DNA of 64,000 nucleotides from Rhodopseudomonas boonkerdii (lineage in GTDB: Bacteria; Pseudomonadota; Alphaproteobacteria; Rhizobiales; Xanthobacteraceae): positions 3,472,001-3,536,000 of the forward strand of contig NZ_CP036537.1 of NCBI RefSeq assembly GCF_021184025.1. Reading direction: 5' to 3'. A program made the position numbers and the translations under genes. Below the pieces are notes generated by a model. The model saw only the letters and a list, made by a program, of their open reading frames with translations. It was not told the origin of the DNA and made no database searches. Below, piece by piece: positions 1 through 64,000 of the stretch. Positions within the stretch are counted from its first letter, which is position 1; the number at the start of each line of letters is the position of its first letter.

Positions 1-258
1 GAAGCCGGCGTGCCGGATTTCGTGTCGGGCACCTGGTCGGGCATCATTGCGCCGGCCGGCACCCCGAAGGAGATCGTCGACCGCGTCGCCGCGGAAGCCA
101 AGAAGGCTCTCGCCGATCCCGACCTGCGCAAGAAGCTCGACGATCAGGGCATCGTCCCGATGGGCACATCGCCGGACGAATTCAAGACCTTCGTCACCGA
201 CGAGATCGCGCGCTGGAAGAAGGTCATCGCCGACGCCGACATCAAGATGCCGCAGTAA
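1..258 (+). CDS. TctC/Bug-family solute-binding receptor, C-terminal fragment
   Basis: The reading frame is open from the first base and ends at 258, so only about the last 85 residues are present and the start lies outside the window. The motif 'WSGIIAPAGTPKEIVDR' and the ending 'DEIARWKKVIADADIKMPQ' are typical of the second lobe of tripartite-tricarboxylate-transporter (Bug) receptors, periplasmic proteins that capture small carboxylates for a TctAB permease or for sensing. The ligand cannot be judged from this fragment. A short spacer with a GGACGCGCGA-rich dyad follows the stop. Confidence 0.9.
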   Translation, partial: EAGVPDFVSGTWSGIIAPAGTPKEIVDRVAAEAKKALADPDLRKKLDDQGIVPMGTSPDEFKTFVTDEIARWKKVIADADIKMPQ

Positions 259-372
259 GCGCGGCACCATCGCGCGTCCGTAATCGGACGCGCGATTTCT
301 CCCTTGAGCGGTCCCACGAAATCTCGCTTCATGCGCCGCGATCAGGCCCAGCCAACGAGCCCTCCGACAACC

Positions 373-768
373 ATGACCGCAAGCGCCACACCGTCCAGCC
401 TGATCGACGCTCGCATCAAGGAGCTCGGCGACTGGCGCGGCAGGACGCTGGCGCATGTTCGGGCGCTGATCAAAGCGGCGCTGCCTGACATTGTCGAAGA
501 GTGGAAATGGCGCGGCGTGCCGGTTTGGGAACATAACGGCATCATCTGCACCGGCGAGAGCTACAAGAGCGCGGTCAAGCTGACCTTCGCCAAGGGCGCT
601 ATCCTCGACGACCCCAAGGGTCTGTTCAATGCCAGTCTCGACGGCAATGTCCGTCGCGCCATCGATCTGCATGAAGGCGATGCGATCGACGAGACAGCGT
701 TCAAGGCGCTGGTCAGGGCGGCTGCGGCCGTGAACGCCAGTAAACCTGCGAAACGCAAAGAGAAATAG
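373..768 (+). CDS. DUF1801-family protein
   Basis: About 131 residues from the chosen ATG. The frame is open back to a TTG at 304 and another ATG at 331, but the upstream residues are low-complexity and the domain only begins near 'LIDARIKELGDWRG'. The core 'VEEWKWRGVPVWEHNGIICTGESYK' region followed by 'VKLTFAKGA' is the DUF1801 signature, a small alpha/beta fold of unknown biochemical function related to YdhG/YjbR-like proteins. It probably acts in the cytoplasm, as no signal peptide or membrane segment is visible. It ends in a basic 'KPAKRKEK' tail. It appears monocistronic, with a 199-nt gap to the next gene. Confidence 0.8.
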   Translation: MTASATPSSLIDARIKELGDWRGRTLAHVRALIKAALPDIVEEWKWRGVPVWEHNGIICTGESYKSAVKLTFAKGAILDDPKGLFNASLDGNVRRAIDLHEGDAIDETAFKALVRAAAAVNASKPAKRKEK

Positions 769-967
769 CCGGCCGGGCGGTATCTCAGCACAGCCATCGC
801 TGCGGCGTGGCCGCGATGCGCGCCACTCGTTAAGCCTAACCGCGGCATCCGGAGGCTGCCGACCGCCCAAGGCAGCGACGACGGTTGAGTCGCCCGGCAG
901 GCAGCGCTAGCTTGGCGGGCATAGTGGACATCGCGGGGCTCAGCCCCTTCGCCTAACCATTCACGCC

Positions 968-2380
968 ATGGCCGTATCCAGTCCCCACGGAGAACCGCGG
1001 CCGCGTCGACACCGGACGACGCTGTTCCTGTTCGTAGGTGTGGGGCTGTTGGCCTTCAGTGCAATCGCAGCCATCACCTACGTCACGACACGCCCCGTCA
1101 CCCTGCGGATCGCCGTGGGACCGGCGGATGGCAACGACAAGAACCTGATCCAGATTATCGGCGCACAATTCGCCCGAGATCGCAGCCCGATCCGGCTGTC
1201 GCTGCGTGTCACCGCGGGCGGTACCGAAAGTCTCGCATTGCTCGCGAGCGGCAAGGCCGACATCGCCGTCGCCCGCGGCGATCTCGACCTGCCGCGCGAC
1301 GCGCAATCGCTCGCCATCATGCGCAAGAATCTCGTCGTGATCTGGTCGCCTTCCGGGCGCGGCATCACGGGAAAGCGCAAGACCGCGCTCAAGACGATCG
1401 GCGACCTCGCCGGCCGCCGCATCGGCGTGGTCGGCCGCAGCGACGCCAATATCAAATTGCTGAAAGTCATCCTCACGGAAGCCGGCGTCGCCCCGGACAA
1501 GGTCAAGATCGTTCAGTTCGCAGTCGATCAGGTCGCACAGATGGCGCGTGATCCCGGCCTCGACGCATTCATGACGGTCGGTCCGCTCGACAGCAAAATC
1601 ACGGCGGATGCCATCGCCTTCAGCACCGAACCGAAGCGCGAGCTCACTTTCATCCCGATCAGTGTCTCCGACACGATCGCCCGCAAGCATCCACTCTACG
1701 AATCCGACAAGATTCCCGCGAGCAGTTTTGGCGGCAAACCGGCGCGGCCTGACGATGAGGTCGAAACGGTCAGCGTCAATCATCTCATCGTCGCCCGCAG
1801 CGAATTGCCGGATAGCACGGCCTCCGCCTTCACGCGCCAACTTCTGACCGTCCGCCAGCGTCTGTCGCGCGATAATCCCGACGCATCGAAAATCGAGAAG
1901 CCGGACACCGACAAGGATGCCGCTTTGCCAGCACATCCCGGCGCCGCCGCTTATATCGACGGCACCGAACGGACCTTTCTCGAAAAATACAGCGATTATT
2001 TCTGGGCCGGCATTCTGCTGCTATCGGTCCTGGGTTCGGCGGGCGCGTGGATCGGTCACTATCTCAAGCGCGATGAAAAGACCGCCAACACGGCCCATCG
2101 CGACAAGCTCCTGGGTACGATCGCGCGTGTTCGTGCTGCCGGCTCGCTTGCCGAGCTGAAGGAATTGCAGGGAGACGTCGATTCCGTGCTGCAAGAGACG
2201 CTCGATTGCTACGACGACGGCGCTATCGACGAAGGCGATCTCAAAGCGGTCGAGCTGGTTCTGGCGCAATTGCATCGCGCTTTGTTGGATCGGCGCATGG
2301 ACCTCGGCACCGAAGCACCGGAAATGACAGAGAGCCAGATCTCGCGCCCCCGCAAAATCGATCGCCCGACCAGCCTTTAG
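968..2380 (+). CDS. TAXI-family solute-binding protein with N- and C-terminal membrane anchors
   Basis: 470 residues. After a basic N-terminus there is a hydrophobic helix (about residues 19-41) that looks like an uncleaved anchor. It is followed by a periplasmic TAXI-type fold: 'LRIAVGPADGNDKNL', the 'GGTESLALLASGKADIAV' ligand loop and 'IGDLAGRRIGVVGR'. A second hydrophobic helix ('FWAGILLLSVLGSAGAWI', about residues 343-362) is followed by a charged cytoplasmic helical tail. TAXI proteins normally deliver substrates to TRAP permeases, but no permease gene is adjacent. The double anchor suggests a sensing or assembly role. The family call is firm; ligand and role are unknown. Confidence 0.85.
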   Translation: MAVSSPHGEPRPRRHRTTLFLFVGVGLLAFSAIAAITYVTTRPVTLRIAVGPADGNDKNLIQIIGAQFARDRSPIRLSLRVTAGGTESLALLASGKADIAVARGDLDLPRDAQSLAIMRKNLVVIWSPSGRGITGKRKTALKTIGDLAGRRIGVVGRSDANIKLLKVILTEAGVAPDKVKIVQFAVDQVAQMARDPGLDAFMTVGPLDSKITADAIAFSTEPKRELTFIPISVSDTIARKHPLYESDKIPASSFGGKPARPDDEVETVSVNHLIVARSELPDSTASAFTRQLLTVRQRLSRDNPDASKIEKPDTDKDAALPAHPGAAAYIDGTERTFLEKYSDYFWAGILLLSVLGSAGAWIGHYLKRDEKTANTAHRDKLLGTIARVRAAGSLAELKELQGDVDSVLQETLDCYDDGAIDEGDLKAVELVLAQLHRALLDRRMDLGTEAPEMTESQISRPRKIDRPTSL

Positions 2381-2471
2381 CGTTCGCGGCGCACGCGATT
2401 TGCCACAGTCGCCCACAATTGCCTGTGCCGATGCAGAACGGATAGTTTTGCGCATCTATGGAGATGCACAA

Positions 2472-2876
2472 ATGGAACTCACCTGTCCCTGCAAAGCGGT
2501 CACCCTGCGGATTTCCTCCGAGCCTGTCGCCCAGTTCTGGTGCCACTGCGCCGACTGCCAGACCGTCCACGGCGCGGCCTATGTGGCGGAGTCGATCTAT
2601 CCTGCCGGGGATGTCGAGATCGTCTCTGGCGACACAACGAGTTTCGCCTTGAAGACGACGCCGCGCATCAGTTGCGCGACATGCGGCACACGACTGGTCG
2701 TCGAACTCCCCGGGATCGAGATGCGCGCCATCAACGGCTACCTGCTGACGGATACATTCAAGCCGAGCCTCCATATCCATTGCAGCGAGGCCGTCGCACC
2801 AATTCGCGACAACCTTCCGCATTACGCCACCATGCCGGCGGCGTTCGGTGGCGACGACAGGCGGGTGGACTGGTAG
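2472..2876 (+). CDS. GFA-family zinc protein (Gfa/CENP-V fold)
   Basis: 134 residues. The ATG at 2472 is preceded by GGAG (2460-2463) at 8-nt spacing, which favours it over the upstream in-frame codons. Cysteines occur as C5-x-C7, C24-x-C26-x2-C29 and C68-x2-C71, the zinc-binding pattern of the family named after glutathione-dependent formaldehyde-activating enzyme. Members bind zinc and some bind glutathione, but most have no assigned reaction, so a formaldehyde role should not be assumed. Cytoplasmic. The following gene is a glutathione transferase-like protein 83 nt downstream on the same strand, a loose thematic link through glutathione. Confidence 0.88.
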   Translation: MELTCPCKAVTLRISSEPVAQFWCHCADCQTVHGAAYVAESIYPAGDVEIVSGDTTSFALKTTPRISCATCGTRLVVELPGIEMRAINGYLLTDTFKPSLHIHCSEAVAPIRDNLPHYATMPAAFGGDDRRVDW

Positions 2877-2959
2877 GCCAGAAAGCAGCCGGCCCACTTG
2901 CATGCAGTTGCATCCATCCTTACGTGTCCCGGATACCCTTCCCTCTCCGGAGCCTGCCG

Positions 2960-3841
2960 ATGACCGACGTCCCCTACACGCCCCCGAAAGTCTGGACCTG
3001 GAACAAGCCCAGCGGCGGCCAGTTCGCCTCGGTCAATCGGCCGATCGCCGGACCGACTCATGAGAAGGAGCTTCCGGTCGGCAAGCATCCGTTCCAGCTT
3101 TACTCGCTGGCGACGCCCAACGGACAGAAAGTCACCATCATGTTCGAGGAGCTGCTCGCCGCAGGCCATAAGGGCGCCGAATATGACGCCTGGCTGATCA
3201 AGATCGACGGCAACCAGTTCGGCTCCGGGTTCGTCGATGTCAATCCGAACTCGAAGATCCCGGCGCTGATCGACCGTAGCGGCGACAAGCCATTTCGCGT
3301 GTTCGAATCCGGCGCAATCCTGACCCATCTCGCCGAGAAGTTCGGCGCGTTCCTGCCGAAAGACGGTCCGGCACGGGCTGAAACCCTGTCCTGGCTGTTC
3401 TGGCAGATGGGCAGCGCCCCGTTCCTCGGCGGCGGCTTCGGGCATTTCTATGCCTATGCGCCCAGCAAGATCGAATATGCCATCGACCGTTATGCCATGG
3501 AGACCAAGCGCCAGCTCGACGTGCTGGATCGCCAGCTGGCCAACAACGAGTTCATCGCCGGCAAGGACTACAGCATCGCCGATATGGCGATCTTTCCCTG
3601 GTATGGCGGCCTCGCCGAAGGCGCGATCTATGGCGATGCCGGCACGTTCCTCGATGTGCAGAGCTACAAGAACCTGCAGCGCTGGACCAGGGCGATCGGC
3701 GCACGCCCGGCCGTGAAGCGCGGTCGCATGGTCAATCGCGTCTCGGGCGATCCCGCCCGCCAGCTCCACGAACGCCATGACGCCAGCGACTTCGAGACAC
3801 GGACCCAGGACAAGATCGAGGCGCAGGCCGGCAAGGCCTGA
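2960..3841 (+). CDS. yghU: YghU-like glutathione S-transferase (disulfide-bond reductase type)
   Basis: 293 residues, close to the roughly 288 of E. coli YghU. The frame is open much further upstream (to 2540), but that part overlaps the GFA gene in another frame. The ATG at 2960 gives the family N-terminus 'MTDVPYTPPKVWTWNKPSGG'. A thioredoxin-like domain (about 45-130, with 'VNPNSKIPAL' and 'VFESGAILTHLAEKFG') precedes an all-alpha C-terminal domain with 'FIAGKDYSIADMAIFPWY'. The family reduces small disulfides using glutathione and lacks classic conjugation activity. Cytoplasmic. A strong hairpin follows the stop at 17 nt. Confidence 0.92.
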   Translation: MTDVPYTPPKVWTWNKPSGGQFASVNRPIAGPTHEKELPVGKHPFQLYSLATPNGQKVTIMFEELLAAGHKGAEYDAWLIKIDGNQFGSGFVDVNPNSKIPALIDRSGDKPFRVFESGAILTHLAEKFGAFLPKDGPARAETLSWLFWQMGSAPFLGGGFGHFYAYAPSKIEYAIDRYAMETKRQLDVLDRQLANNEFIAGKDYSIADMAIFPWYGGLAEGAIYGDAGTFLDVQSYKNLQRWTRAIGARPAVKRGRMVNRVSGDPARQLHERHDASDFETRTQDKIEAQAGKA

Positions 3842-3857
3842 TCGTTGCCTCACAACG

Positions 3858-3885
3858 AAGAAGCCCCGCGCGAGCGGGGCTTCTT
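3858..3885. terminator. Intrinsic-terminator-like hairpin between convergent genes
   Basis: AAGAAGCCCCGC and GCGGGGCTTCTT form a perfect 12-bp stem around a GCGA loop. It lies 17 nt after the yghU-like stop and 33 nt before the stop of the convergent psiF-like gene, so it could end both transcripts. The uridine tract is weak: TTCTT sits in the stem's own 3' arm. Confidence 0.8.
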
Positions 3886-3917
3886 GCATAAATGCAAACA
3901 GCGATGCGCCTGCGCGC

Positions 3918-4145
3918 TCAGCCCTTCATGCACTTGTCGATGGAGCTCTTCTTTGCAGCGCCCGACAGCGGCTTGCCGTCGGCGCTCTTGGCGTTGCTCT
4001 CGCAGCATTTCTTCATATGGCTGGCTTTGGCGGCGCCGGCCAGCGGCTTGCCGTCGGCTGATGTAGCGGAGCAAGCCGCGTTCTGCGCCATCGCCGGCGC
4101 GGCTGCGAACATGCTCAAGAGAACGAGGACAGACAGGCGTTTCAT
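3918..4145 (-). CDS. psiF: PsiF-type small secreted protein
   Basis: 75 residues with a Sec signal peptide ('MKRLSVLVLLSMFAAAPAMA', cleavage near residue 20-21). The mature part is two near-copies of a 27-30-residue unit: 'SADGKPLAGAAKASHMKKC' and 'SADGKPLSGAAKKSSIDKC', each ending in a Lys-Cys motif. This is the PsiF repeat, named from an E. coli phosphate-starvation-inducible gene. The biochemical role is unknown; a small periplasmic protein is expected. The duplication is also visible in the DNA. No phosphate-box is obvious upstream, so phosphate control is only a family-based guess. Confidence 0.85.
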   Translation of the reverse strand: MKRLSVLVLLSMFAAAPAMAQNAACSATSADGKPLAGAAKASHMKKCCESNAKSADGKPLSGAAKKSSIDKCMKG

Positions 4146-4230
4146 GGACGACTCCCGGTTTGTTGGAACCCCAGCCTAGCGCAACCGCACGATGCCGCAA
4201 TGGCGGCAAAGCGCACCTGCTTACCGTTTT

Positions 4231-4644
4231 CTACACGCTATGCCGCGGCCGGGCTATTTCGCCGCGGGTGGTCGCGATTCCCATCTCGAAACTGTCGGCG
4301 ATGCGCCGGGCACGCAATATGATGGCGTCGGCAACGTCCGCGTCGAAAATCTCGCGTGTCGTGGGTTCGAACAGCGCCAGCCAGCGGTCGAAATGCGCCC
4401 CCGTCAGCGGCAGCATCAGATGCGGACGCATCGGACGGCCGTTATAGCGTCCGGTCTTGAGCATCATCGATGACCAGAAATCGCTGATCTGGGCGAGATG
4501 ATGATTCCAGTCGGCCACCGCCGCGTTGAAGATCGGGCCAAGCACCTCGTCCTCGCGAGCGCGGCTGTAAAAGGTGTGCACGAGGAGCGCGATATTCTCC
4601 TCGTTCAGGGACGGCTGGAAGCTGGTAAAACCGGGCTGGGACAT
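4231..4644 (-). CDS. Group III truncated haemoglobin
   Basis: 137 residues, the usual size for a 2-on-2 globin. 'FYSRAREDEVLGPIFN' matches the B-helix region of group III globins such as Campylobacter Ctb. By alignment from memory, H49 in 'WNHHLAQISDFW' is the E7 distal histidine and H75 in 'RPHLML' the proximal haem ligand. Group III globins bind O2/NO and are linked to peroxide or nitrosative chemistry. Cytoplasmic and apparently monocistronic. A PsiF-like gene lies downstream on the same strand about 85 nt away, but nothing indicates a functional link. Confidence 0.9.
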   Translation of the reverse strand: MSQPGFTSFQPSLNEENIALLVHTFYSRAREDEVLGPIFNAAVADWNHHLAQISDFWSSMMLKTGRYNGRPMRPHLMLPLTGAHFDRWLALFEPTTREIFDADVADAIILRARRIADSFEMGIATTRGEIARPRHSV

Positions 4645-4752
4645 ACCGCTGATTTAGGTGACGACGGCCACTCCGGCAACCGCTCTCACTTCAGCATTTG
4701 ACGCCGCCCCTTTTTCGGATGCGGCGCATTCCTTCTGTTCATCAGGATGGAT

Positions 4753-4783
4753 GCCACGCCTGCGAGAACCCGCAAGGCGTGGC
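4753..4783 (-). terminator. Hairpin downstream of the aldolase gene
   Basis: GCCACGCC (4753-4760) pairs with GGCGTGGC (4776-4783), with additional GCG/CGC pairing near the loop. On the minus strand it falls just after the aldolase stop at 4799. There is no uridine tract, so it may be a factor-dependent end or an mRNA-stabilising hairpin. Confidence 0.5.
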
Positions 4784-4798
4784 CCCGCCGATGCAAAC

Positions 4799-5593
4799 TC
4801 AGTTGCGATAGGACGGATCGACCCGGTCCAGCTTGCGCAGCAGCGCCGGCCAGGCGAGTTCGCCGCTGAGGCCTGGAACGTTGTCGCGCGGCTTCATGCG
4901 ATCATAGGTGTCCTGCAGCACGCTCTGCGGCGGCGTGATCAGCTTGGTGTTGCAGGACAGCGCTGCCACCTGAACCTGACAAGCACGCTCCATCCGGAAC
5001 AGCACATTGAAGGCTGACGCGATGGTCTTGCCCACGACCAGGAGACCATGATTGCGCAGCACCATGGCCTCATGATCGCCGAGATGCGCGATCAGGCGTT
5101 CGCGTTCGTCGGGATTGTCGGCAATCCCCTCGAAGTCGTGATAGGCGACGTGCAGGAAGCGCATGCAGGTTTGCGCCACCGGCAGCAAGCCGCATTCCAT
5201 CGCCGAGACCGCCATGCCGGCGACCGTATGCGTATGGGCGACACAATCGACATCGTGCCGCGCCATATGGATGGCGCTATGGATCACGAAGCCGGCCGCG
5301 TTCACGCTGTAGGCGGAGGCATTGAACAGCGTGTTGCCGTCGAGATCGATCTTCACCAGGCTCGATGCATCGATCTCCTCATACAGCATACCATAGGGAT
5401 TGATCAGGAACTGATCTTCCGTGCCCGGCACGCGGCAGGAGATATGGTTGGCGATCATTTCCGTCATGCCGTACATCGCCGTGAGGCGATAGCACGCGGC
5501 AAGATTGACACGTGACTGCCACTCCTCCGGACTCACTTGATCCTGCACGGAGCGGACGACTTTGACGGCGGGTGCGCAGACGGCGGCATTCAT
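4799..5593 (-). CDS. Class II aldolase/adducin-family protein
   Basis: 264 residues. The metal-binding histidine cluster 'CVAHTHTVAGMAVS' and the later 'MVLRNHGLLVVGKT' are the hallmarks of the zinc-dependent class II aldolase/adducin fold (fuculose-phosphate aldolase type). An early 'MYGMTEMIANHIS' and 'FLINPYGMLYEEI' support a full-length protein. The start is preceded by GGGAG. It lies 27 nt after the TctC receptor gene on the same strand, so both are probably co-transcribed and may serve uptake and cleavage or isomerisation of one carboxylate or sugar acid. The substrate cannot be read from the sequence. Cytoplasmic. Confidence 0.88.
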   Translation of the reverse strand: MNAAVCAPAVKVVRSVQDQVSPEEWQSRVNLAACYRLTAMYGMTEMIANHISCRVPGTEDQFLINPYGMLYEEIDASSLVKIDLDGNTLFNASAYSVNAAGFVIHSAIHMARHDVDCVAHTHTVAGMAVSAMECGLLPVAQTCMRFLHVAYHDFEGIADNPDERERLIAHLGDHEAMVLRNHGLLVVGKTIASAFNVLFRMERACQVQVAALSCNTKLITPPQSVLQDTYDRMKPRDNVPGLSGELAWPALLRKLDRVDPSYRN

Positions 5594-5620
5594 TGATGAT
5601 CTCCCTTGTCTGTCTCGTGG

Positions 5621-6601
5621 TCAGTCGACTGTGATGTTCGCTTCGCGAATGAGCTTGCCGAGACGCTCGCTTTCGCTCTTCACATGAGCGTCGAGCCCGG
5701 CAGACGTCATCGGCCATGGCTGGTTGCCCATCGGGTCCATCTTCTTCGCGAATTCCGGCGTCTTGATCACGTTGTTGATAGCCGCGCTGAGTTTATCCAG
5801 CACCGGCTGCGGGGTGCCGGCCGGGGCGAAGACGGCGAACCAGGTGGAGCCGACGATGCTCGGAAATCCCAGTTCCTTGAAGGTCGGCACATCGGGCAAC
5901 TGCGGCAGGCGTTCTTCGGACAAAACCGCGATCGCCCGATACAGACCCGCATTGTGGTTCGGCACCGTGTTGGTCAGCGCCTCCACATTGCTGTCGACGA
6001 CGCCGGCGAGCAGATCGTTCATCGCCGGCGCGGCGCCGCGATAATGCACATGCTGCAGCTTCACGCCGAGCCCGCGCGCGACGATCTCGCCCATCAGATG
6101 CACCGTGCTGCCCGGCCCGTTGGTGGCGTTGTTGACCTTGTTGGGATTGGCGAGCGCATAGGCACGGAACGCAGCGACATCCTTCGCCGGAAAGTCCTTC
6201 TTCACATTGAAGGCAAAAGGCACCTTCACCACCATGGCGACCGGCGCGAAGTCTGCGAGCTTGTATTTGATCGAGGCGAGCAGATGCGGATTGGTCGTGA
6301 ATGTGGTCGCGGCTGCAAAGAGCAGCGTATAGCCGTCCTTATCGGCTCCGGCGACATATTGCGCACCAATGGAGGTCGAGGCGCCGCCACGGTTCTCAAT
6401 AATCACCTGCTTGCCCAGCTCTGCGCCGAGCTGTTCGGTAAGAACGCGCGCGACGATATCGGTCGTTCCGCCCGGCGGAAATGGCACGACCATCGTGATG
6501 TTGCGATCCGGGTACTGTTGCGCCTGCCCCGGCGCCACGGCCATCAGCGATGCGGCAATAGCCGCAGCGATGGCGATGCATCGACCTGTCCTCGTCCTCA
6601 C
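5621..6601 (-). CDS. TctC/Bug-family periplasmic receptor
   Basis: 326 residues from a GTG at 6601, chosen because GGGAG sits just upstream and it yields a proper signal peptide ('RTRTGRCIAIAAAIAASLMA', cleaved near 'GQAQ'). An upstream ATG at 6628 lacks a ribosome site and lies inside an inverted repeat. Diagnostic motifs are 'YPDRNITMVVPFPPGGTTDI' and 'VFAPAGTPQPVLDKL'. The family binds carboxylates in the periplasm. No TctAB permease genes are adjacent, as is common for expanded Bug families. It is the first gene of a probable two-gene operon with the class II aldolase. Confidence 0.92.
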   Translation of the reverse strand: MRTRTGRCIAIAAAIAASLMAVAPGQAQQYPDRNITMVVPFPPGGTTDIVARVLTEQLGAELGKQVIIENRGGASTSIGAQYVAGADKDGYTLLFAAATTFTTNPHLLASIKYKLADFAPVAMVVKVPFAFNVKKDFPAKDVAAFRAYALANPNKVNNATNGPGSTVHLMGEIVARGLGVKLQHVHYRGAAPAMNDLLAGVVDSNVEALTNTVPNHNAGLYRAIAVLSEERLPQLPDVPTFKELGFPSIVGSTWFAVFAPAGTPQPVLDKLSAAINNVIKTPEFAKKMDPMGNQPWPMTSAGLDAHVKSESERLGKLIREANITVD

Positions 6602-6620
6602 GTTCTCTCCCGCTTTACGC

Positions 6621-6652
6621 CGTTCCATCGCGCCTGCGGGCGACGTGGAACG
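6621..6652. promoter_or_regulatory. Inverted repeat in the leader of the TctC-aldolase operon
   Basis: CGTTCCA (6621-6627) and TGGAACG (6646-6652) are perfect 7-bp arms with an inner GCC/GGC pair. The dyad begins 20 nt upstream of the preferred GTG start, so it is either an operator or a 5'-leader hairpin. No regulator gene adjoins it. Confidence 0.4.
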
Positions 6653-6737
6653 ATTTTGTCCGGAGAAGCTAGAGTAACAGCCAAAGCGATGCGAGGACTA
6701 AATCAGCCGATCAGCCATCGGAATATGCAGGCTGAAA

Positions 6738-7067
6738 TCAGTGCGCCGTGGCTTTCGAAAATACATTGATGACGACCACGCCGGCGACGATCAGACCGAG
6801 GCCTCCCAAAGCCGGCGCATCGAGTTTCTGCCCCTGGAAAATCCAGGCGATGGCGGTGATCAGGACGATGCCGACGCCCGACCATATCGCATAGGCGATG
6901 CCGGTCGGTATGGTGCGTAGCGCCAGCGACAGGAAGTAAAACGAGATCGCATAGCCAGCCACCGTGATGGCGGATGGAATCGGCCTGGTGAAACCATCCG
7001 AGACTTTCAGAAAGCTGGTGGCGATGACCTCCGAGAGAATGGCGACGGCCAGATAGAGATAGGTCAT
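6738..7067 (-). CDS. emrE: EmrE-like small multidrug resistance (SMR) exporter
   Basis: 109 residues with four predicted membrane helices. The essential glutamate of helix 1 is present as E13 in '[21 protein letters not shown]'. The family signature '[18 protein letters not shown]' is essentially identical to that of EmrE, and '[13 protein letters not shown]' matches its C-terminus. EmrE-type dimers exchange protons for quaternary ammonium and other cationic compounds across the inner membrane. Its ATG overlaps the stop of the upstream small ORF by 4 nt, so it is translationally coupled as the last gene of the RND efflux operon. The family call is firm; the substrates are inferred. Confidence 0.93.
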
Positions 7068-7318
7068 GACGCCCGCCTCGCCCGGCTCTGTTCCGGCCCC
7101 GCACCGGCCACACGTTCCAAATAATCCCGATGGATCGCCTGCACCGTGATGCGGTCGTCGAATTTCACCCGCATGCTGTTGGGCGAGCCCATGCCGACAA
7201 TGACTCCCTCACGGAGGCCATAGCTCGGATGGCGCTGGAGTCCCAGCGGCGACATCCGCACCCGATCTCCATAAGTCAGGCGATCGGGATCGAGCTCGCG
7301 ATCGAGTTCATGGATCAT
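7064..7318 (-). CDS. Small SH3-barrel-like protein of unknown function in an efflux operon
   Basis: About 84 residues from the ATG at 7318; another ATG at 7330 has its GGAG touching the start codon and is less likely. The core '[13 protein letters not shown]' ... 'REGVIVGMG' ... 'SMRVKFDDR' looks like a short all-beta SH3/KOW-like barrel, with no signal peptide or membrane helix. It sits 23 nt after the RND pump gene and overlaps emrE by 4 nt, so it is part of the operon. I do not recognise a named family. A cytosolic accessory or regulatory role is only a guess from position. Confidence 0.7.
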
Positions 7319-7341
7319 GCTACGGGGCATCTCCGGTCTCC

Positions 7342-10300
7342 CTATGTCAGCCGCGACGCTGCGTCGTGAGAGCCGACGTCTGCCTGCTGTCGCTTTCGTT
7401 TCGAGGGCATCCGCTTCAGGACGAACACATAGAACACCGGCACGAACAGCACCGCGAGGACGGTGGCGGAGATCATGCCGCCGAGCACGCCGGTGCCGAT
7501 GGCGTTCTGGCTGCCGGCGCTCGCACCCGTCGCAACTGCCAGCGGGGTGACGCCGAGAATGAAGGCAAGCGACGTCATCAGGATCGGCCGGAACCGGATG
7601 AAGGCCGCCTCGATAGCCGCGTCGCGCAACGACTTGCCTTCCGCATGCAATTCCTTGGCGAATTCCACGATCAGGATCGCGTTCTTCGCGGACAGGCCGA
7701 TGATCGCGATCAAGCCGACCTTGAAATAGATGTCATTCGGCATGTCGCGCAGCATAACGGCGAGCAACGAACCGATGATACCAAGCGGCACCACCAGCAT
7801 CACCGACAGCGGAATCGACCAGCTCTCATAGAGAGCGGCGAGCAGCAGGAACACGAACAGCACACTCAGCCCCAGCAGAAACGGCGCCTGGTTGCCAGAC
7901 TCGATTTCCTGCTGCGACTGCCCCGCCCATTGATAGCCGAAGCCATCGGGCAACCGCGTGACTAGCCTTTCCATCTCCTTGATGGCATCGCCGGACGAGT
8001 AACCCGGCGCGGCGTCTCCGGCGATACGGATCGACGGATAACCGTTGAAGCCGACCACCTGCACAGGTCCCTTGGCCCATTCGGTGCGGGCAAAGGCCGA
8101 GAGCGGCACCATACCGCCGCTGGCATTGCGGACATTGAGCTTCAGGAGATCGTCCGCCTGCATGCGGCGCGTGCCCTCCGCCTGTACGGTGACGCGTTGC
8201 ATGCGGCCGGTATTGGGGAAGTCGTTGACATAGGCCGAGCCGAGGCTCGCCGAAATTGTCGTGTTGATATCGGTGAAGGAGACGCCAAACGTATTCGCCT
8301 TCTCGCGATCGATGACGAGATTGAGCTGCGCGGAATTCGACAGCCCCTCGACGCGCAGACCGGTGAGCACCGGGCTCTTCGCGCCTTCGGCCATCAATTG
8401 GTTAGCGGCGGCCGTCAGTGCAGCCGAACCACGGCTGCTGCGGTCCTGCAGACGGAAGCTGAAGCCGGTCGAATTGCCGAGACCTTCGATCGGCGGCGGC
8501 GACAGCGCGAAAGCCTGTGCATCGCCAATCTTGGCGAATTCCGCATTGGCGCGATTGACGATCTCAGGCGCCGCATCCTGCCTGCCGCGATCGCTCCAGT
8601 CCTTCAATGTCGGCCATGCAATGCCCGAACTCTGCCCATTGCCGGAGAAGCTGAAGCCGAGCACGGAGAAGACGCTGGCGACCCCCTTCTCCTTCAGGAA
8701 GACGTCCTCGATCTGTTTCATCGAGTCGAGCGTCCGCGACTGGCTCGCCTCCGGCGGCGCCTGCACGTCGACGATCACATAGCCCTGATCTTCCGTCGGC
8801 AGAAAGCCGGTCGGCAGCCGGATATAGGCCCAGCCGAGCCCGACCAGTAGTGCAAGATAGATCGCCATCATCCGGCCGGTGCGGCTGGTGATCCAGCCGA
8901 CCGTGCCACGATAGCTCCCGGCGAGACGGTCGAAGCTGCGATTGAACCAGCCGAAGAAGCCGCCCTTCTCATGATGCCCATGCGGGATCGGCTTCAGGAA
9001 AGTCGCGCACAATGCAGGCGTCAGCGTGAGCGCCAGGAATCCCGAGAACAGGATCGACACCACCATGGTGAGACTGAATTGTCGATAGATGATGCCGACC
9101 GCCCCCGGGAAGAATGCCATCGGCACGAACACGGCCGTGAGCACCAGCGTGATCCCCACGATGGCTCCGCTGATCTGCCTCATCGCTTTCACGGTCGCCT
9201 CGCGCGGCGACAGGCCTTCCTGCGCCATCAGGCGCTCAACATTCTCGACCACCACGATGGCGTCATCGACAAGAATACCGATGGCCAGCACCATGGCGAA
9301 CATGGTGAGCACATTGATGGAGAAACCCGTCGCGAACATCACGGCGCACGTGCCGAGCAAGGCGATGGGCACCACGATCGTCGGGATCAGCGTGTAGCGG
9401 ATGTTCTGCAGGAAAAGGAACATCACGATGAAGACGAGGCCGATCGCCTCGGCAAGCGTGTGCAGCACCTTTTCGATGGACGCTTTCACGAATGGCGTGG
9501 TGTCATAGGGGATTTCGTAGGTCAGCCCCTTCGGGAAGAACTTTGACAGCTCCTTCATCTTGGCGTTAACCGCCTCCGACGTCGCCATTGCATTTCCGGT
9601 TGCCGACATCTGCACACCGATGGCGGCCGCCGGCTTGCCGTTCAGGCGGCTGGCAAAATTATAGTCCTCGCCGCCCACCTCGACGCGAGCGACATCGCGC
9701 AAACGCACCGATGAACCGTCGCGATTGGCACGCAGCACGATTGCGCCGAATTCATCCGGCGTTCCAAGCTGGCCTTTGACCAGGACGGGCGCGGTGACCT
9801 CCTGCGAGACGGGATTGGGCTGTGCCCCGATGCGACCGGCCGCGACCTGGGCGTTTTGTGCGGTGATTGCCGCTGTGATGTCCGACGCCGTGAGACCGAG
9901 GCCGAGCATCTTGTCGGGATCGATCCAGACGCGCATCGAGCGCTGTGTGCCGAACAGCTGCGCCTTACCGACACCGGGCACCCGCCGGATTTCGCTGAGC
10001 ACATTGCGGGTGATGTAGTCGCCAAGCGCAATACTATCCATGCTGCCATCGGTGGTCTGCATGGAGATGAAGAGCAGGAACGCGATCGAGCCTTCCTCGA
10101 CGATAATGCCTTGCTGAGTCACCGCACGCGGCAGCCGCGATTCCACGCGGCGGATACGGTTCTGTACGTCCACCGTCGCCTGCGCCACCGACGTGCCAGG
10201 CCGGAACGTGACGTCGATCTGGATCGCGCCAGTCGCGTCCGCGGTGGACTCGAAATACATCAGGCCGGGAATGCCGTTGAGCTGATCCTCGATCAGCCGC

Positions 10301-10485
10301 GTCACGCCCTGATAGATCTCTTCCGACGATGCGCCGGGATAATTGGTGGAGATCGCGATGCGTGGCGGCGCGATGTCCGGATACTGCGCAACCGGCAGCG
10401 AGGGGATCGCCAGCGCACCGGCAATCATGATGAAGATGGCGACCACCCAGGCAAAGATGGGGCGCGCGATGAAGAAGTTGGACAT
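7342..10485 (-). CDS. RND efflux pump, HAE1 family (AcrB/MexB type)
   Basis: 1047 residues, the normal length. The protein begins 'MSNFFIARPIFAWVVAIFIM' with the standard first membrane helix. The proton-relay aspartates in helix 4 are intact ('ILVDDAIVVVENVER'), as is the helix-10 lysine ('GLSAKNAILIVEFAKEL'). The duplicated pore and porter domains and 12 membrane helices are all accounted for. It lies 12 nt after the adaptor gene and probably forms a tripartite exporter with it and an unlinked outer-membrane TolC/OprM channel, since none is encoded here. Likely substrates are hydrophobic or amphiphilic compounds. Confidence 0.95.
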   Translation of the reverse strand: MSNFFIARPIFAWVVAIFIMIAGALAIPSLPVAQYPDIAPPRIAISTNYPGASSEEIYQGVTRLIEDQLNGIPGLMYFESTADATGAIQIDVTFRPGTSVAQATVDVQNRIRRVESRLPRAVTQQGIIVEEGSIAFLLFISMQTTDGSMDSIALGDYITRNVLSEIRRVPGVGKAQLFGTQRSMRVWIDPDKMLGLGLTASDITAAITAQNAQVAAGRIGAQPNPVSQEVTAPVLVKGQLGTPDEFGAIVLRANRDGSSVRLRDVARVEVGGEDYNFASRLNGKPAAAIGVQMSATGNAMATSEAVNAKMKELSKFFPKGLTYEIPYDTTPFVKASIEKVLHTLAEAIGLVFIVMFLFLQNIRYTLIPTIVVPIALLGTCAVMFATGFSINVLTMFAMVLAIGILVDDAIVVVENVERLMAQEGLSPREATVKAMRQISGAIVGITLVLTAVFVPMAFFPGAVGIIYRQFSLTMVVSILFSGFLALTLTPALCATFLKPIPHGHHEKGGFFGWFNRSFDRLAGSYRGTVGWITSRTGRMMAIYLALLVGLGWAYIRLPTGFLPTEDQGYVIVDVQAPPEASQSRTLDSMKQIEDVFLKEKGVASVFSVLGFSFSGNGQSSGIAWPTLKDWSDRGRQDAAPEIVNRANAEFAKIGDAQAFALSPPPIEGLGNSTGFSFRLQDRSSRGSAALTAAANQLMAEGAKSPVLTGLRVEGLSNSAQLNLVIDREKANTFGVSFTDINTTISASLGSAYVNDFPNTGRMQRVTVQAEGTRRMQADDLLKLNVRNASGGMVPLSAFARTEWAKGPVQVVGFNGYPSIRIAGDAAPGYSSGDAIKEMERLVTRLPDGFGYQWAGQSQQEIESGNQAPFLLGLSVLFVFLLLAALYESWSIPLSVMLVVPLGIIGSLLAVMLRDMPNDIYFKVGLIAIIGLSAKNAILIVEFAKELHAEGKSLRDAAIEAAFIRFRPILMTSLAFILGVTPLAVATGASAGSQNAIGTGVLGGMISATVLAVLFVPVFYVFVLKRMPSKRKRQQADVGSHDAASRLT

Positions 10486-10497
10486 GGATAGCGCGCC

Positions 10498-11685
10498 TTA
10501 CCTGCTCGGCCGTGCGTCAGCGGTGGCATTCGCCGCCGACTGGCTGCGCCACGGCTTCGGATCGACAAGCGCCCCCGGCGCGAGCGTCTGGAAACCTTCG
10601 ACAACGACGTTGTCGCCCGCGTTGAGCCCGCTCCTGATGATCCAGCGTCCATTGACGAGGCGCGACGGCGTGACGTTGCGGAGTTCGGCCTTGCGATCGA
10701 CGGTGACGACATAGAGCTGTGCCTGCCCGCCGGGGTCGCGTTGCAGGGCACGCTCCGGCACCGAGAGTGCGTTCTGCTGCTCGCCCTGCACGATCTGCAC
10801 ACGGACATACATGCCGGGCAGAAGATCACCTTCCGGGTTGGGAAATTCGCCACGCAGTGTGACCTGACCTGTGCTCGCATCGACTGCGGCTTCTGAAAAC
10901 AGCAGGCGGCCGTGATGGGCATAGTCCGAACCGTCATCGAAACGCAGCCGCACCTGAGTGGCATCGTCGCCCTGCTCCTTCGCATTCGCCTGCGCAGCAC
11001 GCTTCAATGCGAGCAGTTCATTGGCTGACTGGGTGAAGTCGGCATAAACGGGTTCGAGCTGCTGGATCTTTGCAAGGCTCTCGCTGCCGCCGACGCTGAC
11101 CAGCGCGCCTTCGGTGATCAAGGCGCGGCCAATGCGGCCGGTGATCGGCGCGCGGACCTCGGTATATTGCAGATCGAGTTGCGCAGCTTCGAGCCCCGCC
11201 CGCGCCGACGCCTCGTCGGCTTCGGCCTGTGCCAGTTCGGCGACGGCGCGGTCATAGAGCTGACCGGTGGTGACGTCGCGCTCCTTCAATTGTGTCTGAC
11301 GTTCGGCCTGCTGCTTCGCAAGCACCCGCGTGGCCTCCGCGCGCTGCAAGGCGGCCTTGGCGCTGTTCACCCGTACGCGGAACGGCGCGGGATCGATGCG
11401 ATAGAGCACATCGCCCTGACGAACGATGGTCCCCTGCTTGAACACCCGCTCGACCACGATGCCGGCCACCCGCGGACGCACCTCTGCGATCCGCGTTGGC
11501 GCGATACGCCCGGGCAGATCGTTGACGATCCGCAGGGTCTCGGGATTCACGGTCACCACACCAACGCGCGTTGCCGGAGCCGCCTGGCCGTTCGGCGCCT
11601 GTTTGCCGTCGCCGCAGCCGGCGAGCAGCGCAGCGATCACCGAAAGCGCCGCGAACGGAGCAATTTTCTTCGTCTTGCCAAACAC
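10498..11685 (-). CDS. RND efflux periplasmic adaptor (membrane-fusion lipoprotein)
   Basis: 395 residues, starting at GTG. The lipobox 'AALLAGC' makes C24 the probable lipidated residue, as in AcrA/MexA. The order is barrel-sandwich half ('IVVERVFKQGTIVRQGDVLY'), alpha-hairpin (about 100-165, 'ERQTQLKERDVTTGQLYDRA'), second half ('VRAPITGRIGRALITEGALV'), then beta-barrel and membrane-proximal domains. First gene of the efflux operon, transcribed divergently from the TetR gene at 11882 with a 24-bp dyad in the intergenic region, which predicts TetR repression. Confidence 0.94.
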   Translation of the reverse strand: MFGKTKKIAPFAALSVIAALLAGCGDGKQAPNGQAAPATRVGVVTVNPETLRIVNDLPGRIAPTRIAEVRPRVAGIVVERVFKQGTIVRQGDVLYRIDPAPFRVRVNSAKAALQRAEATRVLAKQQAERQTQLKERDVTTGQLYDRAVAELAQAEADEASARAGLEAAQLDLQYTEVRAPITGRIGRALITEGALVSVGGSESLAKIQQLEPVYADFTQSANELLALKRAAQANAKEQGDDATQVRLRFDDGSDYAHHGRLLFSEAAVDASTGQVTLRGEFPNPEGDLLPGMYVRVQIVQGEQQNALSVPERALQRDPGGQAQLYVVTVDRKAELRNVTPSRLVNGRWIIRSGLNAGDNVVVEGFQTLAPGALVDPKPWRSQSAANATADARPSR

Positions 11686-11767
11686 TTAAGTCACCATTGA
11701 TCGGAAGGCCGAGACCGCAGACTGCGCCCTCTCGGCCTGAAAGCTCGCCGGATTCGAACGAGGATCA

Positions 11768-11791
11768 GAAACATACCATCTGGTTGGTTTC
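11768..11791. promoter_or_regulatory. Probable TetR operator between RND operon and TetR gene
   Basis: A 24-bp dyad: outer arms GAAAC (11768-11772) and GTTTC (11787-11791), inner arms ACCA (11775-11778) and TGGT (11781-11784), centred on TC. Nine of eleven half-site pairs are complementary. It is the only strong dyad I noticed between the two divergent genes and fits a TetR dimer controlling both directions. Confidence 0.75.
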
Positions 11792-11881
11792 AATTACAAT
11801 CCCTATGTTTGCAACGCAGCATGCGCGCCGCAGGAACCGATAGCGCTTGCAACCACCGCATCCGCCCGGCCAGATGAACCG

Positions 11882-12436
11882 ATGAACGAAGGTTACGAAC
11901 GCAAGAAACAACCCGAACTGGTCCGGCGCGCGCTGATCGACTGCGCCGCGCGCCTCGCCACCGAATGCGGCCTGCAGGCCGTTACCGTGCAGGCCGTCGC
12001 CGATGCAGCCGGTGTCACGAAAGGCGGCCTCTTTCATCACTTCCCGAACAAGCAGGCGCTCATCGAAGCGGTCTTGAAGGACCAGCTCGACAAGTTCGAT
12101 GCCGTCATCGAGACAACACTGGCGCAGGACGGCGACGGTTACGGCTGCTTCACCCGCGCTTACGTGATCGCCAATCTCTCGATGGCCGAATATGCGCCGG
12201 CGCTGGAGTCGACCTGTATTGCGCTGCTCACCGATCCCGTCGCGCGCACGCACTGGTCGGACTGGCTGCGCGCCCGCCTCGAGCGTCATCACGCCACCGA
12301 TGCCGCGCCCGAACTGGAAATCGTCCGCTATGCCGCCGATGGCGTCTGGCTGGCCGATCTGCAGCAGGTGCCGGCCGACCTGCGTATCGAACGCGATGCG
12401 TTGCGGAAGCGGTTGCTGGCCATGACGATCAGATGA
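11882..12436 (+). CDS. TetR/AcrR-family regulator of the adjacent efflux operon
   Basis: 184 residues. The N-terminal helix-turn-helix is evident: 'AADAAGVTKGGLFHHFPNKQALIEAVLKD'-like region at about residues 40-70. The C-terminal ligand domain is less conserved and suggests the TetR_C 'AefR/YsiA-like' sort, without a specific inducer. It is divergent from the RND adaptor gene, the classic arrangement for a local repressor released by pump substrates, with the dyad at 11768-11791 as likely binding site. Its stop codon directly abuts the stop codon of the convergent membrane-protein gene. Confidence 0.9.
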   Translation: MNEGYERKKQPELVRRALIDCAARLATECGLQAVTVQAVADAAGVTKGGLFHHFPNKQALIEAVLKDQLDKFDAVIETTLAQDGDGYGCFTRAYVIANLSMAEYAPALESTCIALLTDPVARTHWSDWLRARLERHHATDAAPELEIVRYAADGVWLADLQQVPADLRIERDALRKRLLAMTIR

Positions 12437-12709
12437 TCAGCGACCGCCAAAGCTGCTCTTGATCTGGTGCAGCAGCGTCAGCCCCCAGCAGAGCGCGAAC
12501 GAACCTGCAAGGCCATAGCCGGTACGACGGTCGATCAACGACAGGCCGGTCCAGAGATAGATCCGGTAGAGCCAGAGCCCGGCGAGACCGACGCCGAGCA
12601 GGCACACCAGCAGTTTCACGAAACGTGCATTGGCAACGCCGACCGCAGCGAACAGAATGGTCAGCGGAACCAGAAACAGCTGGCAGACGGCAATCAGGCT
12701 CTCGTTCAC
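12437..12709 (-). CDS. Small inner-membrane protein, unknown function
   Basis: 90 residues from a GTG at 12709 with GGAG 6 nt upstream. Three hydrophobic helices are visible: about residues 5-27, 31-48 and 64-82. The last residues 'HQIKSSFGGR' are basic and probably cytoplasmic. I do not recognise a family. It is convergent with the TetR gene with no spacer between the stop codons, and the Sel1-repeat gene upstream on the same strand is about 100 nt away. The regular codon use and ribosome site make it a credible gene. Confidence 0.7.
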   Translation of the reverse strand: MNESLIAVCQLFLVPLTILFAAVGVANARFVKLLVCLLGVGLAGLWLYRIYLWTGLSLIDRRTGYGLAGSFALCWGLTLLHQIKSSFGGR

Positions 12710-12808
12710 AGGTAGCTCCAGGGAATCGCAAAACGCGTCTCAGCACCTGGAGCTTAGGCGGCGAATTTGAAACAAATGGTTGCCGATGAATGAGCTACGA
12801 GGAATCGC

Positions 12809-13684
12809 TCAGAAGCACATATTGGTGACGACGTTGCCACGCTTGTCCTTGACCACATAGGGACACTTGATGCGTTCCAATGCCTTCTTCGCATCTTCGT
12901 CGCCAAGAGCTGCGGCTTTCTCATAATAGGCCTTCGCGGCATCCTTGTTCGACGCGCCGCCGCGGCCGCTTTGCGCGAACGCACCCATGCGCTCCAATGC
13001 GCCTGCATGGTTCTGCGCCGCAGCCTTCTCGAATAGGGCGCGTGCCGCAACATCGTCCTTTGCGCCACCGATACCTTCCGACAGCATCATGCCCAATTGA
13101 TATTGCGCTTCGGCATTGGTCTCCGCGGACTTGGCCAGCAACTGCCGCGCGCGCACCGGGTCGGAGCCCGCGCCCGCGCCGCCCGACAGCGCCGCAAGAT
13201 TGCTGACGCCGCGCGGATTGCCAGCCTCGGCCGCGCGTTCGAACAATCTGCGCGCCTGTGCCTCGTCGCGCGCAACACCCGTGCCGTTGCCATAGGCGAC
13301 GCCGAGTTCGACCATGGCCGAGGTGCTGCCCTTGTCCGACGCCTTGCGCCATGCAGCGAGCGCCTCCGCAACCTGTGCATTTGCCGCGTAAGCGCGTCCA
13401 AGCTGGAACATTGCACGGCGCGCCCCGCCCGACGCGGTCCGGCAGAACTTGATGGCGGTGGCGATGTCCGCTTTCGCGATCTCGGCCATGCCCTTCACAT
13501 CGGCAGGCTTGTCGGGATCGGCAGGATCGGCCGCGAGACGATCGCACAGAACCAGATCGGCGGACTGGGCCTGTACAGGCGACGGTGCGGGCGGCATAGC
13601 GAGTCCGGCGGCAATACCGAGCAAACAGATCAGAGGCGTCGCGCCGATACGTCGTGTCATGGGTTTTGTCGCCATCAGTGTCAT
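12809..13684 (-). CDS. Sel1-like repeat protein, exported
   Basis: Up to 291 residues; internal ATG codons at residues 4 and 9 are alternative starts. A signal peptide runs through 'LICLLGIAAGLAMPPAPSPV' and ends near 'QAQSADL'. The rest contains Sel1/TPR-like 36-residue alpha-helical repeats with the 'A..LY..AA..G...A...LG..Y..G.GV' pattern, for example 'GVAYGNGTGVARDEAQARRL' and 'LGMMLSEGIGGAKDDVAARA'. Such solenoids mediate protein contacts; the partner is unknown. It ends with a conserved cysteine pair ('IKCPYVV' and 'NMCF'). Confidence 0.9.
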   Translation of the reverse strand: MTLMATKPMTRRIGATPLICLLGIAAGLAMPPAPSPVQAQSADLVLCDRLAADPADPDKPADVKGMAEIAKADIATAIKFCRTASGGARRAMFQLGRAYAANAQVAEALAAWRKASDKGSTSAMVELGVAYGNGTGVARDEAQARRLFERAAEAGNPRGVSNLAALSGGAGAGSDPVRARQLLAKSAETNAEAQYQLGMMLSEGIGGAKDDVAARALFEKAAAQNHAGALERMGAFAQSGRGGASNKDAAKAYYEKAAALGDEDAKKALERIKCPYVVKDKRGNVVTNMCF

Positions 13685-13738
13685 TCACCGGCGACATTAG
13701 GGACAGGCGCGCAGCCCATCAAGCGGCGCACCAGGAAC

Positions 13739-14446
13739 TCACACGGCCTTGCGGATCAGCTTCAGCACGGCCTGCAACCGCAGGCTCCGCTTGCCGGCCA
13801 GCGCCGTGGCTTCCAGCTCGGCGCCCTCGGGGTCACAGCTTCCGGAAAAGCCGATACCGATCTCATAGCCGCCGAAGATCGGAACCTCACCCAGCGACGG
13901 CGTGTGCTCCTGATTCAGGATCTCGCCCTTCCAGCGCCCGTCCGCGGAGGAATAGGCGCCGAGATAGTAGAACGAGGCATCGCCGCCAAGGATGCGGCCA
14001 TCCTGCAGCAGCATCACGCCCGTGAGCCCGCCATCGATGCCGTCGAGGGCGCGCAGATGGATCGAATAAAGCCCGTTGGCAATGCTGCCCTCGCCGATCT
14101 CGCCGGCTGGCGGCATTTCGCTGTCATCGAGATTGGTCATCAGCGAGCGAAAGCTCGCGCCCGGCATCTGCGGCGAGCTGCCCTCGAAGCGATAGGTGTC
14201 TCCGCAGGCGCGGCCGATCACCTTGATGGTCGCGATGTCCTGGCCGAGCAGCGACTGGTAGTCCGCCTCGAAACAATGGCGGCGGCTTTCGATCTCGGCG
14301 AACACCTGGTCGCCCTCGAAGCGATAGGCGCCGATATGAGCGAAGCCGGAATTGCCGCCGAGCATGGTACCGTCGCGAACATACATCACGCTGCGCCCGA
14401 GCGCCTCGCCGACGTAGTATTCGCATTTGTAGAAGCCGGTCCGCAC
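13739..14446 (-). CDS. Tandem GrlR-like domain protein
   Basis: 235 residues with no signal peptide. Two copies of the same small beta-barrel domain can be aligned by eye. Copy 1 starts 'MRTGFYKCEYYVG' and contains 'VRDGTMLGGNSGFAHIGAYR'. Copy 2 starts near residue 117 'IANGLYSIHLRA' and contains 'LQDGRILGGDASFYYLGAY'. The 'DG.(I/M)LGG..(S/G)F...GAY' motif is that of GrlR-like lipocalin-fold proteins; GrlR itself binds the GrlA activator in enteropathogenic E. coli, but homologues in rhizobia are single-domain and of unknown role. No virulence or secretion genes are nearby. The duplicated architecture is the unusual part. Confidence 0.75.
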   Translation of the reverse strand: MRTGFYKCEYYVGEALGRSVMYVRDGTMLGGNSGFAHIGAYRFEGDQVFAEIESRRHCFEADYQSLLGQDIATIKVIGRACGDTYRFEGSSPQMPGASFRSLMTNLDDSEMPPAGEIGEGSIANGLYSIHLRALDGIDGGLTGVMLLQDGRILGGDASFYYLGAYSSADGRWKGEILNQEHTPSLGEVPIFGGYEIGIGFSGSCDPEGAELEATALAGKRSLRLQAVLKLIRKAV

Positions 14447-14602
14447 TGACCATTCCTCACTGAGCCTCCGGCAATCTAGCCGAAGTTGCGCAGTGAGGAA
14501 AAGCGCACCTTGTCAGCCCGGAACGATTCCGGCGGCCTTGATCACAGGCAGAACGCACGTCTGCCTGTCTTCACAGTTCCCCGGCCCGCACTGCACAGGG
14601 CC

Positions 14603-17600
14603 TCACGAATGTGACGGCGCCGAGCCATGTGCCTTGTGGGCATGCGCCTCGCTGTCATGAGCCCCCGGCGCCAGCGGTGCATCCTGATCCACTGTGCCCT
14701 CGCCATGCTGGGTGAGCGGGCGGTTGCCCGCCATGGCGCGCAGCAGCACATAGAACATCGGCGTGAAGAAGATGCCGAAGGCCGTCACACCAATCATGCC
14801 TGCGAACACGGCGACGCCCATCGCATGCCGCATCTCCGAGCCCGCGCCAGTGGACGTCACGAGTGGCACGACACCCATGATGAAGGCCATCGACGTCATC
14901 AGGATCGGACGCAGACGCAGCCGGCTCGCCTCGATCGCCGCTTCGATGGGCTTGCGACCCGCAAATTCCAGCTCGCGCGCAAATTCCACGATCAGAATGG
15001 CGTTCTTCGCGGACAGTCCGACAAGCACGATCAAACCGATCTGGGTGAAGACATTGTTGTCCCCCTTGGTGATCCAGACGCCGAACATGGCGGCGAGCAG
15101 GCTCATGGGCACGATCATGATGATCGAGAGCGGCAGCGTCAGGCTCTCGTATTGGGCAGCGAGCACCAGGAACACCAGCAGGATCGCAACCGGAAACACG
15201 ATCAACGACGAATTCCCCGCGATGATTTCCTGATAGGTCAGTTCGGTCCATTCGAAGGCAATGCCCTTTGGCAAAGTCTCCTTCGCAACCCGCGCGACCG
15301 CGTCCTGCGCCTGCCCCGTAGAGTAGCCCGGCGCAGCACCGCCATTCACGTCGGCGGAGAGGAAGCCGTTGTAACGCATGGCGCGTTCCGGCCCTGCGCT
15401 CTCCTTGACACGCAGCAGCGTCGACAGCGGGATCATCTCGTTGCTGTCCGAACGCACCTTGAGCTGTCCTATATCGTCGGCCCGCGCGCGATACTTCGCG
15501 TCGGCCTGCACGCGCACCGAATAAGTGCGGCCGAACTTGTTGAAGTCGTTCACATAGAGCGAGCCGAGATAGATCTGCATCGTGTCGAAGATCGAGGTTA
15601 CTGGCACGTTGAGCTGCCGCGCCTTGGTGCGATCGACATCCGCATAGAGTTGCGGCACGTTGATCTGATAGCTCGAGAACAGACCGGCCAGCTCCTTCTG
15701 CTGCATCGCCTTGCCGATAAAGGCCTTGGTGGCGTCGTTGAGCGCCTCATAGCCGAGACCGGCGCGATCCTCGATCTGCAGCTTGAAACCGCCGATGGTG
15801 CCGAGGCCGGCGACCGGCGGCGGCGGGAACATCGCGATGAAGGCATCCTGCAAGCCGGCATATTTCTTGTTCAGCGACAGCGCGATGGCATTGCCGGACA
15901 GCGACTTGTCCTTGCGTTCCTCGAACGACTTCAGGCCGATGAAGACGATGCCCGAATTCGACGAATTGGTGAAACCGTTGATCGACAGGCCCGGGAACTG
16001 GATGGCGTTCTCGACGCCCGGCTCCTTGAGAGCAATGTCGCCCATCCTGCGGATCACTTCTTCGGTGCGATCCAATGTGGCGCCGTCGGGCAATTGCGCG
16101 AAGCCGACGAGATACTGCTTGTCCTGTCCCGGCACGAAACCGCCCGGCACCGCGTGGAACAGATAGCCGGTGACGCCCACCAGCGCGAGATAGACACCCA
16201 TCACCACCGCGCGGCGAGAGATGACGCGCTTGACGCCGCCGCCATAGGCTTCCGACGAACGCGTGAAAAAGCGGTTGAAGCGGACGAAGAACCAGCCGAG
16301 CGTCCTGTCCATGAAGCGCGTCAGCACGTCCTTCGGCGCATCGTGGCCCTTGAGCAGCAGCGCCGCGAGTGCCGGCGACAGCGTCAGCGAATTGAAGGCT
16401 GAGATTACCGTCGAGATCGCCACGGTCAGCGCGAACTGCTTGTAGAACTGGCCGGTCAGACCGGTAATGAAAGCCAGCGGCACGAACACCGCGACCAGCA
16501 CGAGTGCGATGGCGATGATCGGCCCGGTCACTTCACGCATGGCCTGATAGGCCGCGCTCTTCGGATCGAGACCCCGTTCGATGTTGCGTTCGACGTTTTC
16601 GACCACGACGATGGCGTCGTCCACCACGATACCGATGGCGAGCACGAGGCCGAACAGCGTCAGCGCGTTCACCGAAAAACCGAACACATGCATGACCGCA
16701 AAGGTGCCGACCACCGACACCGGCACCGCAATCAACGGAATGATCGATGCGCGCCAGGTCTGCAGGAACAGGATCACCACCAGCACGACAAGCGCGATGG
16801 CTTCGAGCAGCGTGTGGATCACAGCCTCGATCGAAGCGCGGACGAACTGCGTGGGGTCATAGACGATGTCATAGTCGACGCCGTCGGGCATGTTCTCCTT
16901 CAGCTCCTTCATCGTCCTGCGGACATTGTCGGAGATCTGGATCGCGTTGGAGCCCGGCGACTGGAAGATCGGCACGGCGACGGCCGACTTGTTGTTCAGC
17001 AGCGAGCGGAGCGCATAATCGGCAGCGCCGAGCTCGATCCGCGCGATGTCGCGCAGCCTGACGACTTCACCATTGTCGCCGTTCTTGACGATGATTTCGC
17101 CGAACTCTTCCTCGCTCTGCAGGCGTCCCTGCGCGTTGATGGAGAGCTGCAGGTCGAGACCGGGCTCGTTGGGCGAGCCGCCCACCTGCCCCGCCGCCGC
17201 CTGCACGTTCTGCGCGCGGATCTCGCGCACCACGTCGCCCGGCGACAGGCCGCGCTCGGCGACCTTCTGCGGATCGAGCCAGACGCGCATGGAGTAATCC
17301 CCCGAACCGAACAGCTGCACCTGACCGACGCCTTCGATACGCGCGAGGCGATCCTTGACGTTGAGCACGGCATAGTTGCGCAGATAGGTCATGTCGTAGC
17401 GGTCGTTCGGCGACAGCAAGTGCACGACCATGGTAAGGTCGGGCGCACTCTTGATCGTCGTCACGCCGAGCGCGCGCACTTCCGCCGGCAGCCGCGGCTC
17501 GGCCTGCGACACGCGGTTCTGCACCAGTTGCTGCGCCTTATCGGGATCGGTGCCGAGGCGGAAGGTGACATTGAGGGTCATCCGGCCGTCGGTGGTCGCC

Positions 17601-17848
17601 TGGCTGCTCATATAGAGCATATTCTCGACGCCGTTGATCTGTTCTTCGATCGGCGTCGAAACCGTTTCCGCAATCACCTTCGGATTGGCGCCGGGATAGT
17701 TCGCCGTCACCACCACGGTCGGCGGCGCAACTTCCGGATATTCAGAGATCGGCAGAGCCGGCATCGCCAGCAGGCCCGCCAGGAAGATCACCGCGGACAG
17801 CACGCCGGCGAAAATCGGGCGGTCGATGAAAAACTTTGAGAAGTTCAT
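14603..17848 (-). CDS. RND efflux pump, HAE1 family (second system)
   Basis: 1081 residues from the ATG at 17848, giving the family start 'MNFSKFFIDRPIFAGVLSAV'; the frame is open 23 codons further upstream without family similarity. The proton-relay aspartates ('VVDDAIVVVENVERNIERG') and lysine ('GLSAKNAILIVEFAREL') are intact. A histidine-rich hydrophilic tail ('DSEAHAHKAHGSAPSHS') extends past the last helix and is not typical of AcrB; it might bind metal, but this is speculative. It lies 136 nt after its adaptor gene. The outer-membrane channel must be encoded elsewhere. Confidence 0.95.
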   Translation of the reverse strand: MNFSKFFIDRPIFAGVLSAVIFLAGLLAMPALPISEYPEVAPPTVVVTANYPGANPKVIAETVSTPIEEQINGVENMLYMSSQATTDGRMTLNVTFRLGTDPDKAQQLVQNRVSQAEPRLPAEVRALGVTTIKSAPDLTMVVHLLSPNDRYDMTYLRNYAVLNVKDRLARIEGVGQVQLFGSGDYSMRVWLDPQKVAERGLSPGDVVREIRAQNVQAAAGQVGGSPNEPGLDLQLSINAQGRLQSEEEFGEIIVKNGDNGEVVRLRDIARIELGAADYALRSLLNNKSAVAVPIFQSPGSNAIQISDNVRRTMKELKENMPDGVDYDIVYDPTQFVRASIEAVIHTLLEAIALVVLVVILFLQTWRASIIPLIAVPVSVVGTFAVMHVFGFSVNALTLFGLVLAIGIVVDDAIVVVENVERNIERGLDPKSAAYQAMREVTGPIIAIALVLVAVFVPLAFITGLTGQFYKQFALTVAISTVISAFNSLTLSPALAALLLKGHDAPKDVLTRFMDRTLGWFFVRFNRFFTRSSEAYGGGVKRVISRRAVVMGVYLALVGVTGYLFHAVPGGFVPGQDKQYLVGFAQLPDGATLDRTEEVIRRMGDIALKEPGVENAIQFPGLSINGFTNSSNSGIVFIGLKSFEERKDKSLSGNAIALSLNKKYAGLQDAFIAMFPPPPVAGLGTIGGFKLQIEDRAGLGYEALNDATKAFIGKAMQQKELAGLFSSYQINVPQLYADVDRTKARQLNVPVTSIFDTMQIYLGSLYVNDFNKFGRTYSVRVQADAKYRARADDIGQLKVRSDSNEMIPLSTLLRVKESAGPERAMRYNGFLSADVNGGAAPGYSTGQAQDAVARVAKETLPKGIAFEWTELTYQEIIAGNSSLIVFPVAILLVFLVLAAQYESLTLPLSIIMIVPMSLLAAMFGVWITKGDNNVFTQIGLIVLVGLSAKNAILIVEFARELEFAGRKPIEAAIEASRLRLRPILMTSMAFIMGVVPLVTSTGAGSEMRHAMGVAVFAGMIGVTAFGIFFTPMFYVLLRAMAGNRPLTQHGEGTVDQDAPLAPGAHDSEAHAHKAHGSAPSHS

Positions 17849-17984
17849 GGCGATGATCCGTAAAACCTGCCCCGTCCGGGCGCAGTAACCTCTTGCGGTC
17901 CCGAAGGCGACCGCCAAAGCGTGAGCATGAAGATGAAAAAATCTCCGCCGCGAGCGGGCGGAAAAGATCAGGCGAAACGCAGAA

Positions 17985-19205
17985 CTAGTTCGCCAAGGCA
18001 GTCTTCGTTTGCGGCAGCGATGCAGAATTCATGGCGACCATTTCAGGCTTGATGGTCACGCCCGGACGCACGCGCTGCAGGCCGTTGACGACGATGCGTT
18101 CGCCAGCCTTCAGGCCTGCGAGGATGATGCGCATGCCATCCACGGAAGCGCCGAGCTGCACCTCGCGATATTCGGCCTTGTCCTTGTCGTCGACGACCAT
18201 CACGAACTTCTTGTTCTGGTCGGTGCCGACGGCGCGCTCGCTGATCAGCAACGTCTGCTCCGGCTTTGGCTGTCCCATGGAGAGACGGGCGAACTGGCCC
18301 GGCATCAGGCGACCGTCGTGATTGTCGAACACCGCACGCACGCGTACGGTGCCCGAACGCGGATCCACCTGGTTGTCGATGAACTGCATCTTGCCCTTGA
18401 TCGGCGCAGTGTCGGAGATCGTGGTCATCTGCACGGGAATGCGCTCGATCTCGTTCGCCGTCTTCTCGTCAGCGAGCGTCTTGAGCGCGCGCGACACCAC
18501 CTGCTCGTCCGCGTTGAAGCTCGCATAGATCGGATTGACCGAGACCAGCGTGGTGAGCAGCGGTGAGCTTGGACCGGCGGCGATCAGGTTGCCGACCGTG
18601 ATCTCGATCTTGCCGACGCGGCCCGACACCGGCGCACGGACTTCGGTGTAGCTGAGATTGAGCTGCGCGGTCTTCAGCGCAGCTTCCGTTGCGGCGAGAT
18701 TGGCTTCGGCCTCGTGGAAGGCATTGGAGCGATTGTCGAGATCGCGCTGGGTGATGCTCGACGTCGTGAGCTGCTGGCCGCGGTCGTAGTCGGCCTTGGT
18801 GAAGATCAACCGTGCCCGCGCGGCCGAGACCTGCCCCTGCGCGCGATCGACTTCCGCGGCGTAGAGCGCCGGATCGATCTGCACCAGGAGATCGCCCTTC
18901 TTCACCAGCGCGCCCTCACGAAAGTGGATCGCCTGGACGGCGCCGGCAACGCGGGAACGGATTTCCACCCGCTCGATCGCCTCGAGCCGGCCGGAGAATT
19001 CGTCGGAGGGCGTGGTCGCCTTGGCTTCGACCAGCGCCACCGAGGCCGGAACCGCCGGCGGCGGCGCGGGTGCCTGTTCTGCCTGGGCCGCGAATCCGGC
19101 AAGACCCCAAAGGGCGGCGCCGCCGCCCAAACTCACGGAAACAAGGAAGATTCCGGCGCCAAGTGCGATATTCCGAGCAAGAGAACTGGCCATCGTGAAC
19201 CCCAT
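17985..19205 (-). CDS. RND efflux periplasmic adaptor (second system)
   Basis: 406 residues (402 from a second in-frame ATG at 19193). An N-terminal hydrophobic segment ('NIALGAGIFLVSVSLGGGAA') serves as signal or anchor, and there is no lipobox, unlike the first adaptor. A Pro/Ala-rich linker is followed by the barrel-sandwich ('VQAIHFREGALVKKGDLLVQ'), alpha-hairpin, 'YTEVRAPVSGRVGKIEITVG', beta-barrel and membrane-proximal domains. First gene of the second RND operon, divergent from the TetR gene at 19395. Confidence 0.94.
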   Translation of the reverse strand: MGFTMASSLARNIALGAGIFLVSVSLGGGAALWGLAGFAAQAEQAPAPPPAVPASVALVEAKATTPSDEFSGRLEAIERVEIRSRVAGAVQAIHFREGALVKKGDLLVQIDPALYAAEVDRAQGQVSAARARLIFTKADYDRGQQLTTSSITQRDLDNRSNAFHEAEANLAATEAALKTAQLNLSYTEVRAPVSGRVGKIEITVGNLIAAGPSSPLLTTLVSVNPIYASFNADEQVVSRALKTLADEKTANEIERIPVQMTTISDTAPIKGKMQFIDNQVDPRSGTVRVRAVFDNHDGRLMPGQFARLSMGQPKPEQTLLISERAVGTDQNKKFVMVVDDKDKAEYREVQLGASVDGMRIILAGLKAGERIVVNGLQRVRPGVTIKPEMVAMNSASLPQTKTALAN

Positions 19206-19358
19206 TTTAATCTCGAAGGACTTGAGAAAGCCCTGTCATTCCAATAGCTAAGGACAGAAACACCGCGGGGGCATCTCCACCCGGGAAACTTGCTGCGATG
19301 CACATATCCGTAACGCCCGGTATAGATGGCCTATCGACATCCACTGTCAAGGGACTTA

Positions 19359-19374
19359 TCTACTAAACGGTAGA
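19359..19374. promoter_or_regulatory. Candidate TetR operator for the second RND operon
   Basis: TCTAC (19359-19363) and GTAGA (19370-19374) form a 5-bp dyad with 6-bp spacer. It overlaps a plausible -10 region (TATCTA) that has TGTCAA about 10 bp further upstream, and sits 20 bp before the TetR start codon. Weaker than the dyad of the first system. Confidence 0.5.
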
Positions 19375-19394
19375 AATCTTTGGAGGACCTGGCC

Positions 19395-19982
19395 ATGGCC
19401 ATGGGACGTCCGCGCGAATTCGATACCGACACGGCTCTCGATCTCGCGCTGCATGTGTTCTGGCGAAAAGGCTATGAGGGCGCCTCGATGGCCGACCTCA
19501 CCGAAGCCATGGGCATCACCAAGCCGAGCCTTTACGCGGCTTTCGGAAACAAGGAAGAGCTGTTCCGCAAAGCGCTGGATCGCTATGTCGACGGCCCCGG
19601 CGGCTATTTCCGCACCGGGCTGGACAAGCCGACTGCCCGCGAAGTGGTCGAGCACATCCTCTATGAATCAGTCGAGGCCGTCACCGATCCCAGGAACCCC
19701 GGCTGTCTCGCCGTACAGGGCGCGCTGTGCTGCGGCGATGCCGCCGAGACCATCAAGCAGGAGCTGATGTCACGCCGCTCGAAAGGGGAGAACGACTTGC
19801 GCGTTCGTTTCACGCGCGCCCTCGCCGAGGGCGATCTCCCCATGGGAGCAGATCCCGGCGATCTCGCGCGCTATGTGTCGGCCATCCTGCAGGGCATGGC
19901 TGTACAGGCCGCCGGCGGCGCGCCACGCGAGCAATTGCGCAAGCTCGCCGATATGGCGATGCGCAGCTGGCCGCCCGTATAG
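19395..19982 (+). CDS. TetR/AcrR-family regulator of the second RND system
   Basis: 195 residues. The ATG at 19395 has GGAGG (19382-19386) at 8-nt spacing; the upstream TTG at 19380 overlaps that site and is rejected. The N-terminus 'MGRPREFDTDTALDLALHVF' and helix-turn-helix 'LTEAMGITKPSLYAAFGNKE' place it in the TetR group with a 'PGCLAVQGAL' motif in the C-terminal domain (TetR_C_33/36-like, often next to oxidoreductases or pumps). Divergent from the RND adaptor, so local repression is the simplest model; the effector is unknown. Confidence 0.9.
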   Translation: MAMGRPREFDTDTALDLALHVFWRKGYEGASMADLTEAMGITKPSLYAAFGNKEELFRKALDRYVDGPGGYFRTGLDKPTAREVVEHILYESVEAVTDPRNPGCLAVQGALCCGDAAETIKQELMSRRSKGENDLRVRFTRALAEGDLPMGADPGDLARYVSAILQGMAVQAAGGAPREQLRKLADMAMRSWPPV

Positions 19983-20238
19983 GCAATGCTCCCGTATGAC
20001 GATTGAGTTCTCGCGTGCGCACGCCTCTGCCGTTGGCTCACGCTCGCCATTCGTCGATCATGCTTGCGGGATTGGGGATGACGGGATAGGACGTCGCACG
20101 ACGATTGAGCAATGCAGGCAAGTGACATCCACATCACTCGCAACTGCCGCATTCTCGGCAAACGCGCCCCCCTCATCGACATCGCGTTCGAGTAGAACTC
20201 CATCGGAGTTTCGATTAGCGTGAAGCTGACCATCGCCT

Positions 20239-20288
20239 ACCCTCCCCTGCAGGGGGAGGGTCGCTCGCGCAGCGAGCGGGGTGGGGTG
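20239..20288 (+). repeat. Left palindromic repeat of the DUF559 cassette
   Basis: Two adjoining hairpins: ACCCTCCCC/GGGGAGGGT around TGCA (20239-20261, one unpaired G), then CGCTCGC/GCGAGCG around GCA (20262-20278). They are followed by GGGGTGGGGTG. The same three modules recur in reverse order and orientation at 20715-20768. Confidence 0.85.
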
Positions 20289-20304
20289 AACGCAGTCGAG
20301 GGAC

Positions 20305-20730
20305 GTGCAATGGTTACGTCGTCACTCCGTCGCGCAGCCGCAAAGAGACTCCGCAGCAATGCGGACACCGCATGAGCGTATCCTGTGGCGTGTGCTGAAA
20401 GAGCTTTCGTTGGAGGGCACGCATTTCCGACGCCAGGCTCCGATCGGTCCTTCTGTCGTCGATTTCCTTTGTCCAGCCACACGCCTCATCGTCGAACCCG
20501 ACGGCGGTCATCGCAACGAAGACGAGCAAGCTCGCCGCGACGTGCGGCGGCAGCGATGGCTGGAAACAGAAGGCTATCGTGTCCTTCGGTTCTGGAACGA
20601 CATCGACAACGAGCTGCCATCCGTGCTCGAACGCATCTATATCGAACTGCACGGCGGACGCGACGTGGCGTCTGCGCCGATGAAACATCGCCGTCGTGTA
20701 TGGGGCAAGTCGGCCACCCCACCCCGATGA
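20305..20730 (+). CDS. DUF559 protein (Vsr-like PD-(D/E)XK nuclease fold)
   Basis: Up to 141 residues from GTG at 20305; an ATG at 20359 gives 123. The family core is clear: 'MRTPHERILWRVLKELSLEG', 'HFRRQAPIGPSVVDFLC', 'LIVEPDGGHRNEDEQARRD', 'RWLETEGYRVLRFWNDI'. DUF559 is related to very-short-patch-repair endonucleases; the usual 'E-L-D-G-G-x-H' appears here as 'E-P-D-G-G-H', keeping the acidic residues but with proline and a shifted histidine, so activity is uncertain. The stop lies inside the right flanking repeat. No partner methylase or other nuclease gene is adjacent. Confidence 0.85.
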   Translation: MQWLRRHSVAQPQRDSAAMRTPHERILWRVLKELSLEGTHFRRQAPIGPSVVDFLCPATRLIVEPDGGHRNEDEQARRDVRRQRWLETEGYRVLRFWNDIDNELPSVLERIYIELHGGRDVASAPMKHRRRVWGKSATPPR

Positions 20731-20768
20731 ACGCTGCGCGTTCATCGACCCTCCCCCTGCAGGGGAGC
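20715..20768 (-). repeat. Right palindromic repeat of the DUF559 cassette
   Basis: CACCCCACCCC is followed by a 10-bp stem CGATGAACGC/GCGTTCATCG (20725-20747) and then ACCCTCCCC-type sequence with CTGCAGGGGAG. It is the inverted counterpart of 20239-20288, with a different but equally palindromic middle module, as expected for compensatory divergence of a hairpin. Confidence 0.8.
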
Positions 20769-20921
20769 GCTATTTGCCCATGCTGCGATCCACAACTTCA
20801 CGATATCGAGATCGCCGCTGCGTGCATTGCTGCGTCCTGCGTGGCGCCTTTGCGCTGCAACTGCGAACATGGCACTCCGTCTTATATCGCGCCGCAATAT
20901 TTCCGCGCAGGAGAATGCCAA

Positions 20922-22097
20922 ATTCGCCTCTCTCTCCCCATTCTCGCCCTTGCGGCGGCGTCGTTCGGCATCGGAACGACCGAATTCGTTATCATGGGCC
21001 TGCTGCCGGATGTGGCGCGCAGCCTGTCGGTGACGATTCCCCAGGCCGGCTATCTTGTCTCCGGCTACGCACTCGGGGTCGTGGTCGGCGCGCCAATCGT
21101 GGCGATGGCGACCGCCGGCATGCCGCGCAAGGCGGCGCTGCTGTCACTGATGGCGCTGTTCACCATCGGCAATGTCGGCTGCGCCGTCGCGTCCGATTAC
21201 AATCTGCTGATGGCGGCGCGCATCGTCACCGCCTTCTCCCATGGCGCTTTCTTCGGCATCGGCGCCGTGGTCGCCAGCAATCTCGTGCCGCGCGAGCAAC
21301 GCGCGCAGGCGGTGTCGCTGATGTTCGCGGGCCTTACGCTGGCGAATGTCCTCGGTGTCCCGTTCGGCACCGCGCTCGGCCAGGCCGCCGGATGGCGCGC
21401 AGCGTTCTGGGCCGTGGTGGTCATCGGCATCGTCGCCTTCATCGCCATCCTGCGTTATGTCCCCTCGGGCTTGCCCGGCCCGAGAGGTGGCCTCGGCCGC
21501 GAATTCCGCGCGCTCGGCCGCTGGCCCGTGCTGCTGCCGATGCTGATTTCCACCACCGCCTCGGTCAGCATGTTCAGCCTGTTCACCTACATCACGCCAC
21601 TGCTCGAGGACATCACCGGCCTTACCCCGCACGGCGTCACCGGCGCCCTGCTGGCCATCGGCGTCGGCCTCACCATCGGCAATCTGATCGGCGGCCGCCT
21701 CGCCGACAAGAATCTCCTCTCCACGGTGATCGGCGCCTTCATCTGCCTCGCGATCGTGCTCGGCCTGCTCTCGCTCGTCGCACATCTGGTGATTCCGACC
21801 ATCGCGCTGCTCGTATTGTGGGGCGGCATCGCTTTCGCGCTGGTCTCGCCGCTGCAGATCTGGGTGGTGGATGCCGCCACCGACGCGCCCAATCTCGCTT
21901 CGACGCTGAATCAGGGCGCGTTCAATCTCGGCAACGCCACCGGCGCCTGGATCGGCGGTATCGCCATCAATCTCGGCGTCCACTACGGTCAACTGCCGCT
22001 TCTCGCCGCCTGCGTGGCGCTGATCGGTCTCGCAATGACTCTAACAACCCTCATCGATCGCAGGGTCTTGCCGGCGCAGATCAGTCCGGCAGAATGA
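20922..22097 (+). CDS. MFS exporter, AraJ/YdhP (arabinose efflux-type) family; apparent ATT start
   Basis: 391 residues in the preferred model. The frame carries a complete 12-helix MFS protein starting 'RLSLPILALAAASFGIGTT' with 'EFVIMGLLPDVARSL', the typical family N-terminus. There is no in-frame ATG before it; ATT at 20922 has AGGAG at 9-nt spacing, exactly where homologues would begin. The nearest ATG (20915) is out of frame and would need a one-base change in a CT/C run; a GTG at 20841 lacks a ribosome site. Probably a proton-driven exporter of sugars or drugs. It overlaps the next MFS gene by 4 nt. Confidence 0.85.
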   Translation: MRLSLPILALAAASFGIGTTEFVIMGLLPDVARSLSVTIPQAGYLVSGYALGVVVGAPIVAMATAGMPRKAALLSLMALFTIGNVGCAVASDYNLLMAARIVTAFSHGAFFGIGAVVASNLVPREQRAQAVSLMFAGLTLANVLGVPFGTALGQAAGWRAAFWAVVVIGIVAFIAILRYVPSGLPGPRGGLGREFRALGRWPVLLPMLISTTASVSMFSLFTYITPLLEDITGLTPHGVTGALLAIGVGLTIGNLIGGRLADKNLLSTVIGAFICLAIVLGLLSLVAHLVIPTIALLVLWGGIAFALVSPLQIWVVDAATDAPNLASTLNQGAFNLGNATGAWIGGIAINLGVHYGQLPLLAACVALIGLAMTLTTLIDRRVLPAQISPAE

Positions 22098-23362
22098 CGA
22101 AAGGCGGCAAGAGTCGCCGCCTCGCTTCTCGATTCAAGGAATTCATTGTGGCGCTCGGGCGCGAAACGTTTGCCTTCACCGCGTTCCTGGGCACCCTGAC
22201 CGCGCTGCCGCCTCTGTCGATCGACATGGGCCTGCCGGGCTTTCCAGCTCTCGAGGCGACATTCCCCGATGCAGCCGGGCGCAGCCCGCTGACGCTCAGC
22301 CTGTTCATGGCCGGCTTTGCGATCTCACCCTTGATCTGCGGCCCGCTGGCCGACCGCTTCGGCCGCCGCGCCACATTGCTCGATGGCCTGCTGATCTTTT
22401 CGCTCGCGGCCACTGCCTGCGCCCTCGCCCCGAATTTTACCGTGCTGCTCGCCTGCCGCCTGCTGCAGGGCTTTGCCGCGGGCGCCTGCGCGATCCTGCC
22501 CATCGCCATCGTCCGCGACCTGTTCGTTCACGGCGCCGCACGGCAAAAGCTGTCGCAGATCGCCGCCGTGCTCGGTATCGCGCCGATGCTCGCGCCCGTG
22601 CTCGGCGGCTGGATCATGACGTTTGCCGACTGGCGCGCGATCTATGCCGCGCAGGCTTTGGTCGGCGTCACCCTGTTGATCGTCGGCGCCATCGGCCTCG
22701 CTGAATCCCAGCCTGTCGAAAACCGCCGCTCCCTGAATCCGCGACAGCTCGCCGAGAGCTATCGCTTCGTCCTCGGCGATCGCGCCTTTGTCGGCTATGC
22801 CACGCTCTATGCCTTCGCCTTCGCCTGCATGTTCGCCTTCATTTCCGGCGCACCATCGGTGCTGATCGGCAGCCTCAAGCTCTCCACCACCGCTTTTGCG
22901 CTGCTGTTCGGCCTCACCTCCTGCGGCGTGCTTGTGGCCTCCCTGATCTCGGGGCAGCTCAGCAAGCGTCACGTGCCGTCGCGAAAGATCATCGCGTTCG
23001 GCCTGGTGTTGATGGCGGCAAGCGCCCTCGCAGCGCTGCTGCTCGTTCCGGCCAATGCCGTGACCGTTGCGTCGCTTACGCCGCTGATGGCGCTGACCAT
23101 TTTCGCTTTCGGTATTCTCGCCCCCTCGACCAATCACGAAGCGCTGCAAAATCTGCCGCATGTGGCAGGCTCCGCCGCCGGCGTCATGCGCTGCACCCAG
23201 ATGGTGATGGGCTCCTTCGCCAGCGCCATGATCGCGGTGCTGGAGCCATTCGGCCATCCCGCGCTGGTGATGACCGGGCTGATGTCCGTCATGGCGATCG
23301 TCGCAGGCAGTATCTATCTCTGGGTCCTTCCCGCAGCGAAAGCGGGGACCGATCACAGCTAG
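22094..23362 (+). CDS. Bcr/CflA-family MFS drug exporter
   Basis: 422 residues from the ATG at 22094, which overlaps the previous stop (ATGA). The frame is open far upstream, but that part is the shadow of the preceding MFS gene. The motif 'PLADRFGRRATLLDGLLIF' (MFS motif A) and 'LLQGFAAGACAILPIAIVRD' followed by 'PVLGGWI' (motif C-like) mark a 12-helix drug:H+ antiporter of the Bcr/CflA group. The substrate is unknown. Two different exporters and an SDR in one operon suggest export of a modified compound, which is inference. Confidence 0.92.
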   Translation: MTKGGKSRRLASRFKEFIVALGRETFAFTAFLGTLTALPPLSIDMGLPGFPALEATFPDAAGRSPLTLSLFMAGFAISPLICGPLADRFGRRATLLDGLLIFSLAATACALAPNFTVLLACRLLQGFAAGACAILPIAIVRDLFVHGAARQKLSQIAAVLGIAPMLAPVLGGWIMTFADWRAIYAAQALVGVTLLIVGAIGLAESQPVENRRSLNPRQLAESYRFVLGDRAFVGYATLYAFAFACMFAFISGAPSVLIGSLKLSTTAFALLFGLTSCGVLVASLISGQLSKRHVPSRKIIAFGLVLMAASALAALLLVPANAVTVASLTPLMALTIFAFGILAPSTNHEALQNLPHVAGSAAGVMRCTQMVMGSFASAMIAVLEPFGHPALVMTGLMSVMAIVAGSIYLWVLPAAKAGTDHS

Positions 23363-23377
23363 GCGGAGGTATTACCG

Positions 23378-24058
23378 ATGCAGAAGAAGATCGTTGTCAT
23401 CACGGGCGCCGCCGGTGCGCTCGGTCGGGTCGTCGCCGATCGCGCGCTGAACGAGGGAGCGACCGTGGCTGTGATCGACCACGGCCGTAACGACGCCCCC
23501 TCGACGCCGCAGCGCTTGCAGATCGGCGGTGTCGATCTGTCCGCTGCGCCGCAGGCCAGCAAGGCCATCGACGACATCGTTGCGCAACTGGGGCGCATCG
23601 ACGTGCTGATCAACATCGCCGGCGCATTCAAGTTCGAAACCATTGCCGATGGCAACGACGAGAGCTGGGAGACGATGCATCGTCTCAACCTGCTCACCGC
23701 GCTCAACACGTCGCGCGCTGCGATTCCGCATCTGGTGAAATCGAACGCCGGCCGCATCGTGAATATCGGCGCCCTTGGCGCGCTCGAGGCCGGCAGCGGC
23801 ATGGGGCCTTACGCCGCCTCGAAGGCCGGCGTGCACAAATTGACGGAGTCCTTGGCGGCGGAGCTGAAAGGCAGGGTCACGGTCAACGCCGTGCTGCCCT
23901 CCACGATCGACACATTGGCCAATCGCCGCGATATGCCGAACGCGGATTTTGCGAAATGGGTGACGCCCGACGAGCTTGCGAGCGTGATCCTGTTTCTGGC
24001 GAGCGACGCCGCAAGTGCGATCACCGGCGCTTTGGTGCCGGTGCGCGGACGGGTGTGA
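23378..24058 (+). CDS. Short-chain dehydrogenase/reductase (SDR)
   Basis: 226 residues. The N-terminal 'VVITGAAGALGRVVADRAL' is the nucleotide-binding TGxxxGxG motif, 'VLINIAGAF' is the structural NAG-like motif, and 'YAASKAGV' supplies the catalytic Tyr-Lys pair. The usual catalytic Ser position reads 'IGALGALEAG', where a serine is not obvious, so activity on a normal carbonyl substrate is not certain. It starts 15 nt after the Bcr/CflA gene and is likely the last gene of that operon. Cytoplasmic. Confidence 0.9.
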   Translation: MQKKIVVITGAAGALGRVVADRALNEGATVAVIDHGRNDAPSTPQRLQIGGVDLSAAPQASKAIDDIVAQLGRIDVLINIAGAFKFETIADGNDESWETMHRLNLLTALNTSRAAIPHLVKSNAGRIVNIGALGALEAGSGMGPYAASKAGVHKLTESLAAELKGRVTVNAVLPSTIDTLANRRDMPNADFAKWVTPDELASVILFLASDAASAITGALVPVRGRV

Positions 24059-24069
24059 TCAGCACTCTG

Positions 24070-24192
24070 TTGTCGTCGCCCGGCTTGACCGGGCGATCCA
24101 GTAGACATTGGCGTCAGTGCAAATCACGCCCCCCGTGTCTACTGGGTCACCCGCTCCAGGCGCGCAATTGCGCGCCAGGCGGGTGACGACAA
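24070..24192. repeat. Intergenic palindromic repeat, 'CCCGGCTTGACCGGGCG' family
   Basis: Outer arms TTGTCGTCGCCCG and CGGGTGACGACAA (one mismatch) enclose CCCGG-CTTGA-CCGGG and an internal CAGTAGAC/GTCTACTG pair, making a cruciform-like unit. It shares 'GGGCTTGACCGGGCGATCCA' with the copy at 40060-40157. Between convergent genes; it may also end transcription. Confidence 0.85.
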
Positions 24193-24218
24193 GTTAAACG
24201 AGGACATGCGCGTCCGCC

Positions 24219-26336
24219 TCAGCCCCGGTTCTTTTTCTTCTTCCCGAACGCCGGCTTCTCGAACTTCGCACCGCCATCGCGCTTGGCCTTGGCGACATAG
24301 GGGGCCTTCTCCTTGCGCGGCTTGTCGTGGAAGTTCGGCTTCTTGCCTTCGTAGGGCTTCTTGCCCTCGTAGCCAGTGTCACGCTTCGGCTTGCGATCAT
24401 CCCAGCTTGCAGACGGTTCGCGAGCGCGGTCCGCTTTCAGCGGATCATATTTCGGCTTCCGATCACCGCGCGGCTTGTCCTCGAAATTCTTGCCGCCATA
24501 CGGCTTGTCGCTGCGAGGACGCTCGCGCGGTCCGTCATCCTTCCATGACTTCCCTTTATACGAATCCTTCGCCTTGAAGTCCGGCCGGTCGCCGTCTTTC
24601 CTGAAGTCACCGCCCTTGTCGAATTTGCGCGGACGCTTCGGCGCAAAGTCGCGGTCCTCGCGCGGCATTGGCGTGACGGTGCCGCCTTCCGGCCCGTTCG
24701 GCAGCGCCTCGATGCGGATATTGTCTTCCTTGTCCGGACGCTTGATCATCGACACGAAACGATCGGCCGCAGCTGCCGAAATCTCGAACTCGGTTGCGCC
24801 GTCATAGATCTTGATGGCGCCGACATCGACCTTCTCGATGCCACCACGGCGACAGATCATCGGCAGCAGCCAGCGGGCCTCGGCATTCTTCGTACGGCCG
24901 ATGGCCGCGCGGAACCATCTTGCGCCCTCGCCCATCGGCTCGCTCTTCTTCGGAGTCTTGCGGACGGGCAAGCCATCCTCGCCCTTGCGGCGGCTGCCGG
25001 CGCGATCCTCACGGCCCCGATAGGTGCCGGGATCCTCGACTTCTTCCGGCGATGGCAGGCGCGAACGATAAAGCCGCGCCAGCGCCGTCGCGATGATTTC
25101 GGCCGAATGCTTCTCCAGCAGCGCCTTGGCGAACACGGAATCGTCTTCATTCGCCGCATCGTCGAAGATCGGGTCCGACATCATGCGCTCTTCGTCGAGC
25201 GCGCGGATTTCGTCCACGGTCGGCGCCGCGCTCCATACCGCTTCGGTCTCGGCGAGCTGCAGCAGGAATTCAGCGCGGCGGCGGCGCGATGGCGGCACCA
25301 GCAAGACACTGACGCCCTTGCGGCCGGCCCGGCCGGTGCGACCGGAGCGATGCTGCATCACTTCGGGATCGTTCGGCAGTTCGGCATGGATGACCAGACC
25401 GAGATTGGGCAGATCGATACCGCGCGCGGCAACGTCGGTGGCGACGCAGATACGCGCATGGCCGTCGCGCAATGCCTGCAGCGCATGGGTGCGCTCGTTC
25501 TGGGACAGCTCGCCCGACAGCGCGACCACCGAGAAACCGCGCTCCAGCAGTACGCCCTGCAGATGCTTCACCGCATTGCGAGTGTTGCAGAACACGATCG
25601 AGGTCGGCGATTCGAAATAGCGCAGCACGTTGACGACGGCATGGTCGACATCGTTCGGCGAGATGCGGATCGCGCGGTATTCGATGTCCGAATGGCCGCC
25701 TTCACTGCCGGCGACTTCGATGCGGAAGGCGTCGTTCTGATATTCCTTGGCGAGATTGGCGATACCGCGCGGCATGGTCGCCGAGAACAGCAGCGTACGA
25801 CGGCTCTCCGGCGTGGTCTCGAGGATGAACTCCATGTCCTCGCGAAAGCCCATGTCGAGCATCTCGTCGGCTTCATCCAGAACGACCGCCTTGAGCTGCG
25901 AGATATCGAGGCGATTGCGGCGGAGGTGGTCGCACAGACGGCCCGGCGTCCCGACGACGATATGCGCGCCGGCAGCGAGCGCGCGCTGCTCGGCGCGCGG
26001 ATCCATACCGCCGACACAGGAAACGACGCGGGCGCCGGCCTGGGCATAGAGCCAGGTCAGTTCGCCATGCACCTGCAGCGCAAGCTCGCGGGTCGGCGCG
26101 ACGATCAATGCCAGCGGCGCACCGGCCTGCGGCAGCCGCTCGGCCCCTTCGAGGAGGTCGGCCGCAATGGCGAGGCCATAGGCGACGGTCTTGCCGGAGC
26201 CGGTCTGCGCCGAAACGAGCAAGTCGCGGCCAACGGCATCATCAGCCAGCACGGCCGATTGAACGGGGGTGGATTCGCTGTAGTTGCGCTCAGCCAATGC
26301 GCGGGCGAGCGCCGGAGGCGTCGATTGAAAAGACAC
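24219..26336 (-). CDS. DEAD-box ATP-dependent RNA helicase with DbpA-type RNA-binding domain
   Basis: 705 residues. All helicase motifs are visible in order: Q motif, 'AQTGSGKT' (I), 'PTREL' (Ia), 'TPGR' (Ib), 'DEADEMLDMGF' (II), 'SATMP' (III), 'DVAARGIDLP' (V) and 'HRSGRTGRAGRKG' (VI). A region near residues 480-550 with 'GAIKIYDGATEFEISAAAAD' is the DbpA/CsdA-type RNA-binding domain. The final ~140 residues are Lys/Arg/Asp/Gly-rich and repetitive ('KPYEGKKPNFHDKPRKEK'), a disordered basic tail that binds RNA. Probable roles are ribosome assembly or cold adaptation; DeaD/CsdA is the closest functional label. Confidence 0.94.
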   Translation of the reverse strand: MSFQSTPPALARALAERNYSESTPVQSAVLADDAVGRDLLVSAQTGSGKTVAYGLAIAADLLEGAERLPQAGAPLALIVAPTRELALQVHGELTWLYAQAGARVVSCVGGMDPRAEQRALAAGAHIVVGTPGRLCDHLRRNRLDISQLKAVVLDEADEMLDMGFREDMEFILETTPESRRTLLFSATMPRGIANLAKEYQNDAFRIEVAGSEGGHSDIEYRAIRISPNDVDHAVVNVLRYFESPTSIVFCNTRNAVKHLQGVLLERGFSVVALSGELSQNERTHALQALRDGHARICVATDVAARGIDLPNLGLVIHAELPNDPEVMQHRSGRTGRAGRKGVSVLLVPPSRRRRAEFLLQLAETEAVWSAAPTVDEIRALDEERMMSDPIFDDAANEDDSVFAKALLEKHSAEIIATALARLYRSRLPSPEEVEDPGTYRGREDRAGSRRKGEDGLPVRKTPKKSEPMGEGARWFRAAIGRTKNAEARWLLPMICRRGGIEKVDVGAIKIYDGATEFEISAAAADRFVSMIKRPDKEDNIRIEALPNGPEGGTVTPMPREDRDFAPKRPRKFDKGGDFRKDGDRPDFKAKDSYKGKSWKDDGPRERPRSDKPYGGKNFEDKPRGDRKPKYDPLKADRAREPSASWDDRKPKRDTGYEGKKPYEGKKPNFHDKPRKEKAPYVAKAKRDGGAKFEKPAFGKKKKNRG

Positions 26337-26533
26337 GGATTGTAACCTTGGTTGCGGCAGGCCGTATCACGCGGCCGGGACTCATCTGATGTTCGACATC
26401 GAGATACTGGGACCAAACGGAATCGAATCTGCCGTCCTTCATTTGACGGTCACGTCGGGTCCAGGGAGTCCGGTGCGTATCGGGATGACGCCCTTCTACG
26501 CTGCTTTGCAGCAAAGCGCCAGCCCGATGCCGC

Positions 26534-27013
26534 TCACATCTCGCTATGCGGTTTCAGCCCGTTCTCGTCCTCCTTGCCGCCCTCTTCCTTGAATGGAACC
26601 AGCAGCCACAAGGTCAGGAAGGTGAAGAGCGAGATCACCACCGCCACGTCATAGGCGCCAAGCCCCACCGCCGCGCCCGTAGCGCCGGTCGCCCAAAGGC
26701 TGGCGGCAGTGGCCGTGCCGCGCACCGATCCGCCATGTTTCAGGATGGCGCCGCCGCCGATGAACCCCATCCCGGTCATCAGGCCTTCAATGATACGGGC
26801 GGTACCTTCCGGATGACCGTTCAGAATACCTTCGGTCGCCTGGACGATGCCGCAGCTTGCCAAAGCAACCAGCGGGAACGTGCGCAGGCCGGCGCTGCGC
26901 TCGGCACGCTCGCGGTTCCAGCCGATCGGCAGCGCTAAAATATATGCGATGGAAAGCGCAACAAGATGAGGCAATACACGAAAGCTATCAGACATTTCGA
27001 GTAAAGTCTTCAC
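26534..27013 (-). CDS. MgtC/SapB-family membrane protein
   Basis: 159 residues from a GTG at 27013 with GGAG 5 nt upstream; an ATG at 26995 is the alternative. The N-terminal membrane domain has 'LALPIGWNRERAERSAGLRT' (the conserved G-x-x-R-E motif), 'FIGGGAILKHGGSVRGTATA' and 'SLWATGATGAAVGLGAY', all diagnostic. There are about five membrane helices and a short charged tail, without the C-terminal ACT-like domain of Salmonella MgtC. Family members affect Mg2+ limitation survival and membrane potential; the exact role here is unknown. Confidence 0.9.
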   Translation of the reverse strand: MKTLLEMSDSFRVLPHLVALSIAYILALPIGWNRERAERSAGLRTFPLVALASCGIVQATEGILNGHPEGTARIIEGLMTGMGFIGGGAILKHGGSVRGTATAASLWATGATGAAVGLGAYDVAVVISLFTFLTLWLLVPFKEEGGKEDENGLKPHSEM

Positions 27014-27129
27014 GTTAACTCCGATGATCTTCAAAGGGCACTTCAGGTGCCAAAGGCAAGGCAACCCGGATAAACTCGACGCCCGAGTCGCGGTTGCCGC
27101 GACGCTTCGTCTCATCAAGCGGCCATATC

Positions 27130-27813
27130 TTGGAAACCTCGCTCTACCTCCCAGTGAAACGCTTCCTCGAAGGCCTCGGCTTTTCGGTGAAGGGCGAGAT
27201 ATCGGGTTGCGATCTGGTGGCGCTGAAGGGCGACGATCCGCCCATCGTGGTGATCGGCGAGCTCAAGCTTTCATTTAATCTGGAGCTGATCCTGCAGGCC
27301 GTGGAGCGCGCCGGCGCCTGCGACGAACTCTGGATTGCCGCCAAAATGTCGATTCGCGGCAAGGGCCGCGAGAGCGATGCGCGCTATCGCAACCTGTGCC
27401 GCCGACTCGGCTTCGGCATGCTGGGCGTGACCGATGCGGGCGTCGTGGAGATCCTGGTGGAGCCGCCCATCGCGGCGCCGCGGCGCAATCCGAAAAAGCG
27501 CGCCCGTCTGGTGGCCGAGCATCGAAAACGCATCGGCGACCCCGCCCTCGGCGGCAGCACCAAGACACCGATCATGACCGCCTACCGTCAGCAGGCACTC
27601 GGCTGCGCAGCCGCCCTCGCCCTCGGCCCACGCAAACTGAAAGAACTCAAACCCACCTATCCGGATGCGCAGAAGATCCTGCACCGGAACGTCTATGGCT
27701 GGTTCGAGCCGATCGCGCGCGGCATCTACGGACTTACGCCCGCGGGCCATCAGGCGTTGGAAAAGTGGCCGCAGCCGGCGCGCGATCTGGCGCCGGACTC
27801 AGCTTTGCAATAA
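27130..27813 (+). CDS. DUF2161 protein, predicted PD-(D/E)XK phosphodiesterase
   Basis: 227 residues from TTG at 27130, which gives the family start 'ETSLYLPVKRFLEGLGF'; an upstream TTG at 27094 is less likely. 'VKGEISGCDLVALKGDD' and 'VVIGELKLSFNLELILQAVE' supply the nuclease-like acidic residue and E-x-K pattern (D in 'GCDLV', ELK). The C-terminal half is a winged-helix-like segment ending 'GIYGLTPAGHQALEKWP'. The family is common in Rhizobiales and has no known substrate. Divergent from the MgtC gene; the next gene downstream is a 99-residue hypothetical. Confidence 0.85.
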   Translation: METSLYLPVKRFLEGLGFSVKGEISGCDLVALKGDDPPIVVIGELKLSFNLELILQAVERAGACDELWIAAKMSIRGKGRESDARYRNLCRRLGFGMLGVTDAGVVEILVEPPIAAPRRNPKKRARLVAEHRKRIGDPALGGSTKTPIMTAYRQQALGCAAALALGPRKLKELKPTYPDAQKILHRNVYGWFEPIARGIYGLTPAGHQALEKWPQPARDLAPDSALQ

Positions 27814-27941
27814 AGCTACCTAACAAATCAGTTCGCGATGATGTGGACGTGTTGACGCATGGCTGCCTTGCCATGGGTTTTTCATATTGCAATGCAACAA
27901 TGGCTTCGTTAGGAAGCCGATATCAACCTAGAGGCAGCACG

Positions 27942-28241
27942 ATGAGCGGCGAGTGGAATACGAAATATGGCACCCGGCGCGTGCGGCATGATCCGCCGAC
28001 GCTGGACGAAGCCATCTTCGCAGCCATCGGCATCACCGAGGACCTCGACCAGCAGGCCGAAATCGCGGCATCGCTGATGGGCCTGCCGATCGAAGAAGTC
28101 CAGGCGCAGGTCAAGAAAGCCAGCCGCCCTTCCGGCACGCTGCGCGTCAGCCGTGTTATCGCCGGCGAACAGGGCGCTCAACGCACCGTCGTCGTCGAGC
28201 GCCGCGTCACCCGCAGGGTTGCGGTCGCCAAGCGCGCATGA
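27942..28241 (+). CDS. Conserved-looking small protein, unknown function
   Basis: 99 residues. The ATG at 27942 has GAGG 7 nt upstream and the gene is followed by a good intrinsic terminator, so it is a well-supported gene. The sequence is charged and soluble: 'MSGEWNTKYGTRRVRHDPPT', then a helical part 'DEAIFAAIGITEDLDQQAEI' and 'ASLMGLPIEEVQAQVKK', ending in a strongly basic stretch 'VVERRVTRRVAVAKRA'. The basic tail suggests nucleic-acid or membrane-surface contact. I do not recognise a named family. It has its own 128-nt leader. Confidence 0.75.
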   Translation: MSGEWNTKYGTRRVRHDPPTLDEAIFAAIGITEDLDQQAEIAASLMGLPIEEVQAQVKKASRPSGTLRVSRVIAGEQGAQRTVVVERRVTRRVAVAKRA

Positions 28242-28266
28242 TTGCGAATTTCGCTTCTGAAATGAA

Positions 28267-28296
28267 AAAGCAGGGTTTTTGGCCCTGCTTTGTTTT
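28267..28296 (+). terminator. Intrinsic terminator
   Basis: AAAGCAGGG (28267-28275) pairs with CCCTGCTTT (28283-28291) around a 7-nt loop and is followed by GTTTT. It lies 26 nt after the stop of the 99-residue gene. Confidence 0.85.
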
Positions 28297-28312
28297 GCGA
28301 TGAACCTACTCC

Positions 28313-28735
28313 GTCCCTGATGGCGAGGAGGCCAAGCGGCGCAATTGCGCCGCTGACAGCGCCGTCTCGAACCATGAGTTGGTAAGCCTCAGAGCTAGCC
28401 GCCATCCCCAGCAATTGACTTCGCCAGTCGCAAGGAGACGCCGCTTCGCGGCTCGTGAGAGTCTGACTCATAAAGCGGTCTGGCGCTTTTCGACTGCTTT
28501 TGCTCGTGACAATGCCGCGTTCAACTCAGTATCTCGCTTCTCCGTCCCTCATCCTGAGGAGCCGCGTAGCGGCGTCTCGAAGGATGGCCGAAGAGCGCCG
28601 AGCCAAGCCATCTCATGGTTCGAGACGGCGCTGCGCGCCTCCTCACCATGAGGGGCGGTGTGTCGCGCTCCGTCTGGGCGACCAGCAGCACCAAACAACG
28701 GACTGCATTTCCAGTCAGACTCTCAGGATGAGGGT
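28313..28735. repeat. Nested palindromic-repeat region (intergenic, about 420 bp)
   Basis: This gene-free stretch holds a complete 'CCCTCATCCTGAGGAGC' family repeat (28545-28655) whose arms end 'GAAGGATGG' / 'CATGGTTCGAGAC'. It sits inside what look like the two halves of an older copy: 'GATGGCGAGGAGGC' to 'CGTCTCGAACCATGAG' at 28319-28378 and 'CTCAGGATGAGGG' at 28722-28734. A 12-bp perfect inverted repeat (28457-28468 and 28713-28724) brackets the inner part. No credible ORF is present. Confidence 0.7.
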
Positions 28736-28746
28736 GAGCGTATCGG

Positions 28747-29400
28747 TCAGCGTTTGCTGATGCCCGTTGCGTTGAACCATGCACGCCACGCAGCGCGATT
28801 GTAATCACCGACGGCCTTGGCGACATCGAGCACCCCAGCCTTCGGCTGTGGCTTGGGCTGCGGCTTGATCTTGGCCGTCACGGGCTCGGCTGTGAGATCG
28901 ATGAGTCCGGTGGATTCGCCATGACGGAATGAAAGCTTCGCGCCGAACTTGGCGGCGAGCGCCCGCATCGCATCGTTCTGCGCGCCGGTCGTCACGCGCA
29001 GCTTCTTGTACCCCATCGACTTCGCCTTAGCGATCAACTGGGTGAACAGGATGCTGCCGACGCCCTTGCGGCGCATGCAGCTTTCGACGCTGAACGCCAC
29101 TTCCGGTTCGGTATTGGTCAGGTCGGCCTGGTGCAGCTCGGCTGCGCCGCGCACGACGCCATCCTCGAAATAGGCCAGGATCACCGTGCCGTCATGCACC
29201 GAACGTTCGGCATAGTTCGCAACCCAGTCGTCACCCAGCGAGCCGTTGAAACGATCACGGCGGCTCTCGCGGTCGAGGCGCAGCAGATGGTCGCGAAACA
29301 GCGGGAGTTCGTGGGTGGCGAGAATACGAACCGGTCCGCTCTTGGCTGAAGCCTTGGGCGTCCGGTGGGCGAGTGCGATGATCGTTGCGGGGCTGAACAT
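28747..29400 (-). CDS. GNAT-family N-acetyltransferase
   Basis: 217 residues from the ATG at 29400 ('MFSPATIIALAHR'); the frame is open 36 codons further upstream without family character. The acetyl-CoA loop reads 'VESCMRRKGVGSILFTQLIA' (R-x-x-G-x-G) and 'LRVTTGAQNDAMRALAAKFG' forms the following strand-helix. N-terminal 'LFRDHLLRLDRESRRDRF' resembles GNATs fused to or acting beside acyl-CoA synthetases, so a protein-lysine or small-molecule substrate is possible. The C-terminus is a Lys/Pro linker ('KIKPQPKPQPKAG') plus a short helix. Confidence 0.88.
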   Translation of the reverse strand: MFSPATIIALAHRTPKASAKSGPVRILATHELPLFRDHLLRLDRESRRDRFNGSLGDDWVANYAERSVHDGTVILAYFEDGVVRGAAELHQADLTNTEPEVAFSVESCMRRKGVGSILFTQLIAKAKSMGYKKLRVTTGAQNDAMRALAAKFGAKLSFRHGESTGLIDLTAEPVTAKIKPQPKPQPKAGVLDVAKAVGDYNRAAWRAWFNATGISKR

Positions 29401-29569
29401 GATCCGATTCCGACGGTTAGCCGCCGGAACACCTTGATTCTTGTACGACCCCAATATTGTGCATCGCACAAAGAATTTCAAGATCGAAGCGCTGCGACAA
29501 GACCGCACCTGCCGCAGGCGAGCTATGCGATAACCTTGAAAATTAACGGAAATTCACCACAGCGTGAGA

Positions 29570-29968
29570 TCAGAGCACCAGCTGGGTCTGGGTCACGACC
29601 CCCACCAGCTTGCCCTCCTCCGTCTCGATCCGGGTCTGCCAGACCTGGGTTCGCCGGCCGCGATGGATCGGGGTTGCGATAGCCCGGACTGTGATTCCGG
29701 CCGCGGCAGCGCTGACGAAATTGGTTTTGCTCTCGATGGTGGTGGTGCCCTTGGCACCTTCCGGCAGATTGATCACCGTGGCCGCGGCGCCGACTGCATC
29801 GGCCAGCGCCATTACCGCGCCGCCATGAATGATATGGCGCGTGGTGCAGAGATCCTCGCGCACCAGCATGGTCGCGACCACCCGTTCCGGCTCGGCTTCG
29901 ATGAAAGTGACGCCCATGGACACCGAGAACGGCATCGGGGTGCTTTTGATCTTGTCGAGCAGCGTCAT
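29570..29968 (-). CDS. PaaI-type hotdog-fold thioesterase
   Basis: 132 residues. The ATG at 29968 has AGGGAG at 6-nt spacing; an ATG at 29986 overlaps that site and is rejected. The hotdog signature 'HIIHGGAVMALADAVGAAAT' with its conserved HGG is followed by 'TIESKTNFVSAAAAG' and 'VWQTRIETEEGKLVGVVTQT', as in acyl-CoA thioesterases of the PaaI/YbgC-like group. It probably hydrolyses aromatic or medium-chain acyl-CoA in the cytoplasm. The gene stands alone on its strand and is divergent from the binding-protein gene at 30073. Confidence 0.9.
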   Translation of the reverse strand: MTLLDKIKSTPMPFSVSMGVTFIEAEPERVVATMLVREDLCTTRHIIHGGAVMALADAVGAAATVINLPEGAKGTTTIESKTNFVSAAAAGITVRAIATPIHRGRRTQVWQTRIETEEGKLVGVVTQTQLVL

Positions 29969-30072
29969 CGAATTCTCCCTGTGCATTCGTCCGTCGTGGC
30001 GCGGACTGATGGCTTATGGAGACGGAAGCAGCGCATCGTGACAAGCCCTTGTTTCCGCGGCATAGCGGTGCG

Positions 30073-30867
30073 ATGCGCCATTTTCCGCCCGAACGGATTG
30101 TCTGTCTCACCGAAGAAACCGTGGAGACGCTGTATCTGCTCGGCGAGCAGGATCGTATCGTCGGCGTGTCCGGCTATGCGGTGCGGCCACCGCAGGTGCG
30201 GCGGGAGAAGCCGCGGGTGTCGGCCTTCATCTCCGCGGACGTGCCTAAAATTCTCGCGCTGGAACCGGATCTCGTCCTCTGTTTCTCGGATTTGCAGGCC
30301 GACATTGCCGCCGCGCTGATCCGCGCCGGTGTCGCCGTGCATGTTTTCAATCAACGCGATGTTGCCGGAATCCTCGCGATGATCGGCACTTTGGGCGCTC
30401 TTGCTGACGCGAAAAACCGCGCGGATGCGCTCGCTAACGAGCTTGCGTTGCGGCTTTCCAGCGTCAGCACGGCGGCAAAATTGCGGCAGCCAAAACCGCG
30501 CGTTTATTTCGAGGAATGGGACGATCCGCTCATCACCGGCATCGGCTGGGTCTCGGAACTGATCGAACTCGCCGGCGGGATCGACGTGTTTCCACAGATG
30601 CGGTCCCGCAAAGCGGCGAAGGATCGCATCGTGTCGCCTGACGAGGTGCGCGATGCGATGCCGGATGTGATCCTGGCCTCCTGGTGCGGCAAGAAAGTCG
30701 TGGCAGACAGGATCAGGCAGCGGCCGGGATGGCATGACATTCCGGCCGTGCGCAACAATCGCATCGTCGAAATCAAGTCGCCGCTGATCCTGCAACCGGG
30801 ACCGGCGGCGTTGACGGATGGATTGGATGCGATCGTGAAGGCATTATGGGGCGACGCCATGCGCTGA
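30073..30867 (+). CDS. BtuF/FhuD-like binding protein without signal peptide
   Basis: 264 residues from the ATG at 30073 ('MRHFPPERIVCLTEETVETL'); another ATG at 30016 adds 19 residues. The fold is that of cobalamin/siderophore periplasmic binding proteins: 'RIVGVSGYAVRPP', 'VSAFISADVPKILALEPDLV' and 'WVSELIELAGGIDVF'. No signal peptide, lipobox or membrane helix precedes the domain, so the protein should remain cytoplasmic, and no ABC permease or ATPase genes are adjacent. A cytosolic corrinoid- or metal-chelate-binding role is inferred. It is followed at 8 nt by a palindromic repeat. Confidence 0.85.
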   Translation: MRHFPPERIVCLTEETVETLYLLGEQDRIVGVSGYAVRPPQVRREKPRVSAFISADVPKILALEPDLVLCFSDLQADIAAALIRAGVAVHVFNQRDVAGILAMIGTLGALADAKNRADALANELALRLSSVSTAAKLRQPKPRVYFEEWDDPLITGIGWVSELIELAGGIDVFPQMRSRKAAKDRIVSPDEVRDAMPDVILASWCGKKVVADRIRQRPGWHDIPAVRNNRIVEIKSPLILQPGPAALTDGLDAIVKALWGDAMR

Positions 30868-30874
30868 GCTTCCG

Positions 30875-30963
30875 CCGTCATTGCGAGGTCAAGGAAAGCC
30901 TTCGGCTTTCCTCTTGGCGAAGCGACGAAGCAATGGATCGCTTCGCTGCGCTCGCAATGACGG
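30875..30963. repeat. Intergenic palindromic repeat, 'GTCATTGCGAGG' family
   Basis: Ends CCGTCATTGCGAG and CTCGCAATGACGG are perfect 13-bp inverted arms. Inner hairpins include GGAAAGCC-TTC-GGCTTTCC and GCGAAGCG/CGCTTCGC. Same ends as 43449-43511 and right end of 35196-35272. Between convergent genes. Confidence 0.88.
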
Positions 30964-30971
30964 AGCTGTAA

Positions 30972-32255
30972 TTACGCCTGCTCCACGCCGCACCACTCTG
31001 CAATGAACAGCGCCATGGCCTTGGTGCATTTGCGGACCGACTCCAGGTCCACGTATTCGTTGAAGCCGTGGATGTCCTTGCCTTCGGGGCCGAAGCAGAG
31101 GCCGGGGATGTCGTAATACAGGCCGTAGAAGCGCGTGTCGGTCAATCCGGTGTTGGTGACGTCCTGCGGCTTGCCGCCGCCATAGACGGCGTCAAAGGCC
31201 TTTGCGAAGGCAGCTTCAGGGGCTTCCGCGTCGGTCAGCACATAACCTTCCGACTGATAGCCGGACCACTCCACCACGGGCGGATTGTTGGCGAGGAACG
31301 GATGCGCACGCGCCGCCTTGTCGATACAGGCTTTGATCTCGGCCTGACATTCCTGCACCGACCACCCCGGCAGGATCGCGATCCGGCAATCGACATCGCA
31401 CCAGGCCGGGACGCTGGATGCCCAATCGCCGCCCTTGATGATGCCGGGATTGAAATTCAGTGGATGATGAACCTTGTCGTAATACGGTGCAGTTTCGGCA
31501 CGCCTGTTCCACTCCGCCTCGAGTTGTTCAACCGCCTCGATCAGATGATAGGCTCCCTTGATGGCATTGGCGCCGCTGCCGGCGTCCTGAACATGGACGG
31601 GGAAGCCGCGCACCTTGATGCGAAACCAGATCACGCCGATCTGCGCACGCACCATCTTGCCGGCGGTGGGCTCGGGAATGAAGCACGCATCCGCACGATA
31701 GCCGCGCTGCAGCGTGGAGAGCGCGCCGACGCCGGTGCTTTCCTCTTCAATGACCGACTGGAAGTGAATACGCGCCGTCGGCTTGAGACCGGCGGCCTTG
31801 ATCGCATCGAGCGCATACAGCGCGCCGATGGTGCCCGACTTCATGTCGCAGGCGCCGCGGCCATACATTCTGCCGTCCTTGATGACCGGCGAGAATGGCG
31901 GTGTCTCCCACATATCGAGTGGGCCCGCCGGCACCACGTCACAGTGGCCCTGCAGGATCAGCGATTTGCCGGCCGTGGTGGTTGGCCTGTAGGTGCCGAC
32001 CACGCTGCGCGCCTTCGAAAAATCATGCTCGATGATTCCGACGCCGGGTAGACCTGCGAGTTCACCCATATCGACGTGCCAGTCGTCGACCTCATAACCG
32101 CGGGCGCGCAGCAGCTCGCCCATCATGTCCTGGCATGGCCCCTCGGCGCCGCGCGTCGAGGGGATCGCAACGAAATCCTTCGTCGTCTCGAGCTGCGCGT
32201 CGAAAGCGTTATCGACGGCATCCAGGATTTTTCGCTGCGTATCGGCGACAGTCAT
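30972..32255 (-). CDS. ArgE/DapE-family deacylase (M20 metallopeptidase family)
   Basis: 427 residues. Metal-site motifs are intact: 'LILQGHCDVVPAG' (His and Asp), 'GRGACDMKSG' (bridging Asp), and 'VIEEESTGVG' (catalytic and metal Glu pair), with the dimerisation lid domain between about residues 190 and 310. The family includes acetylornithine deacetylase, succinyl-diaminopimelate desuccinylase and many N-acyl-amino-acid hydrolases. The length and 'RYDIPGLCFGPEGKDIHGFN'-type ending fit the ArgE/DapE superfamily group, but lysine or arginine biosynthesis is not implied, as no pathway genes are nearby. Cytoplasmic. Confidence 0.9.
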   Translation of the reverse strand: MTVADTQRKILDAVDNAFDAQLETTKDFVAIPSTRGAEGPCQDMMGELLRARGYEVDDWHVDMGELAGLPGVGIIEHDFSKARSVVGTYRPTTTAGKSLILQGHCDVVPAGPLDMWETPPFSPVIKDGRMYGRGACDMKSGTIGALYALDAIKAAGLKPTARIHFQSVIEEESTGVGALSTLQRGYRADACFIPEPTAGKMVRAQIGVIWFRIKVRGFPVHVQDAGSGANAIKGAYHLIEAVEQLEAEWNRRAETAPYYDKVHHPLNFNPGIIKGGDWASSVPAWCDVDCRIAILPGWSVQECQAEIKACIDKAARAHPFLANNPPVVEWSGYQSEGYVLTDAEAPEAAFAKAFDAVYGGGKPQDVTNTGLTDTRFYGLYYDIPGLCFGPEGKDIHGFNEYVDLESVRKCTKAMALFIAEWCGVEQA

Positions 32256-32307
32256 GCATCAGGCTCCGGTGAGATTCGATCGATCGCGCCGGCAACCTAA
32301 CCTCGCC

Positions 32308-33045
32308 TCACCCCTTCGGGTACTGCATAAAATAGGCATCCGTCAGCGCATCTTCGAGCAACCTGCCCTCGCTGTAAGCCGCAAGCGTCGCCGGCCGTTC
32401 GACACCCGGAAGCAGCCGCGGGCACGGCTCCGGTGCGCCGAGCACGGTCTTTACCGGAATGCGCTCGGCATAGATCGGCAGCTCGTAATCCTCGTCGTCG
32501 TCAGCGACGCCCTTGGCGCGGATTTTGGCCGAGGCTTCCTCGATCTCCATGGCGACGAAGGACGTCGCCTTCATCTCCTGCGCCGTGGAGGCGCGCAGGC
32601 TGGCGGTGCGATCGGGGAAGAAGCGATCCACCATGGCGATGCCGGCGCGATCCTTTTCATCGGGATCGGTGACAAGATAGGCATTTCCGAACGCCATGAC
32701 GGCGCGATAGTCGGCGGAGTGATTGAAGCCGCAGCGCGCCAGCACGAGGCTGTCGAGAAAGGCCACCGTGAGACAGACGCGCTGATGCGCGGTCTGGTTC
32801 TTCAGCATGCGGCTGGCGCTCGATCCGTGCCAGTACAACGTCGTACCCTCGCGCCAGAAGAAGGTCGGCGTACAGTAGGGCTGGCCGTCGATCACATAGG
32901 ACACGTGGCACATCATCGACGCATCGAGAATCCTGTGCACGGTCTCGTGGTCGTAGAAACCGCGATCGTGCCGCCGCTTCACGCGGTTGCGCTGACTGAG
33001 CGGATATGATGGCGCGGCGTTGTCGTCGGTCGTGGTCACGGTCAT
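32308..33045 (-). CDS. Pyridoxamine 5'-phosphate oxidase-family (FMN-binding split barrel) protein
   Basis: 245 residues from the ATG at 33045; GGAG is only about 2 nt away, so the in-frame GTG two codons later (7-nt spacing) could be the true start. 'VHRILDASMMCHVSYVIDGQ' , 'YCTPTFFWREGTTLYWHGS' and 'ASRMLKNQTAHQRVCLTVAF' are typical of the flavin-reductase-like split barrel that binds FMN. Family members range from PNP oxidase to haem-degrading and quinone-reducing proteins. It is divergent from a MocR regulator gene, a frequent pairing for genes of this family, with a dyad in front of the MocR gene. Confidence 0.88.
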   Translation of the reverse strand: MTVTTTDDNAAPSYPLSQRNRVKRRHDRGFYDHETVHRILDASMMCHVSYVIDGQPYCTPTFFWREGTTLYWHGSSASRMLKNQTAHQRVCLTVAFLDSLVLARCGFNHSADYRAVMAFGNAYLVTDPDEKDRAGIAMVDRFFPDRTASLRASTAQEMKATSFVAMEIEEASAKIRAKGVADDDEDYELPIYAERIPVKTVLGAPEPCPRLLPGVERPATLAAYSEGRLLEDALTDAYFMQYPKG

Positions 33046-33065
33046 TCTCCTGATGTCGAACGCGT

Positions 33066-33110
33066 GTCCCGGACGCGGTACGGCGCGAAGCGATGCTCCG
33101 CGTCCGGGAC
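33066..33110. repeat. Palindromic repeat, 'GTCCCGGACGCG' family
   Basis: GTCCCGGACGCGG (33066-33078) and CCGCGTCCGGGAC (33098-33110) are perfect 13-bp arms with a 19-nt loop. It lies in the leader of the PNPOx-like gene between divergent genes, so it could fold in that mRNA. Related ends occur at 35853-35950. Confidence 0.8.
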
Positions 33111-33146
33111 AAGGGATTGTGTTTCTTAGAATTGTTGTAGCCACCT

Positions 33147-33170
33147 AATTGGTCTGCGATAGTGCCAATT
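33147..33170. promoter_or_regulatory. Candidate MocR operator
   Basis: AATTGG (33147-33152) and CCAATT (33165-33170) form a 6-bp dyad with a 12-bp spacer ending 2 bp before the MocR start codon. MocR/PdxR proteins bind direct or inverted half-sites in front of their divergent targets; the position fits autoregulation. Confidence 0.5.
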
Positions 33171-33172
33171 CC

Positions 33173-34684
33173 ATGCGAAAAATTCCGACCAATTCTCGCG
33201 CCAGAAAATCGGCCACGGCAACGCCGCACGAACTGCCCCTCGATCTTCACGGTGCCCATATCGACCAGCACGCCGCCGCGGCCGACCGCCTGTATCAGGC
33301 GCTGCGCCATGCCATGACCGGGGGCATGGCCAAGCCTGGCGACGCCCTGCCGCCGTCGCGGCATCTGGCCGCACAGACCGGTTTTCGCCGTAACACCGTG
33401 ACCGATGCCTATGAACGGCTGATCGCCGACGGTTTTGCGGTCGCGCGCGTCGGTTCCGGGACGTTCGTGGCCGAGCGCATCCCGTCGGCCATCGCAGGCA
33501 AGGCGCCGAAACGCATCGCCATCGCGGAGCCGCAGCGCGGCACGCTGGCGCTCGGCTGCACCGATATCGACGAAACGACGTTACGTCGTTTTCGCACTTT
33601 TGCCGGCCGCCGCCTGCGCACCTTCGGCAGCGAGCATCTGCATTACGGCGATCCGCGCGGCAGCCTCGAGCTGCGCATCGCCATCGCCAATCACCTGCTC
33701 TCGGCGCGCGGCCTGCGCTGCGATCCCGACCAGATCATGCTCACCTCGGGCACCCAGCACGGGCTGCGCATCGTGCTGTCGGCCATCCTCAAGCCGGGCG
33801 AACAGATCTGGGTCGAAGATCCCGGCTACCCCGCCGCGCGAAAATCCATCGAGCACTACGGCGGGCGGCCGGTCTCCGTACCGGTCGACGACCGCGGCAT
33901 GATCGTCGCCAAGGGCCGCGCGACGGCGCCGCATGCGCGGGCTGCTTACGTGACGCCGTCGCATCAGTTTCCACTCGGCGTGCAGATGGCGATGCCGCGG
34001 CGGCTGGAACTGCTCGACTGGGCGCGCACCGCCGATGCTTTCGTGTTCGAGGACGATTACGACAGCGAATTCCGTTACGACGGCGCACCGCTTCTCTCGC
34101 TCGCCGGCATCGATCACCTGCGCCGCGTCGTCTATATGGGCACCTTCGCCAAGACGCTGTTTCCCGGCCTGCGCATCGGCTATTGCGCGCTGCCCGAAAA
34201 CCTGATCAGCCCCGTCGCCGCGGCACGTGCGGCAATGGACCGCTTTCCCGCCACGGTCATGGAAGGCGCCATCGCCGACATGCTGAATTCCGGCGCCTTC
34301 GCCGCCAATCTGCGCAGGGTGCGTAGCCGCTATCGCGATGCGCGGGATGCGCTGGCGCGCACTTTGATCGACGCATCGGATGGACAGCTTTCGGTCCCCG
34401 TCCCCTCACAGGGGCTGCATCTGGTGGCGCGATTTGCGCCCGCGACACCATTGCAGACCGCTGCCGACGCCAAGGCCGCCGCAGGCGTCGAAGGCTGGCT
34501 GCTGGCTGACACCTATCTGCGCGCACGACCGGCGCCCGGTTTCGTGCTCGGCTTTTCCGGGCACCCCATCCGCAAGATCGTCGCCGCTGCGGAGACGCTT
34601 GCGAAGGCGTCGACGGCAGCCTTGCGCGTTCACCGACAAGCAACGGCGAAACCGCGTCGTGGAACCCACGGCCGGGGATCGTGA
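33173..34684 (+). CDS. MocR-family regulator (GntR DNA-binding domain plus aminotransferase domain)
   Basis: 503 residues. The winged-helix GntR domain lies at about residues 35-105 ('GDALPPSRHLAAQTGFRRNT', 'VTDAYERLIADGFAVARVGS'). A fold-type I aminotransferase domain follows, with 'YVTPSHQFPLGVQM', 'FEDDYDSEFRYDG' and the PLP-lysine region 'YMGTFAKTLFPGLRIGY'. MocR regulators sense PLP or amino-compound aldimines and usually do not catalyse transamination. Divergent from the PNPOx-like gene, a likely target. No ribosome site is evident upstream of the ATG, so a leaderless or short-leader transcript is possible. Confidence 0.93.
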   Translation: MRKIPTNSRARKSATATPHELPLDLHGAHIDQHAAAADRLYQALRHAMTGGMAKPGDALPPSRHLAAQTGFRRNTVTDAYERLIADGFAVARVGSGTFVAERIPSAIAGKAPKRIAIAEPQRGTLALGCTDIDETTLRRFRTFAGRRLRTFGSEHLHYGDPRGSLELRIAIANHLLSARGLRCDPDQIMLTSGTQHGLRIVLSAILKPGEQIWVEDPGYPAARKSIEHYGGRPVSVPVDDRGMIVAKGRATAPHARAAYVTPSHQFPLGVQMAMPRRLELLDWARTADAFVFEDDYDSEFRYDGAPLLSLAGIDHLRRVVYMGTFAKTLFPGLRIGYCALPENLISPVAAARAAMDRFPATVMEGAIADMLNSGAFAANLRRVRSRYRDARDALARTLIDASDGQLSVPVPSQGLHLVARFAPATPLQTAADAKAAAGVEGWLLADTYLRARPAPGFVLGFSGHPIRKIVAAAETLAKASTAALRVHRQATAKPRRGTHGRGS

Positions 34685-34762
34685 TTATGGGGAACAGCCG
34701 CTCGCTTCAAGAATCGGGCACGCGTCCGTAAATTGCATCCCCAATGGCCTCCAGGAGACCTC

Positions 34763-34915
34763 ATGTCCGGCAATCGCAACGTGCTCTATCTCATCATCGG
34801 CGCACTCATCGTCGGCATCGGCGTCCTCGGCTACAATCTCTACCAGGAAAAGAAAGAGCCGCAGGGCCTGCAGATCAATGTCGGGCCCGATGGCCTGAAG
34901 GTGCAGAACAAGTAA
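34763..34915 (+). CDS. Small single-pass membrane protein, unknown function
   Basis: 50 residues. AGGAG (34753-34757) lies 5 nt before the ATG. 'NVLYLIIGALIVGIGVLGYN' is one transmembrane helix, followed by a short charged segment 'LYQEKKEPQGLQINVGPDGL' and 'KVQNK'. Proteins of this shape are common and unnamed in Bradyrhizobium-type genomes. It ends 11 nt before the next small exported-protein gene, so both are likely co-transcribed. Confidence 0.8.
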   Translation: MSGNRNVLYLIIGALIVGIGVLGYNLYQEKKEPQGLQINVGPDGLKVQNK

Positions 34916-34926
34916 CGGATCTCATC

Positions 34927-35172
34927 ATGCGCGCGGCCATCGCCTTCGGCATTCTCGCCATCGTCACCACCGCCACGCCAGCTTTCGCCATCGATCAGGT
35001 GTCGCGCGAGGATGACATTATCGATCTGCGTCTGGGCCAGCGCATCTGGGTCGATGACGGCTCCTGCCCCACCGGCCAGATCAAGGAAGTGATGGGCGCG
35101 ACGCTGGCCGCCAACGGCGGCGTCGCCCGCGTGAAAAAATGCGTGCCGCGCAGCGCGACGCGAATTCGCTGA
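34927..35172 (+). CDS. Small exported protein (DUF6719-like)
   Basis: 81 residues with a signal peptide ('MRAAIAFGILAIVTTATPAF', cleavage near 'AFA-ID'). The mature part carries 'DIIDLRLGQRIWVDDGSCPT' and 'GQIKEVMGATLAAN', ending 'VARVKKCVPR'. Two cysteines could form a disulfide. It resembles from memory the small DUF6719 family of rhizobial secreted proteins; function unknown. It follows the small membrane-protein gene by 11 nt. Confidence 0.78.
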   Translation: MRAAIAFGILAIVTTATPAFAIDQVSREDDIIDLRLGQRIWVDDGSCPTGQIKEVMGATLAANGGVARVKKCVPRSATRIR

Positions 35173-35195
35173 TATCGCGCGCCGCCGTATCAAGC

Positions 35196-35272
35196 TTGAG
35201 CGACGAAGCAATCCATAGAGCTTCGGGCAAATAACCGGATTGCTTCGTCGCTTTGCTCCTCGCAATGACGAC
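35196..35272. repeat. Intergenic palindromic repeat, 'GTCATTGCGAGG' family (variant left end)
   Basis: GCGACGAAGCAATCC (35200-35214) and GGATTGCTTCGTCGC (35237-35251) are perfect 15-bp arms; the right end continues as CTCCTCGCAATGACG, shared with 30875-30963 and 43449-43511. The outer left end has diverged. Between convergent genes. Confidence 0.85.
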
Positions 35273-35274
35273 GA

Positions 35275-35718
35275 TCAGAACATCCCGTTGTCGTTCGCGG
35301 CTTTTTCCGGGATCGGCTGGTTGACGTCCCAGTGCTCGACGATCTTGCCGTTTTCCAGCTTGAAGATATCGACGATGGCGTTGCCGCGGGTGCCCTTTTC
35401 GCGCACCGCATGGACGTGCAGGATCACATAGTCGCCATCGGCGAAGACCTTCTTGATCTCGCTACGGGAGTCCGGGAATTTCTCGCGCAGGAAGGCGATG
35501 AACTTCCTGAAACCTTCGATGCCATCCGCAGCAGTCGGATTGTGCTGGACATAACGCGGGCCGAAATACTTCGCGGCAGCTTCGAAATCCTTCTGGTTCA
35601 GTCCCTTCTCGTAGAACTCGACCACCGTTTTCTTGTTGGCCTCCTGCGTCGCCGTGTCCGCAGCCATTGCCGATGTCGAGAGAAGCAAAGCTGCAGCCAG
35701 CCCCGTGAAAAAACGCAT
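35275..35718 (-). CDS. Exported SnoaL/NTF2-like protein
   Basis: 147 residues from the ATG at 35718, which has AGGGA at 8-nt spacing (an ATG two codons upstream is closer to that site). A signal peptide 'MRFFTGLAAALLLSTSAMAA' precedes a SnoaL-like polyketide-cyclase/NTF2 fold: 'TVVEFYEKGLNQKDFEAAAK', 'YVQHNPTAADGIEGFRKFI' and 'IVDIFKLENGKIVEHWDVNQ'. This group (often called SnoaL-like or predicted ester cyclase) forms small alpha+beta barrels that bind hydrophobic ligands; the reaction, if any, is unknown. Probably periplasmic. Confidence 0.88.
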   Translation of the reverse strand: MRFFTGLAAALLLSTSAMAADTATQEANKKTVVEFYEKGLNQKDFEAAAKYFGPRYVQHNPTAADGIEGFRKFIAFLREKFPDSRSEIKKVFADGDYVILHVHAVREKGTRGNAIVDIFKLENGKIVEHWDVNQPIPEKAANDNGMF

Positions 35719-35852
35719 TGTCATGATCCCTTTCCCGCGCAGCCGAAGGGCCGAGCACAAAAGCTCCTATCACTGCGGCGGAAGCAGTCAGGATCACTTT
35801 GCCGCGAACCGCTCTGAAGGACATCCAGTGTCCAATGTGCAAGATTGAGATT

Positions 35853-35950
35853 TTGTCCCGGACGCGACGCCGAGCCGGGACCGTATCAAACGCCGGAGTT
35901 CGTTACGGTCCCGGTTCTGCGCGACAGCGCTGCAGCGCGCCCGGGACGAG
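35853..35950. repeat. Palindromic repeat, 'GTCCCGGACGCG' family, diverged
   Basis: Starts TTGTCCCGGACGCG and ends GCGCCCGGGACGAG. Two nested dyads are visible: GGGACCGTA/TACGGTCCC around an AT-richer loop, and GCGC-AGCGCTGCAGCG. It occupies most of the gap between two minus-strand genes. Confidence 0.7.
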
Positions 35951-35979
35951 ATCCAGTGTTCAGTTCGGTGGCGCGGAGT

Positions 35980-36801
35980 CTAATGCTTCTCCGGCTCGCT
36001 CGGCGGCACCGGCGTGTTGCTCTCGCCGGCGCTTGCGCCGCCGTCGATGGGCAGCGTGATACCCGTGATCCAGCGGGCTTCATCGCTCGCCAGAAACAGC
36101 ACACCGTTGCCGACATCCCAGCCGGTTCCCTCGGTGCCGAGCAAGGTCGTCGCAATGCGCGCGCGACGCATCTCCTCGCTCATGCCGCGCGACGCGACCA
36201 TGGGCGTGTAGACCGTCCCCGGCGCGATGCAGTTGACACGGATGCCACTGCGACCGTGATGCGCCGCCATCGCCTTGGTAAGGCCGATCACCGCCGCCTT
36301 CGACGTCGGATATAACAGACTGGGATGACCGCCGCGCAGGCCCGCGACCGAGGTCAGATTGATGATCGAGCCGCCGCCCGATCCGATCATCGCGGGAACG
36401 GCGTATTTCGACATCAGCATCATCGAGGTGACGTTGACCGTCATGGCGTCGTCCCATGCCCCGCTATCGACTTCGACGGCATTGCCGCGCGGCCCGGTGA
36501 TGCCGACATTGTTGACCAGGATATCGAGACGACCGAAGCCTCCGACCGTACGCTCGACGATGGCCTCGCAGGTGGCGGGATCACTGACGTCGCCGTCATA
36601 GATGTGATAAGCGCCGCCCTCGGCCGCGATCAGACTCGCAGTTTGTTCGGCCCAGTCGGGATTCAGATCGACCAGCGCAACCCTGGCACCATGTCGGGCC
36701 AGCAACACCGCCGCGGCGCGTCCGTTGCCGATCCCGTTGCCGCGCGAACCCGCGCCGGTGACAATCGCCACCTTGCCGTTCAAACGTCCGTCGCCTGCCA
36801 T
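35980..36801 (-). CDS. Short-chain dehydrogenase/reductase (SDR)
   Basis: 273 residues from the ATG at 36801; an ATG nine codons upstream is less likely. 'KVAIVTGAGSRGNGIGNGRA' is a variant TGxxxGxG motif with a small insertion, 'DILVNNVGITGP' the NNxG motif, 'NLTSVAGLRGGHPSLLYPTSK' region the Ser-Tyr-x3-Lys catalytic set. The 'LNPDWAEQTA' region suggests NAD(H) preference because an Asp ends strand 2. The substrate is unknown. It ends with a low-complexity 'SNTPVPPSEPEKH' tail. No operon partners are evident. Confidence 0.92.
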   Translation of the reverse strand: MAGDGRLNGKVAIVTGAGSRGNGIGNGRAAAVLLARHGARVALVDLNPDWAEQTASLIAAEGGAYHIYDGDVSDPATCEAIVERTVGGFGRLDILVNNVGITGPRGNAVEVDSGAWDDAMTVNVTSMMLMSKYAVPAMIGSGGGSIINLTSVAGLRGGHPSLLYPTSKAAVIGLTKAMAAHHGRSGIRVNCIAPGTVYTPMVASRGMSEEMRRARIATTLLGTEGTGWDVGNGVLFLASDEARWITGITLPIDGGASAGESNTPVPPSEPEKH

Positions 36802-37017
36802 CGAAGTCCCCTGAAGCACGCACCCCAAGGCCCCGGCGCTGCATTCCAGCGTGGACGATAGCGTGCGACATCATCCCACCGCAATGCCTCAGTTCGCCGC
36901 AAAAGTGTAAACATCGATTGCACTTCTTACAGGCGATCCAGCCGACAGCTGCGCCATCGTGCAGGAAGGAGCAGAAACAGCATGCGCCACGAACAGGCAA
37001 CGCAGGCTGGCTAGCCG

Positions 37018-37566
37018 CTATTTAATGTAATCGCCGCATTTCTGAACGGCCGCATCCGTCTGCCCCCATGGCATGATCGGCACCGACGAGGTCGAGTTTT
37101 TCGGCGAACCCTCGATGATCCGGTCCGAATAGACCATGTAGACCAGCACGTTTCGCTTGGCGTCGCAGCCACGCACGATCTGCATCTTCTTGAAGAACAG
37201 CGAGCGGCGCTGGCGGAACATGTCGTCGCCCTGATCGCTCTTGTTCCTGAACCTGATGGGGCCGATCTGCCGGCAGGCCAGCGAGATGTCCGAGACCTCC
37301 TCGGCGAGGCCGAGCCAGCCTTTGAAGCCGCCCTTCTCCGGCACCGTGAAGTGGCAAGCGACACCCTCGACTTCGGGATCGTCGACCCCGTAGGTGGCGA
37401 GCTTGTCGTTCGGGCTCAGCCATTTGAACACGGTTGAGCGGCGGAAGATCAGGTCGGGCTCATCCGCCGCATGCGCGATCGCGCCTGTGCCCAGCATCGC
37501 GGCAGCCAGCGCGAGGGTGACGATCTGCTTCCAACCGAAGCGAAAGCTCAAAGCGATCAAGGACAT
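37018..37566 (-). CDS. creA: CreA-family exported protein
   Basis: 182 residues with a signal peptide ending near 'GTGAIAHAADE'. The conserved CreA core is complete: 'IFRRSTVFKWLSPNDKLATY', 'VDDPEVEGVACHFTVPEKGG', 'VSDISLACRQIGPI', 'FRQRRSLFFKKMQIVRG' and 'VYMVYSDRIIEGSPKNSTSS'. In E. coli creA sits with creBCD, but here it is alone and the family's role is not known. Three cysteines could form disulfides in the periplasm. A 145-nt gap before it to the SDR start holds nothing I can identify. Confidence 0.92.
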   Translation of the reverse strand: MSLIALSFRFGWKQIVTLALAAAMLGTGAIAHAADEPDLIFRRSTVFKWLSPNDKLATYGVDDPEVEGVACHFTVPEKGGFKGWLGLAEEVSDISLACRQIGPIRFRNKSDQGDDMFRQRRSLFFKKMQIVRGCDAKRNVLVYMVYSDRIIEGSPKNSTSSVPIMPWGQTDAAVQKCGDYIK

Positions 37567-37804
37567 TCAACTCTCCGTGTTCCCGAGGCGCATATGTAGC
37601 GATTGTGCCACGCGGCGGTAGACCGCAGGCCGCCGCGTTAATCCAATGTGAGTGTTTTTTGTTACCTTCGGGCATAACTGCGGAGGTACGATTCGCCCGC
37701 CGATGAACGCCTTTTGCGTCCGCGACACTAACGCTTTGCAACGGATTCAAGGATTTTACAGCGTGACGTTTTTTCAGTTTTCAGGGAGCTCCGTCCACAA
37801 GCGC

Positions 37805-39412
37805 ATGCTTCTGAGCGGCACCTCTGTTGCGCGTCATGTTTCGTCCCCGCGCCAGTTGCTGCAAGCGGTATTGCTGGCCAGTTTCGTCTTCGGCGCGGCA
37901 GCGCCGGCGCACGCTGTATTTTGGTTCGACGAAGACCCGATGCGCCCGCGCAGCATGATGGAGCCGCCGCCGCCACCACCGCCCCCACGGCCAAATGTTC
38001 ACCGCGACAACCGGCTGAAGCAGCAGGGCATCGCCCTGGAGAAACAGGCGAGAGAGCACGCCAAGCCGGTCGGCCCGTTGGTCATCGCCATCTCCATCGA
38101 CAAGCAGACCATGCGTGTGTTCGATGCCAACGGCCTGTTCGCCGAGACCCGTGTCTCCACCGGCATGAAAGGCCATGAGACGCCGACAGGCGTGTTCAGC
38201 GTCATCCAGAAGAACAAATGGCACAAGTCGAATATCTATAGCGACGCGCCGATGCCCTATATGCAGCGGATCACCTGGTCCGGCATCGCGTTGCATGCGG
38301 GAGCCCTGCCCGGTTATCCCGCCTCCCATGGCTGCATCCGCATGCCGATGGCCTTTGCGACCAAGCTGTGGGCCTGGACGCGGATGGGCGCTCGCGTGAT
38401 CATCACGCCGGGCGAGATTTCGCCAGCCGAGTTTTCGCATCCGCAGTTGATCGCGCAAAAGCCGGTGCCTGTTGCGGCCGCGCCGATGGCGGCACCCAGT
38501 GTACAGCCTGCGACGGCGAAGCCGGCAGACGGCAAGTCTACCGATCTTGGTCTCAAGCCGGCGACCTTCGGCGAGCGCAGCAAGACCGTGACGGCCGATG
38601 CTGCCAATGCGCTCGGCGGGCCGGCGAAGCCGGTTCTGTCGGATGTGAATGCGGCGATGGCCCAGATGCCAGCGGCCGACGTAGAAACAGCAAAACCTGC
38701 GGAGAAGAAGGCCGACGCTCCCGCGCGGGTGACGCGTCAGGACGTCGATGCCGCGGCGGCCAAGATCGTCGAAGCACCGGCTACGGAAGACAAGAAGGCG
38801 CCGGAAGCCCGCGCCGAGGATCTGCCGCCGAAATCGCCGCTCGCCGCCACGCCGGCGATGCAACAGGACGACACGCAGCGCGCCGATGCGCCCAAGGCCG
38901 AGGCGCAGGTCGGAGCGAAGCCAGGCGCGGCCAAGCTCGATGCCGTCGACATTCCGCCGCCGCCGGATACGTCGCCGAAACGTACGGGCCAGATCGCGGT
39001 GCTGATCAGCGGCAAGGACGGCAAGCTCTATGTGCGGCAGAATTTCTCGCCGCTGTTCGAGACCGACATCACCATCAAGGCGAGCGACCGACCGCTCGGC
39101 ACGCATATCTTCACCGCGCGCATCGACAAGGACGAAGCCAAGAAAATTCACTGGACGGCGATGTCGCTGCCTGCGGTGCCGCATCGTGCGACCACAGGGG
39201 CCGGCCGCAAGCAGACAGCCATCACCGCCGCAGCGCCACCGCTCCCTGACAGCGCCGCCGAGGCGCTCGATCGCATCAACATCCCCGACGACGCCATGGC
39301 GCAGATCGCCGAGGCGATCGCCACCGGCGGCTCGATCATCGTCTCCGACCAGAGCATCAAGGCCGGCGGCGAAACCGGCCAGGGCACCGAATTCGTCGTT
39401 CCCATGCGCTGA
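37805..39412 (+). CDS. L,D-transpeptidase (YkuD) with long Ala/Pro linker and C-terminal domain
   Basis: 535 residues from the ATG at 37805. The frame is open 51 codons upstream, and the start is uncertain because no ribosome site adjoins this ATG. A signal segment (about 15-37) is followed by a proline tract, then the YkuD domain at about 91-200 with catalytic 'SHGCIRMP' (C177) and H164. A low-complexity Ala/Lys/Pro linker (about 220-390) leads to a conserved C-terminal module ('QIAVLISGKDGKLYVRQNF', 'DRPLGTHIFTARIDKD'). It cross-links peptidoglycan 3-3 or anchors lipoproteins, as is prominent in Rhizobiales; the C-terminal module is known from many rhizobial members. Confidence 0.9.
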   Translation: MLLSGTSVARHVSSPRQLLQAVLLASFVFGAAAPAHAVFWFDEDPMRPRSMMEPPPPPPPPRPNVHRDNRLKQQGIALEKQAREHAKPVGPLVIAISIDKQTMRVFDANGLFAETRVSTGMKGHETPTGVFSVIQKNKWHKSNIYSDAPMPYMQRITWSGIALHAGALPGYPASHGCIRMPMAFATKLWAWTRMGARVIITPGEISPAEFSHPQLIAQKPVPVAAAPMAAPSVQPATAKPADGKSTDLGLKPATFGERSKTVTADAANALGGPAKPVLSDVNAAMAQMPAADVETAKPAEKKADAPARVTRQDVDAAAAKIVEAPATEDKKAPEARAEDLPPKSPLAATPAMQQDDTQRADAPKAEAQVGAKPGAAKLDAVDIPPPPDTSPKRTGQIAVLISGKDGKLYVRQNFSPLFETDITIKASDRPLGTHIFTARIDKDEAKKIHWTAMSLPAVPHRATTGAGRKQTAITAAAPPLPDSAAEALDRINIPDDAMAQIAEAIATGGSIIVSDQSIKAGGETGQGTEFVVPMR

Positions 39413-39475
39413 TGAGCCGGTTGACGTCGGATGCCGGCGGGATCACCCTGCCATCTCCGACGCAAGAGGCGTATC

Positions 39476-40045
39476 ATGATGAACCGCAGACATGTGCTGA
39501 CAACGCTGCTCGGCGGCGTAGCTGCTGTCGCGGCCCTATCGCGTGCCGACGCACAGGCCAGCCGGATGACGGCCTATGGCTTTTCCTTTCCGGGCCTGAA
39601 AGGCGGCGAGATCAAGCTGGCCGACTATGCCGGCAAGCCGATCCTGGTGGTCAACACCGCCTCGCAATGCGGTTACACCCCGCAATATGCGGGGTTGCAG
39701 GAGCTGTGGACCGAATTTCGCGAGCGCGGCCTGACGGTGATCGGCGTTCCCTCCAACGATTTCGGCAATCAGGAACCCGGCGGGCCGCACGAGATCGACG
39801 ACATCGCCCATGGCCGTTTCGGCATCAGCTTTCCGATTGCCGCGAAGACCGTCGTGAAGGGGCCGAACGCGCATCCGTTTTACAAATGGGCCGCCGAAGC
39901 GCGCCCCCGCGACTTGCCGCGCTGGAACTTTCACAAATATCTGGTCGGCCGCGACGGTTATCTCGCGGATGCCTTCGGCTCCGAGCTGGAGCCGATGGAT
40001 ACACGCGTGAAGACAGCGGTGGCGCGCTCGCTGACAGCGGTGTGA
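39476..40045 (+). CDS. Glutathione peroxidase-family protein with export signal
   Basis: 189 residues. AGAGG lies 6 nt before the ATG at 39476. N-terminal 'MMNRRHVLTTLLGGVAAVAA' has a twin-arginine-like RRHVL, so Tat export is possible, with cleavage near 'RADAQA'. The catalytic tetrad is present: C65 ('NTASQCGYTPQY'), Q99 ('NDFGNQEPGG'), W150 and N151 ('RWNFHKYLVG'). It is a cysteine enzyme (no selenocysteine) and probably reduces hydroperoxides with thioredoxin-like donors. The 63-nt gap after the L,D-transpeptidase gene makes co-transcription possible, implying envelope stress protection. Confidence 0.92.
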   Translation: MMNRRHVLTTLLGGVAAVAALSRADAQASRMTAYGFSFPGLKGGEIKLADYAGKPILVVNTASQCGYTPQYAGLQELWTEFRERGLTVIGVPSNDFGNQEPGGPHEIDDIAHGRFGISFPIAAKTVVKGPNAHPFYKWAAEARPRDLPRWNFHKYLVGRDGYLADAFGSELEPMDTRVKTAVARSLTAV

Positions 40046-40059
40046 GGGACGGCTTCTCG

Positions 40060-40157
40060 TCTCCCGGGCTTGACCGGGCGATCCAATAAGCACCGAGATC
40101 GATGATCCTACCCGACCGTCGGCGTCTACTGGATCCCCGCCTTCGCGGGGATGACAG
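40060..40157. repeat. Intergenic palindromic repeat, 'CCCGGGCTTGACCGGGCG' family
   Basis: Shares 'GGGCTTGACCGGGCGATCCA' with 24070-24192. Inner pairs: CCCGG-GCTTGA-CCGGG and, at the right end, CCCCGC-CTTC-GCGGGG. Between convergent genes. Confidence 0.8.
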
Positions 40158-40163
40158 TGAGCA

Positions 40164-40964
40164 TTATGCCGCGACCACTTCCCTCGGCTGATAGATCGCG
40201 ATGTGCTGGCAATGCGCCACCGGCGTCACGCCGTTAGCCACCACCAGCGCGTCGAGTTCGACGAAGCGGTGGCCCTTCTTCTCGTAATTGCCGGTCACCT
40301 TCGCCCGCGCCACCAGTTCGTCGTCGACGCTGGCGGCCGCCAACAGCTGCATGCGGCTGCCGACGTGAATCCACGGGCCAAGGATGGCATTGTCGACCAG
40401 CACCTTGTTCATGATCCGCTGCAGCACGCCGGGATGCACGAGGCCCTCACGCAGATAGCGCTCATCCGTCTCGCGCACTTCGCCCAGATATTCGGCAAGC
40501 CCGTCCTCGGGCCACACCCGAGGCGCGGTACCGAGCCATTTGCCCTGTGCATAAGAGGCGGAACTCACTGGCAATCGCTTCTCGACCGCCGGCGTTTCGG
40601 GGAAATCCTCCAGCGCCGGAACCACGGGAAACGATGCCAGCGACGCCGATCCGGTGGCGCGCATTTCGCCGCCCCCTTCGACCGCCAGCCGCAGCGCCTC
40701 GCCCGCCTGCTCCGCCGTTACGTCCACGGTTTCGCCGTCATAGACCGGCTTGATGAACTTTGCCTCGATCAGCCCGCGCTCCAGGAAATCCCGTCCCCAA
40801 TGCGCGACGGCGGGGTGCACCATATAGGCCAGCACGTCCACGCCCGGCACCAGCCCGCCGCTGAAGCCGAATTTGCGCGCCACGGTATCGTCATGCATCT
40901 TGTTTTCGGACTGTTTGGCCGTGTTGAAGGCCTCGACGCGATATGGCGCGATCCCCTGTGTCAT
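40164..40964 (-). CDS. Hotdog-fold protein, MaoC-like, tandem domains
   Basis: 266 residues, no signal peptide. The N-terminal half 'KFGFSGGLVPGVDVLAYMVH' followed by 'FIKPVYDGETVDVTAEQAG' is typical of MaoC-like hotdog domains (G-G-L-V-P-G loop). The second half 'HPGVLQRIMNKVLVDNAI', 'VGSRMQLLAAASVDDELVAR' and 'FVELDALVVANGVTPVAHCQ' resembles another hotdog unit, so the polypeptide looks like a double-hotdog hydratase or thioesterase. The D-x4-H catalytic pair of MaoC hydratases is not obvious, so enzymatic activity is uncertain. Alone on its strand. Confidence 0.75.
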   Translation of the reverse strand: MTQGIAPYRVEAFNTAKQSENKMHDDTVARKFGFSGGLVPGVDVLAYMVHPAVAHWGRDFLERGLIEAKFIKPVYDGETVDVTAEQAGEALRLAVEGGGEMRATGSASLASFPVVPALEDFPETPAVEKRLPVSSASYAQGKWLGTAPRVWPEDGLAEYLGEVRETDERYLREGLVHPGVLQRIMNKVLVDNAILGPWIHVGSRMQLLAAASVDDELVARAKVTGNYEKKGHRFVELDALVVANGVTPVAHCQHIAIYQPREVVAA

Positions 40965-41140
40965 GATTCCTCCCGAACGCTCTGCGAAGATTGGTATTCG
41001 TGTTCAGGAGATGATACCCCTCGCCCCGCACGAGGCAAGACGAGGCGACGGGAACCGCGCCCCCCGTCGGCACCACCCGGCCCAAGCGAAAACGACTGAC
41101 GTTCTCGCTGGCGTTGTGACATCCGGAGCACAGGCGACCG

Positions 41141-41620
41141 TTGAATACCCGCATCTATATCGACGCCGATGCCTGCCCCGTGAAGGACGAGATCTACCGC
41201 GTCGCCGCGCGCTTCAAACTGCCGGTCAGCGTGGTGGCCGGAACCTGGCTGCGCGTGCCGCAGGACCCGATGATCGAATGCATCGCCGCCGGCTCCGGCA
41301 TGGACGCCGCCGATGACTGGATCGCGGAGCGTGCGACCAAAGGCGACGTGGTCGTAACCGCCGATATCCCGCTGGCTAGCCGCTGCGTGAAGGCCGGTGC
41401 CGCCGTCATTGCGCCGAATGGCAAGCCGTTCACCGAACAATCCATCGGCATGACGCTGGCGATGCGCAATCTGATGACCGACCTGCGCTCCACCGGGGAG
41501 ATCACCGGCGGCCCCAAATCCTTCGCGCCGCGCGACCGCTCGGCCTTTCTCTCCGCGCTTGACCAGACGATCCGCCGCATCCAGCGCGATCAGGCTGCCA
41601 GCGCGCCCAAGCAAAGTTGA
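41141..41620 (+). CDS. yaiI: YaiI/YqxD-family protein (DUF188)
   Basis: 159 residues starting at TTG at 41141. The family start 'NTRIYIDADACPVKDEIYRV' (conserved D-A-D-x-C-P) and 'DDWIAERATKGDVVVTADIP' define a PIN-like nuclease fold with conserved aspartates, related to NYN domains, without a demonstrated reaction. The C-terminal 'GPKSFAPRDRSAFLSALDQT' is also diagnostic. It precedes the ABC-F gene by 9 nt and is probably co-transcribed with it. Confidence 0.93.
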   Translation: MNTRIYIDADACPVKDEIYRVAARFKLPVSVVAGTWLRVPQDPMIECIAAGSGMDAADDWIAERATKGDVVVTADIPLASRCVKAGAAVIAPNGKPFTEQSIGMTLAMRNLMTDLRSTGEITGGPKSFAPRDRSAFLSALDQTIRRIQRDQAASAPKQS

Positions 41621-41629
41621 ACTGACGTC

Positions 41630-43444
41630 ATGGCTCCTCCGCTCATCCAGCTCAAGGACATCTCGCTGACCTTTGGCGGCACGCCGCTGCTCAAGGGCGT
41701 CGAACTCACGGTGTCGCAGGGCGACCGCCTCTGCCTGATCGGCCGCAACGGCTCCGGTAAATCGACGCTGCTGAAGATCGTCGCCGGCACGGTCGAAGCC
41801 GACAGCGGCAGCCGCTTCGTGCAGCCCGGCGCCACCGTGCAATACCTGTCGCAGGAACCCGACTTCTCCGGCTATCCGACGACGTTGGCCTATGTCGAGG
41901 CCGGCATGGCGGACGGCAACGATCACTATCAGGCGCAATATCTGCTCGAACAGCTCGGTCTCACCGGACAGGAAGATCCGATGCATCTGTCCGGCGGCGA
42001 AGCGCGCCGCACGGCAATTGCCCGCGCGCTGGCGCCCTCGCCCGACATCCTGCTGCTGGACGAGCCCACCAACCATCTCGACCTCACCACCATCGAATGG
42101 CTGGAAGGCGAACTGTTGAGTCGCCGTTGCGCGCTGGTGCTGATCAGCCATGACCGCCGCTTCCTGGGCAATCTGTCGCGCGGCACCGCCTGGCTCGATC
42201 GCGGCCAGATCCGTCAGATCGATCGTGGCTTCAACGCATTCGAGGAATGGCGCGACGAAGTGCTTGCCGAAGAGGAGCGCGACCAGCACAAGCTCGACCG
42301 CAAGATCGTCGAGGAAGAACACTGGCTGCGTCACGGCGTGTCCGGCCGCCGCAAGCGCAACGTCAAGCGCCTCGCCGGGCTGCATGAGCTGCGCCAGCAA
42401 CGCCGCGACTATCGCGGCGTGCAAGGCAATGCGACACTGGCTGCAGCGGAGGCCGACAAGTCCGGCAAGCTGGTGGTCGAGGCCAAGGGCATCTCACGGA
42501 CCTATGGCGAGCGCAAGATCGTCGATGAATTCTCCATCCGCATCCAGCGCGGCGACCGCATCGGCATTGTCGGCCCGAACGGCGCCGGCAAGACCACGCT
42601 GGTCAACATGCTCACCGGCGCGGAGCCACCGGATAGCGGCAGCATCCGTTTCGGCACCAATCTCGAAATGGCGACGCTGGACCAGCATCGCGAAAGCCTC
42701 AATCCGAAATGGAGCCTTGCCGAAGCCCTCACCGGCGGCCGCGGCGATCACGTGATGGTCGGCGGCAAATCGAAGCATGTGGTCAGCTACATGAAGGACT
42801 TTCTGTTCGCGCAGGAACAGATGCGCACGCCGCTGGAAGTGCTGTCCGGCGGCGAGCGCGGCCGCCTGATGCTGGCGCGTGCTCTGGCAAAGCCTTCAAA
42901 CGTGCTGGTGCTGGACGAACCGACCAACGATCTCGATCTCGAAACCCTCGACGTGCTCGAGGAGATGCTTGGTGATTATGAGGGCACGGTGCTGCTGATC
43001 AGCCATGACCGCGACTTTCTCGACCGCGTGGTGACTTCGGTGATCGTGCCGGAAGGCAACGGCAAATGGGTTGAATATGCCGGCGGTTATACGGACATGC
43101 TGACGCAACGTGGCGCCGATCTCACGCGTGAGGGCGTGAAGGGTAGCGGCGAGCCGGTGAAAGCGGCGAAAGCAGAATCCGTTGCCGCTGCGCCTGCGGC
43201 CAAGAAGAAGCTGAGTTTCAAGGACAAGCACGCGCTAGAGACGCTACCGGCAACTATGGCGAAGCTGCAGGACGAGATCGCAAAACAGCAGAAAATGCTC
43301 GACGATCCCGCGCTCTATACGAAGGACCGCAAAAAGTTCGATGCAGCGAGCGCGGCGATCGCGAGCGCACAGCAGCAGCTCAGCGACGCCGAGGAGAAAT
43401 GGCTGGAGCTGGAAATGCTCCGTGAAGAGATCGAGAGTGCATAA
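41630..43444 (+). CDS. uup: ABC-F family ATPase, Uup type
   Basis: 604 residues, soluble, with two ABC domains and no membrane helices. Domain 1 has 'GRNGSGKST', 'LSGGEARR' and 'LLLDEPTNHLDL'; domain 2 has 'GPNGAGKTT', 'LSGGERGR' and 'LVLDEPTNDLDL'. The linker between them (about 190-290) is helical and charged. A C-terminal coiled coil ('TMAKLQDEIAKQQKMLDDPA', 'SAAIASAQQQLSDAEEKWLE') is the Uup-specific extension that binds branched DNA or ribosomal RNA. Uup acts on the ribosome and affects transposon excision. A perfect 63-nt palindrome starts 4 nt after the stop. Confidence 0.93.
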   Translation: MAPPLIQLKDISLTFGGTPLLKGVELTVSQGDRLCLIGRNGSGKSTLLKIVAGTVEADSGSRFVQPGATVQYLSQEPDFSGYPTTLAYVEAGMADGNDHYQAQYLLEQLGLTGQEDPMHLSGGEARRTAIARALAPSPDILLLDEPTNHLDLTTIEWLEGELLSRRCALVLISHDRRFLGNLSRGTAWLDRGQIRQIDRGFNAFEEWRDEVLAEEERDQHKLDRKIVEEEHWLRHGVSGRRKRNVKRLAGLHELRQQRRDYRGVQGNATLAAAEADKSGKLVVEAKGISRTYGERKIVDEFSIRIQRGDRIGIVGPNGAGKTTLVNMLTGAEPPDSGSIRFGTNLEMATLDQHRESLNPKWSLAEALTGGRGDHVMVGGKSKHVVSYMKDFLFAQEQMRTPLEVLSGGERGRLMLARALAKPSNVLVLDEPTNDLDLETLDVLEEMLGDYEGTVLLISHDRDFLDRVVTSVIVPEGNGKWVEYAGGYTDMLTQRGADLTREGVKGSGEPVKAAKAESVAAAPAAKKKLSFKDKHALETLPATMAKLQDEIAKQQKMLDDPALYTKDRKKFDAASAAIASAQQQLSDAEEKWLELEMLREEIESA

Positions 43445-43448
43445 GCAC

Positions 43449-43511
43449 CGTCATTGCGAGGAGCCCAAACGAATTGGCAAAGCCAATTCGTTTGGGCTCC
43501 TCGCAATGACG
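43449..43511. repeat. Perfect 63-nt palindrome (30-bp stem, AAA loop)
   Basis: CGTCATTGCGAGGAGCCCAA at 43449 continues as a 30-nt arm that is exactly repeated in reverse complement to 43511, with only AAA unpaired. Ends match the 'GTCATTGCGAG' repeat family. It starts 4 nt after the ABC-F stop and ends 19 nt before the next start codon, so it lies in the middle of a probable transcript. Confidence 0.95.
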
Positions 43512-43530
43512 AATGAGAGGACCGAGCAAC

Positions 43531-44610
43531 ATGACCACATCCCTCGCCGCCAAAATCGCCCGCGACTACGGCACCCCTGCCCTGGTCATCGACATGGACC
43601 GTGTCGAGTGCAATATCGCGCGTATCCAGAAGGTCTGCGACGACGCCGGCATCGCCAACCGCCCGCATATCAAGACGCATAAGAGCCCGGTGCTGGCCAA
43701 GCTGCAGATCGACGCGGGCGCCAAAGGCATCACCTGCCAGAAGCTCGGCGAGGCCGAGATCATGGCGGAAGCAGGGATCGACGATATCCTGATCAGCTAC
43801 AACCTGCTCGGTGACGAGAAGATGGCCCGCCTCGGTGCACTGCAGGGCAAGGCGAATATCACAGTCGCCGCCGACAACTCCGTCGTTGTCGCCGACCTGC
43901 CGAAGGCCGCCGCGCTTTCCGGCCGCGATCTCAATGTGGTCGTGGAATGCGACACCGGCCGCAAGCGCGCCGGCGTCGAGACGCCGGCAGAAGCGATTGC
44001 GCTCGCACGTGAGATCAAGGCAGCCAAGGGCCTGACCTTCGCCGGCTTCATGCTGTATCCGACCGAGACCGGCTGGGCCGATGCGCAAAAGTTCTACGAC
44101 GAGGCGCTGCTCGGCGTGCGCGCAGAAGGATTGGAGCCGCTGATCGTCTCCACCGGCGGTACGCCGAACCTGAAGAATGTCGGCTCGCTGAAAGGCGCTA
44201 CCGAACATCGCTTCGGCACCTACATCTATAACGACCGCATGCAGGTCGCGGCCGGTTCAGCGACGTGGGATGACTGCGCGCTCACGGTCTATTCCACCGT
44301 CGTCAGCCGTGCCGGCCCGGAGCGCGGCATTCTCGATGCCGGCTCGAAGACGCTGACGCCGGACACCGGCGGCCTCGACGGCTATGGCCTGATCCTCGAA
44401 CATCCCGAAGCGAAGATCGCGAAATTTGCCGAAGAACACGGTTTCCTCGACCTCACCCGCAGCAATACCCGCCCGAATGTCGGCGATGTCGTGCGCATCG
44501 TGCCGAACCATGTCTGCGTGGTCGTCAACATGTTCGACGAGGTGGTGATGGTGCGCGGCGACGAGATCGTCGGAACGCTACCGATCGCGGCACGCGGGAA
44601 GCTGCGGTAA
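43531..44610 (+). CDS. D-threonine aldolase/D-serine dehydratase-type PLP enzyme
   Basis: 359 residues. Fold-type III (alanine-racemase N-terminal) barrel: the PLP lysine is in 'RPHIKTHKS' (K48 by alignment from memory), with 'GITCQKLGEAEIMAEAGIDD', 'VVVECDTGRKRAGVETPAEA' and 'VSTGGTPNL'. The C-terminal beta domain has 'PNHVCVVVNMFDEVV', the H-x-C metal site shared by D-threonine aldolase and eukaryotic-type D-serine dehydratase. The two activities cannot be separated from sequence alone. Cytoplasmic. The palindrome upstream may decouple it from the ABC-F gene. Confidence 0.9.
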   Translation: MTTSLAAKIARDYGTPALVIDMDRVECNIARIQKVCDDAGIANRPHIKTHKSPVLAKLQIDAGAKGITCQKLGEAEIMAEAGIDDILISYNLLGDEKMARLGALQGKANITVAADNSVVVADLPKAAALSGRDLNVVVECDTGRKRAGVETPAEAIALAREIKAAKGLTFAGFMLYPTETGWADAQKFYDEALLGVRAEGLEPLIVSTGGTPNLKNVGSLKGATEHRFGTYIYNDRMQVAAGSATWDDCALTVYSTVVSRAGPERGILDAGSKTLTPDTGGLDGYGLILEHPEAKIAKFAEEHGFLDLTRSNTRPNVGDVVRIVPNHVCVVVNMFDEVVMVRGDEIVGTLPIAARGKLR

Positions 44611-44616
44611 GCTCAG

Positions 44617-44722
44617 TCCCTCATCCTGAGGAGCGCGCATCGCGCGCGTCTCGAAGGATGGCCGCGGAGCTCTGCATCTCATGGTTCGAGACGCGCGCAA
44701 GGGCGCGCTCCTCACCATGAGG
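44617..44722. repeat. Intergenic palindromic repeat, 'CCCTCATCCTGAGGAGC' family
   Basis: Ends TCCCTCATCCTGAGGAGCGC and GCGCTCCTCACCATGAGGG; inner arms CGTCTCGAAGGATGG and CATGGTTCGAGACGCGCG. Companion copies at 28545-28655, 49225-49331 and 54258-54370. Between convergent genes. Confidence 0.88.
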
Positions 44723-44723
44723 G

Positions 44724-45956
44724 TCAGAGATTGATCCAGTTCAACGCGCCCTGTCCTGCCGCCACGCCCGTCGCAAACGACGCCTGCAGCAGATAGCCGC
44801 CGGTCGGCGCCTCCCAATCCAGCATCTCGCCGGCGACGAATACACCCGGCAGGCGTTTCAGCATGAAAGCATCGTCGATCTCATCAAAGGCGACGCCGCC
44901 TGCCGTCGAGATCGCGCGGGCCATCGGTGCGATTCCGGTTAGCGTGATCGGGACGGCATTGATCAGGGCCGCGAGCTCATCGGGCGACAGCGCCGCGAGC
45001 TGCCGCCCCTCTGCAATCGCAACCTCCTGCAGCAGCCCGATCGCTACCGGCGACAGATGCAGCGCCTTGCGCAGGAAATTCGAGAACGACTGCTTGCTGC
45101 GCGGCGCTGCGAGTTTAGACCGTAGTTCATCGGCCGTCAGATCAGGGCGCAAAGCAATGCGAAGCACAGCCTTGCCGTCCGCCATGGCAGCCTCGCGCAA
45201 CACGGAAGACAGCGCATAAATCGCACCGCCTTCGATGCCCGCACGCGTGATCATTGCCTCGCCGCGCACCGATTGCATGCCAAAGGCCAGTGCGATGCCC
45301 TTGAGCGGCTGGCCTTCGAAGCGATCCCTGAAGACATCCGACCATGCGACATCAAAGCCGACATTGGCGGGCCGCAGCGGTGCGATGACGATGCCTTTTG
45401 CTTTGAGCAAATCAACCCATGCACCATCCGAGCCGAGCTTGGCCCAGCTTGCGCCGCCGAGGGCCAGCAGCGTCGCTTTGGCCGAGATCGTTCGTTCGCC
45501 CTCAGGCGTTTGAAATTTCAGAGCACCATCCGCGTTCCAGCCAATCCATCGATGACGGAACGCGAAGGACACGCCGCTATTGTCAAGGCGCCGCAGCCAA
45601 GCCCGCAGCAGCGGCGAGGCCTTAAACGCCTCGGGAAACACGCGGCCGCTGGAGCCGATGAAAGTGGGCTGGCCGAGCGTCTCGCTCCAGGCACGCAGAT
45701 CGGTCGGCGTGAAGCCGTCGATCACCGGCGCAAGCAGTGCTTCAGCCCCACCGTAGCGCTTCACGAAATCCGGCAACGGCTCGCTATGGGTGAGATTGAG
45801 GCCACCGCGGCCGGCCATCAGGAATTTTCGCGCGGCCGATGGCATGGCGTCGAACACGGTGACGCGAGCCCCGCCCCTCGCGAGCACTTCGGCCGCCATC
45901 AGGCCGGCGGGGCCGGCACCGATGACCGCGACCTCGATTGTCGGAATGTCGATCAT
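44724..45956 (-). CDS. HI0933/BaiN-like flavoprotein (TIGR03862 type)
   Basis: 410 residues. N-terminal Rossmann motif 'AVIGAGPAGLMAAEVLARGG' binds FAD; 'GRGGLNLTHSEPLP' corresponds to the 'GGGRCN.TN' motif of the HI0933 family with 'GGLN' in place of 'GRCN', characteristic of the TIGR03862 subgroup. The C-terminal FAD-closing motif 'VFVAGEMLDWEAPTGGYLLQ' is present. BaiN-type relatives reduce alpha,beta-unsaturated substrates, but the rhizobial subgroup has no known substrate. Stand-alone gene between two repeats. Confidence 0.9.
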   Translation of the reverse strand: MIDIPTIEVAVIGAGPAGLMAAEVLARGGARVTVFDAMPSAARKFLMAGRGGLNLTHSEPLPDFVKRYGGAEALLAPVIDGFTPTDLRAWSETLGQPTFIGSSGRVFPEAFKASPLLRAWLRRLDNSGVSFAFRHRWIGWNADGALKFQTPEGERTISAKATLLALGGASWAKLGSDGAWVDLLKAKGIVIAPLRPANVGFDVAWSDVFRDRFEGQPLKGIALAFGMQSVRGEAMITRAGIEGGAIYALSSVLREAAMADGKAVLRIALRPDLTADELRSKLAAPRSKQSFSNFLRKALHLSPVAIGLLQEVAIAEGRQLAALSPDELAALINAVPITLTGIAPMARAISTAGGVAFDEIDDAFMLKRLPGVFVAGEMLDWEAPTGGYLLQASFATGVAAGQGALNWINL

Positions 45957-45971
45957 CCGGATGGGGTATCA

Positions 45972-46007
45972 TGTAGGGTGAGCAAAGCGAAACGTGCCCA
46001 CCCTACA
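45972..46007. repeat. Short palindrome downstream of the SDR gene
   Basis: TGTAGGGTG (45972-45980) and CACCCTACA (45999-46007) are perfect 9-bp arms. A 'GTAGGGTG...CACCCTAC' unit is known to be dispersed in related genomes; here it also sits 12 nt after the SDR stop on the minus strand and could act as a terminator. Confidence 0.65.
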
Positions 46008-46018
46008 GGATCACCGCA

Positions 46019-46936
46019 TCAGGTTTTAACGCCGAGCCTCTTCGCTGCCTGCTCGACATATTTTTGCGTCTGCTGGAAGGCGCCATCGAGCACCTTCGCC
46101 TTCGACATGTCGCTGATCTCGGCGAAATGCGCCGCGACGGTGTCGGCGGTCCACTGCTCCTCCGGGAAGTTCACACCCTCGCTTTCGAGGATGCGGATCA
46201 CTGCGAAAGAGCCGGCACCGGCACCCATGATGGTCTTGGTCGGGGCGTTCTCACTCAACATGTATTCCACTGCCGGAGTGATGGCTTCGGGCTTCATCAG
46301 CTTCAGCGCTTCCGGCGGCAGCAATTCCTCGGTCATGCGTGTCGCGGCCGTCGGCGAGACGATGTTCACGCGGATGTCGGTCTTGCGCCCCTCTTCCGCC
46401 AGCACGTTCATCAGGCCGACCATACCGGTCTTCGCCGCGCCGTAATTGGCCTGACCGAAATTGCCGTAGAGGCCCGAGGACGAGGTGGTGAGCACGATGC
46501 GGCCATAGTTGCGCGCGCGCATGCCATCCCACACAGCCTTGCAGCAATAGAAGGTACCGACCAGATGCACGTCGAGCACCTTCTGAAAATCGGCGACCTC
46601 CATCTTGCCGAATGACTTGTCGCGCAGGATGCCGGCATTGGCGCAGAGCACGTCGACACTGCCCCACTCCTTGGTGGCCTTCTCGACCATCGCCGCGACC
46701 TGCTCGAAATTCGAGACGTCGGCGCCATCGGCCATCGCGGTGCCGCCGGCGGCGCGGATTTCCTCGACCACGGCGTCGGCGGCCGTGAGCGAGCCACCGG
46801 TGCCGTCGCGCGCGCCGCCGAAATCGTTGACGACGACCTTGGCGCCGAGTCTGGCGAGACCCAGCGCATGGGCGCGGCCAAGGCCGTTGCCGGCGCCGGT
46901 GACAATGGCCACGCGGCCGTCAAAGCGAATGGTCAT
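46019..46936 (-). CDS. SDR, (3R)-hydroxyacyl-CoA dehydrogenase type
   Basis: 305 residues, the length of the dehydrogenase unit of peroxisomal-type multifunctional enzyme 2. 'RVAIVTGAGNGLGRAHALGL' binds the nucleotide, 'VDVLCANAGILRDKSFGKM' includes the NAG motif with the 'G-I-L-R-D-K/R-S' signature of this subgroup, and 'TTSSSGLYGNFGQANYGAAK' has the Ser and Tyr-x3-Lys. The next gene (12 nt away) is a MaoC hydratase, which supports a beta-oxidation-like or (R)-hydroxyacyl-CoA step. Probably NAD-dependent; chain length unknown. Confidence 0.92.
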   Translation of the reverse strand: MTIRFDGRVAIVTGAGNGLGRAHALGLARLGAKVVVNDFGGARDGTGGSLTAADAVVEEIRAAGGTAMADGADVSNFEQVAAMVEKATKEWGSVDVLCANAGILRDKSFGKMEVADFQKVLDVHLVGTFYCCKAVWDGMRARNYGRIVLTTSSSGLYGNFGQANYGAAKTGMVGLMNVLAEEGRKTDIRVNIVSPTAATRMTEELLPPEALKLMKPEAITPAVEYMLSENAPTKTIMGAGAGSFAVIRILESEGVNFPEEQWTADTVAAHFAEISDMSKAKVLDGAFQQTQKYVEQAAKRLGVKT

Positions 46937-46948
46937 GATGCAAGCTCC

Positions 46949-47413
46949 TCAATTGAAATAGACGAGGCCGAGCCAGTCGGCGACCAGCGCCGGCTTGTCC
47001 TCGCCTTCGATCTCGACGGTGGCCGATGTGCGGGTGAAGAGTTCATTCGGTTTGCGCAGCGTCGCCTCGGTGAGTACGAAACGGCCACGCAGGCGCGAGC
47101 CGGCCTTTACCGGCGAGATGAAGCGGAGCTTGTCGGTGCCGTAGTTCACGCCCATGGCGACGTCGGCAAGCTTCGGCAGCGCCTCATAGGAGAACACCGA
47201 GAGCAGCGACATCGTGAGAAAGCCGTGAGCGATGGTGGTGCCGAACGGCGTCTCCCGTGCACGGGCGGGATCGACGTGGATGAACTGATGATCCTCGGTC
47301 GCGGCGGCAAAGGCGTCGATGCGGGCCTGATCAACCAGATGCCAATCGGAAACCCCGACTTCCTTGCCGACCATGGCGATATAGGCTTCACGCGAGATCA
47401 TCGGTTCGGTCAT
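46949..47413 (-). CDS. MaoC-family (R)-specific enoyl-CoA hydratase
   Basis: 154 residues from the ATG at 47413; the frame is open further upstream only as a shadow of the ligase gene. The hydratase-2 motif 'FAAATEDHQFIHVDPARARE' contains the catalytic D-x4-H, and 'IAHGFLTMSLLSVFS' is the usual following helix. The domain is a single hotdog of normal length. It sits between an AMP-dependent acyl-CoA ligase gene (58 nt upstream) and an (R)-type SDR gene (12 nt downstream), a coherent ligase-hydratase-dehydrogenase set. Confidence 0.92.
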   Translation of the reverse strand: MTEPMISREAYIAMVGKEVGVSDWHLVDQARIDAFAAATEDHQFIHVDPARARETPFGTTIAHGFLTMSLLSVFSYEALPKLADVAMGVNYGTDKLRFISPVKAGSRLRGRFVLTEATLRKPNELFTRTSATVEIEGEDKPALVADWLGLVYFN

Positions 47414-47471
47414 CCCTTGTTGTTTGCGCACGCAGATTCCACAAAGCGAACGGGCATGCCAAGCAATTTTC

Positions 47472-49184
47472 TCACCCGCCGCGCAGCTGCGGGAAATCCT
47501 CTTCCTTGAATTCGACGCCGCGCAGTGGGTCCTGGCGGTCATTCTCGTGTTCGAGGCGGCGCAGATGGACGCGGCGGATCTTGCCGGAAATCGTCTTCGG
47601 CAGTTCGGTGACGAATTCGATCCGGCGGATGCGCTTGAACGGCGCGAGGCGCTCCTGCAGATGCGTGTAGATGGACAGCGCCGTATCGGCATCGGGTTTG
47701 GCGCTGCCGACCAACATCACGTAGGCCTTGGGAATCGCCAGACGAATGGGGTCCGGGCTTGGCACGATCGCCGCTTCGGCGACGGCATCGTGTTCGATCA
47801 GGACGCTTTCGAGCTCGAATGGGCTGATGCGATAATCGGAGGACTTGAACACGTCATCGGCGCGGCCGACGAAAGTGAGATAGCCGTCGTCATCGACGAA
47901 GACGACATCGCCGCTGCGATAGATGTCGCCGCTGGCGCCGGTGACACTGCCGTCATCGGCCTGATACCCCTGCATCAGACCGGCGGGACGATCGGCGCCG
48001 AGCACGAGACCGACCTCGCCCTCCTTCGCCGGCTGGCCGTCAGCATCGATCACCCTGACCTTGTAGCCGGGCAGCGGGCGGCCCATGGAGCCGACCTTCA
48101 CCGGCTGGCCCGGCGAGTTGCCGGCGAGTGCCGTCGTCTCGGTCTGTCCGTAGCCATCGCGGATGGTGAGGCCCCAGGCGGACTGCACCTGTTCGATCAC
48201 TTCCGGATTGAGCGGTTCGCCAGCGCCACAGACCTCGCGCAGCGACACCTTTGTGTCGGCGAGCCTTTCCTGAATGAACAGCCGCCACACGGTCGGCGGC
48301 GCACAGAGCGTGGTGACGCCGCAGCGACCGATGGTGGCAAGCAGGCTTTTCGCATCGAAGCGCGGCTGGTTGACCACGAATACGGTGGCGCCGGCATTCC
48401 AGGGCGCGAAGAAGCAGGACCACGCATGCTTGGCCCAGCCGGGTGAGGAGATGTTGAGATGGATGTCGCCGGGCTCCAGGCCGATCCAATACATCGTGGA
48501 AAGCCCGCCGACGGGATAACTGCGCTGGCTGTGCCGCACGAGTTTCGGTTTCGCCGTAGTACCCGAGGTGAAATAGAGCAGCATCGGATCGTCGGCCTTG
48601 GTCGGGCCATCCGGTGTGAAAGTGTCGGGGAAATCTGCGGACGTCTCGAAGGCGAGCCAGCCGCCGTGAGACGACGCGGCATTGACGACGATCTGCCCGA
48701 CGCCCGCAGTTTTCAGGCTGCCGAACTTGGCGACCTGATCCTCGGCGGCGACGACGAGTTTCGCCCTGCCGCGATCGAGCCGGTCCTGCAATTCGTCCGA
48801 GGTCAGCAGTGTCGTCGCAGGGATGATGACAACGCCGAGCTTGATCGCCGCCAGCATGGTTTCCCAGAGCGGTACGACATTGCCGAGCAGCAACAGCAGA
48901 TGATCGCCGCGCTTCAGCCCCAGCGCGCGCAGGAAATTGGCAACCTGATTGGAACGGCGTGCAAGGTCGGAGAAAGAGAGTTTTGTTTCGTTGCCGGTGA
49001 CGGCATCGACGATCCAGAGTGCCGGACGATCCTTGCTGACAGGATCGCGAGCAAGTTCGGCGTCGAACCAGTCGAGCGCCCAGTTGAAGTCGACGGGGTC
49101 AGGCCAGCGAAAACCGGCGATGGCCTTGTCGTAGTCGGAGCGGTGTTCGAGGAGAAAGTCGCGGGCCTGCTTAAACGTGGTCAT
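47472..49184 (-). CDS. AMP-dependent acyl-CoA synthetase
   Basis: 570 residues. The adenylate-forming P-loop 'LLYFTSGTTAKPKLVRHSQR' (usual consensus Y-T-S-G-T-T-G-x-P-K), 'YGQTETTALAGNSPG' and 'GDIYRSGDVVFVDDDGYLTF' are in order, with the C-terminal domain hinge 'GRADDVFKSSDYRISPFELE' and the catalytic lysine in 'LPKTISGKIRRVHLR'. The family activates medium- or branched-chain acids to CoA esters. First gene of the ligase-MaoC-SDR set. The specific acid cannot be read from the sequence; valine-derived acids are a contextual possibility only. Confidence 0.93.
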   Translation of the reverse strand: MTTFKQARDFLLEHRSDYDKAIAGFRWPDPVDFNWALDWFDAELARDPVSKDRPALWIVDAVTGNETKLSFSDLARRSNQVANFLRALGLKRGDHLLLLLGNVVPLWETMLAAIKLGVVIIPATTLLTSDELQDRLDRGRAKLVVAAEDQVAKFGSLKTAGVGQIVVNAASSHGGWLAFETSADFPDTFTPDGPTKADDPMLLYFTSGTTAKPKLVRHSQRSYPVGGLSTMYWIGLEPGDIHLNISSPGWAKHAWSCFFAPWNAGATVFVVNQPRFDAKSLLATIGRCGVTTLCAPPTVWRLFIQERLADTKVSLREVCGAGEPLNPEVIEQVQSAWGLTIRDGYGQTETTALAGNSPGQPVKVGSMGRPLPGYKVRVIDADGQPAKEGEVGLVLGADRPAGLMQGYQADDGSVTGASGDIYRSGDVVFVDDDGYLTFVGRADDVFKSSDYRISPFELESVLIEHDAVAEAAIVPSPDPIRLAIPKAYVMLVGSAKPDADTALSIYTHLQERLAPFKRIRRIEFVTELPKTISGKIRRVHLRRLEHENDRQDPLRGVEFKEEDFPQLRGG

Positions 49185-49224
49185 GCTTCCTCACCCTTAT
49201 TTTGTTTTTGTCGCTCTACACTCC

Positions 49225-49331
49225 GCCCTCATCCTGAGGAGCCACGCAACGCGCGGCGTCTCGAAGGATGATGAGGAGCTCCGCATGTCATGGTTCGAGA
49301 CGCGTACAACTGCGCGCTCCCACCATGAGGA
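49225..49331. repeat. Intergenic palindromic repeat, 'CCCTCATCCTGAGGAGC' family
   Basis: Ends GCCCTCATCCTGAGGAGC and GCGCTCCCACCATGAGG; inner CGTCTCGAAGGATG and CATGGTTCGAGACGCG. It separates the valine operon from the ligase gene on the same strand and may be a transcription boundary. Confidence 0.85.
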
Positions 49332-49338
49332 CTGAGAG

Positions 49339-50223
49339 TTACTTCGCCAAATTCCGCAGATGGTTGACGATGCCCGAGAAGTCGACACCACCCTGCCCGT
49401 CCTGGTCAAAAGTCTCGTAGATGCTCTCAGCATGGGCCCCGAGCGGCGTCTGGGCGCCGGCGGCCTTGGCGGCTTCCTGCGACAGCTTGAGATCCTTCAG
49501 CATCAGGGCTGCGGCGAAGCCGGGCTTGTAGTCGTTATTGGCCGGCGAGGTCGGCACCGGGCCGGGCACCGGACAATAAGTCGTCAGCGACCAGCACTGG
49601 CCCGACGAGGTCGACGCCACATCGAACAGCGCCTGATGCGACAGGCCGAGCTTTTCGGCGAGCACGAAAGCTTCGCTGACGCCGATCATGGAAATGCCGA
49701 GGATCATGTTGTTGCAGATCTTGGCCGCCTGCCCGGCGCCGGCATCGCCGCAATGGACGATCTTTTTGCCCATCGCTTCGAGGATCGGCTTGGCGGATGC
49801 AAAGGCCTTGGCGTCGCCACCCGCCATGAATGTCAGCGTCGCGCCCTTGGCGCCGCCGGTGCCGCCAGAGACCGGCGCATCGACTGAGGGAAGCTGCTGC
49901 GCGGCAGCGAGCCCATGGGCCTTGCGCGCGCTTTCCACATCGATGGTCGAGCAGTCGATCATCAGCGCGCCCCTGGCAGCTGCCGGGATCGCCTCGCTCC
50001 ACACCGACACCACATGCTTACCGGCGGGCAGCATGGTGATGATGACCTCGGCGCCCTTCACCGCATCCACGGCGGTGGCGGCAATGGTCACGCCATCGGC
50101 CTTGGCCTGGGCGCGCGAGGCTTCGACGAGATCGAAACCCGTCACCTTGTGGCCGGCCTTGACCAGGTTGGCGGCCATGGGGCCGCCCATATTGCCGAGA
50201 CCGATGAATGCGATGCTGGTCAT
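49339..50223 (-). CDS. mmsB: 3-hydroxyisobutyrate dehydrogenase
   Basis: 294 residues from the ATG at 50223 with GAGGG 6 nt upstream. 'SIAFIGLGNMGGPMAANLVK' is the NAD-binding signature and 'CGDAGAGQAAKICNNMILG' contains the catalytic lysine, with 'DAPVSGGTGGAKGATLTFM' as in all 3-hydroxyacid dehydrogenases of this family. It oxidises 3-hydroxyisobutyrate to methylmalonate semialdehyde, the substrate of MmsA, encoded three genes upstream. Last gene of the valine-degradation cluster, 65 nt after the hydrolase gene. Confidence 0.95.
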   Translation of the reverse strand: MTSIAFIGLGNMGGPMAANLVKAGHKVTGFDLVEASRAQAKADGVTIAATAVDAVKGAEVIITMLPAGKHVVSVWSEAIPAAARGALMIDCSTIDVESARKAHGLAAAQQLPSVDAPVSGGTGGAKGATLTFMAGGDAKAFASAKPILEAMGKKIVHCGDAGAGQAAKICNNMILGISMIGVSEAFVLAEKLGLSHQALFDVASTSSGQCWSLTTYCPVPGPVPTSPANNDYKPGFAAALMLKDLKLSQEAAKAAGAQTPLGAHAESIYETFDQDGQGGVDFSGIVNHLRNLAK

Positions 50224-50288
50224 ATCCTGCCCTCGTCTGTTTTGATTGTTATCGAATGCCGGCTCCGCCGATGGAATCCGACTTTCGT

Positions 50289-51353
50289 TCAGAAAGTAAG
50301 CGCAACGTCGCGCGGCGCGAGATAGCGCGCGACGATCTCCGGCGTGACGCCGGCCAGATCGGGCGGCTGCCATTTCGGATTGCGATCCTTGTCGATGATC
50401 GCTGCACGCACACCCTCGACGAAATCGGCGCTGTCGAACACCTCAAGCGCCGCGAGATATTCGCGCGACAGGCATTCTTCGAGCGAGGACGATGTGCGCG
50501 CGAGACGCAGCAGTTTCAGCGTCACCTTCAGGCCGCGCGGCGACTTGTCGGCCATCGCCTTCAGCGTCGCCTGCGCGAATTCGGAACCGTCCTGCTCGAG
50601 TGCCGCGACGATCTCCTCGACGCTGTCATGGGCGAAAACGCGATCGATCAGCGCGCGCTGTACGGTGACAGGGCCGATCTGATCCGGAGCGGAAGAACTC
50701 TTGAGCTTGGCCATGACCGCAGCCGCGTCGGTGCCCGGTGCCAGCTTGGTCAGCGCTTCGCGCAGCGCGAACCAGCTCCTCGTATCGATCAACACGTCGG
50801 CCATCCGGGCGGCCAGCGCATCGGCGCCATTGGCATTCTGGCCAGTGAGGCCAAAGTAGGTGCCGAGCTCGCCCGGTGCGCGCGACAGCAGCCAGGTGCC
50901 GCCGACATCGGGAAAGAATCCGAGACTCACTTCAGGCATCGCCATCTTGGTCTTCTCGGTGACGATGCGATGGCTGGCGTGGCCGGCGAGACCGACGCCG
51001 CCGCCCATCACGAAGCCGTCCATATAAGCTACATACGGCTTCGGAAATTTCGCGATGCGCGCATTGAGGATGTACTCCTCGCGCCAGAAGATTTTGCCGA
51101 GATCACCTTTGACCTTCGCGCTCTCATAGAGGCCGCGAATGTCCCCCCCGGCACAGAGCCCGCGCTCGCCGGCACCTTCAAGAATGATAATGGCGACGGA
51201 TGGATCGGCCTCGAACGCATCAAGCGCTGCGACGATCTCGCGCGTCATCTCCAGCGTGAGCGCATTGAGTGCTTTCGGCCGGTTCAGTCGCACAATTCCG
51301 GCTGAACCTTCCTTGCGGGCGATCAGATCGCCCTCCGTCACGCCATCGCTCAT
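50289..51353 (-). CDS. 3-hydroxyisobutyryl-CoA hydrolase (enoyl-CoA hydratase superfamily)
   Basis: 354 residues, longer than true enoyl-CoA hydratases (about 260) and right for HIBYL-CoA hydrolase. 'GERGLCAGGDIRGLYESAKV' is the oxyanion-hole/active-site region, 'MDGFVMGGGVGLAGHASHRI' the second oxyanion motif, and 'EVSLGFFPDVGGTWLLSRAP' the catalytic Glu/Asp region. It releases free 3-hydroxyisobutyrate from valine-derived CoA. Its start overlaps the acyl-CoA dehydrogenase stop by 4 nt (ATGA), so the two are translationally coupled. Confidence 0.93.
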   Translation of the reverse strand: MSDGVTEGDLIARKEGSAGIVRLNRPKALNALTLEMTREIVAALDAFEADPSVAIIILEGAGERGLCAGGDIRGLYESAKVKGDLGKIFWREEYILNARIAKFPKPYVAYMDGFVMGGGVGLAGHASHRIVTEKTKMAMPEVSLGFFPDVGGTWLLSRAPGELGTYFGLTGQNANGADALAARMADVLIDTRSWFALREALTKLAPGTDAAAVMAKLKSSSAPDQIGPVTVQRALIDRVFAHDSVEEIVAALEQDGSEFAQATLKAMADKSPRGLKVTLKLLRLARTSSSLEECLSREYLAALEVFDSADFVEGVRAAIIDKDRNPKWQPPDLAGVTPEIVARYLAPRDVALTF

Positions 51354-52495
51354 CGTGCGCCCTCGATCAGTTTGCGCGACACGATCAGCCGCATGATTTC
51401 ATTGGTGCCTTCGAGAATCTGGTGCACGCGCAGATCACGTACGATTTTCTCGACGCCATATTCGGCAAGATAGCCGTAGCCGCCATGCAGCTGCAGCGCC
51501 TCATTGGCGACTTCGAAACCGATATCGGTGCCGAAGCGTTTTGCCATGGCGCAGAGCATCGAGGCATCGGCATCCTTGCGATCCAGCGCCGCGGCTGCGC
51601 GCCACAGGAAGGTGCGTGCGGCTTCCAGCTCGGTTGCCATGTCGGCTACACGGAATTGCAACGCCTGGAATTCGTCCAGCTGCTTGCCGAAAGCTTTTCG
51701 CTCTTTCATGTAGGCCAGCGACTTGTCGAGCGCCGACTGCGCGCCACCGAGCGAGCACGCCGCGATATTGAGACGGCCGCCATCGAGCCCGGCCATGGCG
51801 ATCTTGAAGCCGATGCCCTCGGTGCCCAACCGGTTTGCGACAGGTACGCGGGCATTCTCAAAAATCACAGCGCGGGTTGGCTGCGCATTCCAGCCCATCT
51901 TGCGCTCGTTCGCACCGAAGGAGAGTCCCGGCGTATCCTTGTCGACAACCAGCGTCGAGACGCCGCCAGCGCCCTCGCCGCCCGTACGCACCATGACGAC
52001 ATAGAGGTCGGTGTCACCAGCGCCGGAAATGAACTGCTTCTGGCCGTTCAGCACATAGTGGTCGCCATCGAGCACGGCCTTGGTGCGCAGCGCCGCCGCA
52101 TCGGAACCCGAGCCCGGCTCGGTCAGGCAATAGCTAGCCAGCAGCTCCATGGAGCAAAGACGCGGCAACCACTTCTGGCGCTGCGCTTCGCTGCCGTAGC
52201 TATCGATCATCCACGACGCCATGTTGTGGATCGAGATGAACGCGGATGTGGTCGGACACGCCGTTGCCAGCGCCTCGAAGATCAGCGCCGCATCGAAGCG
52301 CGTCATGGCGGAGCCGCCGACATCGTCGCGGATATAGATGCCGCCCATGCCGAGCTCTGCGGCGGCGCGCATCACGTCCTTCGGGAAATGCTTGTCCTCG
52401 TCCCATTTCAGGGCGAAAGGCGCGATCTTTTCGGCGGCGAATGCGCGCGCCATGTCGCGGACAGCGGTTTGTTCCTCATCGAGAGCGAATTGCAT
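51350..52495 (-). CDS. Isobutyryl-CoA dehydrogenase (acyl-CoA dehydrogenase family)
   Basis: 381 residues from the ATG at 52495 (AAGG at the right distance). FAD-dependent acyl-CoA dehydrogenase signatures 'ASYCLTEPGSGSDAAALRTK', 'FISGAGDTDLYVVM' and the C-terminal 'QLHGGYGYLAEYGVEKIVRD' followed by 'QILEGTNEIMRLIVSR' are complete. The catalytic glutamate lies in the last motif (E in 'LEGTNE'-adjacent region). Assignment to isobutyryl-CoA rests on its position between mmsA and the HIBYL-CoA hydrolase gene. Electrons go to ETF; soluble homotetramer expected. Confidence 0.9.
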   Translation of the reverse strand: MQFALDEEQTAVRDMARAFAAEKIAPFALKWDEDKHFPKDVMRAAAELGMGGIYIRDDVGGSAMTRFDAALIFEALATACPTTSAFISIHNMASWMIDSYGSEAQRQKWLPRLCSMELLASYCLTEPGSGSDAAALRTKAVLDGDHYVLNGQKQFISGAGDTDLYVVMVRTGGEGAGGVSTLVVDKDTPGLSFGANERKMGWNAQPTRAVIFENARVPVANRLGTEGIGFKIAMAGLDGGRLNIAACSLGGAQSALDKSLAYMKERKAFGKQLDEFQALQFRVADMATELEAARTFLWRAAAALDRKDADASMLCAMAKRFGTDIGFEVANEALQLHGGYGYLAEYGVEKIVRDLRVHQILEGTNEIMRLIVSRKLIEGAR

Positions 52496-52575
52496 GACGC
52501 CCTTCTTTGTTGATTGCGGATCAAAAAGCAAACGGCCCGGCGCATCGAGGATGCTGCCGGGCCGCTTTCATCGTC

Positions 52576-54072
52576 TTACTTCATCAGCGGGATGGAGAAT
52601 TCCGCCCCTTCCTTAACCCCCGACGGCCAGCGCGAGGTGACCGTCTTGGTCTTGGTGTAGAAGCGGACCGAGTCCGGACCATGCTGGTTGAGATCGCCGA
52701 ATCCCGACTTCTTCCAGCCACCGAAGGTGTAATAGGCGATCGGCACCGGGATCGGCACGTTGATGCCGACCATGCCGACATTGACGCGGGCCGCGAAATC
52801 GCGCGCGGCATCGCCGTCGCGGGTGAAGATGGCGACGCCGTTGCCGTAATCGTGATCCGACGGCAGCGCCAGCGCTTCCTCATAGTCATGCGCACGGACG
52901 ACGGACAGCACCGGGCCGAAGATCTCTTCCTTGTAGATGCGCATGTCCTTGGTGACGTTGTCGAACAGACAGCCACCCATATAGAAGCCCTTCTCGTAGC
53001 CCTGCATCTTGAAGCCGCGGCCGTCGACAGCGAGGGTCGCGCCTTCCTTGACGCCGATATCCACGTAATTCCTGACGCGCTCGACGGCCTCCGCGGTCAC
53101 CAGCGGACCGAAATCGGCGGACGGATCGACCGACGTGCCGATCTTGAGCGCTTCGACGCGCGGGATCAGCTTTTCCATCAGGCGATCGGCGGTGGCCTTG
53201 CCCACCGGTACGGCGACCGAAACGGCCATGCAGCGTTCGCCGGCCGAGCCGTAGCCGGCACCGATCAGCGCGTCGACGGCCTGATCCATGTCGGCATCGG
53301 GCATGATCAGCGCGTGATTCTTGGCGCCGCCAAAACACTGGCAGCGCTTACCGGTCTGCGCGGCCCTGGTATAGATATATTCGGCGATCGAGGTCGAACC
53401 GACGAAGCCGATGGCCTTGATGTCCTCGTCGTCGAGGATCGCATCCACCGATTCCTTGTCACCATTGACGACATTGAGAATGCCCGGCGGCAGGCCAGCT
53501 TCGATCATCAGTTCCGCCAGCATCATCGGCACGCCCGGATCGCGCTCCGACGGTTTGAGGATGAAGGCATTGCCGCAGGCAATGGCCGGGGCGAACTTCC
53601 ACATCGGGATCATGGCCGGGAAGTTGAACGGCGTGATACCGGCGACGACGCCGAGCGGCTGACGCATCGAATAGATGTCGATATTCGGGCCAGCGCCTTC
53701 GGTGTATTCGCCCTTCATGAGGTGCGGGATGCCGCAGGCGAATTCAACCACTTCGAGGCCGCGCTGGATGTCGCCCTTGGCGTCCGGCACTGTCTTGCCA
53801 TGTTCGCGCGCGAGGCGGTCAGCGAGCTTGTCGTAATCGCGCTGGGCGAGTTCGAGGAACTTCATCATCACGCGCGCACGGCGCTGCGGATTGGTGTTGG
53901 CCCAGGCGACCTGCGCGGCCTTGGAATTCTCGACGGCGGCGCGGAGTTCGGCCTTGGAGGCCAGTGCGACCTTGGCCTGCACTTCGCCGGTCATCGGCTC
54001 GAAAACATCGGCGAAACGCCCCGATGTGCCGGCGACTTCCTTGCCGCCGATGAAATGTCCGATCGTCTTCAT
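52576..54072 (-). CDS. mmsA: Methylmalonate-semialdehyde dehydrogenase (CoA-acylating)
   Basis: 498 residues, exactly the family size. GGAGG lies 5 nt before the ATG at 54072. 'TIGHFIGGKEVAGTSGRFAD' is the usual start, 'VAGITPFNFPAMIPMWKFAP' the coenzyme region, and 'GAGYGSAGERCMAVSVAVPV' holds the catalytic cysteine. The motif 'GKRCQCFGGAKNHALIMPDA' carries two cysteines where many relatives have V-Q-A, a mild oddity. It converts methylmalonate semialdehyde to propionyl-CoA, the end of valine breakdown. First gene of the operon. Confidence 0.95.
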   Translation of the reverse strand: MKTIGHFIGGKEVAGTSGRFADVFEPMTGEVQAKVALASKAELRAAVENSKAAQVAWANTNPQRRARVMMKFLELAQRDYDKLADRLAREHGKTVPDAKGDIQRGLEVVEFACGIPHLMKGEYTEGAGPNIDIYSMRQPLGVVAGITPFNFPAMIPMWKFAPAIACGNAFILKPSERDPGVPMMLAELMIEAGLPPGILNVVNGDKESVDAILDDEDIKAIGFVGSTSIAEYIYTRAAQTGKRCQCFGGAKNHALIMPDADMDQAVDALIGAGYGSAGERCMAVSVAVPVGKATADRLMEKLIPRVEALKIGTSVDPSADFGPLVTAEAVERVRNYVDIGVKEGATLAVDGRGFKMQGYEKGFYMGGCLFDNVTKDMRIYKEEIFGPVLSVVRAHDYEEALALPSDHDYGNGVAIFTRDGDAARDFAARVNVGMVGINVPIPVPIAYYTFGGWKKSGFGDLNQHGPDSVRFYTKTKTVTSRWPSGVKEGAEFSIPLMK

Positions 54073-54144
54073 GCGTTCCTCCAAAGGGAGCCAATTTGGA
54101 GGCGATGTTGAGCAGGGTTTTCCAGCTTTGAAAAGGCCTCGAAT

Positions 54145-54201
54145 GCGCAACGGTTTTGCGAAAATGCAAGCCGCTGACCGGTGGATTGGGCCGGCTTGCA
54201 T
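54145..54201. promoter_or_regulatory. Candidate control region of the mmsA operon
   Basis: Two dyads lie 70-130 bp before the mmsA start. CGCAA-CGGTT-TTGCG (54145-54159), and ATGCAAGCCG (54163-54172) with CGGCTTGCAT (54192-54201), a 10-bp perfect pair with 19-bp spacer. No regulator gene adjoins mmsA on this side except the TetR gene at 54401. Confidence 0.4.
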
Positions 54202-54257
54202 CACGACAAATGTCGCTGCCGCGACAATGTGTCAGGGACGCCGCGAGCAGCGTGTTG

Positions 54258-54370
54258 CCATCCTTCGAGACGCGGCCGAAGACGGCCGCTCCTCTGGATG
54301 AGGGAAGAGTATGGCGCCGCAGAAGACCTTCATGGTGAGGAGCCCGCGTAGCGGGCGTCTCGAACCATGG
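54258..54370. repeat. Intergenic palindromic repeat, 'CCCTCATCCTGAGGAGC' family, rearranged
   Basis: Contains CCATCCTTCGAGACGCGGCC, CTCCTCTGGATGAGGG, CTTCATGGTGAGGAGCCCGC and GGGCGTCTCGAACCATGG. The modules are those of the other copies, but each half is inverted so that the arm ends now face inward. Lies between the mmsA promoter region and the 3' end of the TetR gene. Confidence 0.8.
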
Positions 54371-54400
54371 AGGCCCCGCACCTTCCCATCGCCGTAAACT

Positions 54401-55027
54401 TTAGCCCTTTTTTGGAGCCTTTTTCGCAACTGCACGCTTCGCGGCCGGTTGCGCCCCGGCGCGCTGCAACACGGCATCGCGCCCGACCTCGAGATACTCG
54501 TCTGACACCTCGCCGGCCCCGGCAATACGCGACATCAGGATGCTGCCCATCATCGTGGCGAGCGCGGCGATCGCCTGTTTGCGCGCCGTCGTGGGATCGC
54601 CGGAATACTGCTCCGCCATCATGTCGATCAGGTCGTCGAGCTTGGCAGCAAACGCCCGCCGCGTCTTCGGGCTCTCGCGCGCGATCTCGGCGCCAAGTGC
54701 CGGCATGGCGCAGCCATGCCCGGGATTGTCGCGATGCTGCGGCGAGAGATAGGTGTCGACGAGATGCGCCAACCGCTCCTCCGGCGGCAGCTCTGTAATC
54801 TGCTGCCGCCGGCGTGCGATGGAGCGGTCCATGGCGTAATCGAACGCCTCGATCACCAGCGCCTCGCGCGAGTCGAAATGCGCGTAGAAGCCGCCATGGG
54901 TCAGGCCCGCCTCTTTCATCAGATCGGCAACGCCAATGCCATGCGCGCCACGCTCGCGCAGCCGCACCGAGGCCTTCTTGACGATGCGGGCATGCGTCTC
55001 GGCCTTGTGTTCTTTGGAGTAGCGCAT
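54401..55027 (-). CDS. TetR-family regulator, probable controller of the hydratase/thiolase genes
   Basis: 208 residues from the ATG at 55027 ('MRYSKEHKAETHARIVKKAS'). The helix-turn-helix 'VADLMKEAGLTHGGFYAHFD' belongs to the TetR branch common in fatty-acid and aromatic catabolism, and 'GHGCAMPALGAEIARES' in the C-terminal domain is typical of that branch. A Lys-rich tail 'AAKRAVAKKAPKKG' ends the protein. It is divergent from the enoyl-CoA hydratase gene, and its own promoter carries the ATGAT-N4-ATCAT dyad that also precedes the thiolase gene. Confidence 0.9.
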   Translation of the reverse strand: MRYSKEHKAETHARIVKKASVRLRERGAHGIGVADLMKEAGLTHGGFYAHFDSREALVIEAFDYAMDRSIARRRQQITELPPEERLAHLVDTYLSPQHRDNPGHGCAMPALGAEIARESPKTRRAFAAKLDDLIDMMAEQYSGDPTTARKQAIAALATMMGSILMSRIAGAGEVSDEYLEVGRDAVLQRAGAQPAAKRAVAKKAPKKG

Positions 55028-55050
55028 CGAAATCCATTCCGCCGAAAAAG

Positions 55051-55064
55051 ATGATGGCAATCAT
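55051..55064. promoter_or_regulatory. TetR operator candidate, copy 1
   Basis: ATGATGGCAATCAT: perfect 5-bp arms ATGAT/ATCAT with a 4-bp spacer, 24 bp upstream of the TetR start codon and on the way to the divergent hydratase gene. The same element with spacer GACT occurs at 56023-56036. Confidence 0.7.
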
Positions 55065-55190
55065 ACTAATAGCTCTGCGCGGCGCGCGCAACGCATCCCG
55101 CCGGAGGCGCTTGACTTTGCCCCGCCCCGCCACAGAACCTGTATGACCGAGACCGGCGATCAGCACCGGCATACCAGGCGAGAAACACCC

Positions 55191-55961
55191 ATGCATATGC
55201 TCAATCCGCATTGCGGCATCGACCGCGACTCCCGAGGCGTCGTTCGGCTGACGATCTGCAACGCGGGATCGCTCAACATTCTCAACACCACAGTGATCAA
55301 TCACGTCCGGGAAGGGATCGAATCCCTCGCCGCGGACCGCGACATTCGCGTGCTGATCGTCGCAGGACAGAGCGAGAAGAGCATGATCGGCGGCGCGGAC
55401 ATCAAGGAGATGGTGACGCTGGATCAGCGTTCGGCGGAAACCTTCATCTCCGGCCTGCGCGCACTCTGCGATGCGCCACGGCACTTCCCGGCCCCGGTCA
55501 TCGCCCGCATTCCCGGCTGGAGCCTCGGGGGTGGGCTGGAATTCGCCGCCGCCTGCGATTTTCGCGTAGCCGCGCACGATGCAAAATTCGCCATGCCGGA
55601 GGTCAAGGTCGGTATTCCCTCGGTGATCCAGGCGGCGCTGCTGCCGCGACTGATTGGCTGGGGACGTGCACGCTGGCTGATCATGACGGCCGCCACCATC
55701 GATGCGCCAACGGCGCTGAGCTGGGGTCTCGTCGATGCCGTGGCAGCCGAGGGCGCGCTCGACGCGGAAGTGGAAAAGCTCGTCGAAGCGCTGCTGGACT
55801 GCGCCCCGGAAGCGCTGCGGTCGCAAAAAGCGATGCTGCGCCAGTGGGAAGAGCTCCCGTTGAAAGAATCCATGGACCTCAGCGTCGGCGTGTTCGGCGA
55901 TGCCTATCTGACCGGCGAACCGCAGCGCCTGATGGCAGGCTTCGTCAATCGCAAACGATAG
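55191..55961 (+). CDS. Enoyl-CoA hydratase/isomerase-family protein
   Basis: 256 residues from the ATG at 55191; an in-frame ATG at 55143 adds 16 residues of no family character. 'GGADIKEMVTLDQRSAETFI' is the first oxyanion region, and 'ARIPGWSLGGGLEFAAACDF' the second with 'DFRVAAHDAKFAMPEVKVGI', in which the proximal Glu is present. The distal catalytic glutamate of canonical hydratases is less clear, so a related activity (isomerase, hydrolase) is possible. Divergent from the TetR gene; the thiolase follows after 104 nt. Confidence 0.9.
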   Translation: MHMLNPHCGIDRDSRGVVRLTICNAGSLNILNTTVINHVREGIESLAADRDIRVLIVAGQSEKSMIGGADIKEMVTLDQRSAETFISGLRALCDAPRHFPAPVIARIPGWSLGGGLEFAAACDFRVAAHDAKFAMPEVKVGIPSVIQAALLPRLIGWGRARWLIMTAATIDAPTALSWGLVDAVAAEGALDAEVEKLVEALLDCAPEALRSQKAMLRQWEELPLKESMDLSVGVFGDAYLTGEPQRLMAGFVNRKR

Positions 55962-56022
55962 GTCAAACGGCTTATACGGCAAATCAGGCGGTGCGCCCGT
56001 TGTAATTTGCGCAATGCATCAT

Positions 56023-56036
56023 ATGATGACTATCAT
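56023..56036. promoter_or_regulatory. TetR operator candidate, copy 2
   Basis: ATGATGACTATCAT shares arms and central G-C positions with the copy at 55051-55064. It overlaps a 12-bp palindrome CATCATATGATG (56017-56028) and lies 30 bp before the thiolase start codon, a good repressor position. Confidence 0.7.
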
Positions 56037-56065
56037 CTCAAATGATCCTTTCGAGGAGCACCGCC

Positions 56066-57262
56066 ATGTCCGCCGTTTCCGACCCCGTCGCCATTCTCTC
56101 GGCAATTCGCACACCGCTCGGCCGCTTCCAGGGCGAACTGTCCGCATTCAGCGGGCACAAACTCGGCAGCCATGTCATCAGGAACGCCGTCGAGCGGATT
56201 GGCCTCGCCCCGGAACGCGTCGACGAAGTCTTCATGGGCTGCGTTTTGCCGGCCGGCCAGGGACAGGCACCGGCCCGGCAGGCTGCGCGCGGCGCGAAAC
56301 TTCCGGATGCGACTGGTGCCACCACCATCAACAAGGTCTGCGGATCGGGCATGAAGGCCACCATGCTCGGGCACGATATCATCGGTGCCGACTCCGCCGA
56401 AATCGTCGTGACGGGCGGCATGGAGAGCATGACCAATGCCCCCTACCTGCTGCAGAAGGCGCGCGGCGGTTACCGCGTCGGGCACGACCGCATCATCGAC
56501 CATATGCTGATGGACGGCCTCGAGGACGCCTACGAGGTCGGCCGCTCGATGGGCGATTTCGGCGAAGCCACCGCTGAAGCCTATCAATTCACCCGGGCCG
56601 ACCAGGATGCCTATGCCATCGAAACACTGACCCGCGCGCGCAAGGCGGTGGAGAGCGGCGCCTTTGCCGCGGAAATCGCGCCGCTGTCCGTCATCGACAA
56701 GGCGGGACAGCGAGAAATCGCCAACGATGAACACCCGCTGAAGGTCGATCCCGCCAAGATCCCGAGCCTCAAACCCGCATTCCGCAGCAACGGCACGATT
56801 ACACCCGCGGCATCCTCTGCGAATGCGGATGGCGCTGCGGCTCTCGTTCTCGCGCGCCAATCGCTGGCGGACCGCGACGGCCTTCCCGTGCGCGCCCTCA
56901 TCCGCGGCCATGCCACCCACAGCCAGGAGCCACAGTGGTTTACCACGGCTCCCATTCCGGCGATCCGTAAACTGCTCGACAAGGTCGGCTGGTCGGTCGG
57001 TGACGTCGATCTGTTCGAGATCAACGAAGCGTTCGCCGTCGTGCCGATGGCGGCACAGCGCGATCTCGGCATCCCGCGCGACCGGCTCAATATCAATGGC
57101 GGCGCCTGCGCACTCGGCCATCCGATCGGCGCGACGGGCGCCCGGCTGATCGTCACACTGCTGCATGCCCTTGAAGCTCAGGGTTTAAAACGCGGGGTCG
57201 CCGCGCTTTGTATCGGCGGCGGCGAGGCAACCGCCATCGCCCTTGAACGCCTCGCGAACTGA
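56066..57262 (+). CDS. Acetyl-CoA acyltransferase (thiolase)
   Basis: 398 residues from the ATG at 56066, with GAGGAG 7 nt upstream. The catalytic set is complete: C92 ('TTINKVCGSGMKATM'), H352 ('GGACALGHPIGATGARL') and C382 ('AALCIGGGEATAIAL'). The sequence is of the AtoB/PhaA acetoacetyl-CoA group ('GRFQGELSAFSGHKLGSHVI'), so it could act in synthesis or cleavage of acetoacetyl-CoA or 3-ketoacyl-CoA. Under the ATGAT-N4-ATCAT dyad. First gene of a likely three-gene unit with the MFS carrier and FabF-like synthase. Confidence 0.94.
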   Translation: MSAVSDPVAILSAIRTPLGRFQGELSAFSGHKLGSHVIRNAVERIGLAPERVDEVFMGCVLPAGQGQAPARQAARGAKLPDATGATTINKVCGSGMKATMLGHDIIGADSAEIVVTGGMESMTNAPYLLQKARGGYRVGHDRIIDHMLMDGLEDAYEVGRSMGDFGEATAEAYQFTRADQDAYAIETLTRARKAVESGAFAAEIAPLSVIDKAGQREIANDEHPLKVDPAKIPSLKPAFRSNGTITPAASSANADGAAALVLARQSLADRDGLPVRALIRGHATHSQEPQWFTTAPIPAIRKLLDKVGWSVGDVDLFEINEAFAVVPMAAQRDLGIPRDRLNINGGACALGHPIGATGARLIVTLLHALEAQGLKRGVAALCIGGGEATAIALERLAN

Positions 57263-57317
57263 CCACAGCTTCAGAAACCGGGGCGCGAAGTGCATGCAGG
57301 CCCCCAAGGGTATAGCG

Positions 57318-58604
57318 ATGATCTCCGGATGGCTTTCGACAGCGCTCGCGCGCCGCAACATTCACTATGGCTGGGCGATGATCGCCGTGACCTTCGTCAC
57401 GGCCCTCGTGAGCGCGGCGGCAGTCGGCGCACCCGGGGTGTTCATCGTGCCGCTGCAAAAGGAATTCGGCTGGAGCACCGCCGAGATTTCCTCGGCGATG
57501 TCGATACGCTTCGTGCTGTTCGGCCTGATGGCACCGTTCGCCGCCGCGCTGATGAACCGGTATGGGCTGCGCAACGTCACGCTAACGGCGCTTGTGATCG
57601 TTGTCGCCAGCCTAGTTTTGTCGCTCGGCATGACGCAGCTCTGGCAGCTGGTGGCCCTGTGGGGTTTTGCGGTCGGCGTCGGCACCGGTATGACCGCCCT
57701 CGTGCTCGGCGCCACCGTAGCCTCACGCTGGTTCAAGGAGCGGCGCGGCCTCGTGATCGGCATTCTCACCGCCAGCGCCGCCACCGGCCAACTGATCTTC
57801 CTACCGATCCTTGCCAGCATCACTGCTCAGGCCGGCTGGCGCTGGGCGCTCGCTCTGATGTGCGCGATGCTGGTAGTGGCCGCACTCGGCGTCTTGCTGG
57901 TGATGCGCGATCGGCCGAGCGATCTCGATCTGCGCCCGTTCGGAGACACCGGCACCGATCCGTTGCCGGCGCCTCCTCCGACCAACACACCGATCATGAC
58001 TGCCGCACTTGGCGCCCTGCGCGATGCCGCACGGACAAAGGTGTTCTGGATCCTGTTCGCGACATTCTTCATCTGCGGCGCCAGCACCAATGGCCTCGTG
58101 CAGGTGCACCTGATTCCGATGTGCCTCGACTTCGGCATCCCCGAAGTGCAAGCCGCAGGCCTCCTCGCCGCCATGGGCATCTTCGATTTCATCGGCACCA
58201 TCGCGTCGGGCTGGTTGTCCGACCGCTATGACAACCGCTATCTGCTGTTCTGGTATTACGGCCTGCGCGGCCTGTCGCTGCTGGCGCTGCCCTTCACGGA
58301 CTTCACCTTCTACGGCCTGTCACTGTTCGCGCTGTTCTACGGCCTCGACTGGATCGCCACGGTGCCCCCGACTGTACGGCTGACGGCCGCACGGTTCGGT
58401 GCCGAGCGTGCAGGCCTCGTGTTCGGTTGGATTTTTGCCGGCCATCAACTCGGCGCAGCAACCGCCGCTTTCGGCGCCGGTCTCTCGCGCACGATGCTGC
58501 TGAGCTACCTGCCAGCCTTCTTCGCGGCCGGCGCACTGTGCATCATCGCTGCTGTGATCGTGCTGGCGATCGCGAAGGAGAAGAAGTTGGCGGCGGTCAG
58601 CTGA
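57318..58604 (+). CDS. MFS transporter, oxalate/formate-antiporter-like (MCT-type) family
   Basis: 428 residues from the ATG at 57318 ('MISGWLSTALARRNIHYGW'); an ATG at 57294 is an alternative. Twelve hydrophobic helices are visible. 'VFIVPLQKEFGWSTAEISSA' and 'GVGTGMTALVLGATVASRWF' followed by 'KERRGLVIGILTASAATGQL' are typical of the OFA/monocarboxylate-type MFS group that moves carboxylates. The neighbours, a thiolase and a ketosynthase-like enzyme, suggest an organic-acid substrate. The gap to the thiolase stop is 55 nt and to the next gene 48 nt. Confidence 0.9.
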   Translation: MISGWLSTALARRNIHYGWAMIAVTFVTALVSAAAVGAPGVFIVPLQKEFGWSTAEISSAMSIRFVLFGLMAPFAAALMNRYGLRNVTLTALVIVVASLVLSLGMTQLWQLVALWGFAVGVGTGMTALVLGATVASRWFKERRGLVIGILTASAATGQLIFLPILASITAQAGWRWALALMCAMLVVAALGVLLVMRDRPSDLDLRPFGDTGTDPLPAPPPTNTPIMTAALGALRDAARTKVFWILFATFFICGASTNGLVQVHLIPMCLDFGIPEVQAAGLLAAMGIFDFIGTIASGWLSDRYDNRYLLFWYYGLRGLSLLALPFTDFTFYGLSLFALFYGLDWIATVPPTVRLTAARFGAERAGLVFGWIFAGHQLGAATAAFGAGLSRTMLLSYLPAFFAAGALCIIAAVIVLAIAKEKKLAAVS

Positions 58605-58652
58605 TCACACCACGGCTTACGTCTCAAACTTGCCTGCAGATAGGAATTCAAC

Positions 58653-59915
58653 ATGCGTCGCGTTGTCGTAACGGGGATGGGAGCGGTGTCTCCGCTCGGC
58701 TGCGGTGTGGAGACCAACTGGTCGCGTCTGCTCACCGGTCAGTCCGGCATTCGCCTGCTTCCCCAAGACATGACAGCTGATCTCGCCGCCACGATCGGCG
58801 GTCGGGTACCGGACCTTGCCGATGATCCCGAAGGCGGATTCAACCCGGACAAGGCTGCGCCCCGCAAGGATCAGCGCAAGATGGATCGTTTCATCCTGTT
58901 CGCGTTGATGGCCGCAGATGAGGCCATCGCACAAGCCGGATGGACTCCACAAAGCGCGCGCGACAAACAGCGCACCGCCACGATCATTGCATCCGGCATC
59001 GGCGGCTTTCCGGCAATCGCCGACGCCGTCCGCACGACCGACAACAAGGGTATCCGCAAGCTTTCTCCCTTCACGGTGCCCTCCTTCCTTGTCAATCTCG
59101 CGGCTGGCCATGTCTCGATCCGCCATGGATTCGAGGGGCCCCTCGGGGCGCCGGTGACTGCCTGTGCCGCGGGAGTTCAAGCGATCGGCGACGCGGCTCG
59201 CCTCATTCGATCCGGCGAGGCCGATGTGGCGATCGCGGGCGGCGCTGAGGCTTGTATCGACCGGGTGAGCCTCGGTGGTTTCGCGGCTGCACGCGCGCTG
59301 TCCACCGACTTCATCGATCGACCGGAAAGCGCATCGCGCCCGTTCGATCGGGATCGCGACGGCTTCGTGATGGGCGAAGGCGCCGGCATTGTAGTCGTCG
59401 AAGAGTTCGAACATGCGCTGGCGCGCGGCGCAGCGCCGATTGCCGAAGTGGTTGGCTATGGCACCACCTCCGATGCCTTTCACATGACCGCCGGGCGCGA
59501 GGATGGTGACGGCGCCAAACGCGCCATGGAGATCGCAATGACCCAGGCAGGCATCGCGCCAGACGACGTTCAGCACCTCAACGCTCACGCGACCTCGACG
59601 CCAGTCGGCGACCGGGGTGAGATCGAGGCGATCAAGACAATCTTCGGCACGCGTGGCAGCGTTGCCGTCAGTTCAACGAAATCGGCGACAGGCCACCTGC
59701 TCGGAGCAGCAGGCGGCCTCGAAGCGATCTACGCCATTCTCGCATTGCGGGACCAGATTGCGCCCGCAACGCTCAATCTGGAGTACCCGGACGAGGCCGC
59801 AGACGGGATCGACCTGATCCGCGGCACCGCACGACCGATGCCAATCGAACATGTGCTGTCGAATGGCTTCGGTTTCGGTGGCGTCAATGCAAGCATCGCG
59901 CTCCGGCGTATCTAG
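58653..59915 (+). CDS. fabF: FabF-like 3-oxoacyl-ACP synthase (KAS II)
   Basis: 420 residues, normal KAS II length. Active-site residues are intact: C171 ('APVTACAAGVQAIGDAA'), H312 ('LNAHATSTPVGD'), K343 ('SSTKSATGHLLGAAGG') and H348. 'FDRDRDGFVMGEGAGIVVVE' and 'NGFGFGGVNASIALRR' are the usual FabF motifs. No acyl-carrier-protein or other fab genes adjoin it, so this is an extra copy outside the main fatty-acid locus, next to a thiolase and an MFS gene. Specialised ketoacyl synthesis is an inference. Confidence 0.92.
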   Translation: MRRVVVTGMGAVSPLGCGVETNWSRLLTGQSGIRLLPQDMTADLAATIGGRVPDLADDPEGGFNPDKAAPRKDQRKMDRFILFALMAADEAIAQAGWTPQSARDKQRTATIIASGIGGFPAIADAVRTTDNKGIRKLSPFTVPSFLVNLAAGHVSIRHGFEGPLGAPVTACAAGVQAIGDAARLIRSGEADVAIAGGAEACIDRVSLGGFAAARALSTDFIDRPESASRPFDRDRDGFVMGEGAGIVVVEEFEHALARGAAPIAEVVGYGTTSDAFHMTAGREDGDGAKRAMEIAMTQAGIAPDDVQHLNAHATSTPVGDRGEIEAIKTIFGTRGSVAVSSTKSATGHLLGAAGGLEAIYAILALRDQIAPATLNLEYPDEAADGIDLIRGTARPMPIEHVLSNGFGFGGVNASIALRRI

Positions 59916-59924
59916 ACTGGCCGG

Positions 59925-61481
59925 CTAGGGCCGCATCTGCAACCTTGCCGGGCCAGGCGTTCGCAACGGCTCGGCGAGGCGCGCGAATTCACACAGAAGT
60001 GAGCGTGTCTTGAGCGGGTTGATCACCTCTTCCACCCAAAATTTTTCGGCAGAGCGGAACGGCGAACGCAGCTTGTTCAAGCGTTCCTCGATCTCCTCCA
60101 GCTTTGCCTTGGGATCGTCCGACGCCTCGATCTCGGCGCGATAGGCCGCCTCGATGCCGCCTTCCAGCGGCAACGATCCCCAATAGGCGGAGGGCCACGC
60201 ATAGCGCATCGAGTAGCGATTGGCCGGCTGATGCACCACGCCGGCAACGCCGAAAGCATTGCGCAAAATGACCGTGCACCACGGCACCGTGCTCTGGTTC
60301 ACCGCCGCCATGGCACGCACGCCATAGCGGATGGTCGCCTGCTTCTCGGCCTCGAGGCCGACCATGAAGCCGGGGCAATCCATCAGATAGACCACCGGCA
60401 GATGAAAGGTCTCGGCGAGATCGACGAAGCGGATCACCTTCTGGCAGGCATCCGCCGTCCATGAACCGCCATAGTGGAACGGATCGCTCGCCAGCACGAG
60501 GATGGCACGCCCCTCAAGACGTGCAAAGCCGGTGATGACCGGGCGGCCGAAATTTGCCGACATCTCGAAGAACGAGCCACGATCAACGACGGCGTCGATG
60601 ATCGGGCGCATCTTGTAGACCTGCTTGCGGTTGCGCGGCACCGCATTCAGGAGCATCGCCTCCGCCCGCTCGGGATCGTCGTTGCAAACCGTGGTGGGTG
60701 GCAGGTCGTAGACCGACGACGGCAGATAGGACAGGAACCGCCGCGCACAGGCAAAGGCCTCCTCCTCAGTGTCGACGGCATGATCGACACCGCCTGCGCG
60801 TGTCTGAATATCCGCGCCGCCGAGTTCCTTCTTGTCGAGCGCCGCACCAAGACGTGCCACCACCGGTGGCCCGGCGACGAACATCGCGGAGTTCTTGGTC
60901 ATCACCGAATAGTGGCAGGCGGCCAGACGCGCCGCGCCGAGCCCGGCAACGGAGCCCAGGCCGAGACCGACCACCGGCACCTGCGAGAGGTTGGCCGTCG
61001 TGTACCAGTACCAGCGCGTGCCGCCGACACCGCCGGGCAGATTGGCCGCGCCCTTGGTCTCGATGGTCTTCACCGATCCGCCGCCGCCCGAACCTTCGAT
61101 CACGCGAATGATCGGCAGGCGCAGCTCATGCGCCATCTCCTCGGCCATCAAGGGCTTGGCGGAAATCGACGCGTCGGCCGAGCCGCCGCGCACGGTGAAA
61201 TCGTCACCGACCACGACGACAGTCCGGCCGTCGACCCGCGCCCGACCGAACACACAGTTCGCCGGCGTCAGCTTCTTGAGCTCGCCCTTCTCGTCATATT
61301 CGCCGATGCCGGAGATGGCACCGACTTCGTGGAAGGTACCGGTGTCGGTCAGTCTGTCGATGCGCTCACGAACCGTGAGCCGGCCCTGGTCATGCTGTCG
61401 TTTGACCTTGTCAGCGCCGCCCATCTCCCGCGCGAAGGCTTCGCGCCGGGCCAGGTCGTCGAGTTCCGGCTTCCAGTTCAT
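59925..61481 (-). CDS. Acyl-CoA carboxylase beta subunit (carboxyltransferase)
   Basis: 518 residues. The N-terminal 'LDDLARREAFAREMGGADKV' and 'RQHDQGRLTVRERIDRLTDT' are the carboxyltransferase hallmark; crotonase-fold N- and C-domains follow with 'GSGGGGSVKTIETKGAANLP' and 'VYLMDCPGFMVGLEAEKQAT' (acyl-CoA and biotin site). It resembles propionyl-/methylcrotonyl-CoA carboxylase beta chains. No biotin carboxylase/biotin-carrier alpha gene adjoins it, so the partner is unlinked. Its start codon lies 70 nt inside the IclR gene upstream on the same strand, an unusually deep overlap. Confidence 0.93.
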   Translation of the reverse strand: MNWKPELDDLARREAFAREMGGADKVKRQHDQGRLTVRERIDRLTDTGTFHEVGAISGIGEYDEKGELKKLTPANCVFGRARVDGRTVVVVGDDFTVRGGSADASISAKPLMAEEMAHELRLPIIRVIEGSGGGGSVKTIETKGAANLPGGVGGTRWYWYTTANLSQVPVVGLGLGSVAGLGAARLAACHYSVMTKNSAMFVAGPPVVARLGAALDKKELGGADIQTRAGGVDHAVDTEEEAFACARRFLSYLPSSVYDLPPTTVCNDDPERAEAMLLNAVPRNRKQVYKMRPIIDAVVDRGSFFEMSANFGRPVITGFARLEGRAILVLASDPFHYGGSWTADACQKVIRFVDLAETFHLPVVYLMDCPGFMVGLEAEKQATIRYGVRAMAAVNQSTVPWCTVILRNAFGVAGVVHQPANRYSMRYAWPSAYWGSLPLEGGIEAAYRAEIEASDDPKAKLEEIEERLNKLRSPFRSAEKFWVEEVINPLKTRSLLCEFARLAEPLRTPGPARLQMRP

Positions 61482-62379
61482 TCATTCCCTCCGGGAGCAT
61501 TTTCTTATGAATTGTTGGGGCCGAGGGCGCAGAGGAAACGGCAGCCGTCGTCAATCCGCTGTCGGCATTCTGGATCATGACACTGATCGTATCGCCCAGC
61601 TGGCGAATGATCGGGCCGACCTCGGTCGCCATACGCTCGTCGTCATACATGGCCGACAGCACACCGATCACCACGACCACATAGGTCTGATAGTGCGGCG
61701 ACCAGATTGGCACGGCGATACCGGTGATGTGCGGGCTGAACATACCGCTGGCAATGACGTAGCCATGGTCGCGCAACGACCGCCGGTTCTCCTCGATCCT
61801 GCCGCGCAGAATCTCGGCTTCTTCCGGCATCTCGCGGGACATTTCCTTGATCAGGGCGTTGCCGACATCCTCGTCCAGCGCCGCGAGATAGGTATGGCCC
61901 GCAGCTGTCCGGCCCATGGCGATACGGCTGCCCGTCGTGGAATGCAGGCCGAGTGCATGATCAGCGCGTGCATATTCCAGATAGACCATGTGGTGACGAT
62001 CGGGAATCGTGAAACCGATGGTTCCGGGAATCTGCTCGGCCACTTCCTGCAGGCGCATGCGAATGAGATTGCGGACCTGGAGGCCGCGCGTCATCGACGT
62101 GCTCATCGCCACCGCGCTGGAACCGATCCGGTATTTCTGATCGCCGGGAAGATAAGCGAGCTGGCCCATGCGGGTCAGCGTGTGCGTCAGGCGGGACACC
62201 GTGGAGCGCGGCAGGCCGCAGCGCTTGGAGATTTCGAGGTTGCCGAGCCGGGCATCATGGCCCTCAAAGCAGCGCAGAATGTCGAATGCGCGCGAGACGA
62301 CCTGGATCACGTCGCCCTCGCCCGTCTGATCGCTGGCGAGCATACCCTGCTTGGTGAGGCGTTCCGACCGTCGTCCCAT
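61411..62379 (-). CDS. IclR-family transcriptional regulator
   Basis: 322 residues, longer than the usual 250-270. A winged helix ('LGNLEISKRCGLPRSTVSRL', about 45-75) is preceded by the typical 'VVSRAFDILRCFEGHDARLG'. The effector domain has 'GLHSTTGSRIAMGRTAAGHT' and 'VIASGMFSPHITGIAVPIWS'. The last ~45 residues ('SSAPSAPTIHKKMLPEG' onward) are an extension that overlaps the start of the carboxylase gene by 71 nt. It is divergent from the TAXI receptor gene and GGAA/TTCC dyads lie between, fitting control of the transporter and the carboxylase. Confidence 0.9.
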   Translation of the reverse strand: MGRRSERLTKQGMLASDQTGEGDVIQVVSRAFDILRCFEGHDARLGNLEISKRCGLPRSTVSRLTHTLTRMGQLAYLPGDQKYRIGSSAVAMSTSMTRGLQVRNLIRMRLQEVAEQIPGTIGFTIPDRHHMVYLEYARADHALGLHSTTGSRIAMGRTAAGHTYLAALDEDVGNALIKEMSREMPEEAEILRGRIEENRRSLRDHGYVIASGMFSPHITGIAVPIWSPHYQTYVVVVIGVLSAMYDDERMATEVGPIIRQLGDTISVMIQNADSGLTTAAVSSAPSAPTIHKKMLPEGMNELEAGTRRPGPARSLRAGDGRR

Positions 62380-62449
62380 AATGCGCTTCCTCTCGGGCAG
62401 CGCTTGTCCGGAAGGTCGTCATTGACCCTCACCGCGCGCTGCCATCCTG

Positions 62450-62473
62450 TTCCGTTATGCGGAATTAAATTCC
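62450..62473. promoter_or_regulatory. IclR-type operator cluster
   Basis: Two overlapping dyads: TTCCG-TTATG-CGGAA (62450-62464) and GGAATT-A-AATTCC (62461-62473), with a third GGAA-T-TTCC at 62497-62505. IclR-family sites are typically of the TTCCG-N5-CGGAA kind. Located in the 367-bp gap between the divergent IclR and TAXI genes; the rest of the gap holds no ORF I would support. Confidence 0.7.
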
Positions 62474-62746
62474 ACTTGCCGGCTACGCTACCTCACGGAA
62501 TTTCCCACGACAACACCATGCTGCGCGCAACCCCTCATGCTTCTGGCGCGTATCGTCGCAGCCCGGCACACGCCGGGCGCGCAACACTCGACAGCAACCT
62601 TCCTTGCGTCACGACGAACATCGAAGTCAGGCGCGTCACGATCCGCAGCATGCAAACGCCAATGTCGTTGCCATCGTCAAACCGCGATGACATGATCGCC
62701 TAACAACAAAAGCAATTCGCAAAGCGAATGCGTTCGGGAGGGATTT

Positions 62747-63907
62747 ATGCGTCACCAGCTCATCGGGCTGGCGTCGATGGCTGTGCTCTGCACGGCTGGC
62801 GCCGTTCATGCCCAATCACCAGACATCAAGCTTCCATCGTCCATCGCCGTCACCGCCTATGACACCGGCACAGCCGGCTTCAACATCGCCGTCGCCGTCG
62901 GCAAGATGATGAAGGACAAATACGGGACGGACGTCCGCGTGCTGCCGGCCGGCAACGATGTCGCCCGCATGGCGCCGCTGCGCGCCGGCCGCGCTGCGAT
63001 GTCGTGGATGGGATCCGGCATCTACTTCGCGCAGGAAGGCGTGTTCGAATTCGGTGTCAAGGAATGGGGACCACAGCCGGCCCAGGTGACGCTTTCGACC
63101 ATCGACTGCAACGGCGCCTCACTCGGCGTCGCAAAGGACATCAACGTCAAGGAGATCAAGGACCTTCGCGGCAAACGCGTCGGCTTCGTCGTCGGCTCGC
63201 CCGCGCTCAATCAGAATTCGCTCGCCATCATGGCTTATGGCGGATTGACCAAGGCCGATGTGAAGCCGATCGAATTCGCGAGCTATGGCGCGATGTGGAA
63301 GGGCATCGTCAACAACGATGTCGATGCCGCGTTCGGCACGACGATCACAGGCCCAGCCAAGGAAGCCGAGACATCGCCGCGCGGCCTGATCTGGCCGCCG
63401 ATGCCGGCGGAAGACAAGGCAGCGTGGCAGCGCGTCAAACGCATCGCGCCGTTCTTCAATCCGCACATCGCTACATGCGGCGCCGGCATCACGCCGCAGA
63501 CGCCGATTAATCTCAGCACCTATCCCTATCCCGTCGCGACCGTCTACGGCACGCAGAACGAAGAGGCGGTCTACGCCCTGACCAAAGCGATGATCGTCCA
63601 TTTCGACGCCTACAAGGACAATGCGCCCGGCGCGCTCGGCCTTGCGGTGAAGGCCCAGACGATGAAGTGGGTCGTGCCCTTCCATCCCGGCGCTGTCAGG
63701 GCTTTGAAGGAAGCCAATCACTGGACCGCGGAGGATCAGGCCCACAATGACGGGCTGATCAAACGTCAGGGCGTGCTGAAAGCTGCGTGGGAAGGCTATG
63801 CGAAGACCAACGCCTCGAAAGGCGAAAGCGACTTTCTCGATGGCTGGATGAAGGCGCGCGCCGATGCGCTGGCCAAGGCCAATATGCCCAACGGCTTCGA
63901 GGAATAA
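62747..63907 (+). CDS. TAXI-family TRAP solute-binding receptor
   Basis: 386 residues with GGAGGG upstream of the ATG. A cleavable signal peptide ('HQLIGLASMAVLCTAGAVHA') gives a periplasmic receptor. 'YDTGTAGFNIAVAVGKMMKD', 'GNDVARMAPLRAGRAAMSWM' and 'LRGKRVGFVVGSPALNQNSL' are TAXI-type motifs, and the length is at the upper end for the family. The next frame starts 48 nt downstream and probably encodes the fused TRAP permease. Together with the IclR and carboxylase genes this suggests uptake and CoA-dependent use of an organic acid. The ligand is unknown. Confidence 0.92.
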   Translation: MRHQLIGLASMAVLCTAGAVHAQSPDIKLPSSIAVTAYDTGTAGFNIAVAVGKMMKDKYGTDVRVLPAGNDVARMAPLRAGRAAMSWMGSGIYFAQEGVFEFGVKEWGPQPAQVTLSTIDCNGASLGVAKDINVKEIKDLRGKRVGFVVGSPALNQNSLAIMAYGGLTKADVKPIEFASYGAMWKGIVNNDVDAAFGTTITGPAKEAETSPRGLIWPPMPAEDKAAWQRVKRIAPFFNPHIATCGAGITPQTPINLSTYPYPVATVYGTQNEEAVYALTKAMIVHFDAYKDNAPGALGLAVKAQTMKWVVPFHPGAVRALKEANHWTAEDQAHNDGLIKRQGVLKAAWEGYAKTNASKGESDFLDGWMKARADALAKANMPNGFEE

Positions 63908-63954
63908 ACGGAATCGTCGCTCACCGCCCGTTTTCAGCCGCTGGATATCGCTTC

Positions 63955-64000
63955 ATGACTGCATCTTCCCATACTGCGCGGGTGAATTCCGAAGTGCCAC
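63955..64000 (+). CDS. 5' end of a gene, probable TRAP fused permease (partial)
   Basis: An ATG at 63955 opens a frame that stays open to the window edge; only 15 residues are present ('MTASSHTARVNSEVP'). TAXI receptor genes are usually followed by a large fused 4TM/12TM TRAP permease gene, which often begins with a short charged cytoplasmic segment like this one. The identity is from position only. Confidence 0.5.
   Translation, partial: MTASSHTARVNSEVP

Follow-up and report, generated by a model that had tools for sequence, protein, structure and literature searches.

Why does a small nuclease-like gene of Rhodopseudomonas boonkerdii lie between two inverted copies of the same palindromic module? 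The question was raised by an earlier note on a 64,000-nt stretch of this genome (the whole of which is here called the window), which saw a possible cassette in the gene and its borders. Our answer is that the locus probably represents a mobile (selfish) cassette, with a small nuclease of the homing/Vsr type (DUF559) enclosed by its own palindrome in two inverted copies. Comparison of sequences shows that the ends are paired and that this pairing is general, that nuclease and ends have co-evolved, that cassettes have moved laterally into one and the same intergenic position, and that end-only doublets exist.

The gene, an open reading frame (ORF) of 141 codons on the plus strand (20305–20730; 141 aa), has a TetR gene on one side and an MFS transporter gene on the other. 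As the earlier note had assumed, it belongs to DUF559, its match to PF04480 reaching 97.2 bits against a cut-off of 20.6; the Pfam names obtained for the ORF between the ends were DUF559 and the related MTES_1575 only, with no known transposase, DDE or other, among them, in contrast to an insertion sequence or MITE. The borders (20239–20288 and 20715–20768) do carry the inverted modules claimed for them, with perfect inverted matches of 22 nt (20242–20263/20746–20767) and 12 nt (20277–20288/20715–20726). Both modules face inward and consist, from outside to inside, of the pyrimidine arm CCCTCCCC, a purine arm pairing with it, a variable hairpin and the G-rich GGGGTGGGG. On the left (plus strand), hairpin 1 (CCCTCCCC-loop-GGGGAGGG; 20240–20260), located from the sequence, an inverted-match search and a word search, precedes a middle hairpin (20263–20277; stem 20263–20268/20272–20277), read from the sequence and from covariation in its class, and a third module, GGGGTGGGG (20278–20286), recognized by inverted match and geometry test, which mirrors hairpin 1's purine arm, as a triplex-type third strand does. 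On the right (minus strand), inverted matching placed the third module at 20717–20725 (reading CCCCACCCC on the plus strand) and, together with the sequence, hairpin 1 (CCCTCCCC-loop-GGGGAG) at 20749–20767; between them, sequence and ORF list gave a middle hairpin at 20725–20747 (stem 20725–20734/20738–20747). Because the ORF ends at 20730, its stop codon (20728–20730) lies inside this right hairpin, just as first described. Across the 64-kb window, the core words CCCTCCCC, GGGGAGGG, GGGTGGGG and CCCCACCC occur at these two borders only, and an Rfam search of the window gave no match at gathering thresholds. The genome itself (5.63 Mb, one contig) holds three DUF559 matches and six strict elements. 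As residue 70 of the window protein is Arg, where nearly all relatives have His, and as elements are few in this genome, the window's own copy is probably no longer active and may be a relic.

To our knowledge, DUF559 is a widespread family with no established general function. Its fold resembles those of the homing endonuclease I-Bth0305I and of Vsr and is a nuclease fold of the I-Bth0305I type; in a structure–sequence comparison, rows above E 0.01 were taken as chance. The PADLOC homing-endonuclease match was weak (E 3e-4), a PHROGs search gave nothing below E 0.02, and the NCBIfam vsr model scored 12.2 bits against a cut-off of 97.85, which places the protein outside curated Vsr membership. 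A second type of DUF559, in which the domain is C-terminal in a protein of ~400 aa or more, has no paired palindromes (L003, L101, L103 and L213–L236) and seems to occur about once per genome.

The generality of paired ends was assessed in 129 DUF559 loci of the order, chosen as best-scoring and hand-picked rows among the matches listed and hence not at random; 27 were of the long type (C-terminal domain, protein of ~400 aa or more) and 102 were short, three of the latter with too little flank. Each locus was scored by the best inverted match of the two 300-nt flanks on either side of the domain, with 14 as threshold. At least 14 was reached by 85 of 99 short loci, at least 16 by 80 and at least 20 by 67; the long type reached 14 once and 16 never (1/27 and 0/27). 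As windows shifted along the same loci reached 14 in 5 and 16 in none of 545 cases, and the flanks of neighbouring genes reached 14 in 0 of 189, chance is excluded for the paired ends. When left and right flanks were swapped between loci, a score of 16 or more was reached in only 12.2% of 1000 draws, which shows that the match is specific to the ends of one and the same cassette. By genus, at least one locus scored 16 or more in 41 of 44 (38 when only the first locus was considered). A named-genome scan across many phyla, covering the best 80 of 517 confirmed matches (77 with enough flank; 76 after removal of L328, which had matched via a run of N), yielded at least 14 in 58/76 and at least 16 in 53/76, with 3/403 and 0/403 for shifted windows; loci reaching 14 among these best 80 include Chloroflexi, Gastranaerophilales, Desulfobacterales, Mariprofundus, Pseudoxanthomonas and Sphingomonadaceae. 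A plasmid collection contained 39 records with a DUF559 match, one of which, when opened, proved to be an E. coli chromosome; under a slightly different flank rule, six of eight tested plasmids scored 16 or more. Plasmid cassettes with matching ends were found inside operons, namely as paaD-DUF559-paaZ in Deinococcus and between transhydrogenase genes in Sphingomonas. The earlier note had allowed that such borders might lie at random relative to DUF559 genes, which disagrees with the rates at short loci (85/99), named loci (58/76) and neighbouring genes (0/189).

Counting against a mobile cassette, 14 of the 99 loci of the order and 18 of the 76 named loci have no matching pair at the threshold. 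The second short DUF559 gene of the window's genome (L001/L069) scores 11, yet an element finder sets an inward pair around it. A strict element finder placed both ends in 35 of 87 rows that an initial typing rule called short and in 4 of 43 called long; as some rows had been given the wrong type in this way, the more general test by inverted match took its place. Nor is inward orientation universal: in the order, 51 of 79 classified loci had both ends facing inward and one had both outward, and for named loci the figures were 25 and six of 53, the others in each set being mixed or unclassified. Outward-facing cassettes are L316, L325, L335, L338, L353 and L378, further L418, and L417 and L419 (left end only).

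The ends share the geometry of known intrastrand-triplex repeats. Among 158 arms (eight without a hairpin, 48 without room, 102 testable), the third module mirrored the purine arm with a match of at least 0.85 in 66 of the 102, vs. 6.7% of shuffles. The middle hairpins covary as a trend, their structure being kept while the sequence changes: in 85 distinct middle segments, collected by a loose pattern, perfect pairing from the constant outer G-C pair onwards extended over 3.87 bp on average vs. 1.45 bp in shuffles (highest shuffle mean, 1.66 bp), 38 segments reached 5 bp, and each stem position held 60–79% Watson-Crick pairs of several types. The claim that the two window hairpins differ and yet both pair is borne out and extends, as a trend, to the class. 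A G-quadruplex was considered as another reading, many ends having four G-runs, but in one subfamily (ACCTCTCCCC...GGGGAGAGGT) the second run is down to two Gs. Conservation therefore does not extend to a strict G3 quadruplex, and triplex geometry fits the ends better.

Ends also occur without the gene. Opened stretches of the window's genome contain short, ORF-less inward doublets (L065, L066 and L067) and a solo element (L068) 1.1 kb from a long-type DUF559 gene. In other genera, pairs ~450 bp apart enclose DUF559 (L070 and L072; L073 with a third element), and short doublets recur (L071, L074, L075, L077 and L078; L076 in outward order). A pattern search blind to DUF559 supplied 30 element loci from 26 chosen genomes, most of them picked for earlier element matches. 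Of the 28 rows re-found, 16 lay in inward pairs (for two pairs or loci, both members contribute a row) and 12 were solo, with no outward-only pair among them; for 15 of the 16 the partner lay within 200 bp, and the only pair with wider spacing encloses a DUF559 gene split over two frames. DUF559 was near four of the 30 rows, representing three distinct loci. Elsewhere, three of four listed neighbouring pairs in G079 were outward and G070 had mixed arrays. Gene-less ends thus form short, mostly inward pairs, like REPINs. To this extent the earlier analogy with REP-RAYT pairs stands; its other half, a nuclease that mobilises palindromes, would follow from the mechanism proposed below.

Nuclease and palindromes change together. 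Between genera, loci with more similar nucleases also have more similar ends (79 loci, 40 genera; rho 0.242, a value reached by 0 of 2000 permutations). Of 74 contrasts, not all of them independent, 66 placed the ends closer to those of the cassette with the nearest nuclease in another genus than to those of a second cassette in their own genome (three ties, five opposite); therefore gene and ends co-evolve, as had been suggested from the window alone. This bears on the rival that survives best, in which a RAYT or another transposase moves the palindromes and DUF559 merely rides between two of them, and which we consider unlikely. RAYTs do move REP-like doublets elsewhere, and RAYT count taken alone correlates with element count (Spearman 0.35; Fisher p 0.007), but the partial correlation given DUF559 is 0.05. 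Element count and short-DUF559 count correlate at 0.76 (Spearman; 0.72 given RAYT; 43 genera, one genome each, DUF559 and element counts read by hand). A passenger, moreover, fits poorly with the cognate specificity of nuclease and ends, with the lack of matching flanks at neighbouring genes (0/189), and with a search of 101 genomes that gave no Y1_Tnp match in 79, the window's own included. Two genomes carry elements but no short DUF559 (G009 with nine, G034 with five), which counts against the mobile cassette.

Relatives differ in whether they carry the cassette. The window cassette is present in G011; in G013, ~600 bp are absent and the flanks are contiguous, BLAST pieces joining at 20196|20798 (missing unit 20197–20797, unstranded, right edge uncertain by some nucleotides); and G009 lacks a larger stretch. 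As G013 and G009 are nearer to the window's genome than G011 in a tree of two other loci, presence is patchy, and the locus is not syntenic and fixed in all relatives, the other outcome that the earlier note had envisaged. The unit starts directly behind the stop codon of a plus-strand remnant (20130–20196), the 3′ end of a GAF-GGDEF-like gene (so named by us), which is mostly gone in the window's genome and intact here in G013 and G011. The proposed strain comparison thus recovered an empty site (G013) and no target duplication: inspection by eye showed none where the window and G013 sequences join, nor at a second site, A (L084 locus), where a spacer of ~60–85 bp has been replaced.

At site A, 18 genomes of the genus comprise five with a cassette of ~500–540 bp, one with a truncated cassette and 12 with the spacer, there ~63–85 bp long. 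Its cassettes, too, sit directly behind a stop codon, and the flanks of G001 match those of its sisters up to the junction. Since distant empty genomes share a recognizable spacer (by eye; least so in the divergent G004), the empty state is likely ancestral, the cassette having replaced the spacer. With the truncated copy scored as a presence, the 18-genome tree requires at least five changes. In the cassette sequences G006 goes with G011, and the grouping G001+G011 is rejected (p 0.009); in the flanks of this locus G001 goes with G011, and both G006+G011 (p 0.005) and G001+G003 (p 0.002) are rejected. The groups of these tests were chosen after identities were seen, and some cassette rows include up to ~27 nt of adjoining sequence. 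The conflict of the two trees therefore points to lateral exchange of cassettes into one exact position, be it by repeated insertion or by allele exchange with very short tracts. At site B, three of 17 located genomes have a cassette (G013, G015 and G017) and G011 has a doublet. Lateral gain at one site would be consistent with homing-type cleavage of an empty allele.

Alternatively, DUF559 could be a Vsr-like host repair gene whose palindromes act as terminators or as hairpins that stabilise mRNA and are kept by selection at intergenic ends. The dN/dS of DUF559 is 0.08–0.25 (dS near or above 1), a conservation compatible with a use to the host, and several species have kept a cassette at one shared site. 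In the available parts of two reports, one hundred CCCTCTCCC/GGGAGAGGG hairpins of Enterobacter sp. 638 are presumed by the authors to be terminators (PMC2869309), and the Caulobacter DUF559 protein VsrA is linked to cytosine methylation (PMC12907096). A spacer between ABC-transporter binding-protein and permease genes (L066:3142–3229, L384–L398; nitrate-type in our reading) holds an inverted-repeat element in all 15 genomes located (18 searched; ~5 kinds, by eye) and is a possible hot spot or a possible case of selection for an mRNA hairpin. Other palindromic elements, of the GTCGTCCCCGCGAA... and GTCATTGCGAG... kinds, occur in the same spacers (L386, L394, L395, L273 and L282). Host selection for hairpins at some spacers may favour repeated occupation without homing and so explain part of it. 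As an account of the cassettes as a whole, however, a host gene is quite improbable: neighbouring genes lack paired palindromes (0/189), presence is patchy with cassette and flank trees in conflict, and the ends differ between cassettes of one genome while tracking nuclease type. Very unlikely, finally, is a model in which existing doublets serve as homing target for a nuclease gene that carries no ends of its own. In its favour, doublets and cassettes share one geometry, and site B is occupied by a doublet in G011 but by the cassette in G013, G015 and G017; against it, no such palindrome is present in the cassette-less sequences of G013 (window locus) and of site A.

Returning to the mobile cassette, the DUF559 nuclease would bind or cut its cognate palindromes and/or their target spacers, and the break or nick would be repaired by copying the cassette, with loss of some spacer as in homing; doublets would be non-autonomous copies moved in trans. 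Its palindromes are built of three modules, a pyrimidine and a purine arm and a third strand rich in G, and in this clade the middle loop frequently holds a variable hairpin. We lean towards extending this to a bacteria-wide class of mobile element, consisting of a lone PD-(D/E)XK homing-type nuclease with triplex palindromic ends and no transposase, which would replace spacers in a homing-like manner and disperse triplex repeats, its non-autonomous relics, in many phyla. Linking DUF559 with triplex-type repeats gives both a testable role and may explain the spread of a puzzling class of bacterial DNA repeats. Literature searches combining DUF559 with palindromic repeats returned no paper on this link, which we regard as unpublished on that basis.

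Among known repeats, the cassette ends are most readily compared with the intrastrand-triplex repeats TM and TMECO, which, in the accessible portion of Holder et al. (2015), likewise have a pyrimidine arm, a purine arm and a G-rich third strand, form inverted pairs and are intergenic (PMC4666352). The same portion gives the consensus CCCTCNCCC-N3-6-GGGNGAGGG-N3-GGGNGAGGG, reports 23 copies in E. coli MG1655, five inverted pairs among them, and describes no association with transposons, phages, plasmids or mobile elements; a word-start search of it found no word starting with 'nuclease' and no DUF559 (PMC4666352). A third module mirroring the purine arm is common to both (66/102 arms here), but the window elements, reading GGGGAGGG/GGGGTGGGG with a long hairpin loop, fail the consensus, and, as far as the accessible text goes, cassette repeats differ in being tied to DUF559 and in a second loop often enlarged to a covarying hairpin in this clade. 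TMECO copy 9 (1,351,204–1,351,239 in that text; PMC4666352) occupies the spacer that separates fabI from ycjD; the latter is the DUF559 gene of E. coli (L383), on which a PD-(D/E)XK survey, accessible in part, also bears (PMC1189080). The ycjD locus is one-sided, with no matching end pair (inverted match 8). A sapF-ycjD-fabI query was kept over at least 80% in 3333 of 5426 E. coli genomes; as the three genomes opened of the 2093 without 80% cover in one place carry an efflux operon next to sapF, this was rejected as a clean empty site.

From homing endonucleases of the I-Bth0305I (Vsr-like) type, which we take to be 'EDxHD' enzymes, the cassettes differ in bringing their own inverted ends, in having gene-less copies, and in their position, all three sites read (window locus, A and B) being intergenic and outside any intron, intein or coding gene. 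The Vsr mismatch endonuclease differs from DUF559 in lacking its palindromic context. The REPIN-RAYT system combines a RAYT gene flanked by inverted palindromes, dispersed palindrome doublets and matching types of gene and palindrome, and the DUF559 cassettes are alike in their flanked gene, their dispersed gene-less inverted doublets and their matched types. REPINs carry a GTAG/GGAG head tetranucleotide that is read by the transposase; GGAG is present within GGGGAGGG. Unlike in REPIN-RAYT, the enzyme is a PD-(D/E)XK nuclease and not an HUH/Y1 tyrosine transposase, and the palindrome is a three-module, triplex-type repeat, so that the cassettes would add, beside REPIN-RAYT, a nuclease-only and homing-like way of multiplying palindromes.
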